From Bryopsis sp. KO-2023 (taxonomy: Eukaryota; Chlorophyta; Ulvophyceae; Bryopsidales; Bryopsidaceae), in assembly GCA_030272585.1 (NCBI GenBank), contig BSYQ01000005.1, positions 806,001-870,000 of the forward strand: DNA of 64,000 nt. The letters run 5' to 3'. Made by a program: the position numbers and the translations under genes. Shown here in pieces: positions 1 through 64,000 of the stretch (positions are counted from its first letter, which is position 1; each line of letters starts with the position of its first letter). The notes under the pieces were generated by a model, which did not search any database, was not told the origin of the DNA, and saw only the letters and a program-made list of their open reading frames with translations.

Positions 1-922
1 CCACGGCCGCCTCCACCTCTGTTGCCTCCTCCCATTTGCTGATTTTGATCTTGGGGTGGAGGTGGTGGTTGCGGTTGCTGACCCTGCATCTGCTGGTTCT
101 GGTCAGCTTTGGGCTTGTTTTTCCAATTCCAGTTCCATCGCCCTCGTCCGCGACCACGTCCGCGGTTGTTTTGAGATTGGCCACCCAACGAATCGATTCT
201 TTCGGCAGTGACTATCGCCGCTTCCACTCCTTCTGTCACCATTGTAACAACTTGATGTCGGATCTGGGGTTTCAATCCGTCAACAAACTGTAGGTACTGT
301 TCCTCCTCCGTCATATTCGGAATTCTGAGTATGAGATCCCGAAATGCGTTGATGTAGGAACGAACATTCCCTGTTTGTTGAAGTTTCCGCAGCTTCCTAC
401 GCGAAACATCGGACATCCTTGTGGGCTCAAAAGCAATGGCTAGTTCCTCCACAAGTTGAATCCAGTCCTGGAACATCGGACGAACTCCTTCCCGAATCCG
501 CATCTCTTGCATATTCCGCCATGTGGCGGCTGAACCAGAGAGATTTGTGCGGAATACTTTAAGCCAAACAGACTCATCCAAATCATACACTTTGCAGAAG
601 TTGGTGAGTTCTGCCTGCCAATCCCGAATCCAGCGATCTCCAGCGCCAGTATACGGTTTCGGCATCGGGAATTTGACCGCATTGGGAATGTGAAGCAAAC
701 GATTTTCTGGACGTGCATAGCCCATAAAATCGGGGTCCCCACTTGGGGGACCAGGAGGTCCGCCTCCTCCGCCACCTCCACCACCACCATCTCCAGGACC
801 GCCTCCTGGGTTCCTAGATGGTCCTTCTCTTCCTCCACCAATATGTGGTCCAGGTGCAGACCCACGGCCACTTCTGTCCGATGGGCCTCCGCCACTTCCA
901 TCACCGGAACCATCATCATCTC
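1..922 (-). CDS. gag: Ty3/Gypsy-type gag, C-terminal part (split by an inserted LTR element; runs off window)
   Basis: The minus strand is open from 922 to the window edge. It encodes a Gly/Asp-rich start, then a Retrotrans_gag-type core with the run WIRDWQAELTNFCKVY, then LSGSAATW, followed by a helical region and an Arg/Gly-, Gln/Pro-rich tail typical of nucleic-acid-binding gag C-termini. No CCHC zinc knuckle is visible before the window ends. The gag core packages element RNA into particles. The first half of the same gene lies at 10024-11892. Removing the inserted element together with one copy of the 5-bp target duplication leaves the two halves in one frame. Protease and polymerase genes would lie beyond position 1. 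Family call is firm; superfamily (Gypsy rather than Copia) is inferred from gag only. Confidence 0.8.
918..922. repeat. Target-site duplication, left copy (ATCTC)
   Basis: ATCTC directly abuts the left LTR that starts TGAAAC. The same five bases directly follow the right LTR at 10024-10028. A perfect 5-bp duplication is what LTR-element integrases leave. Confidence 0.9.
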
Positions 923-1483
923 TGAAACAAGCTACTTTTTTCAAGGTCCCCTCGCCCTCCTAGAGGAGGACGAGTGCCTTCCTCAAGCGTCTCGTTAGAT
1001 AGAACTTCCTTACAAGAATAAAGTTATAAAGAAGATACAACGACCTTTTCCTTCCACACTCTTATACCCTAGCGCCACAGCGCATCAAACCCTTGTTCCT
1101 GTCGACGTGTCACTATTCACTAGGAATTCACACATCTCCTTGCCACCTCAACTGTGAACGTGCCCCTATTCCACGAGAACTCACACGTCCAATTGACAAC
1201 TCGACTTTGATGGCTGCCACATCATCATCCATCAAACTCCATCGAGCTTGGTTGTAGTCGTGACTCCAAGGGTGTCGCACTACTGCACCTCTGCACCTCT
1301 GCACCTCTGCACCTCTGCACCTCTGCACCTCTGCACCTCTGCACCTCTGCACCTCTACACCGCTGCACCGCTGCACCTCTGCACTGCTGCACGCTGCATC
1401 CACCGCTGCACGCTGCACCGCTGCACCTCTGCACTGCTGCACGCTGCATCCACCGCTGCACGCTGCACCGCTGCACTGCTGCA
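923..1483 (-). repeat. 3' LTR of the inner element
   Basis: 561 bp beginning TGAAAC and ending TGCA on the plus strand. It matches 9471-10023 with an offset of 8548 bases until the internal octamer array. It carries nine copies of an 8-bp unit (CTGCACCT type) at 1283-1354, whereas the other LTR has eight, which accounts exactly for the 8-bp length difference. A degenerate CTGCAC-rich region (1355-1483) follows in both copies. Spurious ORFs rich in Cys-Arg-Gly-Ala-Glu-Val come from this array. Confidence 0.9.
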
Positions 1484-2167
1484 CGCTGCACTCCTACACG
1501 CCGCACTCTCGCACGCTGCTCCTACACGTTGCACTCTTGCAACCTTCCCTTTTTCAGCTGCAGGAAGCATGGCAACTACTCTTGTAGTTCCAGCTCGAGT
1601 GCTGCGATAACCAACCGTTACATTCCTCCCCACCAGGTTGGCAGTAAGTTCCAACACTGCCGTGGAGAGCATGTCTCAAATAAAACCCGTTGCATAAAGT
1701 ATCACAATCCATAAGGCATCTCACAATCCAAATCAGAATATCTTTCAGTGTCCAAACACGAAAAGAGTACGAGACTAGCATAATATTTTCTTTCGCTTTG
1801 TCCATAAAATCGAGAAAATCATCTCTCTATTTCAATCTGAAACTGAAAATGAAAAACATCTGGCTGAAAAGAAAATCCTTTAACATTCAGAAAATCATCT
1901 TGTATCACTCCAGAAATATACTTCTGTCCATCAAGTATTCCACCAATGTTTTCCTTTGCTCATATATATCTTTTCTCAAACCAGGTGAAAGGACAACTAA
2001 TCATGCTCTTTCTTTGAACCATTCATTCACCTCCAAGTCACTGAATAATCTTTTGAAAAATCAGCATTCTTTTTTTATTTTATTTCTTTCAAATCTCTCT
2101 TCCGCACACTGAAATATCCTCTCTTTGCTCTTGAGTTTCCAGAGCTCCTCTTCTTGCAATATTTGGA

Positions 2168-2168
2168 T

Positions 2169-2200
<32 letters not shown>
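2168..2200. repeat. GCT trinucleotide microsatellite in element interior
   Basis: About ten consecutive GCT units with one change, inside the non-coding interior of the inner LTR element. No coding function is seen. Confidence 0.8.
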
Positions 2201-2201
<1 letters not shown>

Positions 2202-2412
2202 TGCATCTAACGCAACCTCGTTTATCATCACTTGAGACTCCCGTGGATTGCTGCTGCTGCACCATGCTGCAGCCTGATTTGTCTCCACTAGAGACTCTCC
2301 AGTTTGTCACATTCCAGCTTCACTTAATTCCTTGGCTTCTGATCTCTTGATTCGACAGCGCATAAGCTTTTATGGAGTCCCGCTGTTTGCTTTCCCGAAC
2401 TGCAAGTTTCTT

Positions 2413-2590
2413 CACCTCGATTGCACTCCAGAATTTCTGCAATGCAGTCTCCATCATCAAGCTTTCTCCAGAATTTCTGCACTTCCATTCTCCAGAATTT
2501 TTGCATTTCCAGAATCCAGAATTCTTGCACTTCAATACTCCAGAATTTCTGCACTTCCATCGCACTCCAGAATTTCTGCGATGTACTCTC
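2413..2590. repeat. Degenerate tandem repeat, CCAGAATTTCTGCACTTCC type
   Basis: The motif CCAGAATTTCTGCACTTC recurs about six times with changes of spacing. It lies in the element interior and explains overlapping ORFs on both strands there, none of which looks like a gene. Confidence 0.75.
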
Positions 2591-3545
2591 CTTAATCCAC
2601 GCTTATTACAACATGTTCCATTGCTGTCAAATTTTGACAACCTCTTGATACTTCAAGAACATCAGAAGCAATGTTCAGAGAACCATACTGTTCTCCACAA
2701 TATGTTCTAACCTCCAACAAAGTTCGAGATATCCGAAACATTCATTTGAATTAGTTTCATGTCAACGAACTGATTCGATTCTCAGCACTTCAATAGAAAC
2801 ATCCAGTTGGTTCCATTGCCCTCAAGGGCTACCAGAAAATTAACCAACTCTGTCCACTATTCTTCCCTCTCTGGAATTATGTGCTCCCACCAACGAGGCA
2901 CCTGAAAATAAAATAAAATATCCAGAGGGTTGCTCTCATGTTTTCTTTTTTTACTTGTGCTCCCTTCATTGGGGCACCAAATGAATGCCTGAAAATTTCC
3001 ATAGCATTTTTTCCCTTCAGAAATTTTGCTGCCTTCTGTGGGTATCCACAAAATATTCACTCTCACTCTGTTCCTTCCCTTTTCTTTCATTCCATACTCT
3101 CTCGTTCCCCATTCATCAAGCCCCACTGTTCCAAGTGGAACTCAAAATCATATGTTCTTTTTTCCAGTCATCAAGCCTCACTGTCCCAAGTGAGACTCAA
3201 CATCAGATGCTCAAAACAACATCAGCCCCGAGACTGATGTCCCAAAAATAAACCATACACTTGCTGCACTAAACTCGTGTTGAAAAACCCGCTGAAAGCC
3301 CCCTCCCCACCAGCTTTAGGCAGTCCCTTGCCTAACAATAGGATTCAAAACTGAGTGAGGGGCAATCAATGTTGCCACGAGTGATCACAACGATATAAAC
3401 AATCATCAATATCGAAGGGAATGTTCAGAAACAAACCACACTCACGGCATTGCACCGCCGTCGTGTGCAACGGAGATAAGGAAGCAATATACTCAGGGAG
3501 ATTGAGGAGAAGCTTTTTGTGATTCTTCAGTGAGGAATCTTCACT

Positions 3546-3866
3546 TCAGTGGCAGTGGATCTCGCCATTCCTCTGAACCTCCAGGCACATGCAAGCCTTG
3601 CATGTTCTTCTTCCAAGGTAATCCAATTCCATTCTCCGTATCGATTGTAGCACAATCGTTGCATTCACAGTGTTGTATTCTTGAACATCTTCACTGAGCT
3701 TGGGAAAATCTGACATCACCAATGGTGATCCACCATTCACTTTGCTGCTAATGGCCTGCAGGCTGCAGCCAGTCAAAGCGATAAATAAGGCGTACGTGTG
3801 CTCGTTCAGGCTTGAGAGCTCACGGGATGTAAGATAAATCCCATATATTTTATCAATATAGTTCAC
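3546..3866 (-). CDS. Possible ORF in the inner element, 106 aa, unknown
   Basis: The longest protein-like ORF in the interior, in the same orientation as the element. Composition is balanced, without low complexity, and the end is Cys-rich (C-x2-C-x-C). I do not recognise a family. It could be a remnant of a captured host exon or of a decayed element gene, or simply a chance ORF. No ribosome or splice context supports it, so it is recorded only as the best candidate for coding content in this 8-kb interior. Confidence 0.15.
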   Translation of the reverse strand: MNYIDKIYGIYLTSRELSSLNEHTYALFIALTGCSLQAISSKVNGGSPLVMSDFPKLSEDVQEYNTVNATIVLQSIRRMELDYLGRRTCKACMCLEVQRNGEIHCH

Positions 3867-4820
3867 ACCACCATATTGCCTACAGAAGAAGCTCCAGTTA
3901 GCTCTACTCCCTTTGCAATCTTCCTACACTTAAGTCATGGGGGAAGTTTTCTCAACCCCTACGTGAAACACCGGTACGGCTGTAACACTACGGGAGCTAC
4001 CCGTTTGACGCTAAAGTGTGTGTGGATAATATCCAAGCGCCATTGACGTCGTATGGGTGCTTCTCCAAGAGGCGGCGACAAACGTTCGACCGCTTTTTGG
4101 AGGTAACAAATAATTCTTGAAATCTGGAGGGGCCCTCCGTCGAGTCGGCTCTCCTCAAACCTTCTACAGGTGGCTCTAGGCGATAGTCGTGCACTGACCT
4201 TAGGTGGCTATTAGCTCTGCCTAAGCTCTCAATTGGTTCAGAATCGGGAGGGAACCCATCCCACACTCCCCTATTCTTGGCGACAGGTGGCCTATAGGCT
4301 ATAGGCTATGGCTCTTCCTGTTCCCACAATCGAGTACAAGTGGCCCCAAGGCTCGCTTGTTCTTTGTGCGTTCTTGCTTGTCTCAACTCCTTGAAACTCG
4401 GTACAGGCGGCCCAGCCTGAGCACTTTCTCATTCATCAGGGGGATCTCTCTCTCAACCCCTTTTGATCTCCGCGGCTGCACCACAAGTTCTGAGAGTGGC
4501 CGTAAGGCACTTCTCTCCTTGTTATCACATGAACTCTGTTGGCCATTCCCTTCTTCAACCCCGCCACTAGTCTTGAGAGAGGCTCAAGGCACTTCTCTCT
4601 TAGTGGTCTGGGTTTCATCATATGTATTTTACTGTAATTGCTCTCGCGTCGCTCCATGTCCGCGATAGTATCATCTCTCTCGGCATGCAGTTGCATTCTT
4701 GCCACAAATAAAAGTGGGTGTTCTCTGATAGAACTCCATAGCCAATGCTTTTGGCTGCAACTCTTGATGCTCCTTTGTTGTGGGCTGTGGCATCAGCCCC
4801 TCTTTTCCAACTCGTTGTCG

Positions 4821-5005
4821 GTTGCTGCATCAGCACCTTAGTCAAATCCTTGCTATAGGTTGCTGCATCAGCACCTTGTCCAAATCCTTGCTTTGGTTGC
4901 TGCATCAGCACCTTGTCCAAATCCTTGCTCTGGTTGCCGTATCAGCACCTTGTCCAAATTCTTGCCTTGGTTGCTGCATCAGCACCTTGTCCAAATCCTT
5001 GCTGC
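4821..5005. repeat. 37-bp tandem repeat, five copies
   Basis: Five head-to-tail copies of a unit beginning GTTGCTGCATCAGCACC and ending CAAATCCTTGCT, with a few substitutions. There are no unique spacers between copies. The block sits in the non-coding interior of the inner LTR element. Confidence 0.88.
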
Positions 5006-8000
5006 AGCTTGCGTGCAGCTCTTGTTTCCACATTCAAGATCTCTTCTTCACATAGTAACAGGTGCAAATCCTGGCTGCGGCACAAACACCGGACCAGTCC
5101 AGGCTGCACATCAGCCAAAGATGCCATGTGTTGATCTCTTAGCAACTCAAAACTGAGCTCTGGACTGAGTATGTCTTGGGATACCTCCCACATAAAGCTC
5201 ACTCCATCCATCTTCAGCGGTTGTTGCTTTCACTCTCTTGCACTCGCAATTTTCCTGAAATTTCCAGGTTGCAGCAATGATCCACACCAAGACAACATCA
5301 GCTTGCCAAGCCTGATTTGTCACCGGGCTGGACCATCCATAGTATGCCCTCTTCTTTCCACACATCTGTGTTGGGGCCTTAAGTCTCGGCAAGGGTGAAA
5401 AGACAACTTCAGCAACCTGAGCTTGCATCATAATGCACCAAAGCTCGCATCTTCTTCTTTTGTCCTTCTGACTCAGAAGTTCTGAGGTGGACACCATAAA
5501 CCTTTGGCTGCTTCACCATCAGAAATCTTTGATGCCACTGGTTGCTCTCACCACCGTGAATACAATCATCTCTTTGTGTCATTGGCAGAAACGGTATCGA
5601 TATATTCTTGGGCTGCGATCCACTTGTCCTCTTGCTCAAGCTGTTGGCCCTCATACATCAGCTCATATCAAGCCGGCAGTTCACAAGTCCCTTGAACTGT
5701 CGATTTTTCTGACCATTTTCCTTTGTCAACTGGGGTATTCTTGGCCTTGCTGTAGCCACTCCTTTCACCTCCAGTTTATTTGCCACCAGAGGTGTTGCCT
5801 TTAGTATAAGCAACCCTCTGCCACTGGTGCAAATACAAATTCGAATCAACTGATTCGCAAGCTTGATATCCTCTTTGTTCTCCAGAAGTCTCACAACATT
5901 CTGTCATAAACAACAGCCGGATCGCAATCGTTTCTCCAATCCTCTTTCTCCACCTGATAGACTTTTCTTTTCTATCCCATCCAGATGTGGGGACATGTGC
6001 CCTTCATTTTCTTGAAGAGACCTTCCTTTCTTAGGTCAGCCTCAGCCCTCCTTGGCTGGTGCACAAACTTGATCCTCCTTAATATCATCCACCAACTCAT
6101 GGTCCTTGACTGGATTTCAATGCACAGCCCATGCATTTTCCAGAGCTGTCATTCAACACAAGCTTTCAGAATTCCTTGACCATTCTCCACCACATCGGAC
6201 TCCAATATTTCAGTTCCACTATCAACAATATCAAGCCAGAAAACTCCACAAGAGATTTCTGCCTGAAACACCTTTCACATGACCCGAAACCTTCAAAAGA
6301 AAATCATTTTCCTCCTGAAATTTCCATCAGTAATCAGATCATTCCTTTTTTTTTTTTTTTTTTCTCATATGAAATAAATGCATGAAAGAGATTAATCCCC
6401 TGATCACTTCTTTTCTTCTCAATTCATCAACCATTCAGAAATTTGTATTTGCTATCCAAATTTTCCAGCAAGTGGTGAAAAGGTGTCTCTTTCTTCCCAT
6501 TTCTGTGGGTATAATCAAATGCAAAAAGAGAAACAAATACTCTGCCTTGATTTCTACAAATCTGTCCATTTTCTGCATCGAATTTCGAAAAGACCAATGC
6601 ATTCATTCAATCTGATGACAATACCACCAAACTCATCTCAAACTCTTGAAGAAGAGGTTCAGCATCAGCAAGTCATGTCCTCTGACTCCTACTGCTGGAT
6701 AAACATGAGTCACTTTGCATCCAATGGGTGCTCTCTTGCTGCAACTCTTGTATTGCAGCAATATCCCAGGGAAGATCATTCTTTGCTTTGTAGCACACTC
6801 AGAAATATTACTCAACAGCTCCTGTGGCATTTGTTGCATGTCTCCTTGAGTAATAATGATCTCCTTCCACTTGATGTGCATCCTCTTGTGCAAGTGTAGA
6901 TGGTATTGACTCAGCATTTCGATGTGATCTTCTCCACATCAGTAATTCTGATATTTGCCTTGGCATTCGTTGCAATATTTGCCATATCATACACTCCAAT
7001 GTATGTTGCAGTCAATGTGATACACATTGGCTGTATTGTTTCATGTGTTCATGTAAACAACACGTCATGGCTGCGGCATGTTCAACTCAGTTCGAACTGC
7101 GAAATCTGCTGGCAGTAGATGCTGCAGTCAATATGAATTCGTTGTGGTATCCCCAGATGCACCCGAGGTAACATCCATTCTTGATCGCACGCTTGATCCC
7201 AGTGGGTATCACACATAGTGCTTCAACAGCATCCTCGTTCAAGAGGTTCTCTCGTGTGTGTCGGTGCGCTACCTCAACCACAGTCTCATCATTGACTTCA
7301 TTATCATTCGCACTTGTTCCGTTCACTGTGTTGTCGTCGATGCCAACTTCGATGTATGTCTGCAACATTAACAATCGAATTGATTGCAACATTCGTTGGG
7401 GCGCTCTTGTCTTTGACGCCCTCGTTTGTGCCAGTGGCGGCGATACCTCCCACTGCAGCACTATATGACGACTGGGTTCCTTGCAGTCACGCTTCTCATT
7501 CTCTCTGAGAATTGTCTCGACAAAACTCTCGCGCTGCTGTCGCTTGGCTTATCAGCCCTGCATCACTTGTAGGTGATGCGGCGTGTTTTGCTTGGCGGGT
7601 GGTCACACTTTCCCTCAGAGGTCACAATCCAAACTTGCGTAGTCTTTTGCAGTTTGCTTTTGCGCTTGTGTAACTCCAAACTGGCGCACTTTGATGCAGT
7701 TCGCTTTTGCACATGGCTCACTTTCTTTGACGCCATCACTGGTGCGCGTCAGATTCATTTCTCCACGCACAAGCTGCTCAAGTCTTTGCCAAAAGCGCTC
7801 ACATAGCGTCAACACAGTCGACTGCACATTCCACCTTCAAGAGGTGTGGCTCAGTTCAGTGATCTTCGAAACATAGCACAATAGAAGACTTGTCGATGCC
7901 TCTGAGTAGTTGTCTAGTTCGACCAACTATTTTCGACAATCCTTTTGCTCCATCGCCATGCAATCAGCGCCTCAGGCTATCAGTAGCAACTGTGGCGTCG

Positions 8001-8866
8001 CGCTGTAACCGTTCGATCATCATTCGATCGAATTGCCTTTGTCGATTCGTCCTGCACATTGCGCAGCTACTGCAACATGCTGCTTTCATGTGCTGGAACC
8101 TTTCCCAATCATGCGGATGCTTCGCGTGCGTTCTCAGGGCGTTGCACTCTTGTCAGTGCCCAAACGCCTTCTGTAACTTCGTCTTTTCGCGTCCGAGGCG
8201 AGGCTTGCGCCTGCCACTTTCTTCCGTCGTTGCGCTTCCATCGCAACATCTGCATTTGCTGTAATCGCAATGTGCTGCATCATGCATCCTGCATGTAGCT
8301 TTCAATGCATCCCCTTCTTTGGGATTGCGTCTGTGTCTCCACAATCGCTTTGTGTTCTTGCAGCTTCGTCTGCATTCTCCACACCAACGATATCGAACTC
8401 ACCTCCCAAGGAGGTTTGCCCTGTTGTGTACAGTCTCCTCGACTTGTACAATAGAACGACCAGCCAGTTAGGTGGCTTAAGAGGGTTCGACTCCCTCTCT
8501 GGATCTCAAGCAAAGCCTCATGGACCTGGCGCTCGATAGCGACCAGCCAATAGGTGCTTCCAGAGGGTCTAACGACCTCTTTAGTCTTTAGGCGAGGCCT
8601 GAACAGCCGCTTCTCTTGTTTGCCTTTTCGAGATCCTCAAAGAGGAAAACGTTAGATCTTAGGTTACCCTAGCAGGGTGTCAGATCTTTCACTGGTCAGC
8701 CTTGCGCTGATCCCAGCGCCTGGGTGGACGCTCTCCAGCGACCCACGCGACTTGGGCGAGCTTGTCTCTTGCAGTCGATTGCTGTCAGAAAGGGGGAGTC
8801 GGCACTGACGACTCGTCATGGTACGACCTCAGCCCAAAAACTTCGCAGGCTCCAGTTGTTGCTGCT

Positions 8867-8990
8867 GACTCTCTTGCTGGGTCACACTGCGCAGTTGTTC
8901 CTCACGATCTGCGACTCTCTTGCTGGGTCACACTGCGCAGTCGTTTCTCACGACCTGCGACTCTCTTGGAAGGTCACACTGTTGGGCTTC
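8867..8990. repeat. 46-bp tandem repeat, about 2.7 copies
   Basis: Units begin GACTCTCTTGCTGGGTCACA. Two full copies are followed by a diverged partial one. Inside the element, close to its 5' end. Confidence 0.8.
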
Positions 8991-9093
8991 CACGAACTTG
9001 CTCTGCCATGCTCATTCGTCACTTCCACGTAGTGCAGGCTTGGTCAAGTCTGTTCGTCGTTCAAGAAACTCGAACCCCGGTAGTCAGAGACAG

Positions 9094-9205
9094 GTTCGGC
9101 GACGATACTTCTGTTTCTGGTTCGACGACGACACTTCTGGTCCTGGTTCGACGATGAGAATGCTGGCCCTGGTTTGACGACGACACTTCTGGCCCTGGGC
9201 CGTCT
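9094..9205. repeat. Degenerate tandem repeat, GGTTCGACGACGACACTTCTGG type, about four copies
   Basis: Units of about 27 bp around GACGACACTTCTGG recur through this stretch. No coding signal is attached to them. Confidence 0.65.
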
Positions 9206-9457
9206 TCTTTGTCGTCCTCGCTGGCGATCACCTTTTCAAGGCTTCTTCAAAGCACGCTTTCGCTGGCACCACCATCACCACTGCAGATCGCTTTCCCCAC
9301 CCTAGTCCAAAGGGTCGACAGTGGTGGGTAACCTCTTTTCTTTGCAACGCTGCTCTTCTCCAGCGTCTCGGTAGTCCATACTTCCGTAGCTTCCATAGCT
9401 GCTCGCGTTCTCTTCTCATACAGGGTCGCACAATAAGTAACACTTATTTGCGCCTTT

Positions 9458-9469
9458 GCTCCGAAACCA
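9458..9469 (-). other. Primer-binding site of the inner element
   Basis: On the minus strand TGGTTTCGGAGC begins one base after the end of the 5' LTR. It starts with TGG, complementary to the CCA end of a tRNA, and differs by two bases from the common plant initiator-Met site TGGTATCAGAGC. The same 12 bases occur in the outer element at 12375-12386. It fixes the element's orientation as minus. Confidence 0.8.
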
Positions 9470-9470
9470 A

Positions 9471-10023
9471 TGAAACGAGCTACTTTTTTCAAGGTCCCCT
9501 CGCCCTCCTAGAGGAGGACGAGTGCCTTCCTCAAGCGTCTCGTTAGATAGAACTTCCTTACAAGAATAAAGTTATAAAGAAGATACAACGACCTTTTCCT
9601 TCCACACTCTTATACCCTAGCGCCACAGCGCATCAAACCCTTGTTCCTGTCGACGTGTCACTATTCACTAGGAATTCACACATCTCCTTGCCACCTCAAC
9701 TGTGAACGTGCCCCTATTCCACGAGAACTCACACGTCCAATTGACAACTCGACTTTGATGGCTGCCACATCATCATCCATCAAACTCCATCGAGCTTGGT
9801 TGTAGTCGTGACTCCAAGGGTGTCGCACTACTGCACCTCTGCACCTCTGCACCTCTGCACCTCTGTACCTTTGCACCTCTGCACCTCTGCACCTCTACAC
9901 CGCTGCACCGCTGCACCTCTGCACTGCTGCACGCTGCATCCACCGCTGCACGCTGCACCGCTGCACCTCTGCACTGCTGCACGCTGCATCCACCGCTGCA
10001 CGCTGCACCGCTGCACTGCTGCA
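9471..10023 (-). repeat. 5' LTR of the inner element
   Basis: 553 bp, TGAAAC...TGCA on the plus strand. It has eight octamer units, two of them with substitutions, and one further substitution near the left end relative to the other LTR. The target duplication follows immediately at 10024. Confidence 0.9.
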
Positions 10024-10028
10024 ATCTC
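10024..10028. repeat. Target-site duplication, right copy (ATCTC)
   Basis: The same five bases as 918-922. On the minus strand they read GAGAT, which is the last Gly/Asp codon region of the gag N-terminal half. Confidence 0.9.
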
Positions 10029-11892
10029 CACCTCCGCCTCCTCCGCCTCCTCCGCCTGCGCGTTGAGGAATACGCGGATAGGATCCCCATCCTACATAGG
10101 GGTTTCCGGATGATGGAGCTCCGTATACATTCACGGAGTGACCTAAGATAGAAGGCCGAATGTATGATGCTCCCATGGCATAATAGCCGGGTGGTGAAAT
10201 CATTGATGGATGTGATAACACTGGCTGAGAAGCTGGTGGTGGCATGGGTAATGTTCTAGGTGGCTCGGGTGACGTGGTTGTTGGAGTTGTCAGCGGGACA
10301 GTTTGTACCACGGGAGAAGCCTGCGTACGCTGTGGCGGTTGTACTGGCTGTAATACCGCTGGTGGTCTTGTATTTGGTGTTTGTCCAAACACAGCGCTAG
10401 GCCTCACAGTCGGCCTAGGTACATTTCCCTGTCCGCTGATTGCACTGCCGCGCCCCACTCCAGGAATCATGACTGGGGGTGATGCAGGTCGGGTAATCGG
10501 TCTATTTGCCCGCGGGAATACTGGTGGTATTGGCGGGAAACCTACTGAATCCGGGGCAAAGCCGGATGAGGTTTGGGGCGGTTGACCGAATGGAATTTGT
10601 ACTTCGGACAATCTTGGTGGTTGTGCCACCGTTCTGGTTCCCGCGCCCGCCATAGCAGCCACAAGAGGTGTTTGTTGGGCGGCGGATGCCATGTGTGTGG
10701 CAACTGCTGCAGCATCTTTCTTCCGCCAAAACTCAAAGTTCGACGTGAACTTTGTGTCCGCTACATCCTCAAACACCTTCTTTAGCTCTTGCGCTGTTTC
10801 CGGGTCTTGTAGCATTTCCTGCAACATTTCCCGCGGCTCTCTGCTCCTTGTTGAGCTTCTTGATCTGCTTCTCCTTGAAGACCGACTTTGACTTCTTTTC
10901 AACTCCTCCATTTCCCCTTGTAATCTAGCCGCCGCTTCTTTCGCAGCCGCTGCCTCCTTTAACAAATAGGCTACTTCCGCATGATGCTGTATCTGAAAAC
11001 TTTCCGCTTTTTCTTGCGTCTCTTTGAGATCATACTTAACACGAACGAGTTCCTTGAACTGTTTGTCTTGACCCGCACCCATTTCCGCCTGCGTCTCTCG
11101 CAGTTCTTGTTGGACTGTATCCAGCCCCCAAAGGGCGTCGTTATATTGCCGGTCATAATCTTCTTCAAGTTTCTTCCTTTTTTCGTCCGTGTCGGCCACT
11201 TGTTCCGCCAATATCCGCTGAGCCTCTTTGGCTTCGTCCACCTCTTTCTGGGCGACATCACGGATATTCGCCAAGCCAGCTTCCACTTGGCTGAGCCTTC
11301 CCTTGGCTGCAGCATCCAGATCTTGGATCCGCTCATCCAACCTTTCATGGAGCTGTCCTTCAATCTGGTGATGGCGGGACTGTAGAGTAGAGTCCAACAC
11401 ATCATGTACTTGGGAAGCCATGCTTGAACAAGCTCCCTCTACCCGACTATCAAGATGTTGGGCGACCTGGGCTGTCCTGTGGGCAGCCTCGTCCGACAAT
11501 TGGCTATACAACCGCTCTTGCGATTGTTGGAGATCGCGCTCCTGCAAACCGTCATTGTGAACGTGCAGAGTTTGATTATGTACATTCACTTGGCTTTGGC
11601 GCAGGTGCTGCGTTTGCTGATTGATGAATACTCCTGGCTCTTCGTCCATCTCTTCATCAAATTGCGGGCCATTGTCGGCTTCCTCATCGCCTCCCTCTTC
11701 CACCATATCCGGTTGTACGGGTATGCCATACGCTTGTAGCGGCTGGCCCATTTCTGCCTGGTAGGGCAGTCCGACAGCAGGTATGTCTCCAGCGACGATA
11801 ATCGGATATAGCGGCGCGCCAGCTGGGGCATCGCGCTCTTGATTGTCGTCCTCGATTCCATACTCCAGGAATAACTGCTCGTCGTCCCCCAT
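10024..11892 (-). CDS. gag: Ty3/Gypsy-type gag, N-terminal part (interrupted)
   Basis: Translation starts at the ATG ending at 11892 and stays open for about 620 codons up to the inserted element. The order is: an acidic N-terminus; a Gln/Asp-rich helical region with long coiled coil (residues about 110-340) of many Glu/Lys/Gln heptads; an Arg/Ser block (RSQSRSSRRSRSRSS); a short FEFWRKKDAAA segment; and a Pro-rich linker ending in about ten glycines. It then passes into the inner LTR, which adds a meaningless Cys/Ser/Ala tail in this copy. The coil probably drives particle assembly. Its continuation, carrying the conserved gag core, is at 1-922. Confidence 0.75.
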
Positions 11893-12374
11893 GGTGGATG
11901 TCTTGACTTGTCGGCGGGCTGATCACGTGTCAGTTCGGTGAATCACTTTGCCGGTGATCCACGTGACTAATTTGTCACTCTTTGTCGCGCAATTTCTGGC
12001 AGCGTAACTTTTGGCGGAGCTCCGTTTCCGTCTAAAGACGTCCGCTTAGCGGTTCCGCTTCGTCTGCCTTTCCGTTTAACCACGTTTAGCGTCGACAACT
12101 CTGCGACGACCTGAAGGTCTACTACGCCGTGCTGTGTGGTCGTAGAGTCCGAGGATCTACAGATCCTGCGCGATCTTCGAGGGAATGATCAGGCGCAGCA
12201 ACGTGCGTTCTGTGTCGTCCAGCGTAAAGTTGGTGCGCAGCAACACGAAGTAGGTTCCAGACACGAGAGGAAACCTTCTTCGACCTAGTTGACCTGATCT
12301 TTCGCAACTCGACTGCTAAATTCCCTGTCGATCTTTTCGAAAAGAAGACTCGACTTGCAGTAGGGGTTGCTTCG

Positions 12375-12386
12375 GCTCCGAAACCA
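12375..12386 (-). other. Primer-binding site of the outer Gypsy-type element
   Basis: On the minus strand TGGTTTCGGAGC (extending to CCG) lies three bases inside the putative LTR and about 480 bases before the gag start, the expected place. It matches the inner element's site, so both probably prime with the same tRNA. Confidence 0.7.
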
Positions 12387-12389
12387 GTT

Positions 12390-12558
12390 TGTTAGGCCCT
12401 GTTTAGCTAGGCTTTCACTGGGAGGTTGTGTGCACACTTGAGTTTGAGAAACGAGTGAACAGGGGTGAAACTCGACACTCAGAGATAATTAAGTTTTACA
12501 AGTTCTCTCTGAACTTATCACCCTAGAACCCGAATACCCGTACCACGACTGTACTACA
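12390..12558 (-). repeat. Putative 5' LTR of the outer element (169 bp)
   Basis: On the minus strand this begins TGTAGTACAG and ends GCCTAACA, that is TG...CA, just before the primer-binding site. The right edge is set where the reading frame of an interrupted tyrosine recombinase resumes at 12559. The partner LTR and its target duplication would lie left of the window, so the length is an inference from ends only. Confidence 0.55.
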
Positions 12559-12780
12559 ATTCAAACGTTCGTATCACTGCCTAAAGGGTGTGTGTATGGC
12601 CATCACTCTCTTCGTCGGGGCGGCGCATCCGCAATGTATGCGATAGGGATTAGTGAAGGGGACATTAAATTTTGGGGGGGGTGGTCTGCATCGTCGACGG
12701 CCGTTTGGTCGTATATCGACAAAGCGCAGGTCGCGACGGAGTCCGACTTGTTATTTTTTGCATGGAAAAAGCGGAGCTGA
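12559..12780 (+). pseudogene. DIRS/PAT-type tyrosine recombinase, C-terminal fragment
   Basis: The frame runs open from the LTR edge to TGA at 12780. It contains YGHHSLRRGGASAMYAIG, the H-x-x-R box of tyrosine recombinases. Then come WGGW, the position of the second His/Trp, and AVWSYID with the nucleophile tyrosine. The spacing and the R-G-G-A-S form are those of DIRS/Crypton transposon recombinases, not of host genes. The N-terminal half is missing because the Gypsy-type element inserted here; it should continue beyond the far end of that element, outside the window. Confidence 0.75.
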
Positions 12781-12867
12781 ATTCTTTTATTAAGTAGTTA
12801 TTAGGGACAGCTGGGGACCGTTTTTTTCATGGTATTTGATTCCTTACTGCTTACTTGTGAGTTAAGG

Positions 12868-12950
12868 GGCATTTAGTATTAATATGTTTAGCCTTTTGTG
12901 AAGAGAACTCCTCCAGCTTTTCTGGGTGGGATCCTCATGCAGTGGGTTAA
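12868..12950 (+). repeat. 83-bp direct repeat, copy 1 (possible split direct repeat of a PAT-like element)
   Basis: Identical by eye to 13385-13467. It starts GGCATTTAGTATTAATATG and ends GCAGTGGGTTAA, and lies 87 bases after the recombinase stop. PAT/Kangaroo-type DIRS elements carry split direct repeats (A1 - genes - B1 A2 - B2) after the recombinase, and this pair would be B1 and B2. Confidence 0.8.
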
Positions 12951-13384
12951 TGGCTAGTACGGTTAGTACGATAGGTTAAAGAACGCAATGACTCAGGGTG
13001 GGACGAAAAGCTATCCCTGGAAGGGACAGGTGACGCCAGTTGGGGATCCAGTCGGACTGGATCTTTGAATGATTGAGGGAGTAGTTCGCTTAAAAGAGGG
13101 CGGTTTTCATATTACAATCGAGGTTTTTCTCCCGCCCAATTTTTCCTTTTCGCGGGACTCAGTGGGAAAATTTCCCCCCCTTTTTTTGTTCGGTTTATAT
13201 TGGGTAGTCAGCCTGAGGGGCTTTCTCCCCTGTAGTTTGTGTTTTTTGTTTTTTCCAGTCCATTTTTTGGTGGGTGGAAAATGATCTGTCAAATTAATGC
13301 TTGTTAATGAGGGTTTGGAATGGTTAGGTTTGGGGACAAACAAACAAACAGTTCGAAGTGTAAACCAATATGGCATTTAATATT

Positions 13385-13467
13385 GGCATTTAGTATTAAT
13401 ATGTTTAGCCTTTTGTGAAGAGAACTCCTCCAGCTTTTCTGGGTGGGATCCTCATGCAGTGGGTTAA
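13385..13467 (+). repeat. 83-bp direct repeat, copy 2
   Basis: Second copy of 12868-12950, offset 517. If the PAT-like reading is right, the element's right end is near 13467. The 434 bases between copies would be the A2 repeat, whose A1 partner is outside the window. Confidence 0.8.
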
Positions 13468-15179
13468 ACACCAACACAGCAGAAAAACTTCTTTTTTCAC
13501 AGTCGGCTTATCGAATTCAAAAATAAATTTCAGTCCCATTAACCACAACAAAAGAAAGCGCGGAGATGACCGGTCAGAGGCAAACGTTGGCGGAGCTCCA
13601 GGGTCAATGGATGATGTAAAGATAGAAGTGGTGGCGGGAAGAGGGATTATAGCGGCGATAGCTCACCTGCGATGTAAAATACTAGCAAAAAACGGGGGGG
13701 GGGGGGGTAAAAACACCAGCCCAGAAATGAAATGGCTTTCGCAGCGAAGAGTTTGAAGACTTACACTCGTACGTGCGGCCGTCTGCTCGTCTGCCCTCGT
13801 CGGGCGATTGCTCCCGTTAAAAATTTTCATTGCTCACTTGCCTGCCCCCCTCCCTGGCCACAGGGAGAAAAGAAACTCGCACGCAGTCGTGTACAACCCC
13901 GCTTTTCCCGAACCTGGCGAACACCAGCTTTGTCATCAAATAACCTCACAGAACAACTCCAAAAAGAGAGTTGTAACAAAGCTGTATGCTCAGAAAAACC
14001 TATCACAGGGCCTCCCCCTAGGCTACAGGAAGTATCGTGACTGGCTGTAACAGGAAGCCTTGTGTGAATTGTAACCTGCTGCTACTCACTTCCCAACCAA
14101 ACTTGATGTATATTTGGTTTTCAAAGGTGTGAAGTAAGACCTCTGAGAGCTTCCTTGTAGGAGGAGAAAGTGGTATGTAAAGAAGAGGGCAAGGACTTTG
14201 TGAAACTTTTTCTGGATTGTGCAATCAAGGAAGCACTCGGAAAACATTTAGTTATTGAAGGAAAAATCATCTCCGTTTGGGTACTGCCGTGTGGCTCTAC
14301 AATTTCTTTTCACGACAAGATACCTAACAGTCCTATGATAGGCATTTCATTGTGACATAATTTTCTACCTCAGCATGCCCCAGAATCGACTCCTTTTTAT
14401 TTCTCTCTTCTAGTTATGTCATGGTTGTGTTTCGTTTCTCTGCATGGGGAAAAGGAGTGGGAAGAGGGTTCCTTTTTGTTCTGATTGATGTTTGGGAAAG
14501 AGTAGCAAGGACTTATCTTCTGGTTTGCTCAATGATATCAAGGATGGAGGGGATCCTCCTCAGATGTTGACCGTGAAAGCGAATGGCTTGTGCTTGGTCT
14601 AAGATAATGAATGCATTATCTTAATTGTCTTGATTTTTATTTGCTGGGCAATACCTTTGTGTGCTCCCAACGTATTCCACCACGTGGATTTCCCTGCACT
14701 CTCATCACTCAATGATTTCAGCAGCTCAACTCCTTTCATAAGGCTCTCATCCAACGATTCGACCAGTCCCCCCCCCCCACACTTTGTCGGTGATACCTGA
14801 AATCAAAGGCTTTGTTAATCATATAGTTAAAGCTCCAGTCTGGTTCCTACACAAGAAAACATCCCATCCATCCAATGCCCTCTGAGTGTTGCTTCCGGGT
14901 TTTTCCTGGACATTTACAGGAACACACAGTGAATGAGATGCGACTCCGTACAGACAGGATTACATTGGAAAAACAATCATCTAATGAAACACTCAAACGA
15001 CCTTGCACAGAGTCATCGTCTTGTGATTTCTAAACCAACAACAGCAGACGCGTTGTGGCACTGTAGAACCAAGGGGGGAAATGAGTAGAGTATGAATGGG
15101 GAAAGCGCCACTCGAAAGCCAGTTTCTTGCGCACCTGCGCGAGACAAAAACGAAAACAACAGGCTAACTGGCTCGAGTC

Positions 15180-15207
15180 AGTCCGAGACTTCAAAAAGTC
15201 TCGGACT
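15180..15207. repeat. Hairpin, 12-bp perfect stem with 4-base loop
   Basis: AGTCCGAGACTT and AAGTCTCGGACT are exact inverses separated by CAAA. No adjacent gene gives it an obvious role. Confidence 0.85.
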
Positions 15208-15240
15208 TAATCCGAAAAGTAATGAAAAGAAAATCAATGA

Positions 15241-15290
15241 GCAAGGAAAGGCAAGGAAAGGCAAGGAAAGGCAAGGAAAGGCAAGGAAAG
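15241..15290. repeat. 10-bp tandem repeat GCAAGGAAAG, five exact copies
   Basis: Five identical head-to-tail units in an intergenic stretch. Confidence 0.95.
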
Positions 15291-15563
15291 TATGACGGGG
15301 AGGGAGTGAAAACCCCCCGCTGGAAACTCGGGTCTAAGTGGCAAGGACAACACTCGCACGCATCTTGTTGAAGACAGCGGGTCCGTTCCAACTTCAGCGG
15401 GTATAGAACTGCCACGGTCATCTTGGACACGAAAACGTCATGTACCCCAAAACTCAACACCAGAACCAGACCACGATGACCAAGCCGCTCCACAAGGAAG
15501 CTTTTTTCGAGAGCGAGTCGTCCCCCTCCCCCCTACCCGAACTGCTCGCATCTTAATTTTGAC

Positions 15564-15587
15564 GGCAGGTGGAACGTTCCACCTGCC
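15564..15587. repeat. 24-bp perfect palindrome
   Basis: GGCAGGTGGAAC is followed directly by its exact inverse complement, with no spacer. It could be a dimeric protein-binding site or a mobile-element end; nothing nearby decides. Confidence 0.9.
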
Positions 15588-16266
15588 ATTTTCGTCGTGT
15601 TTCTACAAAAATAGATGTGTTCCACCCTTCAACAAAGACCTCGCTTGTGGAAGGGGCAGTCGCCTACATTAATGGAAGGAGTGAATACACTGGTAGAGGA
15701 ATTCTAAATTTTTTCTTGAATGGCAGCCATAGACTTGGCAGTCAGGGACATGGCACCTACACACGAGCGGAGTGCTCAACCCAAACCCGATTTGCCAAAA
15801 ACTCGCTTCTGATGTGGACGGGACCGGCGTTTACTCGAAACTTACAGTCATTTAATGAAAAATGAATTTATTGTTTGTCCGTCGCACAAGCGGTCCACTC
15901 CCAGTTTGCACCACCAAGAAAAAGCCCTGTTGCTGATGGGATTCCAGAATTTCGATTTTTGTGTTTGGGTTCATCTTTGCATTCATAGCGAACAGCGACT
16001 GTTTTTTCCGTATAATAAACTAATTTGGTGGTTCAGAGCTACTCAATTAAACGAATTCTGTCGAATATTTAAGTATGAAGAAACTGAGTTGTATATGTTC
16101 TCTTCATTCACGGTGACTTGAAATATAAAAGAAACAAGCAGACACGAGATAATTGGTTGATGAATAAGAAGCTAGAACCATCCAAAAAAAGCCACTCTTC
16201 TTTTTAAATTTCACCTCCCAATCAATGAACATGTGAGTACCAGAATTGTATCAAACAAAAGAATGC

Positions 16267-17481
16267 TTAGACTCCCTTGGAAAAATCCCACTCCCAAATA
16301 TGCCCATTACCACGAACGGCCAGTAACTTCTCATCATCTACCCATAACAAAACCATCCTTAACGGGAAACCTTGGTCCAGATTTTTCGAACAATGAAAAC
16401 TCCTCACACACTCCCCCTCCGTTACATCCCATATTTTTATCGCATCATTAGATCCTGTGAATATCCGACCTTCTCTAACAAAAACAGAGGTCCCACCATT
16501 TCTAGGACCTCGAAAGGTTCGGACATGCTGACCGCTTTCGCATTCCCACAAGCGAATGTTGCCATCAAACGCTCCACAAAAAATAAGTTCATCAGTCACA
16601 TTCAAACAGATTGCTCCCCCTTCCTGCCCACCAATCACTCTGAGACAAGTATTATCAAGCAGGTTCCATACTCGAATAGTCTCATCCATCGACCCACTTA
16701 TCAGAAGATTATTTGGTTGGGGCAAGAGACAAGTAATTTTTTCTTTATGACCTTGAAGAGATTCTGATATGGGGCCCTAGGCCCCCGAAACACAGACGCT
16801 TCCCCTTAGGGAATCCACAGGTCACAACAAGAATAATTTTTACAGGAAGGGCCCTAGCCCTTTAAACCCTGTCGTACACATTACTCTAATCGTACTATAA
16901 CCCTCAAACCCACGCCCACTACTATCAGATTCAATCATCCTGCTCCCTTTTCTCCAAATGTGAAGATCCCCAAATTCACTCCCAAGAGCCACATTATCGC
17001 CAAGGTCCGCAATCGATAAGATTTTACGATTGGAAATACGAATTTGGATAAGCTTTTCCCATGTGGATGGGATATATCCACACAGATGACCTTTGTCACC
17101 CCCGGTCACAAGAATCCCATCCATGAAAGAGAGACTACGGACGACGCCAACCTCCTCACAATCAAAAATAAATTTTTTTCGACCGAAATCAAACACCTTG
17201 AGCCCGTGATAACCTCCCAAGGCAATGAAATTCTCCATCATGGCACAACAACATGCGGGAAACCATGTTTGAGGATTATGAACAATAGGCTCTACCGGTT
17301 CATGCAGCCACGCGCGCTCCAAATCGATTTTCCTTTTCAGGGAAGACTCCTGATTCGTGACTTCTCGCCAATATTTGGCCACACAACGACATGTGGCAAG
17401 CGATACAACAGGAATTCTTTGTAGAATATCGACCATGATATCTCCAGGCAACTCCCATTGGACCGGAATACAATCGCTCAT
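16267..17481 (-). CDS. F-box/WD40-repeat protein, 368 aa
   Basis: Probable substrate receptor of an SCF ubiquitin ligase. Exon 1 is 17481-16885. Exon 2 is 16776-16267. The 108-nt intron (GTAATG...CCTAG) keeps phase. Residues about 5-50 form an F-box (WELPGDIMVDILQRIP, then CRCVAKYWREVT) that would bind Skp1. The rest is a WD40 propeller with blades ending in VWNL, LWEC, IWDV and IWEWDF, preceded by GHKEKITCL. The start is the ATG at 17481; an upstream in-frame extension has no ATG. Substrate unknown. The splice acceptor was chosen because it alone restores the blade GHKEKI frame; it lies in a GGGGCCTAGG-type palindromic stretch. Confidence 0.87.
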
Positions 17482-19411
17482 GGTTCCGCCCCCTTCAATT
17501 CGAAAAAACGATTCACCAATCAGCAAATCAACCAATGAAAATATTTTTCAGGAGGAGTCACTCTGCTTTCGAAAGAAAAGACGCTCTCAAAAGCGAGAAT
17601 TTGATTGCCTTGCCGAGGGCGCAAGCCTTTTTAAGCGAACAAAGCTTTTTCGCTGGGGCGCAAGGCGGCACCATAAATCGAAATCACTACTGTACTCAAT
17701 CTGGAGCTGCACCAACTCAACCAGCAAGGCACGAACGATAAACGCAGCCTTTCACGAAGCCTTCGGGATTGCGATGAATCGTTTTCAGCCCACCTTTCAC
17801 GAAGCCTTTGGGACTACGATGAATCGTTTTCAGCCGACCTGAGGGGATGATTTGGCCAGGTCTACGTTCGATCGGAGAGGAGTGGATGCGAGCATCACAG
17901 ATAAAAAAATACGTATATAATGGTCATCGCCCGTGCACGTTGCGTTCCTCGGGCTTTGATTGGATGGTTTGAGATTTTCTCTGACAAATCTAATGCATTG
18001 GAAAAGACAGCATTTGCCATCCATCCAAACTCCACTCCCTCCCCCAGAATTGCCACAATCCAGAACCAGGTTCACCAAGGGAGGGGGGTATACTTCTCCC
18101 ATATAATAAACCTCAGAAGCAAAGGCAAGAAAATAAGGAGGAAAAACGGAGACCAGGCACGAGTACAGTAGTGAACATGATTTGTACAAACAAATATTAT
18201 GAGAATCGAACCAACCATTAATTGGAATTTTGAACGCGCCCGTCTCTCTTTTTCTCAAGTTCTTTGAAAAATACAAGAAAAAAAAGGGCAAAAGGGCCCC
18301 ACAATGGACTAGGATCCCACGATTTGGTCTCGAACATCAGAATTATTTGATGCAGCAAGACCCAGCACTGAAATCATGGCTCCACTTCGATACCAATATC
18401 GAATCATTCCATAACGTTTTTTTGGTTTTCGCCTACACTACCCTCCACCTCTAAATCACATGGATTTTCTTTATGGGTGTGTTTCCTGAATAGTTCTTCT
18501 CTGATATTGCATCCCGAACATCAATCGATCAAAGCGTAAAGCAAGTCGAAACCCCCCGCCACATTGATCCAAGTAACCAATAACTTGACGTTCCCACATC
18601 AACAATTTTTTCCCTTGTGCTTAAAAATTATGTGGAGGTGCACTGGTAAAGACCCCGGAGAAACAGAATGAAAAGGGCTCGACACCAAGCATGCATGAAA
18701 CCCCACAGCCGGACCAATTCCATTGATCCAGCATATTTTGTAAGGTCCCCCCCCCCCCAAAAAAAAAGAAAATGATGGAGCTTCTTTTGTAGAACTGCTG
18801 CTTTTCATCAAGCACCGAACCTACTGTTTCCCCTTGAAATCAAGTTCAACTGACCAACGCTGCTTCAGGGAGTCAAGGATTAGTAATATGTTGCAGCCAG
18901 TGCCTGGAGCGCCCCGTCTATGGATATCTCATTGAAAATCCTTTCATATCAAAATACCCTCCACCCCAACTCCCCAAACCTCAGAAAGGAGCAAAATATC
19001 TAGCCAGTTGTTGTTTTTCCCAGAAAATCCTTACTGTTTTGAAAATCACGCATGTTCTTGGCAATAAGCAATGACATTTGTTGCCAATTGCATCGAAATA
19101 CCAACTCATGATCTACATAATGATGACTAATGAAACGATGACTGACCCCCTTCCAAAAGGTCGAAAATCCATCAACATCAGCATAACAATGTTTGTTTGT
19201 TTTTTCCCTTTAATAATAAAATTTGAAAACCCTGCCTGTTAGACAGAAGGCAAGTATTTGCTTTTGGTGAAAAAATACATATATATATATATATATTTAG
19301 AAATGTCAAAATTGAGGAATCTTGATGAACAGACGTCAAGATTTAAAAAATCATGCTTTTTTTTTCTTTTTTTGATATAAACTCGAAGGAAAATTAGTTT
19401 ATCCCTGAACA
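17482..19411. other. No recognised gene
   Basis: Short ORFs only. The longest on the minus strand (17830-18291) has no family similarity and I do not call it. Contains a 43-bp tandem duplication at 17748-17835. Confidence 0.5.
17748..17835. repeat. 43-bp imperfect duplication
   Basis: Two copies starting CCTTTCACGAAGCCTT(T/C)GGGA and ending GAATCGTTTTCAGCC, separated by two bases, with about four differences. Confidence 0.85.
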
Positions 19412-22400
19412 TCATGGGCACCAAAACATGGGGGAGCATACATCTTGAGCCCAGCAGCTTGCGCAAACGGTGGAGTCTACAGGGCTGCAAGAATCGCAAG
19501 TGAGTCGACGCCCTGTGGTAGATCCACTTAGCTGCAAAAGAAGAAAGAAATACAAGAAGAATCAACTGCCTAAGGTAAAAATAAGGAATTCTTTTCTATT
19601 TATTTTTGATTCAATGTTCATGAACATGTAATTGAATTCAATTTACATTGAGCAAGCTTGCCCAACGAAGGGCGTACAAAACGATGTGATCTAGCCAATT
19701 TATTTACATATATGAAAGAAAAAGTGAGGATTCAACAAATGCAATACCCCAAAAAGGAAGAATTAACGATAGGCTCCAGAAGATGCATTGGTTGGCATTT
19801 ATGTATGGGGAAATGAAGTTGAGATTGGGCAGCTATGCTGTACCTTTAATATTTTTCTGAATTCGTGGAACAGCTCCATAGTATCTGTGGTTAGTTTCAG
19901 TTTAAATCCGGGGGGGGGGGGGAGCTGAATGAAAGAATTTGTTTATACAAGTTTCTCATTACTTTTTTCCCTTTCTATTCATTACGACAAGAACCCCCTC
20001 ACAAACTGATCAACGAGCGCTCTGCTGCCGAATTTCTTCAGTGAAACCAAAAAGAAAAAACCTTGGAAGAGCTTGTGTTCCATTTCTTTATCCTATCTTG
20101 TCGAGCCTCCAGTTTGAAATGTGCTGTTGAAGTAGGATTAATTCTTTGATATTTTTTAATTTTTTAAACCACAACACCACGCTTTTCGCCAAATATTCCT
20201 CAAGCAGTGAAAATCTGTCTTTCTGGAAGGGCAAAAACACAAGGCTCCAGCTTGACTTTATCAGATTTTCTTTTTTTTTGTCTGCAGTAAGTTTAGATTT
20301 AGGCGCAAGCAGACAATTGCACACATACCTGGGATGTGGGATCTGCTTGGATGATACTTAGCATCAACTCTCGATTGCTCAGTATCCCACTCATGGCATA
20401 TGCAAGCAGAGCCTGATCAAATGGCTTGTCTGGGAGAACACCAAGCAATGCTAAAAATAATAAAAGCAATCCAGCCAAAAAAAACACAGAATAAGGATTC
20501 AATGCAATTCATGGGTGCATTCCAGTCATCCACACAGCTCAAATCGAATCCTCTTTGAGGATCTGATAGTTTGTAAAAGCTTTCAAATGGATTTGATTGA
20601 GTTAAAACACCCTGTGGGGCAAAAACAAACTCCATGGCTGATGCACTTGATCAGGTCAACTGTCTTGTGAGTAAGAGGGGCCAATTGTGGAAAGAAACTC
20701 GACCTGACAAAACTGATTTCACTGAAAAGAAACTCAACCTGGAAAAACTGATCTGGCCATCACCCCAGCTAACTTTGAGGATCGCCCAGTATCCAGTGCA
20801 GATTGAGCCAACCCCTTAATGGTCACAACATCTCCATCCTTGAGCCGATCAGAAGTTCTTTTCAGAATGGAATCTACGTACGAAAGACACATAGGGTAAA
20901 AATCCAAAAAAAAAAAAATGAAAATCTTTTCATTTCAGAAATACAAAGAAAAAAAAGAAAACAAGGTGATGTCATTGATGATCTAATTTCTCGAAACCAA
21001 CACATTTTGAGGATTAAGGTAGCTAATATACATTTTTTTTCTTTCTGAACATTAGGGAGAATGCACAAATTTAAAGATGTGGATTTTCTTTTCTATGTAT
21101 TTTCTTAATTAAAAAAAAATGTTTCTTTCTCTTACTCTAGTTCAGGATGTTTTTTGTTGGAGGCTTTGTATCACAGTCATGGTGTTAACAAACCTCACAC
21201 TTTTCACAGGAAGCTTTTTGTTGAAAAGTTTTGTAACCAACTTGCATTACCATCTGGAGAAAATCTGAATCCTTCAGCTAGAAGGGACACGTCATCATTT
21301 TCATTCAGGACTTTGGCAACTTCAGTGAAATCCCCACTCCTAACAGCAAAACCTAATTGCTCCGATGCACTCAGGGTATCAGAAGGAACTTCAGGCGGAG
21401 GTGCAGGTGGAGGTGGAGGTGGAGGTGGATCAGAACCAGATGAAGAGGGAGAACTAGGTGGTGGATCAGGAGGCGGACCGGGAGGCGGACCAGGAGGCGG
21501 ACTGGGGGGCGGAACAGGGGGTGGACTGGGGGGTGGACTGGGGGGTGGACTGGGGGGTGGACTGGGGGGTGGACTGGGGGGTGGACTGGGGGGTGGACTG
21601 GGGGGTGGACTGGGGGGTGGATCGGGAGGCGGACCGGGGGGCGGAGCGGGGGGCGGACTGGGAGGCGGACTGGGTGGTGGAACAGGAGGCGGACCGGGTG
21701 GTGGACTGGGTGGTGGACTGGGTGGTGGACTGGGTGGTGGACCAGGAGGCGGACCGGGGGGCGGACTGGGAGGCGGACTGGGTGGTGGACCGGGAGGCGG
21801 ACTGGGTGGTGGACCAGGAGGCGGACTGGGAGGCGATGGTGGAGGAGAAGGCGGACCTGGGGGAAATGGAGGGCCAGGGGGAAACGGAGGACCTGGAGGG
21901 AATGGAGGGCCAGGAGGAAATGGAGGGCCAGGGGGGAACGGAGGACCTGGAGGAAAGGGAGGACCTGGAGGGAATGGAGGACCTGAAGGAAAGGGAGGAC
22001 CTGGAGGGAATGGAGGACCAGGAGGAAATGGAGGGCCAGGGGGGAACGGAGGACCTGGAGGAAAGGGAGGACCTGGAGGAAAGGGAGGACCTGGAGGGAA
22101 CGGAGGACCGGGAGGGAACGGAGGACCGGGAGCGGGAGCTGGAGCAGAGGGAGGTAACGGTGCTGATGGATTTGGAGGTTCTTCCTCGGTCCCACTCCCG
22201 TCCACAACAAGTGATGTCTCAATTGTGGGCTGTGGCAGTGGATCACTTGGATCAGCCACTGGCTCATCAGGAGAATCGGCACTGTCTCGACAGCCAGAGT
22301 CATTCGACTGGCACTGTTGCTCAGCCCTTCTGTTATCTCCATTCTTTTCAGCCTTTCTGGGTTGCCCAGTAATTCCCTCTTCATTTCCACCGGAAAAGAA

Positions 22401-23514
22401 CGATGCTGCAATCGCCTCACAAATCAATCTTTTTCAACAGTCTGACATGCGTTTCGGTGCCTAAACTTTTAGGCAGTTTCAACTGACATCTTGTTCCGTC
22501 GACTATGTTTCACCTCAAGACATCAGGTGTTCTATGTGAAGAAACCGAGCCAGCCGAAACTCTCTTACTCAAACTGACGGCTGTAGTCCAACAATACGAT
22601 CTTTCTCATGCATATTCACTTTCGCCAAAAAAAAAACAGGATGCCATTGTTCAATTGTGCAACACAAAATGATTACCGTCTCCTGAGACAGTACTGATTT
22701 ATGACCAACAGCAGGTACTCCACTGAATCCACACCATGAGAAAGATCCTATGGATGAGTAGTTCTGAGGCTGTTTCTCCAAAGCCAAAATAAACAATGAT
22801 AATTTGACTTGTCAGACAGAATGATAACACTACGAACATCTGCGCAGATAGATTTTTGTCTAAATTGATCCATAAAGGTGAAATGGGTGGCCACCTGTTC
22901 TAATGCTGGTTTTTCGAATCAAAAATTATGTTAAAGGCTTCCTTCTGTAACCAATTTTTTTTGTTCAGATTGACAAGAGCAATAAATTAATTGGCGAACT
23001 ACCTATCATTCAATCCAACAAATTCAGCAAACCCACCTTCAGAATCATCCCCACCCCGATTTATCTCCTGCAGGTCGTTGCCTTTCTCGTCCCTATCACC
23101 ATCATGTCTTCGCCTTCGCCTTCCGTTACCGTTACCATCACCATTACCGTTACCGTTATCATTTCTATTCCCGTTGCCCTTCTCGTTGCCCTTCTCGTTC
23201 TCCGCTGTCGGTTTGCTCTCTTCTTGCGTCCCCGCCCCACTCATTTCTTTTTTGGTTTTTTCTGAACCCCGTGATTTGCCTCTCCCCATGTCTTTCTCAT
23301 TTTCTTTCTCCTTCTCTCTCCCTGGCCCAGGTTCTTTTTCTTTCTGTTTCCCAATCCCCGTCTCCTTCCGCACCCCACTTCTTCGTTCTTTCTTTTTTCC
23401 TGTTCGTTTCTTCCCAAGCAGCCCACGACTTACGGAGAGCGAATCGACATCAGCAATTAGCGCCGCCACGGCCACCACGACGAAAAGAGTCTTTCTGGGG
23501 CTCGCCCCACGCAT
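19412..23514 (-). CDS. Secreted proline-rich (hydroxyproline-rich glycoprotein type) protein, about 703 aa
   Basis: Six exons with consistent phase: 23514-23037, 22405-21251, 20873-20739, 20637-20536, 20450-20329 and 19531-19412. The N-terminus has a hydrophobic signal stretch (KTLFVVVAVAALIADV). A very charged Lys/Glu/Gly/Asn region follows (residues about 25-160). Then comes a long proline domain of GPPFPP hexapeptides passing into PPPSPP repeats, the kind hydroxylated and glycosylated in algal walls. After that are about 160 residues with an alpha-helical, Ala/Leu-rich look (GLAQSALDTGRSSKLAG, QALLAYAMSG). The last exon is Cys-rich (CDSCSP...CASCW...C). It probably works in the extracellular matrix. 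The exon 4 donor is the least certain, and further small exons in the 797-nt last intron or at 22570-22800 cannot be excluded. Confidence 0.65.
21440..22135. repeat. G-rich minisatellite encoding the proline repeats
   Basis: Plus-strand units of 12 bp (CTGGGGGGTGGA type, 21440-21835) and then about 18-bp units (GGAGGACCTGGAGGGAA type, 21850-22130). Read on the minus strand they give SPPP-type and GPPFPP-type repeats. All three frames are open here, so long ORFs on both strands are by-products. Strong strand asymmetry (purine-rich plus strand) could form G-quadruplexes. Confidence 0.85.
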
Positions 23515-25812
23515 TGTGGGAAATCTGGTGGAGGGGAGTTCATGCTGTTCGCCAACGCAGCTCTTATTCCTTTTGTAAAATCTTGTTGATGGTCGCACCA
23601 AGTCACATCACACCAGCCGCTGTGAGTTCGATCCACCAACCGTCTGGAAGAAAAATTGATCGGGATGCTCCCCACAGTTGGGCCTACGACCTGTGTAGTT
23701 TCGTCATAAACAACTGACTTCGAATCGGCCGTTCTTCGGCCATGATCTCTCGCAGAAGGGAAGGCTTATCGCCGCTGAAGAAAGCCACAACAAGCTACAA
23801 AAATTGGCGCTGGATTGAACAGTGCTCAATTGAGGTTGACACGTGATTTGGATGGTGGCGTACACGAGTTTCAGAAAAATTGGCGACGGATCGTATGGCG
23901 AAGTGTTTCGAGCGCACGACGCCCAGCTGGACGTAGCAACGCCCAGCTACTTGTTTGGGAAGGGTTTTTTTTTTACGACACCCGGATTCAGACGAGGGGG
24001 TTTCCTGTATAATTGATTGCGGTTGGTCTGTCAGAACGCGGACGGGATTCGCTGAATTTTTTATTTTTTTTGCTCATTTTGCTCATTTCTGCTGTTTCAA
24101 CCGTTCTGCGGTCGCACCAGGTTTTTTTGTTCCACTCTTTTTTGCTCGGTTAAAAAAAAAAAAAAAGCTATGGAAAGCCCCAAGTGACCTTTAAACCACT
24201 GTGCAGTATTTTCTTAATTTATTTTGAATTAATTAGATTTTTTTCACATCAACTTTAATCAGCCACATGATTTTTGTCAGCTTGCAACCGTATAGTGTGG
24301 GAAGCTTAGCGCTCCACCACCACACCAGGCAATTGAATGTGCAGCACTCGATGTGGAAAATAATTTTTGCTTTCGTTGTCCTGTTAGGCTCCATGCTGTA
24401 CATCCTTCCAGAGAACAAGATGACCTTGTGCTCCACTTGGTAAACTGATTTTGAGTCAGACGCTGACATTTTCCGCAAACAATTTGAAAATCCAAATTTC
24501 GAATTCGAATTCAAATCCTCGAATATTTCGAATTTTTGCTTTCGTTTTGTTGAAGTAACGCAAACTGTTGTTTCTGGCTGGGTTGATTGTTTGTGGAAGT
24601 GATTGACGTGGGGTTGAGCTGGAAAAGACTGTGCAGGGAACTGTGAGGGTGTGTGGCGTTTTCTTGGGCAGGTGCGTGTGTGTGTGTGTGTGGCACACAT
24701 GGATGTATCTCAGAGCTCACTGTCCACCTGTTCATATCCATGGGTATACCCAAGGGGTGAGGTAAGCTAGAAAATAAAAAGACACTCTGGATAGGGGACT
24801 CACTTGGGACTCTTTATTTGCCATTGTATAATTGCATTTCTGTCTTCAACATTTAAAAAGAAAAATACAAAAAATATATTGTCGTTTCGGGTTCAGTAGT
24901 TTTCTCTTAAATACCAATACAAGTTTCAGAAAACAAGAACTGCTTCCATAATTTCTCCTGCGCCATGCTGCAGCTGGTGACCTCACGAAATGCTCACCTT
25001 TCTTATCATACATTTATTTTTTGGTTTGGAGCAAAAAAAGTGGGAGTCTTTGTAACATTTTTTTTTTTTCTTACAAAGATTTTTTTCTTTTAAGGAGATT
25101 TCATATTTCCTCACGTTAAGAGTCTGATTTTGTTTTTGATTTTGTTTTCATCTGAACCACAATTTTTTTTTTTAATGCAGAAACCAAAATCGAAGTGATT
25201 CTTGCTTTGTGTTCTTTTTTCCCTCTGACATTCCTTTTTTATTTTTTTCCCTTCAAACAGAATGTTCTCTTTCCCTCGTGATGTGGGGGAAAAAGACAAT
25301 CAAAAGGCAGCCATGAATTTTTTTATTTATTTTGGGGGGTTGGTGTGCCCTTCTTTTCTTTTTCCTTCCACGATCTTTCAGCCGAACAACACAGAAATTT
25401 CCCTTTAATGCAAAATGGTGCCAAAGACTGTTCTTTTAACTCCTTTTTTTTGGTAACTCCTTTCTTACCAACTTACAATTGTGAAAAAAATGTCTTTTTT
25501 TTGGGTCAGCTCGACACAACCAAATTTGGATATTTTAAAAAATATCCAGTGGTAGCTGGAGCCAGACTGAAATATTAAAAATTTTACATAACATAAAATA
25601 CACAATTGATCGCTTGGCATGATTGATCCACATCCAAATTAAAAAAAGTGCTGTCGGAATGAAACCCCATTTCGACAGAAATGACCCCAAACGAACAAAG
25701 TCCGATTCAGGAAATAAAAAAAACTAATCCAACTTTTCAAACTTCTCTCCGAGTTCACGCGCAAAGAGGCGATTTTCGGCGACGCCTGTGCAGTGATTGT
25801 CTTTGCAAACCT
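23515..25812. other. Intergenic, no recognised gene
   Basis: AT-rich with homopolymer T runs and a GT microsatellite near 24673-24693. Short ORFs have no recognisable similarity. It separates the Pro-rich gene start from the end of the Cys-repeat gene, both on the minus strand. Confidence 0.5.
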
Positions 25813-27034
25813 TCACCGGCACTTTCCACACTTTTGCTCAGACACCTGGTTGCATTTCTTTTCATGAATAGTTTCGCAGACATCCTTGTAAACTTTCTTG
25901 CACTCTTCCTTGTGGTCAGTCCTGCAAACCTCGTTCGTCACATTTTTGCACACATCCTTCTGGACCTTCAATCCAGAAGAACCAACCCCTGATTTTTTCC
26001 CCGTGTTTTAAAAACAAGAATTACGTAAAAGAAAGAAATTCAAACGGGAGCCTCCTTTACCGTCTTGCAGACATCATCATAGAAGGTTTTGCACTCCTCC
26101 GATTGGGTGGTTTGGCAATCCTTCCTGTACTCTGTTTTGCATTGCTCCTTAAATTCTTCCTGGCAATCCAGGCTGGGGACGTCTTTGCATTTCTCAGGGG
26201 TGGTATGGCACTTGCCATCATGGTCGCAAACCTACAAGAAAATTCCCACGAAGAGGTAACCAACACCATTTTCACTTTCAGCCCCGCGCTTTTCACGGAA
26301 TGTGGCGGCTGGTAACTTCAAAAACAAGAATTTGGAGTACCTTCTTTCCAGGCCAACACTCCTTCTGGGTTCCATCCGTTTGTTTGCATATCTTGTGAGG
26401 CACCTTTTCGCAGACCTCGTTCGGTACATCCTTGCACGTTTCGTGCGGGACCTGTTCGCAGCCTTGCTTTGCGATTTTTTCACACACCTGCACCGACCAC
26501 CACTCTCGTAAAAAAAATCCAGCCGCCAACCCACCTTCGATGAATGGATCGGTGAGCTAAGAAACGAAGGGGACTACCTGTCGTGGGACCTGGTGGCACT
26601 CCTGCTTAGTCTCTGGATGGCACGATTCAAAGGGAACGCTCTTGCACTCATCTTTTGGCACTTTTTCGCATTTCTGTTTGGGAACGTCCTCGCATTTCTC
26701 CGTGGGTAGGTCATGGCACTTCATAGTGAACGAATCAACGCACTTGGGCTCTGAAACCAAACACACCACGACGAACACCATAAGAGCACACCAAAAGCAC
26801 CATGGTAGCGTTGCACGTGCGCGTAGAACTACGTAGTTAAGCGATCATCTCACTCACCGCACTTCTTATCGGGGCTGCCCAGCAAACGTCGATCTGATGC
26901 ACGCAAAGACGAGCGTTAGATAGTCGGCAGGAGGGCACAAACACAAATTTCAACCAAACCAAAACAGGGTTCGCTCGCCTCCAGGTTACAGCAGCGATTC
27001 CAAGAATGAACATTGCGACGACAGCAAACTTCAT
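25813..27034 (-). CDS. Secreted cysteine-repeat protein (C-x-x-V-P repeats), about 240 aa
   Basis: Exons read 27034 to about 26990 (start), 26893-26858, 26750-26578, 26487-26341, 26231-26061 and 25965-25813. The start MKFAVVAMFILGIAA is a signal-peptide core. The rest is built of short units with Cys every 6-9 residues: CHDLPTEKCEDVPKQKC, CEQVPHETCKDVPNEVC, CRTDHKEECKKVYKDVC. It ends KCGKCR. Several internal exons start and end in phase 0 and begin with Val-Cys, so repeat units and exons coincide, which suggests growth by exon duplication. All Cys are likely disulfide-bonded in an extracellular protein. The junction of exons 1 and 2 does not close in phase with any donor I can see, so the first exon may differ. 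Family unknown. Confidence 0.65.
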
Positions 27035-27925
27035 CCTCCCTGCAGTAGAAATCAATAATCCCCCAGGAGCGACAGCTAAGAATTCAGGTGAAAGCGTCGG
27101 GTTTTCCTGTTTGTGTTGAACACGAAGGATGTCTGCGGAACTCTTTTTTTCTTAATCGACAGTGGCATGGCTCAGTTTAAATACTGGTGAAGGTGTGGTT
27201 CAGCCAGCATCCGACAGACTCCCCTCGGCAAGAAAAGACTCCTAGAATATATGTCTTTTCAATAAAACCTGGTGGGGACTGCTGGCGTGTCGATCATTTC
27301 GTTTTCTGCCACCACCCTGTGACGAAGAGGATCACCCCACCACCCACGCAAAGAGGAATTTCGCTCTTGTTCGTTTGGCTGGTGAGACAACGGAGCAAAA
27401 AAAAAATAACAAAAATAAAATATACATATTAATGGAAGGAGAGATTGGGGACAGGAATATTTCGGATGGGATTTGGTTTTGTTCTACACTCGATGATTTT
27501 GCAGAATTCACCAGCAGGTCCATGCATGAGAAGTGAAAAAGTTTGCATGCATCCAAACGGTACGATTGAAGATAGATCCATGATTTTGGCCTCCATCAAA
27601 ACATGTACTGATGCTCAAGGCCCCACTACTTAAAAACACCATCTGACATCTCCAGTCAACCTAGCCCCCTGGCACAAACCACCGAGCCCAACCCAAAGCA
27701 GAGCGTAGGGCAAACTTTTCTACCCAGCCCCATATCACATTCTGCTTAAGAGAATCCATCCCACCGGAGTTTTCCCCAGCTCGCTGGCGACTCATTTGGG
27801 TTTTCTGTATGGACGCAACCCCCCCAACCCAACCTCCCAAAAAAAAGAAAAAGTATTCTATGTGCTTGACATGCTCTCTGCCCCCCCTTCCTTTTCCTCT
27901 CGGAAAAAACAAACAAACCGACAGG
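27035..27925. other. Intergenic, no recognised gene
   Basis: No ORF with family similarity or splice pattern. It should hold the promoter of the Cys-repeat gene and the 3' end of the proteasome gene. Confidence 0.55.
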
Positions 27926-29489
27926 TCACTCCACTTCCTCCAAATAGTCTGAGACTTCCGATGGGGTGAGGACCTTGAATTGCTTGTCCTCGCCCACTAT
28001 GGCAACCTCTATATTGTTTGCGGTGATCTGGCCTTCGAACCCCTCCTTCAACGTCAGCAAGGCGGTGTGCACGGCATCCTCCAGCTCGATTTCTTCGCTG
28101 TATCTCTTCTCCAGGAAGGTTTTGGCATTGGTCATGTTTTTCCCGATAGCGGAGGCCTTCCACGCAAAGTAAGAGCCCGAGGGATCGATTTGATACAGCT
28201 GCGGGCCGTGCTCATCGAATCCCGCCATTAACAAAGATACTCCAAACGGCCTCACTCCTCCCCGTTCTGAATTTTTGTTTTTAGAAAAACAGAAACCAAT
28301 CAGACATGAAGTCTGGCATTTTCAAATATTCTGTATCGAGTTTTCTGACAGGGGGAAAACTTTTTTTTTTGGGGGGGGGTATATTCATAAACCCAAAAAT
28401 ATCCACGAAAACTGGGCTCGCCCTAAGATGCAGTACATCCCCCAGCACTGCAAAGAATCTGAACTTCGAGAAAGGAGGCTAGCGTCTGCTTGGATCCTTA
28501 CTATTTGGAACGAATTGAAAAAAAAATTGAAGATACCCCGTCATAAAATAAAAATGGGACCACATAATATCAGGCTGTTTTACTAAAGTGAGCTGCCAGC
28601 TGCATACAAAACTTCGTGAATATATGCAGATAGTTTGGCTAGAACCCTGTATTATTCCTTGAAAAAGCTATCAACACTCTTTTTACAGTTACTTTGAACT
28701 GTGAGTAAAGATAATAAAACAGAATGTAATAAATAGCAAACGGGTTGCACAAAGAATATATATATCCCCCAAAATCATCAATGTTGAAATAATTAATAGA
28801 ACATAAATATATAAAAAGCGTTAAATTAACTAATATATTGTCTGGAATCTTTGCATCTTATTAATTTTTTAATTTGTTTTCTTTTCCCTTTGTGTTTTGA
28901 TTTATTGATCGTTCATTGCTGGGGACCAACTCAATAATTCAGGAAGGAAAACCCAGAAAAACTAAAAACAGAGAAGCAAGAACTGGGCTTTCAGCTGAGA
29001 ATCAATACAATTGATGGGAAAAAAAGCAGAAGGTATTCGAGCCCATTCATGGATCGATCCTCAGTGTTATTCTCAGTTTTGGGAGAAAAAAAAGGGCATC
29101 CTTTGGGAAAAATCGAACTCACGCGTGAACTCTTGCATCACAATGGCAGTCTCCCTCACTAGCTGAGCCACAGGAATGTTTTCCTTGTACATTTGAAAAT
29201 ATTGCTGAGCTCTTTTCCTCGCCTTCCGCACCAAAACCCTGAAATCTGGACCCATCCCGCTGTAGACCACCCCCACGTTTGACGACAACAGCATGATCTT
29301 GTTCACGGTGGACTCGTCGATAAGCATCGAGGGTAGTTTCTTCTCCGTGGCAATCACGACGCCGTTGCTGGCTTTGATCCCCAGCGAGGTCGCCCCCTGA
29401 GCGACGGCATTCAGCGCGTGCTCGATCTGGACGAGTTTGCCACTGGGGCTGAATGTCGTCAAAGAAAAGGAATAGGCTGACTCTCCCAT
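27926..29489 (-). CDS. PSMA2: 20S proteasome subunit alpha type-2, 235 aa
   Basis: Two exons, 29489-29123 and 28266-27926, joined across an 856-nt intron (GTGAGT...TTCAG) in phase 1, give 235 residues, the usual length. The protein begins [25 protein letters not shown], whose first 20 residues or so form the alpha-subunit N-terminal signature ([20 protein letters not shown]). It continues with [31 protein letters not shown], then RPFGVSL and [10 protein letters not shown] in exon 2, and ends DYLEEVE. It forms part of the outer alpha ring that gates substrate entry to the proteasome; alpha subunits have no catalytic threonine. The closest match I know is to plant alpha-2 (PAB). The gene diverges from NEF1. 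Confidence 0.96.
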
Positions 29490-30182
29490 CGCGAGTGGTG
29501 GATCTCGTCGTCGGTTTCAAGCAAAATACCTCTCTATACGAGTCACTCCCGAACGAACGCGCGCGAACAGAAAAGATGGCGAGTTCTGGGGGAGCTGCGT
29601 GTTCACGATGTCTTTGCGTAAAACAGAGTTTCTATTTTTGGGAAAACGTCACCGTTGTGGGATACGTGTGTACGACAGGCGGTTTTCCTGTACTGAGAGA
29701 GCTGCCAGTCGCACAGGGCATGCAGTTGGGAAAAATAAGGAAAAACGGTCAGTAAAAAAAAAAAAGGTAGCGTATTTCTGCGCGTGGTTTTTTTTGGACG
29801 CAACCGTTTTTCGCGATTGGTTTGCGATTCGTGGAGGAAACATCGAAAATTTGGGGTGACCTTGGACGATCGAGTTTTTCGCTGGTGCGCGTCGCGAGAC
29901 GTGGTCCCCAGTTTGTTGATTGGGGAGGGGGGTAACCGATCGAAGCTGGACTGTTTGTCGCTAGGGAAAGGCAAGGCCCTTCTTCAGGGAACACACAACT
30001 TTTTGCTCAGAAAACGCACAACCGAAGCGTGCGTTTCTTGTCTTCGGCAATCCAGCAATTCTGTGGAATAGAAACTTGATCCCTTCTCTCAGCCACGTAA
30101 AAAGTTCGATAATTGAACGTCTTGTCGTCTTGCGAGGGGGGATCTTTGAAAGCAAAAAGGTTAATTGGGAAACTGACGCTGA
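29490..30182. promoter_or_regulatory. Shared upstream region of PSMA2 and NEF1 (divergent, 693 bp)
   Basis: The start codons of PSMA2 (minus) and NEF1 (plus) face away from each other with 693 bp between them. No TATA box was identified with confidence. An in-frame TGA directly precedes the NEF1 ATG. A bidirectional promoter is possible but not shown. Confidence 0.45.
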
Positions 30183-33100
30183 ATGTTGGGGGTGGACAGG
30201 GATGATATGTCGACGTCAAGTGGACGCTTTTCGCCAAACAGCTTTCAGTACAATGGACGCGTCGCGCTTGCCTTCGTTCCCAGCTTGGTCGTGCTGGGAG
30301 GGCTCGCGGGAAAATTCGTTGTTGGGACGTTGATGGTGCGCAAAATTATTTGAACGAATAGGTTGCACGAACACCAGCTTGCTTCGATATATATCAGCAG
30401 AAAAATGACCTGTTTCCCTTCTGGTCGTTTTCTAAAAATAGAACACCGCTCTCCACATCCAACCCATGAAAAAGTCAGCAAATTTTTTACCAGAAAGTTA
30501 CAAGAATTTTTTATTTTTTACAAGAAAATTTTATTTTTACCAGAATTTTTTATTTCTACTAGAAACATGTTATTTTTTCTACCAGATGCAGAATTGAGAG
30601 GTGGATCACTGATTTTTTGGCCCCCAGGTTGGGGCTATGGTTGCCTACATCAGTGATATGCTCCGATGGCGGGAGGCAGCCATAGGGTCGATCTGGTTCA
30701 CACTGGTGGTGTCCAACCTTGGTTTTTTAATTGGATCCAGTCTACAAGCGGACAGGTGGGCTAATTGCCAAAGCAAATGAAAATGGAAAAAGAAAAAGAA
30801 AAAGAAAAAGAAAAAGAAAAAAGAAACCCTATCGATTCGAATGGAGCCCCACCACCCTTGGTGCCATTTTTTCAAAAAGACAAAAAAAGAAAACGAAATC
30901 CCGATTGCAGACGGTTTTTCTGTTGGAACCTCTATCGGCCCTGATAGATTCTTACTCATTTTGCCTGATTTTGAAAAACCAAAATTCTGTACATTTTTTA
31001 AAACCAAACGCAAGAAAAACAAAAAAACAAAGTCTGTTTTTTGTTTTTGTTTTTCCAATCAGGCCTCTGCTCCTTTCGCTCGGAATGATTGGCGTGGTGG
31101 GTGCGACTCTGATGATCACCGGCATTTGGGCTACCGTGCAGTTCAAATGGATTCAGCTGAAGCACCCGGCGGTGGTTATAGCTCTGGAACGGTTGCTGAT
31201 GGTTGCTTGCCTGCCGGTGGGGCTAGTGGTGCAAACTTTGGGTGTGGCGGGGGCGGTGGGATTGGGCAACGCACCCTTCTTCATGATGGCCATGGGGTGC
31301 ATTCTGTATTACCTGTGCATGGTGCCACTGCCATCGTCGTTCCAACGCGGGGTAAGGCTGATGTTTTCGAGAACAGCTGAATTTGATTGAGGATTTTGTT
31401 TGTTTGGTTGGTTGGTTTTCGTTCAACAATTTTATACTACGGGTTACCATGAGGATGAGGGAAAGATGGTAAAGGGCCAGTTTCTCGAGTCATATCTACG
31501 GGTTTCTTTCCCTCCCTTTTCGGCATCATTTTTTGGCCAATCGACTCTGTTCTGGAGGAGTGTTCAGCCATCGTTAAGATTGCATCGAAGTCAAAATCCT
31601 GTTTTTCCACCAAGAAGAAGCTTTATCTATAGTGTCCTTTTTCCCCAACCTTTTGCCTCCCTTCACTTGGCTCCGATCGATCTTCCTGTGGTTGAGAACG
31701 TAGGGCCAACTTGATGTAATGGCTGTCACTTTCGGTTGTTGTGCAGAGGGTGTCCAGCATTGGCGGAGCCTCCCGGTCGACCTCGCATTTGCAGGGCCGT
31801 CTGGATGGGCTGATCGCTTCCATCACCATAACGTTTTTGCCTGGGTTCGTTTACTTTGTCAGTCATTTCGACATAATCTTCGAGTCCGAGCATTTCTGGA
31901 GCTTGGCATTGCTGTGGTCGACCCCTGTGCTGTTCATTTGCGCCTTACCAGGTTTGAAACGTCGTTTGGAGTTGGGGAAAAAGAAACACTGAAAATGAAT
32001 AATTAGTAAATCTTGATTGATTTCATAATGGTGGAGGGGGGGCTTGACGACCACCACAAGAAAAAGGGAACGTTTTTTGAATGAGGGAAAAAAAAAAAAA
32101 AACGGAAAGATTGAAACGCACAGTGTAGAATCCAATAATTAGAACAAAAAGAATGTACTGTTTAAAAACCCAGACAGTGTCGATCCATAGATTATCTCAT
32201 TGGTGTTCGAATTTGGAACCCCCCCCCCCAAAAAAAAAAAAAAAAAAAAGAATGCAAATGCTTGCTTATTGCCTTTTTTTTTGGTGCGACAGAGGGGCTA
32301 TGGTGGATTTCTGAGCGTCCCCAGGGCCAGCACGCGTTCCGTGTCATACTGATTGCAGTCTCCGGAATAGTGGCCATCGCAGGGTTGGAATTCCGAGTGA
32401 TATTCCATTCCTTTGGGCAATACATCCCCATGACACCCCCTTGGTCGTGGCTGCTCGTCGGAGCGTTCATGTACATGAAAGCCGCCATCGTTGGCGCCCA
32501 TTTCGCAGGTAAAATTCCTAAAGAAAAGTAAAAAAATCGTTAAAACAGCAAAAAACACTCCACTTTGCTCAGGAATTTTGGTCCTGAGAATGAATCCTGC
32601 CTGAAACTGACGCGCAGGCCAGCAGGTTTCGAAAAGCGATCTTTTCATTATTATTATCTCATTGAGTGTGGGCATGATTTCGCCTCGACGTATCTGTGTG
32701 TTTGGAATCATTTGCTGTTTGGTTTTTGTGGTAGGGCTGCTGAACAGCCAGGCTGGTTTCATATTCGGGGGAGGTGCATTGATCGTGGCTGCAGGGGCGG
32801 GGGGTGTCGTGGCAGGATTGCCTTTGCCTTTGATGCCTTGTCCCCTGATTGGTGCAGCTGGAATGGCTCTCTACTATGATTCTCGGCAACTCAGGTCAGT
32901 CATGCGAACATCGACAGACAACAGCATTTCCTAAAAGTTTTACGCACCGTCTCTTTTCGACCAGGTCTTTGAAATAAAACGCTGGTTCCATTGCAGAAAC
33001 ACGTTTCTGAATTTGAGTCGTGCCGATGCAACCCATCAAAATCTCATTTCGTTTTATGGTTTTACCAAATGTGCTGCAGAGATTATGTTGTGTTTCTGGC

Positions 33101-36100
33101 GGGAACAGCTGCTGCTGCGATATACCTATTTTACCAGCACTTTTGGTTTCTTGAAGTGTCGGTGGGGGGAGTGTCTGTTCGTGGGATTTGCCAATTAGCC
33201 ATCGCCGCCTTGGTGGTGTCGCTGATAGTTCCAGGGATCGTGCTGAGCGGAGTGGGAGATGGGGTCGTGAAAATCGGTCTGGAAGCTTTCCTGTTGATTC
33301 AAGTGAGACACAGGGTCAACTTTCGTTGGGACATACTTTACAGAAAACAGAAAGTTGCTTGATTAAAAAAATTGGGGACGTCAATGACAGAGTGATATTT
33401 TGCAGCACTCGCACATTTCTTTTTTGCTTTTTTTTTTTTTCAAGGGCATCACCAGCTCTACAAGGAACCGACATATGCTTGAATGATTTTTTTCCCCAAA
33501 GTGTTGCAGTTTCAGGTGTAGCCTATGTAGCGCCGACATTATTTTTGGGTAGCAAAATGCACAAGGATTGCCAATTAATATTTTACACCCCCAATTAGCA
33601 GTGTTTGATTAAGGAATAGATGTATGTTAGAAAATGCTTTTTTTTGGAGTGGAGGGGAAAGATCTCGAGGCTGTTTGGGGTCAAGTATCAAACATTGTAT
33701 CAAAATATCAAATATATTTGTATCAAATATTGAATTTTATATTGACTTATTATTATTATTATTTGAAATGTGGATGGTTTGGCTGTAAATTCTTTTCAGG
33801 GGCTTGTGCTGAGTTTGTTGGAAGAGAGGCTGTATGCCGGGGAGCATGATGAAGGGGACGTAATTTATCCAGCCTATCTTGTTCTGTTCACATCCATTCT
33901 CGGAGTGGGCATCGCCCGAAGGTGCCAAATCATTGCAAATTTTTCCTACCCAAAAATGCAATTCGTTTTGTTGCTGAGCAACTGGCTTTCTTTTTTGGTT
34001 GTTTCAAGGATCAATGGGTCGGCGGCGAACTTTGCATGTAATTTTCAGCAACAAGGATTAGTGGCTGCAGCTATACTGATCGGTTTGTGGCGTTTCAGGC
34101 TTGAGGAAATGGAGTATATAAACAGCATGTGTGCATATATTCTGCAATGCATGTATATCGCCAAACTGCCTATGTTGCTGCTGCCAGAAGCCAGTCTTGT
34201 GGTCCCAGCCTTTGCGGTTGCACTGGCGGTGTCGCCCCCCTATTTGCTTCTGAAAGCTGAAGCGGGTGGGCGACAGCCAAGACTCCATCCTTGGCAGGTA
34301 TTCAATCCTCTGAAAGAAGGAATGTCGTCTGGACACCATTTTCTTCTGTGGTTATGTTATGTTTGTGTGTGTGGTGCTTCCAAATGTATGGCATCTCGGC
34401 AAGCAAGTGATATGGGGGCTTTGTTTTTTTTTTGTTCCATGAGGAATGAGAGTGAGAGGAGCCCACTGCTGACATCGACCTGATATGAACTGGTTTTTTC
34501 TGTTGTGCATGTGTCGTTAGAGTTGATCGCTGCTTGCTTTTTGGTCATCTTCTGTTTTGTCAGGGTGTCGTTCTGGTAGCAGCGGTGGTCTTTTCCATGA
34601 CGCTGGCACGGTTTGCCATTTTCGACATAATTCAAGAGTTCGTTTCGCCTCATCCCCCCGAAGGCTTGTTGTTCGGGGCGCTGCTGATTTCGATCGCAGC
34701 CGGAAGCATGCCCATGGTTTTCAGGCAAGTGTGCGCGATGCCAATTCTATCAGTTGCGTTTCCAAACGACAAGAATTCTCATAGCTCTTTCCACTTATTG
34801 GCATAACTCGACATGCAACGATAATGTATGTGGATGCACTCCACAGATGCTATCCAAATTCTCAAGCTGCCCGCCGCTCTCTGATTCTCGTGACGGCAGC
34901 AGGCGTGTTGCTGTGTGTCTTGAGGCCCCCCTTCCCAATCACTGGGGGTTCCAAATGCCCACAGCTTCCCTTCGGCTTCTGCCCGAGGCTCTGGGATGAA
35001 CGCCATGTCCCCGGCCACGAAATGGATGATGTTGAAATTTATGGGCTGGGATTGGCGAGGCGTGAGCATTGGCCGATGTGGATGATTGTGGTTGCACTCA
35101 TGATGGGACTGGCAGCCGCCACAAGCGGCATCCCAGTGCATCGATCGGTCAAGACAAGGCTGGGGTATGCCGGTGAGAATCTTTTTCTGGTCCATGTCCT
35201 GTGAATATCGGGTTGACAGGAATATTCCTGTTTTCTGCAAAGCGACAGCCAGACCTGTTTACATGGTCCTACTGTGACAACTTTTGATGGCGGTTGAAAC
35301 AGCTGTGGGTGGCCTCTCGGCGGGTGCATACCTTGCGTTGGAGTTCTTCCCCGGACAGCCTCCACTTCAAATTCTGGTGTTGATTGCCACCCTTTTGGCA
35401 TGTGCGTTTTTGGTGCTGCTTCAAAAGCCGGCGGAGATGGGGGGCTCCAGCTGGATGCCGATTCTCGCTGCTCTTTGGGGAGTTCTTCTACCAATAACCA
35501 TGTTCATTCAGGTAGGTTTTCAAATGAACTTCCGGCACAGAAATGTGCGAAACACACTCGAAAATGCCCTTTTCCAGACCGATCAAATTCTACATTTTGC
35601 CTGTATGTTGTCAGTCCGAAACCCCCATCCCGGAGCTCTCGAGGGACATGCAGCGATTGTACCCAGATGGACCAAGACAAGTCCAAAACGAACGGAGGAT
35701 GGCAGGTAGGGCAGCCCTACTTGCCATCTATGCAGCCCAATCCTTGTTGCTGGCTTTTGCCCTCAAGCTGAAGGTCTCCAATGCGTTAAGATCTAACGGA
35801 GCTGCTGCACCGCAAAGCAGAGCACTGGGGGGTGGTAATGGGCTCACGTATGGTGGAAATGCATCATGGAGAGCCATGTGTGGACCGGGTGGATTCAGTG
35901 TTTTGTTTGGATCGATGATACCACCAAAGGTGGGTGTCGTGTTTTTGTGCAGTACATGTTGCTTTGGTATTGATGGCATCTATCATGCTTTTTATTCGCA
36001 TCACCAGGATGCTTATTTGAAGGTCGTGTGGGTAGGTGCTGGACAGAATTGGCCGAATGACAAAAATGGATGGTGCAGCGGGGTTGATGCTCAGGCGGCT

Positions 36101-36880
36101 GTCGGCTGAAGGACTGGGATGGGTTCCAACTGTCGGGAATCTCATGACCATCGCCAGTTTCTCGATATGCATGATTCTGAATCTCTACTTCACAGGCGAG
36201 TTGAAAGCCTCAGGGCGTCAGCTCTCACTCATTGTCACTCTTCTTGACAGAAACTCGCCTGGTCAAACCAAAACTGTGTGCAGATTAAAGGGGTGATGTC
36301 TGAAATGCTTGCTTCGTTCTGGCAAATTAGGTGGGGGCCCCGAGGCGGCATTTGTTCTGGTGCCCATTTTGCTGTTGCTGAATCAAGATCCATTGTTGCT
36401 GCCTGGTCTGACTGAAAGACAGAGGTATTTTCCACCTTATTTGGCACTGGTCGGCTATTTGTGGATGTTGGGGCTATGGTCCCTGGCACAAGCGGGGATT
36501 TTCCATCCAGAGGTGTACCTGGGTAAGCAACCGGCTGCAAGATTTGCCTGGTCCAACGATAATTTAGAACAATTACATATCGCTTAATTGTGTTTTGCAT
36601 TTTGACAGCCCCCACGGACTCGGCCTGGTGGTACTTGCTCAGGAATGCAGTCATGATGCTGGTGACACTGCCTAATTTGGTTTCGTTCCTGGGATTCCTA
36701 TGGAGCCAGAAACTCAAGTCTGACGCCACCCTCCTCATAGCCACCCCGCTCAACGTATTGCCCTTGGCTTTCTCGGAGCTAACCGCAATCAAACTGATCG
36801 GCCTCGCAGGGGGTGCTGGGGCCATTATCGAATTTTTCTCGATGAGGCATATACAGAGAATAGGCATGAGGCTCATTTGA
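30183..36880 (+). CDS. NEF1: NO EXINE FORMATION 1 (NEF1)-like polytopic membrane protein, 1148 aa
   Basis: Sixteen exons close in phase: 30183-30335, 30628-30755, 31063-31351, 31747-31951, 32293-32508, 32618-32894, 33080-33302, 33800-33921, 34099-34297, 34564-34724, 34847-35172, 35303-35511, 35615-35929, 36036-36195, 36331-36522 and 36609-36880. The product matches plant NEF1 from end to end by recall: FSPNSFQYNGRVAL at the start, FKWIQLKHPAVVIALERLL, FHSFGQYIP, LAVSPPYLLLK and LLLLNQDPLLLPG near the end. Plant NEF1 is about 1120 aa, similar in length. It has many hydrophobic helices. In Arabidopsis it is needed for primexine and pollen-wall formation and is reported at plastid membranes; its biochemical activity is unknown. 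Introns 10 and 14 use GC donors. The start ATG follows an in-frame stop. Confidence 0.93.
30783..30822. repeat. (AAAAAG)n-type purine tract in NEF1 intron 2
   Basis: Repeated GAAAAA/AGAAAA units just after the exon 2 donor, inside the intron. Confidence 0.8.
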
Positions 36881-38780
36881 CGTGGTCCTCTTCGTTCACT
36901 TCGAGTGTAGTTTTTTTTTTTTTAACTTTTGGGTGTTTTCTGTTTTTTTTTTGGTGGGGGGATTGCATAGAGATGTGTGTAGAAATCGAAGGTCACCTCC
37001 CCTTCCCCCCTGGGTCGTTTACTTTTTGTTTCTGTGCTGGGGTTACGGTGCTTCAAGTGACGAAAGACAATGCATTCCAGGTCTTAGGGGAAAGTATGTG
37101 TGTTGGGATAGGGTAGGAAGTTGCATGTTAGCATGTGATGTTTTTTGTTTTCTTGTTTCGAGGCTCTGTAATAAAAAAAAGGAGCCACAAGGGTTCAAGA
37201 AAGAAGAAAGCATTCGACTTTGAAAAAAACCAATAGATTCCTCCGGCAACGGAATAGGAAAAAATAACTGGTCCGCAGCCATCCCAGGGACAAAATTTGT
37301 TAGTTGGCACCGCAGAGGGCTCGAAAAACATGTTGTAAGGTCGAATTCAGGTTGGGGGTGATAAGGTATTTTTGAACCTCAGCGTGGAAAGCGGTAGGGT
37401 CGGGAAGCAAGAGGTGCTGGGGGGAAGCAACACCAAACAATTACGGCAGCGAGTGTCAGACCCACGTTTGTACCCGATTAGCAAATTCGTTCGAGGATGC
37501 CCCTCCTTCCAGCAATTCGCTTGCGCTCTGGCCCATCACCGCACCCCCATCCAGCATTTAAGCAACAGCTTCCGGCGGGTTGGAGCGCAACGCAGACACC
37601 CTCGGCTTTTTCGAAACTTTGGGTGAGTCCCGCACCGCCCTCTGGCGCTCGTTTCGGCGAGTGTTTCGCTTTCGTTTCGGAAGCACGCTCCGTGAGGTCG
37701 CGCGCCGTCGATTGCGACGTTCGTTTTATTTTGTCGAGCGCTGGCGCACGTCTTTCGCGCCCTCTTCGGTGGTGCTTGGGGTGCTTTGGGTGAGGAGGGG
37801 CGCGGTTTCGTGGCGGCGGGAGTTTCCTGGGAAAACCACAGTATATCATAACATAATATCGGTTTTTCAAGTAACCCTCCTACTTCGTGGGGTAACTTTT
37901 TGGTAACCTCGGTGTTTCTTCTCAAAGTAATATTTATGCGGGATTTCTGGTGCGTGTCGTTGCGGTGGTTAGAGAGAAGTGCCGGATGACTGTTGGAGCT
38001 GTCGCTGTCGCGGGGGAACACGCTTGGGATTCTTTCTTTTGTTTTCGCGGCTTTGGAGTAGTCGTGGCAACGGCGTCGCCGGGAAACGTGGCGTGCGGTT
38101 AGTATGTGTCGACGTTCGCATAGGCAGCAGGATCTCGAATCTTGCTGGCGCCCGTTTGGTCGTTTAGACAAGCACCCTCGCGTTATGGTGGCAGAAAGCA
38201 TCTAGAATAACGACAGCGATACATGGCGCTCGTTCTTTATCGCTTCGAATACCAAAACCAAAATTATGTGCATAATGCAACGTGGTTTTCCTTGCACGAC
38301 TGTACCGCAACTCGCTCCACCGAAGCGCATCCTGAGTGGGTGTGGAAAAGGGAAAAGGGGAGGGGAATTGAACAGGAGAGCTCCAGCAACCCTCAGTTTT
38401 TTGTTAATTGACACCCAACTGGTTTATATAAGCCAAAAAATAATTCTTGGCTTGTATAAACCCGAAAATTGCAGCCCCTCTGAAGGAAATGAGTTGATGG
38501 ATTATGTTTGGCGATATACACTGAGGGTGTTTTTTTGCTGATAAAAGGATTTTCCTTGCATCAAGAAAACGAAATAAAAGTTCTTTGAAATCGGCAAGAA
38601 AGAAATACCTTTTTACTTTCTTTTATAACGCCTGTTGCCATGAATGTCAAAAATTTTTGCTGAAAGAACTTGCACAAATATCACCACCATGTGTGGTTTG
38701 AGGATTATCCCAAATGAGTGCAATTCTAACTCTTTTTTCTTTTCTTTTTGTGGCGAACTGGCAGTCGTCGACAGGAAAAA
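36881..38780. other. NEF1-SBP intergenic region; GC-rich island
   Basis: No gene recognised. The GC content rises clearly over about 37480-38200 compared with its AT-rich surroundings, and ORFs are open on both strands there without family similarity (for example minus 37536-38201). The position fits the promoter and leader of the SBP gene. An upstream non-coding exon ending near 38220-38420 is possible. Confidence 0.45.
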
Positions 38781-41700
38781 ATGGATGGAACTCCTGTGCT
38801 TGGGGCTGTTGAACGGTCCAAGAGGGGAAAGAATCAACCTGTTACTTGCAGAGTAAGCATCCATCTCACATATATTCGAATGGCCGACCGACAGGGCAAT
38901 TGAAATTTCCATGCCAACCAACAAAGCAACACAGTTTTGTCAAGCGGAGCCAAAACCCCTATTTTTTAACACCATAGAATTTGCTGATGCTTTGTTCTGG
39001 ATGCTGGGGCTACTTGCTGAAACTCTTTCAAGTGGATCTGTGGGCGCTGTGTGGAAAATCCACCCTTTCTTTTCCTGTGCCCCTCCAGGATTTTGAAGGG
39101 GGGAAAATCCAAACCGGCTGCATTCCCTCATTTTTTTTTACCTGTTGGCTTCCTCTCGGGATGTTTTCATATTCAACGTTATTTTTTCTTCATTTGTTTT
39201 GAGAAAAAGAGTTCGGACTGGGCAGTAGGGTTTTTTTTCTGTTTTTGTTCTTCGAATCTAATAGTGATGCTTTCCAGATCCTGGGGTGCGAAGCCACCGT
39301 TACCGATCCTTATTTCAAGAGGTTTCAAGTGTGCCCACTGCACTTGAGGGCTGATGGAGTGTTTGAGGAAGGGGAATTGATGAGATTTTGCCAGCAGCAC
39401 AACAAATTCCAGCCTGTGGATGATTTCGATGGAAAGAACAGGTGAGGTAGCACACACATTTGTGTGTGTCATAGTATATGGGGGTTTTCTGTTGTCAGAC
39501 TGATGGGCCCTCATGTCACTCATTTGCTCCGTGAAAAATCAACAAGAAATTGATACATTTGCGAGCCTAATTTTGTTGCATTGGTAGTGGTGGATTGGGC
39601 TATGCAAAGTCAATGGAGGGGGCCTCCAACGATTCAATGTTCAAATTTTGATGTTAGTTTTGGTGGAATCCACAGGAGCTGCCGCGAGAGCCTCGAACGG
39701 AAAAAACAGAAAAATAACCAGGATCGCCGCAGCCAAGTATGTCCAATATGTTGCATGTTTGCATGCATGCCTGTGGTTGATCATAATGAAAAACACAGAA
39801 GTTATTTTTAATAGTTTAAACTGGAGGACTCGATCTATATGAAAATGATGAGTTGGGCATGTGTTGCACACACACGGACATGTAAATTCCTAACTGGATG
39901 TGTTCCTTGCCATTTTTTTTTTCTGGGTTTCAGCAGCAGCATCCAAGACGGACTCGCAGGAATCCATCAAGGAGCCAATCGTTGGGCATTCAAGATGTGG
40001 CATCTGAAAAGCCCAATGCCTCGACCGAGGCCAACGAGTTGATTAGCAGTCTTCCAGAAACTGATGTATCGGTGTCGAGCGCCAACATTGAGGGCAGCGG
40101 CCTGCATGGCCTCGTTCAGCAGAGGATGGGGAGTTCGTCTTGCAGCGGACCTATTTCGATCGACAGGATGCCTGGGGAAAGCAGCAAGTATGAAATGACC
40201 AACACAGCAACAAAGTTATGTCAGTTCACTGTGGGTTGGATTGCCCCAGCTGGACCACTTCCACCCCTTCGTTTACTTGACCTTAGCTTGTTCAGGTTTT
40301 TTACACCCCTGAAAGATTTGATTTCGCGCTGCGCATGTCGCTTAGCAAATGAAAAACCCAACAGAGGGTCTGATTGTTTAGTTGATGTACCCAGGGATGG
40401 CTACATCATTGCCTCGAGCGATCCTTCCACCCCTGACATGGCCGATGCTCGGGCGTTGAAAGACAATTACCCATGGGACACCTACATGTCTGAGCCCAGC
40501 ATCTCAAACCCTGACGACTTGTTTCATTCACTGGCCTCCGAACCCACGACGCTTATCGAACAAGAGCGCTCGATTCCTTCGCCACACACCAAGCATGCAC
40601 TGCATGTGGGGGCGGGACGTGACCTTGGGCTGAAACTGGGGAGTCTTCCCCTTGTCCAGGCAATGGCTGAACAGGGGTGGGATCGGGGGAAGGGATCTCT
40701 AGCGCGTGGTTTCTCGGCTGAACCTCGGATTGTCTCTCGATCAAGGCCGCATGGAGGAAGCAGGGTTCATGGAGTTGGGCATGTGTGTTGCACACACACA
40801 GACATGTGCCATGATTGCGAAGGTGGCTCCTGTTTCATCCCTTGTGATTGCGTTTTATCTCTTTGCTTTTGGAGGGAGGGGGCTGGCTGATACGTTGGTA
40901 GATTTGAGGAGAGGTTGAGATGTTGAAACAAAAGTGAAATTTTGGGTTCATTTTTGTGGATGCAGGTCGAATACCTGAGCAAGTGCCTTATTCGATGGGA
41001 TCCTCGGTGGGGATTCAATCTGGACATGGAATCCATCAAGCTATGGATATGACGCCCACAACTTCATACATGATCCTGGATCCCAGCAGCGAACGCCGCC
41101 CTTCGTTCGATTTTCTCGACAGGGATTTACGGGCTGGAGGCTCTGGGGGGGACATCGACACGGCTGCATGCATTTCGTTTGATGCGCAGGCCCCCCCTTG
41201 GAGTGGCCGATCCACCGACCAAGGCCCGACATTTCCAGACGATGATGTGGGGGGCAGCTTTGGGTTCGAGCAAGCCAACGGGAATGAGGAATCGATCATG
41301 GGGTCTTACCAGCTTGCATCCGATATGATGGAAGGTATTAATATCGCAAGCTTTCTGGATGGTGTTTTGATCTGAACATCTTAGCATAAGGATTGAAGTT
41401 CACTTAATGAATTCATTAAAGGATTCTGGGGTTCCAACCAACATCTTCAAATTGTTTAAAATATTTGTCAAATTCCGGGAATGACTTGTTTTTTTCAAGT
41501 TGAAAGTGTTTGAATTTTGAATCCTTGGGATCGTTGTGTTAGAAGATCAGTCATGGAGGCCGGGGGGGAACTCGTGCTGGATGTCCATGAAATTATCGGC
41601 ATGCGACCCTGGAGACCTTCCGCAAGATTTTCTGCAAGCTATGTCGCAATCCTTCCAGCCGGGGGAACTGGTCCACAGCTCCGCAGCGAGGAAGGGGTGT

Positions 41701-43659
41701 GTGGCGGTGCATTTTAACCTCATCGGAACGGGGGCCATCCAATCCACTTCTCAACAGGTTGGGGGTTTTCTGCAGCAAACCCCAACATTTTTTTCTCAAC
41801 AGCTTGATCCTTGGAAAGGTCCCGCCATGATCTCAGTAGTTTTGTACTCCATGGTTTAGCACCTCCATTGTGAGGGATTTTTCTAGGCCCATGAAATCAA
41901 TGTTTTTCAAAATGTGGATGCATGCATGGATTGATTGCAGGGGAGCGATTCGTCACTTCGAGGGTTGTCCCTCATCGAAGACCCGCTGCTGAGAAACACG
42001 GTGCAAACGATCTGTGAAAGGGATTCCACCCCAGCACTGGCTGGCAAGGTTTCCCTCCAAACGCAGCATCAGCTGGTCCAGATCGAAAATCGACGAATCA
42101 CCCTGGTGTTTTCGTTACTCAATGCCAAGGGCATCATTCCAGAGATCACTTCGGTCAGTCCAAGGTGTGTGGCCTCTGGGCAGGCCACGGAGATGTCGAT
42201 GGAGTGCGTTCTACCGGACAACCCCTCGCCAAAAGTGTTCATCCGGTTTCAAAATCAAACGATGAGTCCCTCCGTGAATCTACAGCCGGTGGGTGTTTTT
42301 CCGGTTTCAGAATCAACAGAAACAGCCCCGCAATCCCCCACCCCCCTCAGAACAGCTCTGTTTTCTCTGGTGGCAAAATCGTACTGGGTTGGTTAAAGAT
42401 ATGCACTCTTGTTGGATAGGGATGTTTGGAGGCGGGCCGTGGAAATGAGGAGTCTAGGAACTCCAACGAACGGCAATCTGTTCATTTGGGGGAAGACAAT
42501 GGAGGCTCTGTGACGGGCGATGAGTCGTGTTGCGAGGGGGAAGTGGGGAGCACCTACACCATGCACTGTGAGTTCCACCCAAAGGTGGATTCGAGAGGCC
42601 TGATGCAGGTCGAGTGCGAATCGAATTATCTCATCAGCGTCCCTCGACCGGTGCTGGTGTTGAATCCCCCTTCAGACGGAATTCATCAGGAAGTGATGGC
42701 CTTGGAACGTGACGTCCGGGGTGCCAGGTGAGTCTGTGTGTGGTGGTGCCATCTTTCCAACGTGGATTTTTTACCAAGTGTAGGTTTGCCCCAATCTTTC
42801 ATAGCAAAATTTGACGAAATAATGACGACGGTAAAGCCTGAGGGGGTCCATCCCACATCGTATATCCCCAATATTGAACCCTGAAATTTGTCAGTTTGTC
42901 GCAGGATGGAAGATGGTGATCTGGACATGCTCTTTCACGACGTGGGCTGTATTCTGGAGTTTCAAGATTCCACCGACCTGGCAGCCAAGGTTGGTGCAAA
43001 GTCAATGATAGGGGCGTCGGAAGCCACCATCCCATGCATCCGTCCGTACGCAGATCGAGGCAAGCTGGAATACCAGGAAATGATTGCCAAAAAGCTGCGT
43101 CGAAACCTCGCGTTGCTGTGCAGGAGGGGTTTGCCCAATTTGGTCACGCTGATATCCAAGGAGGCTGTTCAAACTGAAGCAGAGTGGAAATCGCTGAGCG
43201 AGTGGAGGGATTCTAAGGGGTAGGCCACCCTGAGTTGCTAATCTTTAATTGGTGCCTTGTTGATTCAAGGTCTATAAGAAAAATGGATATAGACAGATAG
43301 ATATAGATAGGATTTGGTTTTCATCCTTGGAGGCTTTTTGAGTTGGTGCCTTGGCTGGAATACGACAAAGCAATCAACCTTGTTGGGAAAACAAATCAGA
43401 AAGGAACGAGAAAAGTGATGGATTTGGTTTTATTGTATATATACACAGGTGGGGATTGCTTCACTTGGCTGTTCTATCTGGCAACCTCGAAACAATCGAC
43501 GCCTTGGTCGGCACTGCACTGGCGTTTGGAAACCCCATCTTTGAATGGGATGTGAGGGGACCTCAGGGCATCACACCCTTGCACTTGGTTGCAGCGCAAC
43601 TGGCAAAAAATCCATCCATACTCAACATCATCCCTGCCTCTGGACAAGGTACGGTGGGA

Positions 43660-43742
<83 letters not shown>

Positions 43743-46700
43743 GAGGGGTTTTCTAAATCGGGTGAGCTTTTGGTTCATGTCGCTTTTTGGGGGGTTGATT
43801 TTTTCGTGCTGTGTGAAATAACTGCAGAGGCATGGCGATTGTGGTGGACTGTGAAAACTGAGGATAATTTGACCCCCTCTGATTTCGCCAAGCTGTCTGG
43901 CGACGATTCCATGAACAAAGCTGTGGAGGAAAGACTCGCTGTTTTCGAGGTGGGAACGCACCCCCTCCCCCCCCGCCCAAAAAAATATATATATATATAT
44001 ATAGTTGGAAAAAACTGTAACTGGAAGCCATGCCATACCATTCATTGGCATGGTGGATGGGCTATGTGGGGTTCTCAGCTTGGATGCTTGGATAATATAT
44101 GTGAAAAAAAAAATGGTGATTAAGCAATTTGACTAGTTCAGAAGACATACCGTAACGTTACTGTTACAGTAATGATACCAATAAACGAAATGAAATAATA
44201 ACGAAAAGAAAAAAACTGGTGATAGTAATGAAAAGACTTGATTTTGCAAGTTTGCTAACCAGAAAGAGGTGGCATTGAGTGTGGATGTGTGTGTGTGTGG
44301 ATTGGAATAGAACGAAGTGGCGACTAAGTCGAGGCTGGACTATGCGAACAAGCCTTGTTCTCCTGAAGGCCTGGTTGGGGTGAGGTCCTATGGAATATCA
44401 AAATCGGGTGTAATACCGTTTCATCCCCTGTCTGTTTCTCCATGGGTTGTATTTCTGTTTTTTTGGGCCCCTTTGACTGAAAAAAATAACAAAAAAAAAC
44501 GCATTCAGAGAAAGGTCTTTCGAGCGATCGTGGTTTTCGGATGGAATTGCAGGTCTGAATTGAAAATTCTGGTAGGTAGTGTTTTTTGGGGTGTTGTGGC
44601 TAGCGTTTTTTCCATTAGGGTCATTTATCGATTGATGTTGTTTTTTTATTGCGTGACTGCAGCTTGAGCCAGGACTGGGGTTGATTACAGGGCAATGACG
44701 ATAAGACTTCGGACGGCAGTGCTGGAGAGATGGCATGCGGCTGCTACGGAAGTTTGAGGGAAACATGCCCATCTCGCATAAAAGAGGTAGGCTTTTTATT
44801 CTTAAACTTTTGCAACGGGGACCACATCGCTCGTTCGCACCCTCGGTGCTGACACATTCGAAAAGGGGAAAAAAAAAGAAATGGATTTCTATTCTTCTGA
44901 AAATTTTTGTCGAAAATCGGGTCGATTTTCTGGGTTTTTTTTACATTCTTCTCCTGCTTGAGCTGTTGCCCCTCTCCGTTCCCTCCCTTTCTTCTTTCTC
45001 TGTTTTCTTTTTTTGGATGTGAGGAACGTTTTCTGAACCTTGTTTGGTGCTCTGTAGAGTTTGGCTGCCAGGAGCTATACGCCAACCACTGCATATGAAA
45101 AGCCAGCTCCGAAACAGACAATGCTGTTGAAGTTCGTCGACTCTCAACTGGAAAGCAGCTACGTGCGCTATGCTGGATGTAAGTTTTTGTTTCGGCTCGT
45201 CTCATACGCGTGCGCACAGATTTTTCCGACCACCTGTGATTAATTGAACCAAGAGATTTCTTATTGTTGAATTTTTTTCCAACAATGAAAAAGAATAAAG
45301 ACGAGCCTTCCTGTTGCCGAATCTGCTTATGAGTGCACCGTTTTTTTTTTTTCTCGATTATACCTCGCATATACCCAGAGATGGTGGTGATTTATTTTCC
45401 TTTCAACTCTTGGTTTACTTTGCTTTCTTTTCCTGTCGAAATGTGCCAGGGCGTCGATACAGAGGCGACTCCGTCCCAGCAGTGATCATGGTTGCAAAAT
45501 GCTTGTTGATGCTTTCCACATGCATGGGGTCGGTGCCAGTCCCTCAGATATCAGACCTGTGGAACTCAGAGGACCCCATTCATTACCTGGCCATGGTTTT
45601 TTTCGTTTGCCTTCCATTGCTTGGTTTCTCATGGTGGGGATTTGGGGCAGTTTCTTGCACGAATTCTTTGGTCATCAACGCATGCACTTTTGTATTTTAT
45701 CCATATCGACATTAACCCCCCCCCCCCAAAAAAAAAGAAAGGAAAGTTTAAGAAAACTGAAACGAATAGCTGTTTGCCCCCTCTTCTTTTTCTCTTCGCT
45801 TTTTAGTTTTAAAATTCACTTTTTTTTGCATGTGTATGCTTAGGGAGTTAGGCATACACATGCAAAGTGAAGGGGAGGGGAAGGGGGGTGGGGGGGTTAC
45901 TATTTTTAGTCCTGAAAAAAAATTCAAAAATATCACTGAAAACCATGTCTAGATAGTGGGTGGAGAGTCGGAATGAAAAAAAAAAAAGGAAGTGAATGAA
46001 TGAATGAAAAAGAAAAAAAATCAGCAGAAGAGAAACAGAGAGCAGTTGATGAAAAATAAACAAAAAAAAAGAGAGAGAGAAGAGAGAGAGAGAGGAATGA
46101 GGGGGAGAGAGAGGTGGGGGGGGGGGGGGTTGGGTGGTCGAAGAAAAACATACACATATATGTTCTATTTATTTTGAACAGAAGCAGAATGCCTTTCTGG
46201 TAGTGCTTGTGCCATCGTTTCATTTTTCTCTCTTTTTTTCACCTTTTTTTTTTTGGAATTTTTTTTTTATCACAACATCGAGAGATATGGAATGCAGAAG
46301 ACAAGGAGAAGCTTTGGCTACCTCCAAAAAAAAAAAAAAAAACATGAACAAAACGAGCCTGCGGTATTTGCTTCTTTGTTTTTTCTTCAATTTTGTGGTC
46401 AACTTTTTTTTTTAGACTGTCTTTGACAAAAAAAAAATTTTGCTATTTTGTCGCTGGAATCAGGATGGGGGTGGTGGTGGTGTTTTTTTTTTGGGGGGGG
46501 GCTTCCCTTGATGTAATTTGTGGAGAGAAACGAAGATGCTTTTGTAATCAAAATGCACATGTGGGGTTTGGGCCCATGTGTGGCTTTCTTAGTCGATTTT
46601 ATGCTGCTTCTTTTCCTCCTCCTCTTCTTCCACCTCCTCTCCCTCTCAGGCTCTCTCTAGCTTTCTTCTGTTGCATTCCTCTCCTCCTTCCTCGCATTAA

Positions 46701-48395
46701 TCCTATAATCATACTTGCCGTTTCAAATGCTATTCCTTTCTTGTGCTGAGACCTCCTTTTTTTTTTTCTTGCTTTCAGTATTTTTCTGTCTTCGTTTTGT
46801 TGTTGCTTGGCCGTCGGTAGTGTTTTGTCCTTTACTTTCACCAAGGAGGGAAAAAAGCCTGCGTGGGCGTGTTATCGTTTTTTTTTTCTTCTTTCTTTCT
46901 CCTGAATTTCGGTCACTGACGAACAGTCATTCCAATCTTAGGTCTCTCTCTCTCTTCCGCCAACATTAGTCGCTGGCTTGTAAAAAAAAATATATATACA
47001 TATATATATAGAAGAAAAAACACAAGAAGCTTCCACACTGCAACAGGTCATTTCACTCGAACAACAACACCATCATTAATTTTTTCTTTCTTTTTTTTTT
47101 TTTTTTTCTGGTCAATAGGGTTCTGTCGAGAGAATCGTACATTTCCTGGAGGGAACAGTTGATTGCAGTTGCTCGCGTTTTTGGCTGTTTTGTTTCCCTT
47201 TTTTATTCCGCAGCACCCATGCAGTGGTGCATGAGCTGGTTCTGTTGCGTTGTTCTCTTCATGGCGGCTACGGTAGCGATCATGACAGCCTCCGGGATGA
47301 AATCGCAAATGGAGCTGATCAATCTTTGCAGGTTTCAGGTATAGAGATTAACATGCATGCCTTATCGTTCATTTCTTTCCAAAAGGGGGTGGGGGGTGTT
47401 AGTCTGTTGCATTGGCAGAGCTTTTTTTTTTCACTGATGTATTTTTACACGAAGTAAATATAATTTATATATAACAATCGGTTTTATTTCTTACTTCTTT
47501 TTGTTGTTTTTTTCATAATTTTTTTTTTCGCATACTGGGGCCCCGTTCGCGAAAAAATATATGGCCAAAATTTAGGCCATTTTGAGATGAACAAAAAATT
47601 TCAAACCAAAATTAGGTGATTGATTTAATTGATTTATTTATTTTAATTGGGATATGGTGGAAAATGAGTGGGAGGGCACCTGTTGCGGAATGAGGTTTTT
47701 AAAAATTAAGAAGCAAAAGGTCATACCCATAATGAAAAAATAGGAAGCAGGTCAAATCTAAACGCCTCAAATTTAAAATAAGTCTTTTTTTTTCCTTGAA
47801 TGTCCCAACCTCCACTTGGGTTGGCTGCTGTTTTCAATCGAAATTCAGATTTTCTGGTTCATAAAGAGTTCTTTTTTCTGCTTTTTGCTTGTGTAACAGC
47901 AAATCAGGTTTCAAACTCACTTGATGGTTGTGGGTGTGGAACTTGGGACCACCCTTTTCGCATGCATCAGACTTCCTGTCACCATCGGCTTGGGCCTTTT
48001 GATTGATTTGATGTCCGCTGTGTTTCTCTGTGTCCTGTCATGCTGCGTTATGTTTAAAATGGAACGAACCTCAAGGTATTCCACAAAAAACGAGACTGAG
48101 TTTGTTCTCTTTGTTTTCTTTTTTTTTTTTGTTTGGGGGGGGGGGGAGAAAGTGTGAGATAGATCCCAAAAAATGATATTGACAAAAGAGTGAGAGAATG
48201 TGTATTCAGTGAGCTTTTCTGCATGTAGATCCTTTTTTGTCCAGTGTGTTTTAGGGTTTGGCATTTTTTTTTTTGGGGGGGGGATGTTGCTGGTGCTTAC
48301 TCATGGATTTGTCATGGTAATGCTGCAGGGTCGAATTTCTGAAGTGCATTGGGGAAGGTCCAAGAGTGCCCGAGGAAAAAACGAAATTGGAATGA
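38781..48395 (+). CDS. SBP-domain transcription regulator with ankyrin region and multi-pass membrane C-terminus, about 1300 aa
   Basis: Nineteen exons: 38781-38852, 39278-39441, 39676-39736, 39934-40187, 40296 to about 40820, 40966-41334, 41543-41757, 41941-42288, 42420-42727, 42905-43219, 43449-43648, 43828-43949, 44311-44379, 44691-44786, 45058-45178, 45450-45633, 47119-47338, 47900-48075 and 48329-48395. All phases close except the exon 5/6 junction, whose donor I could not fix. Residues 23-90 are an SBP DNA-binding domain (C23, C28, C43, H46; then FCQQHNKF...KNRSCRE) with a basic tail (RRTRRN) as nuclear signal. The middle matches the long plant SPL1/SPL14 and Chlamydomonas CRR1 type: a PGDLPQDFLQ...RKGCVAVHF segment, an Ig-like stretch, two ankyrin-like repeats (LLHLAVLSGN; GITPLHLVAA) and a tail. 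The C-terminus has four or five hydrophobic helices. Plant relatives bind GTAC cores. Confidence 0.9.
43658..43741. repeat. (GAAA)n microsatellite in intron 11 of the SBP gene
   Basis: About twenty perfect AAAG/GAAA units between the ankyrin exons. It makes overlapping Lys/Glu/Arg ORFs on the plus strand and Phe/Leu/Ser ORFs on the minus strand that are not genes. Confidence 0.95.
45634..47118. other. Large intron 16 of the SBP gene (about 1.5 kb)
   Basis: Rich in homopolymer runs and GA/TA microsatellites (for example around 46065-46125 and 46990-47010). No exon-like segment keeps phase; the flanking exons join in phase 2 without it. Confidence 0.7.
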
Positions 48396-49162
48396 TTCGA
48401 AATGCACACTTAAGAAAGAAGACTAGGTTTGCTGACAGTGATTGATATATGCTGCTGTTCTTTCTCTGTTTTTTTGTGGAGGTTTTTTTTGCTTGTTTTT
48501 TTTTTTTTAATCAATATGAAGTATGGGGCAAGAATGAGGGAATAATGGAAGAAAAAGACAACAGTTACGAGAGTTGGTGGAAAGGGTCTCCAAGAAATGT
48601 GGAGTTTCCCTTGTTTATTTTCAAACAGCGACATAAGAATGCCTGGAAGTGGGTTCAATCTTGTATTTTGAATGGATAAAAGTGTTTTTGTTGCAGTATT
48701 TTTTTTTTCCTTTTTTTTTTTTTTCACCAAGGACCATTTACAGTTCTTATTCAAGATCGGGGAGAAAGGTTGAACGAAAAATCAAGAAATAATTTTGTTT
48801 TCATACGTTTGGAAGTGTGCTGCTCATTTGTGTTTCTGGGTTTACCAGAAAATGTTTTTTTTTTCCTTTTTTTTTTTTTTTTTTTGGGGGGGGGGGGGGG
48901 GGAGGGGAGGAGGGTTTTTTTTTTGGTGTCTTTTTTGTTGTTTTTTTTTTTTTTTTTGGGGGGGGGAGGGGGGGCTTTTTTTTCCCCTGTTGTGAGGGTT
49001 TTGATATGTATGAAATGTACGAAATGTATTGGAAGGGTGCAAGGGGTGGGTCTGTTGAAAGGATATGAAGGAACGATAGGCGAGAATTGATCTGCTGCTC
49101 CCAAGGATCAGAAAGACAAAGAAAAAAAGAAACACTTTTTTCTGAACTTAGTGGCGATCAGT

Positions 49163-49201
<39 letters not shown>

Positions 49202-50748
49202 TGCGAAACAGCCATGTTCGTTATTCAGCAGATCCATACCACGCAAATGATTCTTGCATTTTTTTTTATCTTTCTTATCGTGAATGTTTTTTTCCTATTT
49301 GTTTATTGTCATTAGGAACTCATTTTGTGAAGAGGGGTTGTGCTTCAGATTTCAGTTCTGAAATGCCATTTGAAACAAGCGACGGCAACGGGCAAGGCTT
49401 TTTATCAGGATCCAATCAGCATTTTTGCTGGAAGGGAGGGATTTTTCCTTTGTCGAATGAGCATTGGCACTGAAGGTTGGGTTGGGAAAAGACTTTGGTT
49501 ATTTAACGTTTGCTGGTGATTGATGGTGGGTTCAGGAGGGTCTGTCATTTTTCCTGTAAGCAACGTTGGACTGAACTTGGGGCAACCTTGTCATGAATCC
49601 CTTTGCGCTTGGATGTGTAGAGTGTGCGGATGGAAGGGGGCAATTCTAAACCCTAGCAACTAAACGAACAAAATTAAGAGGCCCGCCTGATCAGTGAGAT
49701 AGCGGATTTTCTTTCACTTTCACCAGCCCAACAGTGGCTCAAAATTTGGCTGTTTCGTCTTGTTGTGCCCCTTTTTGTGGCCCCAATTTGTTCGAAAAAA
49801 TGAGAATGTGGCCCCAATCTATTACAAGGTCTGGAAAACGAAAGTGTTTTTTTTTGCTTGCGAGTTCTGTGGGATTGCCAGTTGTTTTCTTGGATGATTG
49901 CAAAATCATACGGTCGGTTTTCTGCATCCCACGCTCTACTAACCAGGAGGTTTTTAAAGGCACAGCGAAATCAACTATCAAACACCTATACACAGATGGC
50001 CCCAGCCCTACCAAACTTTGGGTGGGTGTCCCTTTTGTGGCCCCAAAATTATCTTTAAAAATAAAATAATAATTTTGACCCATTCGTTGCCCAAAATATT
50101 ACCAGGCTTTGTTTGGGGGTTCCAGAATGGACCAAAACAAAACAAAAATACAATGGTGAGAACAGTTTCTCAACACTCCTTCGATATCGAAACAATTTTC
50201 AAGGCTACACAGTCTTACCTTGGATTTCAGCGGGCACGTGATTGACTTGCACACGGAAATATACACCGAAATCATACGAGCTCGAACGGGCAGCAGAGTG
50301 TCCCACCAACGTGCCGCCAAACAACACCAGTCACGAGCAGGACTCGGCGCCCACTACACAAGATTCGACAAGCACCATGAACCCCGTGCATGCATTTTTC
50401 CAACGCGAGCGGGACTTCCACCGTTTGTATATCTCGACTGGGGCAACTGCTGAAGAAAAAGGACGGAAATCTGTTGCCTCAGTCGGCTCAGCAAGGGAAT
50501 CTCAAACTCTGTTGTTCCTACTGCTGTGGGCAGTATCAGGTGTAGACGTTTCCCCGCTGCTAGTCGCTTTTTCACTGAGACCTTGGTTTTACTGTCATCC
50601 ACTTCAGTCACTTTCTAGGCAGGGATTGGTTCTATCTGTTCGATTTTGGATGCATTATCATGGGGAAGCGCATTGCCGAGATAATCTGGCACCACTTGGT
50701 TCAGGGCGACGCGATCGCGGGTGTTGAAAGATTCGCTCGGGCATTCGA
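48396..50748. other. Intergenic, homopolymer-rich; no recognised gene
   Basis: Long T and G runs (48858-48975), a GA microsatellite at 49167-49196 and a recurrent TTTTGTGGCCCCAA motif near 49770-50045. ORFs at 50242-50727 (plus) and 50354-50611 (minus) lack family similarity; this stretch more probably contains the ankyrin gene promoter and leader. Confidence 0.45.
49167..49196. repeat. (GA)n microsatellite
   Basis: About fifteen GA units downstream of the SBP gene. Confidence 0.9.
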
Positions 50749-53606
50749 ATGCGAGTAAACGTGCATCCCCATCGCAGCGCGTCCAAACCTCTTTTCGCTT
50801 CGAACGGACGGACACCGTATTTCGTGCAAAAACGCAGACTTGAGGCCCAGTCGTATGGCAACACTTTTCGAGCAAAATGTGCTAAGGAAGAAAGGTCAGG
50901 AATGTTTGTGAGTTTGAACCTCTCTAGCAATTTTCCGAAAAAAAAAGCGAAAAAATCTATCAATATTTCATCCAAGGGAATTGATTTTTGCCCTGAGGCC
51001 ACCACAAGGCCCCCCCCCAAAAAAAAATCATGAACTTCTGGGTAACCCCACAATAAGTTTTTCACATTGTTTCAAGTAAGATCCCGCAGCATACAGAACA
51101 AGACATTTTGCTTTGGTACTCCTCGCATTTAAATCCTTCCATATTCACAGTGTTCAACATGAATCCTATATTGGTATAATATAACTAAAGATTTTCAGTG
51201 TCTCGGAAAATTAAGATTCAAAATTTGTTTTGGGGATGTAATTCCTGATTTGGTGAATCAAGGCCAACAGCAGATGCAACCTGTCCAGAACAGAAATAAT
51301 TGATTTGGCCCCATCGCTGTTCCACAAAAAAAAAGGAAGTTTCTATATATTGGATGTCTGACTTGAGGCCCAGAAATCGAAGAAAAACCTGTAACTGGGC
51401 ACTCCATGCCCAGTTCTTAGCCATCAATGCTTGGAGTACTTCTCTTTCCTTGATTCAAATATATGGTGGTTAAATACATTTTGAATTGAAATTGTTTCAC
51501 ACAAGGCCAAAAGGCCGAGTGCAGCCCTTTCACGGAAATGTGTTATAGGGTGACTCGGAGATAAACCACCGTTTCATCCCATTTCTGTGAGGAAATTTTT
51601 GCAACAGATTCAAGGGCTTGATGCATGAGATCAATATTTTTTTTTTAACCGAACAAAATCCACTCCACAGGGAACCCAGCGGAGCTGCGACTGCGAAAAA
51701 TGGGCTGCGCAGTTTCACCACGCGGCTATCCAAGGACCGCCGCCTAGGGCAGCTAATCAAGGTGCCGACTTCATCCTGATCCAATTTTGAATGTAATGCA
51801 TGAACCGCATGGACAAAAAACTGGGTTTTTGCCCCATGTTTTTAAACTGCTCATAATTTGCCCCCTCCCCCGGGTTCTTTTCCGCTCCATTTGTGAGAAA
51901 AGATGCTTTGGGCATCAGGGTTTTCCGCCAGCATTGTTCGTACTTATGATTGTGTGTGTGTGTGTGTGCCGTGTTGATTTCAGAAATTTCAATATCAAAA
52001 AGCCTCTTTCAATCAAAGGATGCAGAGATGGTCGGACAAGATGCTGTATTCTTCGCTGACCACCATCATGGATGGGCCCGACAGCTACAAGAGTTGGATG
52101 AACAGATATTGGGTGACCGGCCTCAAAATGAGTCTCCTGCATGGGTGTGTCATGGCCGATCACCTCGCGTGTGCCTATGAATTGCTGAGCAGGGGTATAG
52201 TGCAACCCGACTGCAAAACCTCGGATGGAATCACACCGCTGGGCTTTGCCCTGTCTGAAAACAAGCTGGAAATGGTGGCGTTGCTTTTGCGGTTTGGGGC
52301 GAACCCAAACTATGTCTTCCCTGATGGGAACACCCCCCTCTACATGGCTGTGAATCAATTGGAGATGCCGATCGTCGAAACTTTGCTGGCGGCTGGGGCT
52401 AATCCCTACCAGCCGTCCATAGGTAACCTGCCCCCCATTTTCCTCGCGGTGTTGAAATCCAGCCACAAGATGTTGGAATGCATGCTGTCAGAGGGGATGG
52501 AGCCAGACGAGGCCGACCCCAGCATCGTTTTCTCGACCTTCAAAGTGCGCCAGCAGCCGGTGGAGATTACGGCAAGGAACGTGAAGTATGGGCTCCTCTG
52601 TTTAGGGGCAATCACCGGCGACTTGGAAAGCGTCCGAACCACAGTGAAATACATGGAAAACGTGGATGTCTGTGTGAATGGGTTGACCCCTCTGGCTGCT
52701 GCGTCTTGCCACGGAAACCTCGAAGTGGTGGAGTTTCTGATTGAATGTGGGGCAGATCCTTATTTCAACACGACGCTTCCCTCTCCATTGGCTACCAGTG
52801 CGATGAACGGGCATGCCGCTGTGGTGGAATTCATTTTGCAAAGGAAAGACCTGAGCATGATCAATGTGAATGAACAACTGTGGGGCTTGTTCTATGCAGC
52901 CGAGAGTGGGTTTGCCCCTGTGGTGGAGATTTTTCTCAGGAACGGATTGAACCCCAATTGCACCACTGAGCAGCTTTCCCCTATTGGCGTTGCTGCTCGG
53001 AATGGCCATATCGATGTTGTAAAGGTGCGATTGTTTAAACCACCCCCGCTATTTTTTTTCCCCCGGCAAGAAAATTTGATGTGAGACTCGCCATAACGGT
53101 TTTAACGCCTGATATTTCTTGTTTCAAATTCCACTTTTTTTTTTAATTCCCACCATTTTTCCAATTGTTTTTCTTTTTCAAAACTGAAACACCATCACCA
53201 CTCAGTGTTTTTTTCCCTCAAAAGAAGCTAAAATGGGTTTTTCAGTGAGTTTTTTGTTAAAAGAAACGATTCTGTTTTTTTTTTGGGGGGGGGGTCGATC
53301 CACCAGGTGCTGATTAGTCATGGGAGTTACGTGGACGGCTCGTGCGATGGGGTGCATCCGTTATTCATGGCTTGTCGAAACGGCCATACGAAAGTGGTAG
53401 AATGCCTGCTGCAGGCGGGGGCCAATCCCAACACCATCGTTGACAAAGTGTCATGTTTATACATGGCGGTGGAACGAAATCACAAAGAAGTCGAAACTCT
53501 GTTGTTAAGTTATGGAGCAAACCAGCTCATAGGGCCAGAAGGGCTATTCTTTGACCCTGCGTCAGACAAGCATTTGCTATGGGTGGTACGGAGTCCAGAA
53601 AAATGA
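50749..53606 (+). CDS. Ankyrin-repeat protein, 525 aa
   Basis: Four exons close in phase: 50749-50894, 51671-51761, 51984-53024 and 53307-53606. The start ATG at 50749 is the first after an in-frame TGA. Residues 1-110 are basic and without a known domain. From about residue 115 to the end there are some ten ankyrin repeats, for example DGITPLGFALSENKLEMVALL, DGNTPLYMAVNQLEMPIVET, NGLTPLAAASCHGNLEVVEF and LFMACRNGHTKVVECLLQAG. The middle repeats are degenerate. Such proteins act as protein-binding scaffolds; no catalytic domain or membrane helix is seen, so the partner is unknown. It lies downstream of the SBP regulator on the same strand, which itself has ankyrin-like repeats, but nothing shows that they work together. 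Confidence 0.88.
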
Positions 53607-55137
53607 TCGATCAAACGACCGATGCAAGTTTGAGAAAAAGAGAGACATTATTTTCCCCGTTTGGTTGTTTTTTTACAGTTTTTCCTGCGTCAAGAGGGGG
53701 CTCGTCTGGTTGATTTCTTGTTTTTTTTGATTAGATTTTACACTGAGGGGGAAAGAAGTTAACACAGAAAATAGCTTCTAGGAAATCAATGATATATATA
53801 TGGCAGGGTGGTGGGTGGGGTCATGTTGATTCTTCCAAGAATTAGCTTGGATCGATTTTGAATTTTTTTTATGGTGTCTTGAATGGGGGGGGCGGGGGGG
53901 GGGGAGGAAACAAAATCCAATTAAAAAAGGGTTTCAGTCAAAGGATGATATTTTTGGGGGGTTTCTTTGGGGAGGGGATTTGGGGGGGGCTGCTGTTGAA
54001 CTTATTCTTGTTTTATTGATTCTTCTTCTTTGTACAAAAGAATATCCCCCGTTCAATTCTGTTTTGGCTGAAATATGTGTTTTGGAGTTGGAACCCCACC
54101 CGTTTTCATCAAAATTCTGATCATTCTCGAAAGTACATGAATCATACTGGAATATGAGTACTGTAATCACTGGAAAAATAAAATAATGTTTCATTAGATT
54201 TGTTTATAAAATGTTTTCCCTGTATGTACACATGCAGCTATCGATTCAAAACACTTCAAAACATCAAAACATCAAAACTCTGCCAAACTAATTTTTATCA
54301 TCGATCATCTTCATTAAGACCCCCTTTTCACATTCCGTATAATAAAGATTCTGAAACAGGCTCATGGATACCATCAATATCTACTGGAGGTGCTGCGATG
54401 CACGCACCTCCAGATAGAGCATACTCCCCCCCCCCTTTTTATATATATAAATCATAATCTGTCACAAGCAAATCGGAACATTTTTTTTTCTCTCCACAAA
54501 AACGGGTTCTGGTATTACACAATAGTTCATAACAAAATGTCTGCTCAACATCCTTTCATGTTTTTCTAAACAGGGCATCAAGGTCCCTTCTGTCACTCGT
54601 TCGTTCATGCTCAATCTTCTCAAAAAACACCCTCAGAACCCATACACCCCTCACTGGCTCAGAGTCACTCTTTCACTCCACCCCCCAAAAAATGGCACTT
54701 TCAAGTTCGCACACCCAGACCTGAGCTAATTTTCTCATAGTTTGTATTCTCAGCATATAAAACTGTCAAATCTCCTCCCTTTTCCTTTTCTCCCCTTGCT
54801 GTTCAACATGTCTCAAATCGACACTCAGCAGATGTCTTTGTGTGAGAAAAGTGTAATACAAGATATACCTGGAGTCCAATCATCAGGTTTCGCAACTGCT
54901 TGACACTTGATGTTGAGGAAACCTAGTTGAATAACACTCCATGCTGAGATAACTTCGATCATAGAACAATTACGAAAAATAAGAAATAAGAAATTCACCC
55001 TCTCCCCCCTCCTTCCGCTCGACAAGACTTTTTCACAGCGGGTTGAATCAGGTCTTGAACCTCGAAAAAGAGGGGACATCTCAGAAAGAAAAGTACAAAA
55101 AAAAAAAAACTAAGAGACTAAAAAACCACTACCTGTC
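53607..55137. other. Intergenic, no recognised gene
   Basis: Homopolymer G runs near 53886-53906 and a TA stretch near 54441. A segment at 54850-55000 (minus) ends in a plausible donor (CCAG|GTATAT) but has no family similarity and was not called. Confidence 0.45.
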
Positions 55138-55937
55138 TTACTGATAAGCAGCAGCCTGAGGAATCCATTCTGGGGTCTCCAATTTGTTACACCGATCACG
55201 GACTTCCTGCTGAAGTCGTTCCATTACGACATATTCATCCTCGCAGCCAGGGATGCTGGTTTCAGGTCCAAACACGGTCAGAAAATAGCATTCGCTGGGG
55301 TAATCCGCAAAAATAGACTGGAAAACCAAGCTGGTGCAATCCGTTCGCATCAAAATCCGGCAAGTCTCCATCATAGCTTTTTTCTCAAGGCCTGTTCCAT
55401 ATGAACATCGCTCTTTCAAACATCATCCATAATTTTTTTACCTTCCCATTTTTTCCACCCTGTTTTCACACTTTCAGGAGGGTTGTGAATGAAACATAGT
55501 TTTTAGACTATGACTTTTGAGTCAGTAAGGCGAACCAACGTCTCAAAAGAATGGACGGGATTTTGGACATACTCTTTGGGTTCTGTGGCGGCGGCGGGAG
55601 AGGCGGCGGCGAATACATAGTGGAACTGTCGCAAAGACCCTCCACGACTTCGCAGGCCTCATTTTTGACGTCGATCGCTGCAGTGCTTGCCAGCGATTGG
55701 CACCTCGTTATGTATTCGGCCGGCGTCTCTGGAGCCAACCACCACACGAAACATATCATGAATCTGCATGGTGCTGTGCGACACAGCGATTCCTGATAAT
55801 TCAATGGAGCGTTTTCGTCTAGAGTGGGGCCCAACAAGATCCAGACACAGTCATGATTCTGGACCACCTGCCGCCGCCGCCAAGCGCACAGCCGCCAGGA
55901 GTAAAACGCACAAAACATTCTCGATGGTCTTGTTCAT
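55138..55937 (-). CDS. Small secreted cysteine-rich protein, 167 aa
   Basis: Proposed exons 55937-55868, 55818-55639 and 55391-55138 close in phase and give 168 codons including stop. The start MNKTIENVLCVLLLAAVRLAAAA is a signal peptide (hydrophobic core VLCVLLLAAV, then Ala-rich cleavage region). The mature part has about ten cysteines (LCRTAPC, MIC, TRC, EAC, ETC, TDC, SEC, PGC, DRC) and ends WIPQAAAYQ, consistent with an extracellular disulfide-rich protein. I recognise no family. The first intron is only 49 nt with a weak donor (GTGGTC), shorter than others here, and the second uses GTCTTT, so the model is plausible but not firm. Alternative: exon 2 continues to a stop at 55508. Confidence 0.5.
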
Positions 55938-57893
55938 GATCTTAGCTCGCCTGAAGGGAAACGATCGCTGGACAGAGCGTTCGACCGTTTGCAATTCTGT
56001 TATGCGAGACATAGACGTTGGATGCTGTGACACCACGTTGTCGACGTCGGTCATGTGGGTTCCTTCCCTGACTGTTTTGTTGTCAGCCTGGCCGTTTTGA
56101 GAAAACCAAATTAGCACCCAGCACACTTCGGATGAAGGCTTGCTGGCTGTAACAAATCTGTTTTCTCTGGAGAAAACAACATGAGTGAGTGAATTTACGC
56201 GTTCTATTTTTGTTGCTCTGTTTTCCTTGAGTATGGATACAATTATGTGCACGTGGTAAGTCTTCTGTAACTGTTAATATTTTTTTATTCTTGTCTTCCA
56301 TCCAAGCGGGCGGAGCAACAAGAGCCATTTCTCAGTGCCTGAAAGGATTCAAGTTCGCGGATTCGATAGACTAGTTTCCCGGCCCTGATCACGGCGATCT
56401 CGACGAAGCCAGGACAGGAAAAAAAACTGACTGAGCCCTTTCTCGATGCCATTCATGATCGAGTAGTAGTGAATTGTTGTTGTGATGTCGAGGCCCTGGG
56501 AAAGATCGTTGAGGCCATCGTAGGAGAAGTCTCAATCTTTCAAGAGCACTTTCTCTACGCCCTATAGGTAGCTATAGCTATAGCTAGGGAATGTGGTCAA
56601 GGTCTGCTCCTGATGCCAAAAAGGCTGAGAAGAAGCAGCCAACACATGCTAGCGACAAACCCACTGGTTTGAACAACTCGATGCAAATCTATGATTTTTC
56701 TCTGTTGGAATGCATGTGCTCTTGTCAATGCTTCTCGCTGGGGTGGCGTGTGTTGTCGAACGATTCGAACAAAGGGGGGTGAGGCGATGTCAGACTGGAG
56801 GATGAACTGAAGAAAGCCATGCCCATCATTACTGAACCAACTCACACCTTAAAATAACCTCATTTTGTTTTTTGAATTTTCCTCAGGTTTGAAAATCGAA
56901 TGGAAACAGAGAAAGGAAGCGTGCTGGTTTTTTTCAATCCTTTTGTTTTATTTTTTCGAAAGACTGAATTGACGAGTTGCTTGTTCTTCTTTTTTCGGAC
57001 AGGATGGTGTCCGAAAAATGATGGTGATGATTTGATGGAATTGGGGAGAATAGCCCTTTCAGTGGGGTTAAAATTTTTTGCGTGGAACCCCTGTGACAGA
57101 CACTGATGTATATTTGGGCTGTGTCTAGAATTTTTTCCCCCCTTCTGAGAGTTATGATGAACACAGTCTAAAGAACCTTGCTTTGTTATCCAAAGTAAAA
57201 CTAAAATTTATTAAAATATACACTTTTCTCCACCCGCCCATCCTCTCGAAACTAAAAAAAAAAAGGACTTGGAACTTGTAAACTGTAAAAGTTGATTCCT
57301 CCCTCCCCCCCCAGAAAAAGGCAAAAAATATATCATATTAGGTAAGAGCCCCCATAGTTTCGCATCTTGAGACGATCCACCTGTGAGCCCTTTTCTGTAA
57401 GTTTGCTTTCCTGGAAATACTGCATTCATGCGGACAAAATGTGCCCCTGTCTATGAAACACTCCGAAAGAAATTCTACTGCATCGGTCAGGCTTCCCATT
57501 CAAACCCACCATTTCGTTGCAACACAACACCCTTATGGGCCCAGGGCCCTAAACACCAACTGTAAAAAGACTACTCATCAATTGAAGAGTTCCCTTAGTT
57601 TATTTCTCTTGTTGCATCGATAAAGAAACACAAAAAAAGACCTGGCTGTCAGAAATTGATCCCTGCAGCTCTACACAAATGTCATCACTCCTTTTATGTC
57701 ACTCTTTCTTCTTTTCCACAGCCATCCGCCTCCCACCATCATCTTGAGACGATTTCGCGCAGGCGAATTCAGTTTTCCAAAAATAGCACGAATATATTAA
57801 TATACATATGCCCACTTTTTTCGACGTTCTACCTTGGCATTCTTGTACCGTACCTACATGTACCCCCGCCCTTGCTAGTTCTTTGCATGCTCC
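55938..57893. other. Intergenic, no recognised gene
   Basis: Short ORFs without similarity or splice support. CTATAGCTATAGC near 56572-56586 is a small repeat. I see no RNA gene in it, but cannot scan for one reliably. Confidence 0.4.
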
Positions 57894-58262
57894 TTACAGA
57901 GTGTTCAGCGCCTCCAGAAACTTCTCCCCAAAACGCACGGTCGACGGTATCTCGGCACCTCTGGGCCCACCCTTGTGTATTCTCGCGCATTTAACCGCCG
58001 CCGCCACGGTCATCGGATCGCTCCAACCGTGCTGTTTGGCGTGACGGTTCAAGTAAGCATCGCAGCATCTCGTAGCAACATCAAAGTGATCGACTCGGTA
58101 GAACTCCCCCTTGATGCCCGCCTCTTCGAAATACGACTTGTGGATTTGGAGGGGACCCCGGGAACCCTCGCTTCCGTTCACTGGTATGTGAGCTTTCGCG
58201 CCATCCGCCTCCAAGAGGTTCAATGCCAGATAGAACGAAGCTTTTGTCACGACAGGTCGCAT
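57894..58262 (-). CDS. Lysozyme-like (GPLQI-fold) protein, 122 aa
   Basis: A single-exon reading of 122 residues. It shows the pattern of a lysozyme/transglycosylase-like family: a Glu in NLLEADG about 20 residues before SRGPLQIHKSYFEEAG, then a helical region with CCDAYLNRHAKQHGW and a C-terminal ARIHKGGPRG box. In that family the Glu is the probable acid catalyst and GPLQI and the RIHxGGP box line the cleft. It would cut peptidoglycan- or chitin-like glycans. No signal peptide is visible, so either an upstream exon is missing or the protein is intracellular. A possible upstream exon ends near 58307 (GGAGG|GTGAGA). The family assignment is by motif recall. Confidence 0.6.
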   Translation of the reverse strand: MRPVVTKASFYLALNLLEADGAKAHIPVNGSEGSRGPLQIHKSYFEEAGIKGEFYRVDHFDVATRCCDAYLNRHAKQHGWSDPMTVAAAVKCARIHKGGPRGAEIPSTVRFGEKFLEALNTL

Positions 58263-59114
58263 GGTGTAAAGATTTTTTTCTCACCCTCCAGACGGGGAAT
58301 GTATACAGGTCGCGCTTTTTGAACCTGGTGGCGTTGGGGTTGGTGTGTGGTGGAGGGTGTTTTGAAGGTTGGGGTTAATCACTCGAAGTCGCATTGATTC
58401 GACTGGGCTCTGTCGGGTACTGTAGCACCAGATGTCCCTCCTTCGAAAAATAAACATCACTCGCCGTTGTTCTGAGCATGTCGAGGGTTCAGTGGCACAA
58501 GCGAATGGATTCGGTGTCCTGTCAAAACGTCGTTCGAACTTTCCGCTGGATCCTCGTTTCTGTCGCTTTCCAGACAGTTCCTGATATCTGGGGCAAGAAT
58601 GGAGTGAGATCATGTCACATGCTAGGAACCTCCTGGCCCACCAGCAAATCAAACGTGCTTCGTCAAGACAATTGCTTGCAATTCTGCTGTTTTGTGAAGG
58701 GACTTCTTTTTCCAGCAACTTTTGACACTGCTGAATGAAATGTCAAGGTTTTTTCCCCTGTGACACTCTTGCATCTTTTGAAATCAAAACAGACAGCACA
58801 TCTGTCCACCTGAACATTTCACACGCAAAAATGAATGACTGAAAACAGATCCAGATGTATGAACAAGTCGTTTTTCTTTTTTTTAAACCACAAAATAACT
58901 GGGAACCCACAAGCAAGCAGCTCCTCCTCAACATACCTATTATTGGACAATCTTAACATCTAAAAACCCATCAACCCCCTTCAGAAACAAGTCTCGAATT
59001 CCAACTCCCCTCCATGTAGTAACCAAACCACCCCCAGCGAAAAGAAGGGGAAAAAAACGATGCATCTTAACATGCGAACAGAAACGGTGGGCAAAAAAAA
59101 AACAGAAGTATCAA
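58263..59114. other. Intergenic, no recognised gene
   Basis: ORFs on both strands around 58281-58738 overlap each other without similarity. Possible leader exon of the lysozyme-like gene. Confidence 0.4.
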
Positions 59115-62100
59115 TCACCACTGCTTGGTCAATTCTGGTCTGAGTTGGGGTTTGTTTACTAATTTTGGACCAAGTTTCATTAACACATACACAATCCCAT
59201 ACGACAAAGCGAAGGCGAGCACAGACAGCTTGATTGCCCCTTCGGATCCGAAAAGCCCCTTAGTGAACTGCAGCAAAACATTGAGAAGAGTCATAGAGGG
59301 CATTCTTTCCTTTCTGCAGCCCCCTGCCTGCGGAAAGCTATCGATTCAGAACACGCAATATGACTAATAGGGGTTCGGCTGTTCAATCAAGACAGCACGG
59401 AGGCATTCTCATTCTCCTTTCCAAAACGTTTTTTAAATGTAACATTTCTAAGCCAAAAAGCCCCCGTTAACTACAGAATTGAGCGATCTGGCCCCCGTCT
59501 TTTCCACAATAATTGGTACTACTTGTTCAAATTTCACAAAGAAGCACAAGGCAATTCTCCCCACCTGAATCAACCCGGTCAGAAACAGAATCACCGCAAG
59601 AGCAATCGGCACCGTGGGACTGGGTTGGTTCTGAAAGGGGGACCAGTTTTCCCCCAGCTTGTGGCCCCCGGTTACCAGATCCAGGGCATCCTGTTTTCTG
59701 CCATCCTGGAAATTGTTCAGATAATATCGAACGGTGCTTTTGACCCCGTCGTCGATCAAGCCTCCAATAGTTCGCTTTCCGGTCCTCGTGAAACCACTCT
59801 TGAGGGCACCAGTGCCAGCGTACTGCAGGGAGCATTCATCCCCATGGTCCGCCCACAGAATTTTGAATCTTTCTTCGACCTGCACATCGAAAAGATCGGG
59901 ACAAAGCTTATTCGGTCCTGTCGCCTTCCTCTCTGTGAGTCAGACAGGAAACTCCGAAACACGGGAACAGCATCTTGCTGCTTAAGCAAGAAAAAGCCAA
60001 CGGGAAGCCATATATTGAACCAATTCCAATTAGAGGCTAAAAGAGGGGTGGGGTGGGGGGCTACTTACAGCTGGAAAGGCATTTGCCAGGGCATCGGTTG
60101 CGTTTAATAGCCCCACGTCCCTGAGAAAAGCTTCCAATGCACGACGGCCCAGTACCCCTTGGAGGACGTTTGTTCTGTCTAAGCAGTCAACGCAATTGGT
60201 TCGGAAAACTCCACTTTGTCTCATTGTCACTTGCCCATTTTCCTGGACACCCATGCACAAAAACACATGCACCCATCAGGATTCGAACCTCGAATTTTCT
60301 GTAAAATATCATACTCAAATGAAAGAATCAACTGCCCGCATTCGCATGGGCAGCGGGAATCCACAGCCCTTTTTTTTTCAAAATTTATGCAATTCTTTCC
60401 AGTCTTTTACTGTGGATCCACCGGAAAACAAAAGAAAGAGGTCGAAAACAGGGAGCATGAACGACCCCCTTATCAGTGAAGGTTACCATTGAAGAAAAAA
60501 AAAATTGGTGAAAGAAAAAGGAAGCGCTGGCCCCCCTCGGATGCCGTACCATTTTGAAATAACCAAATGCTTTGAAGTCGGCCTCAATCTTATTCCAGAG
60601 CACTGAAATTCTGTGGTAGTTCTTGGCTCCACATTCTTTGTGAAAGTCAAACGGCACCAGTTTGAATCCCCTATCCTGGAATTTCCTCGACTCTTGCACA
60701 AAGCTCCTCGAAAGCATGCCCTCGGACCCATGTTGATTAACCAAACTTATTCCCACCACTTCCTGATTAAAAAAAAAAAACAAAAAAAACAGAACCAAAA
60801 GCAATTCCCCCAAATCAGCAACGCATTCACATCACCAGAAGGACACACACGCACGGAGATTGTCAAATTTTGCTGGTCTAGCTATTTTTTGGTTTTTTTT
60901 TTTTTCCATTTTGAAGCAGGGAGGGGGTAGGAGAGGGTGGTGCAAGGCAACCAATCACCCATCAGTTACGATTGCTGGTTGAAAATGCCTCCAATTGAAA
61001 AAAAAGCTGCAGATATATGTCTCAGCCCCAGGCCCAATTTCCCCAAATCATTCTTTTTCAGCTCCAAACAAGAGGGTGCTCACGAACCACAACATACGAG
61101 CAAAAACACGAGTCCAAGAAAATTGTTGAAGGAAAAAAGGTTCATGTCTGCTGACCTTGTATGTCGACACAATCTGGGTTATGTGGCGGTCGAAGGCAGG
61201 GCTGAAAACTTCGCTGGGGGAAATTTTGGTGGGGGGTTTGTACTTGATGCAGGGAATTTGAGTCCAGAAGGTCGGAACGGAGCCTCGGACGGTCACGAAA
61301 GATGCCACATGCTTTCCGTTGTCAAAAGTAACGATTTGTTCAGACTCCACGAAATTAGCCGCAAATCCCTGCAATCCAACACAAAAAAGCAAACCACAGG
61401 TGGAAGTCAAAATCAAGATATAAAAAGATACTGATATTAAGAAAACAATTGAAAGAAGAAATACCAACGTGAGACGATATTGGGAAAGAAAAAGAGAAAT
61501 TTTAGCCAGAATGAAGGATTTTACAAAAAAACAAAGGGGAAAAAAACTCACTTCTTTGTCGACTCCTCTTCTCCAATGCCTGGTGCCCAGCCGCTGCACT
61601 GAGCGTCGAGCGATCAGCGTGAGAGAGGCCACCCCCCACTGTGTGGCCTCGCTGAAAACTAACCCGTTCAATTCCCCCACAAAACCCTGCATTACGGGCA
61701 AAACAAAACCATGGGCTCCACAAGCTGCAAACCACAACAAAAACAAACACATAACAGAGTATTTTTTTCACAACATTTTTAATGCAAATTTAAACCGCAA
61801 GAAATAGATCGGCGGAGAAAACTGCAAGAAAATAGAACACTGTGAAAAAAAAAGAAAAAAGTTTAAGAGAATATATGTACGTAAAAATAATAAATATTGA
61901 AAATAATTGGAAAAATAGACAAAAAAGTTTCACGATTTTTAACTGGGAGGTTTTCAATTCGAGTTTTTCTTGCCAACAAGCAGCAAAACAAGGAGGATAT
62001 AGGAGAAATGTGACAGGCATTCCTGGGAACTGCGCTTATTATTTAAAAAATTGCTGGCCATTTTTAGTCGGGGATTTTTTTGTTTCATTTCAATGTAAAA

Positions 62101-63663
62101 TATTGAGAGGAAAAAACCAGAATAAAACAAACATAAAATTCGATCCCATTTTTGCATTCCAAAAAGAAAAAAAATCGATGAACAATGCGCTCCGATTTCA
62201 AAAAAAAAAAAAAAAAAAATTCTTCAAAAAAGAAAAGGGTAAAGTGCGGAATTTTCCCTCTGAAGCTATACTTAGTGGAAAGTCGACGAAACAAGGCCGG
62301 CTGTCAAAACAATGTGAATTGAAAACACAAGGGAAAAGAAAGGGGGCGAGAAGGTGAAAAGAACCTACCGGATATGGGGGTCGAAAGAAATCTGTTAAAG
62401 AAAAACCTTGGATCCTCCAATTCCCACCATTGCTTTTCTTGCGAGGCTGTGTTCGACTGGAGGTCTGCCTGGAGGTCAGAATTCCTTTCCGTGGAGAGAG
62501 TGAGGTGCCCAGTGTAAGAAAAATATAAACCCCGGCCGTGCTGCTCTGGATTCAATGCTGACTTCAACAGCGAAAGGTATCTGAAAAATAAAATAAAAAT
62601 AAAATAAAATAAAACCAGAAACATTCTTTGAAAAGAAAAAAAGCTTTTTTTGATGAGATGGAGATTTATGTGTAAAACGTGAAAAAAAAAACCCTGAATC
62701 GTTGCTTTCCTTTAAGACTTGATCACGCTTACCTTAGCCAAGCTGAGAATTTCCAACATTGGTGTTTTTGTTTTTTGTTTTTTTTCTCTTCTTTTGTTCT
62801 CGTTATTCATTTTTTTCTTCTTTTTGTTTTTTCCTAGCTAAATTTTCTGGCAATTTTCAGAAGCTATATAATATTCAAATAGAAAATAAAACAATTATTA
62901 AAAAAAAATGAATTATTGATTGTCTGAGAAGTCAAATTGATTAAAAACAGAAAAAAAAAGATAATGATAATGCATAATCAAGCTTACTGTGCATCCTCGG
63001 GGAAGGCGCTACCATGCTCAGGCAGAATAAAATCTGTTTCAACGATGTGGAAAGCTGGATGCCCAACTACGGTCCCCATCTATATGAAATTTTCAGGAAA
63101 AGAAAAATACAAATTATGAAACTAACCAAAGAAAGCAAAAAATTGCATTGTGGAAAAAAAAAACATTCTTCAAAACTGGCCAAAAACAGCCAAAAAAAAG
63201 TGAATTGTGGGAAAAAATTACATTATTGAACTGACCAAAAAATGCAGAAAATTTGTATTGTGCTTTGGCATTAAAAAAAAAATTAAAAAATGTGTTGAGA
63301 ACAACAAGCGACCTCTTTCTGTTTTTTGTGGATAAGTTTTCATCTCTTTTTTAAATTTTCCAAAAAATTGACACAGTTTTGTTTTGTTGACACAGCTAAA
63401 AGAAGGGATCAAAAACAACTCACGTGATTCGTTGCTTTCACGATTGCCAACACAGCCATTCCTTTAAGCTTCATCACCCCGATTAACCCCGGCGACACCA
63501 AACAGTCCCTTTTCAATGCGGCTTGCCTCGACAGATCTACTTTCCCCGTTTTCAGATCCACTCGCAGCGTCGGAACGTTTTCCTCCGAATCCCGCAGAGG
63601 CTGAACCAGCGCGACATTTTGCGAGTTCCTGATCCGAACGCCAGGATAGGGGGCTTCGGGCAT
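59115..63663 (-). CDS. SAC1: SAC1-type phosphoinositide phosphatase, 614 aa
   Basis: Nine exons close in phase: 63663-63424, 63079-62988, 62580-62369, 61724-61552, 61368-61156, 60762-60550, 60242-60069, 59879-59565 and 59327-59115. The SAC domain fills residues about 60-500. It includes NFVESEQIVTF, YKPPTKISP, NQHGSEGML, the catalytic motif RTNCVDCLDRTN (Cys398 nucleophile, Arg404 of CX5R) and WADHGDECSLQYAGTGALK...TRTGKR. Two C-terminal hydrophobic segments (PIALAVILFLTGLIQ; KLSVLAFALSYGIVYVLM) and a basic end fit ER/Golgi-anchored SAC1. It dephosphorylates PI4P and related lipids, keeping ER PI4P low. The length is near the usual 590-600. The last exon alone looks like a 62-aa membrane protein but joins in phase. 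Confidence 0.95.
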
Positions 63664-64000
63664 TTTTTCTTCTTCAATTTTTTTTTGTTTCCCGACTCCG
63701 AACTTCGTTTTCAAACAACTTTTGTATTTCTGGAGCAAGAAAGCAACAAGGCCCCATTCTTGAAAAAGTGAAAAAAGTGAGAAAAAGTGTGATCTTCTGT
63801 ATGTCAGTCTGTACTCCCAATTTTCTTTTTTTGGAAATTCGCCAACGGGGGGATGACACATTCCGCGTCAGACTTTCGTTTTCTTTTTTCAACGTTTTCT
63901 GGGATGCGGAGAAAAAAACGACGGAAGCGAAAGGAGGGAAAACCACCACGTCGACCATTACTGTCTCTCTTATTTCAAAGGTTTTATTTGGGCGTTCTTT

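Follow-up and report, generated by a model that had tools for sequence, protein, structure and literature searches.

Four retrotransposons nested at one locus of Bryopsis sp. KO-2023: a non-coding LTR element and two chromodomain Gypsy elements within a putative PAT-type element

Nesting of LTR retrotransposons is common in plants and often involves Gypsy elements; 3'UTRs are preferred and coding regions are seldom struck, as described in the accessible part of PMC6911290. The accessible part of PMC9033089 defines a LARD by its LTRs, primer site, polypurine tract and non-coding interior above 4 kb, and states that DIRS elements have so far been found only in green algae and not in land plants. 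A repeat order of A1...B1-A2-B2 has been described for PAT, Ngaro and VIPER elements in the available portions of PMC6681497 and PMC4157794. Chromoviruses are the chromodomain Ty3/Gypsy elements. Members or close relatives of these groups were found inserted in one another at a single locus of a green alga, as presented below.

In this study, a window of 64,000 nucleotides of Bryopsis sp. KO-2023 (C5:806001-870000) was analysed, and an assembly of 91 Mb in 28 contigs was searched. The region is almost certainly a nest of four retrotransposons, in which three integrase-type insertions, nested or side by side, lie within a putative tyrosine-recombinase retrotransposon (Table 1). The putative PAT-type element of ~4.8 kb was present first. 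Gypsy-1 (~10.2 kb, minus strand), which carries a chromodomain, then entered the recombinase frame near its end, the LARD entered gag of Gypsy-1, and Gypsy-2 (~10.1 kb) entered pol of Gypsy-1; the nesting gives no relative order for Gypsy-2 and the LARD. Three 5-bp target duplications are present, namely, CTGCC (Gypsy-1), ATCTC (LARD) and GCAGA (Gypsy-2). Each target site is intact in other copies in the genome, with 24 pairs for gag, 14 for pol and 11/11 fetched copies for the PAT-type element. The original prediction had proposed the order recombinase element, Gypsy and LARD, and this order is borne out: it follows from how the elements lie in one another, from the target duplications and from natural copies that are uninterrupted at each of the sites. 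It had also called for a leftward extension and a search for empty sites: the second Gypsy LTR, the Gypsy pol and the other half of the recombinase all lie immediately left of the window, and every insertion site has uninterrupted copies elsewhere. The three predicted layers were right, and a fourth element (Gypsy-2, outside the window) and the shortened upstream LTR of the LARD had been missed. Compared with the plant nests described in the accessible part of PMC6911290, gag, pol and a recombinase frame were struck here, although this is one locus and no statistic.

Table 1. Coordinates and supporting observations of the features of the nest (window positions unless a prefix is given)
Feature	Position	Strand	Observation
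Gypsy-1 gag, downstream part (ORF 3-959)	1..922	-	Pfam Retrotrans_gag E 3e-14, above cut-off
LARD target duplication ATCTC, left copy	918..922	.	
LARD-type non-coding LTR element in Gypsy-1 gag	923..10023	-	LTR pair, TG/CA, target duplication, uninterrupted copies
LARD downstream (3') LTR, full 700 bp	923..1622	-	family end ...CCGTTACA
LARD polypurine tract GGTGGGGAGGAA on minus strand	1623..1634	-	role from known LTR-element anatomy
LARD primer binding site TGGTTTCGGAGC	9458..9469	-	complementary to initiator tRNA-Met 3' end
LARD upstream (5') LTR, 553 bp, without outer 139 bp	9471..10023	-	
LARD target duplication ATCTC, right copy	10024..10028	.	
Gypsy-1 gag, upstream part	10024..11892	-	open frame; without Pfam match of its own
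Gypsy-1 primer binding site TGGTTTCGGAGC	12375..12386	-	
Gypsy-1 upstream (5') LTR, 187 bp	12390..12576	-	identical twin at C5:789198-789384
Gypsy-1 target duplication CTGCC, right copy	12577..12581	.	left copy at L010:3193-3197
Tyrosine recombinase, C-terminal part (putative)	12577..12780	+	weak Phage_integrase match; frame whole in copy L014
Outer element B1 repeat	12868..12950	+	equals B2
Outer element A2 repeat	12951..13130	+	A1 at L011:9248-9427, identical over 180 bp
Outer element B2 repeat, right end	13385..13467	+	
Outer element RT + RNase H	L010:233-2305		Pfam
Outer element recombinase, other half (putative)	L010:244-3057		
Gypsy-2 LTRs, 420 bp, identical	L010:7665-8084 and L009:7339-7758		flanked by GCAGA

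The LARD begins with TG at 923 and ends with CA at 10023, with ATCTC on both sides. The proposal that it splits the Gypsy gag was confirmed by these ends, the duplication and the uninterrupted gag copies. The gag frame had been predicted to be restored without the insert, and the two parts are indeed in the same phase after discounting 9106 bases, a result of coordinate arithmetic only that would arise by chance once in three. For the pairing of gag pieces, 40 scored hits were listed per side, of 82 candidates for the right piece and 84 for the left piece. The two pieces are adjacent in 24 genome copies and overlap by exactly 5 bases in all 24, so the gag pieces normally lie together and the insertion comprises precisely 923-10023 and one duplication. 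Two other pairs were obtained: the focal pair, 9101 bp apart, and a pair on C14, 14,921 bp apart, which consists of pieces of different copies and whose left piece is without an adjacent partner among the matches listed.

Gypsy-1 has CTGCC on both outer sides and, without its two inserts, is ~10.2 kb by coordinate arithmetic. Its LTRs enclose gag and pol, both split, and a third sense ORF (L010:3552-5447); in the Pfam scan, one part of pol contains protease and RT and the other contains RNase H, integrase and chromodomain. Gypsy-2 is a second chromodomain Gypsy inside the pol of Gypsy-1, left of the window, with long open gag and pol frames. Pairing of the pieces at the pol target site took in 19 and 17 rows and yielded 14 adjacent pairs, all overlapping by five bases, and three wider pairs: the focal pair at 10,094 bp, a C14 pair at 10,202 bp whose pieces come from two neighbouring copies, and a C3 pair at 13,034 bp. 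Both Gypsies resemble chromoviruses in having gag, protease, RT, RNase H, integrase and a C-terminal chromodomain (Chromo E 2e-12 and 6e-13), in the position of RT and RNase H before integrase (in one ORF in Gypsy-2, in two pieces in Gypsy-1), and in paired LTRs with TG...CA and a 5-bp target duplication. They differ from chromoviruses by the third sense ORF after pol, which is without a Pfam or PHROGs match; synonymous sites in this ORF are saturated in a dN/dS comparison.

The right LTR of the LARD is the upstream LTR on the element's own strand, and its outer end is short. In 10/10 further copies, the right end of the family reads ...CCGTTACA and the next 5 bp repeat the left flank; the family LTR is therefore 700 bp (923-1622 in the focal copy), with the polypurine tract next inward. 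A total of 32 LTR ends were examined. Of these, 20 are complete outer ends, 11 (the focal left LTR among them) continue into the interior, and a single one, that of the focal right LTR, is short and lacks its last 139 bp. The short end is one of 21 outer ends examined, the other 20 being complete, and the target duplication directly abuts it.

The outer end of an upstream LTR is fixed where plus-strand synthesis starts. The shortened LTR is probably best explained by a LARD cDNA whose end was already short at integration; plus-strand synthesis may have started within U3 rather than at the polypurine tract, or the end may have been lost before integration. A more specific course is proposed tentatively, in which plus-strand synthesis would have been initiated in the repeat array of U3, 139 bp beyond the usual start at the polypurine tract, and integrase would have taken an internal TG end, with a normal 5-bp duplication. 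If true, internal U3 initiation would be a natural one-step route to shorter LTRs in LTR elements. A 139-bp deletion after insertion, at the 2-bp CA common to both breakpoints, appears rather unlikely: the retained sequence ends in ...TGCTGCA and the missing one in ...GTTACA, with CA in common, and the 20/20 complete outer ends elsewhere make the defect private to the focal copy, but one breakpoint must coincide with the boundary between element and target within 2 bp, and the uninterrupted gag copies show no target base missing beside the short end. With a cDNA end short before integration as the preferred reading, the locus offers a case in which integration from an abnormal cDNA end can be tested. 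No precedent for a shortened upstream LTR was seen in the accessible parts of PMC4079200 and PMC3185511; subscription journals were mostly outside this scope, and no priority is claimed.

The outer element was examined through its repeats, its coding frames and its other copies. The split direct repeats are arranged with A1 at the left end and B1-A2-B2 at the right, with A1=A2 (180 bp) and B1=B2 (83 bp); both A copies occur in 9/11 fetched copies, and in the other two the stretch that was fetched showed no left end. The predicted contact between a putative Gypsy LTR and a frame of the putative recombinase without its N-terminal half proved correct, with the LTR ending at 12576, the open frame starting at this edge (12577) and stopping at 12778-12780, and the missing half located left of the window. 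The piece in the window aligns weakly with C-terminal positions 129-169 of 172 of Pfam Phage_integrase (E 0.16, below the cut-off), and the other recombinase matches are also sub-threshold (Phage_int_SAM_4, E 0.0004-0.0005, 21 bits vs a cut-off of 27; Cre, E 0.61). RVT_1 (E 1.3e-16) and RT_RNaseH (E 1.3e-6) both lie above the cut-off.

The query 12559-12780 was covered whole at 0/20 other places, and no intact unit of this kind, which the original prediction had named as evidence against itself, was seen; 19/20 places match from base 18-27 to base 222, and one is split in two rows. Eleven of these 20 places were fetched, and the Gypsy-1 site is intact in all of them. CTGCC is the same in one copy (L014), in which the recombinase frame is open without a break, and ten copies differ in its first base. 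The focal recombinase has TAG at a codon that is TGG in 11/11 copies, so the focal frame is broken in two ways. A different genetic code behind this TAG is unsupported, given the TGG of all 11 other copies. PAT-class elements are thought to insert via circle recombination without target duplication. Among the nine copies for which both ends were found, the left flanks differ and show no evident duplication, in line with insertion by a recombinase.

The outer element is similar to the PAT-like/Toc3-type DIRS elements described in the accessible parts of PMC4157794 and PMC6681497 in an RT/RNase H frame overlapping a forward putative recombinase frame, in split direct repeats of which B1-A2-B2 follow the recombinase, and in a gag-like ORF without a Pfam zinc finger. 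It differs from them in that its recombinase matches are sub-threshold, and the likeness is one of description. By description, a Toc3-type PAT element fits best because of the forward recombinase, the internal repeats downstream and the gag-like ORF without a Pfam zinc finger, with the putative recombinase identified from sub-threshold matches. The predicted label 'DIRS/PAT' fits and can be made more specific: the repeats are laid out as in PAT elements. An Ngaro, a Crypton or some other recombinase element is unlikely. The A1...B1-A2-B2 order occurs also in Ngaro in the available portions of PMC6681497 and PMC4157794. A putative methyltransferase domain separates PAT from Ngaro, and none was listed in the Pfam scan of the RT ORF. 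Cryptons are not known to have a reverse transcriptase, whereas the outer element has RT and RNase H.

The repeat pairs were compared with regard to insertion ages. The LARD LTRs differ at 1/361 positions outside the array, and within the array by two more substitutions and one 8-bp unit. Differences number 0/187 for the Gypsy-1 LTRs, 0/420 for the Gypsy-2 LTRs, and 0/180 and 0/83 for the PAT repeats. The nest appears young because the repeat pairs across it are 99.7-100% identical outside the short array; all insertions look young, and the difference counts are too small to order them. The alignment of LTR pairs that had been suggested for dating thus gave a near-identical pair in the LARD and an identical pair in Gypsy-1.

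The LARD agrees with the definition in the accessible part of PMC9033089 in its LTRs, primer site, polypurine tract and non-coding interior (~7.8 kb, above 4 kb), and the focal copy differs from it by the shortened upstream LTR. None of the 30 ORFs that reach 100 aa and lie entirely within the LARD, in the interior or in an LTR, had a Pfam match above the cut-off; the weak matches have E 0.003-0.096, all below the cut-off. Comparison of the interior with five Gypsy proteins gave no match below E 0.2. Among the matches listed, 12 further same-strand LTR pairs are 8.3-9.6 kb apart, which indicates many long LARD copies. The primer site TGGTTTCGGAGC beside the LTR is common to the LARD, Gypsy-1 and Gypsy-2, thereby tying the non-coding element to the chromodomain Gypsies. 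The LARD, without detectable coding capacity, was probably copied and integrated in trans by Gypsy-element proteins because its primer site is the same as in both Gypsies; this site, the one feature that points to mobilisation by a coding partner, supports such copying without proving it. The common primer site would also suit a decayed Gypsy that formerly encoded its own proteins, rather than a family spread in non-coding form, but this origin is very unlikely: the LTRs are near-identical (1/361 outside the array), yet the interior has no Gypsy-protein or above-cut-off Pfam match, and long copies are many in the genome. The protein comparison and the Pfam scans of the interior thus give no support to a LARD derived from a decayed Gypsy.

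An assembly artefact that wrongly joined separate repeats is extremely improbable and was rejected: all four families are repetitive in the genome, but every LTR insertion has its own matching 5-bp duplication and every disrupted element resumes beyond its insert, neither of which a wrong join would yield. The nest is fully bounded, with all junctions resolved and uninterrupted copies for each site, so the order and the youth of the families are directly readable. It is ordinary genome layering; the short LARD end and the presence of a putative PAT-type element alongside TTTAGGG telomeres are modest extras. TTTAGGG-type repeats occur in 7/12 contig-end stretches fetched.

The primer site TGGTTTCGGAGC is complementary to the 3' end of the initiator tRNA-Met, including CCA, and the 3' half of this tRNA presumably resembles that of plants; together with the TTTAGGG-type repeats, this points to a host of the plant lineage. 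No genome match was obtained for a first tRNA pattern, defined by a TTCGGAG acceptor arm and a TTCRA loop. The initiator tRNA pattern gave 27 genome matches, of which 24 are tRNA-like (23 identical and one variant) and 3 are not, with 0 and 3 matches for the controls. A 5.8S search, carried out with regard to rRNA linkage of the tRNA arrays, pointed to C24 and weakly to C28 among the best 39 of 2513 candidates.

The gag gene of Gypsy-1, a chromodomain Gypsy element on the minus strand, is split by the LARD, a non-coding LTR element. Two further LARD copies were housed in Gypsy-1-type sequence, namely, in L031 (C1:943 kb) and L071/L072 (C4:3.67 Mb). One of them lay at the gag position equivalent to window 11845, and the other was located within a Gypsy-1-like pol with 83–87% identity. 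The LARD itself carried short repeats, including an array of 37-bp units in its interior (window 4783–5040) and an array of an 8-bp unit in its LTRs.

A third sense ORF downstream of pol was present in both Gypsy-1 and Gypsy-2, the second chromodomain Gypsy, which is inserted in Gypsy-1 pol. Neither third ORF matched any entry in Pfam or PHROGs. Against PDB chains, one had no match and the other matched histone H2B alone, with an E value of 0.15 or worse. The two ORFs matched each other weakly (E 0.001). An apparent single relative of Gypsy-1 on contig C12 (C12:133400–141325) also encoded a third ORF, and the identity of this relative to Gypsy-1 differed by piece. Judging from their positions, the gag, pol and third-ORF pieces appear to belong to one element, which may be a mosaic formed through recombination.

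Pattern searching of the assembly revealed 23 identical 3′ halves of the initiator tRNA-Met, whose 3′ end is complementary to the primer binding site common to the LARD, Gypsy-1 and Gypsy-2. All copies were close to the right ends of three contigs, and their spacing was mostly ~11.0–11.5 kb. In a 3-kb piece of one unit (L104, C5:7036100–7039100), ARAGORN detected eight tRNA genes and Rfam detected seven. This arrangement resembles that of a multi-tRNA unit repeated in tandem arrays close to chromosome ends.

Coordinates of the Gypsy pieces and initiator tRNA-Met copies (L010 and L105, genome stretches outside the window)
Feature	Location	Strand	Remark
Gypsy-1 third ORF	L010:3552-5447	-	sense, after pol
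Gypsy-2 third ORF	L010:8280-9998	-	sense, after pol; open at stretch end
C12 relative, gag piece			99% identity to Gypsy-1
C12 relative, pol piece			89% identity to Gypsy-1
C12 relative, third ORF	within L105 (C12:133400-135600)		663 aa; just 36% protein identity over 625 aa
tRNA-Met 3′ halves	C5:6912104-7047807		12 copies, pattern match
tRNA-Met 3′ halves	C9:5578845-5671152		8 copies, pattern match
tRNA-Met 3′ halves	C10:5077356-5128482		3 copies, pattern match

Elsewhere in the window, at 21109–22464, a tandem array with units of 9–18 bp maintains several open frames on each strand, and these give proline-rich and glycine-rich sequences.
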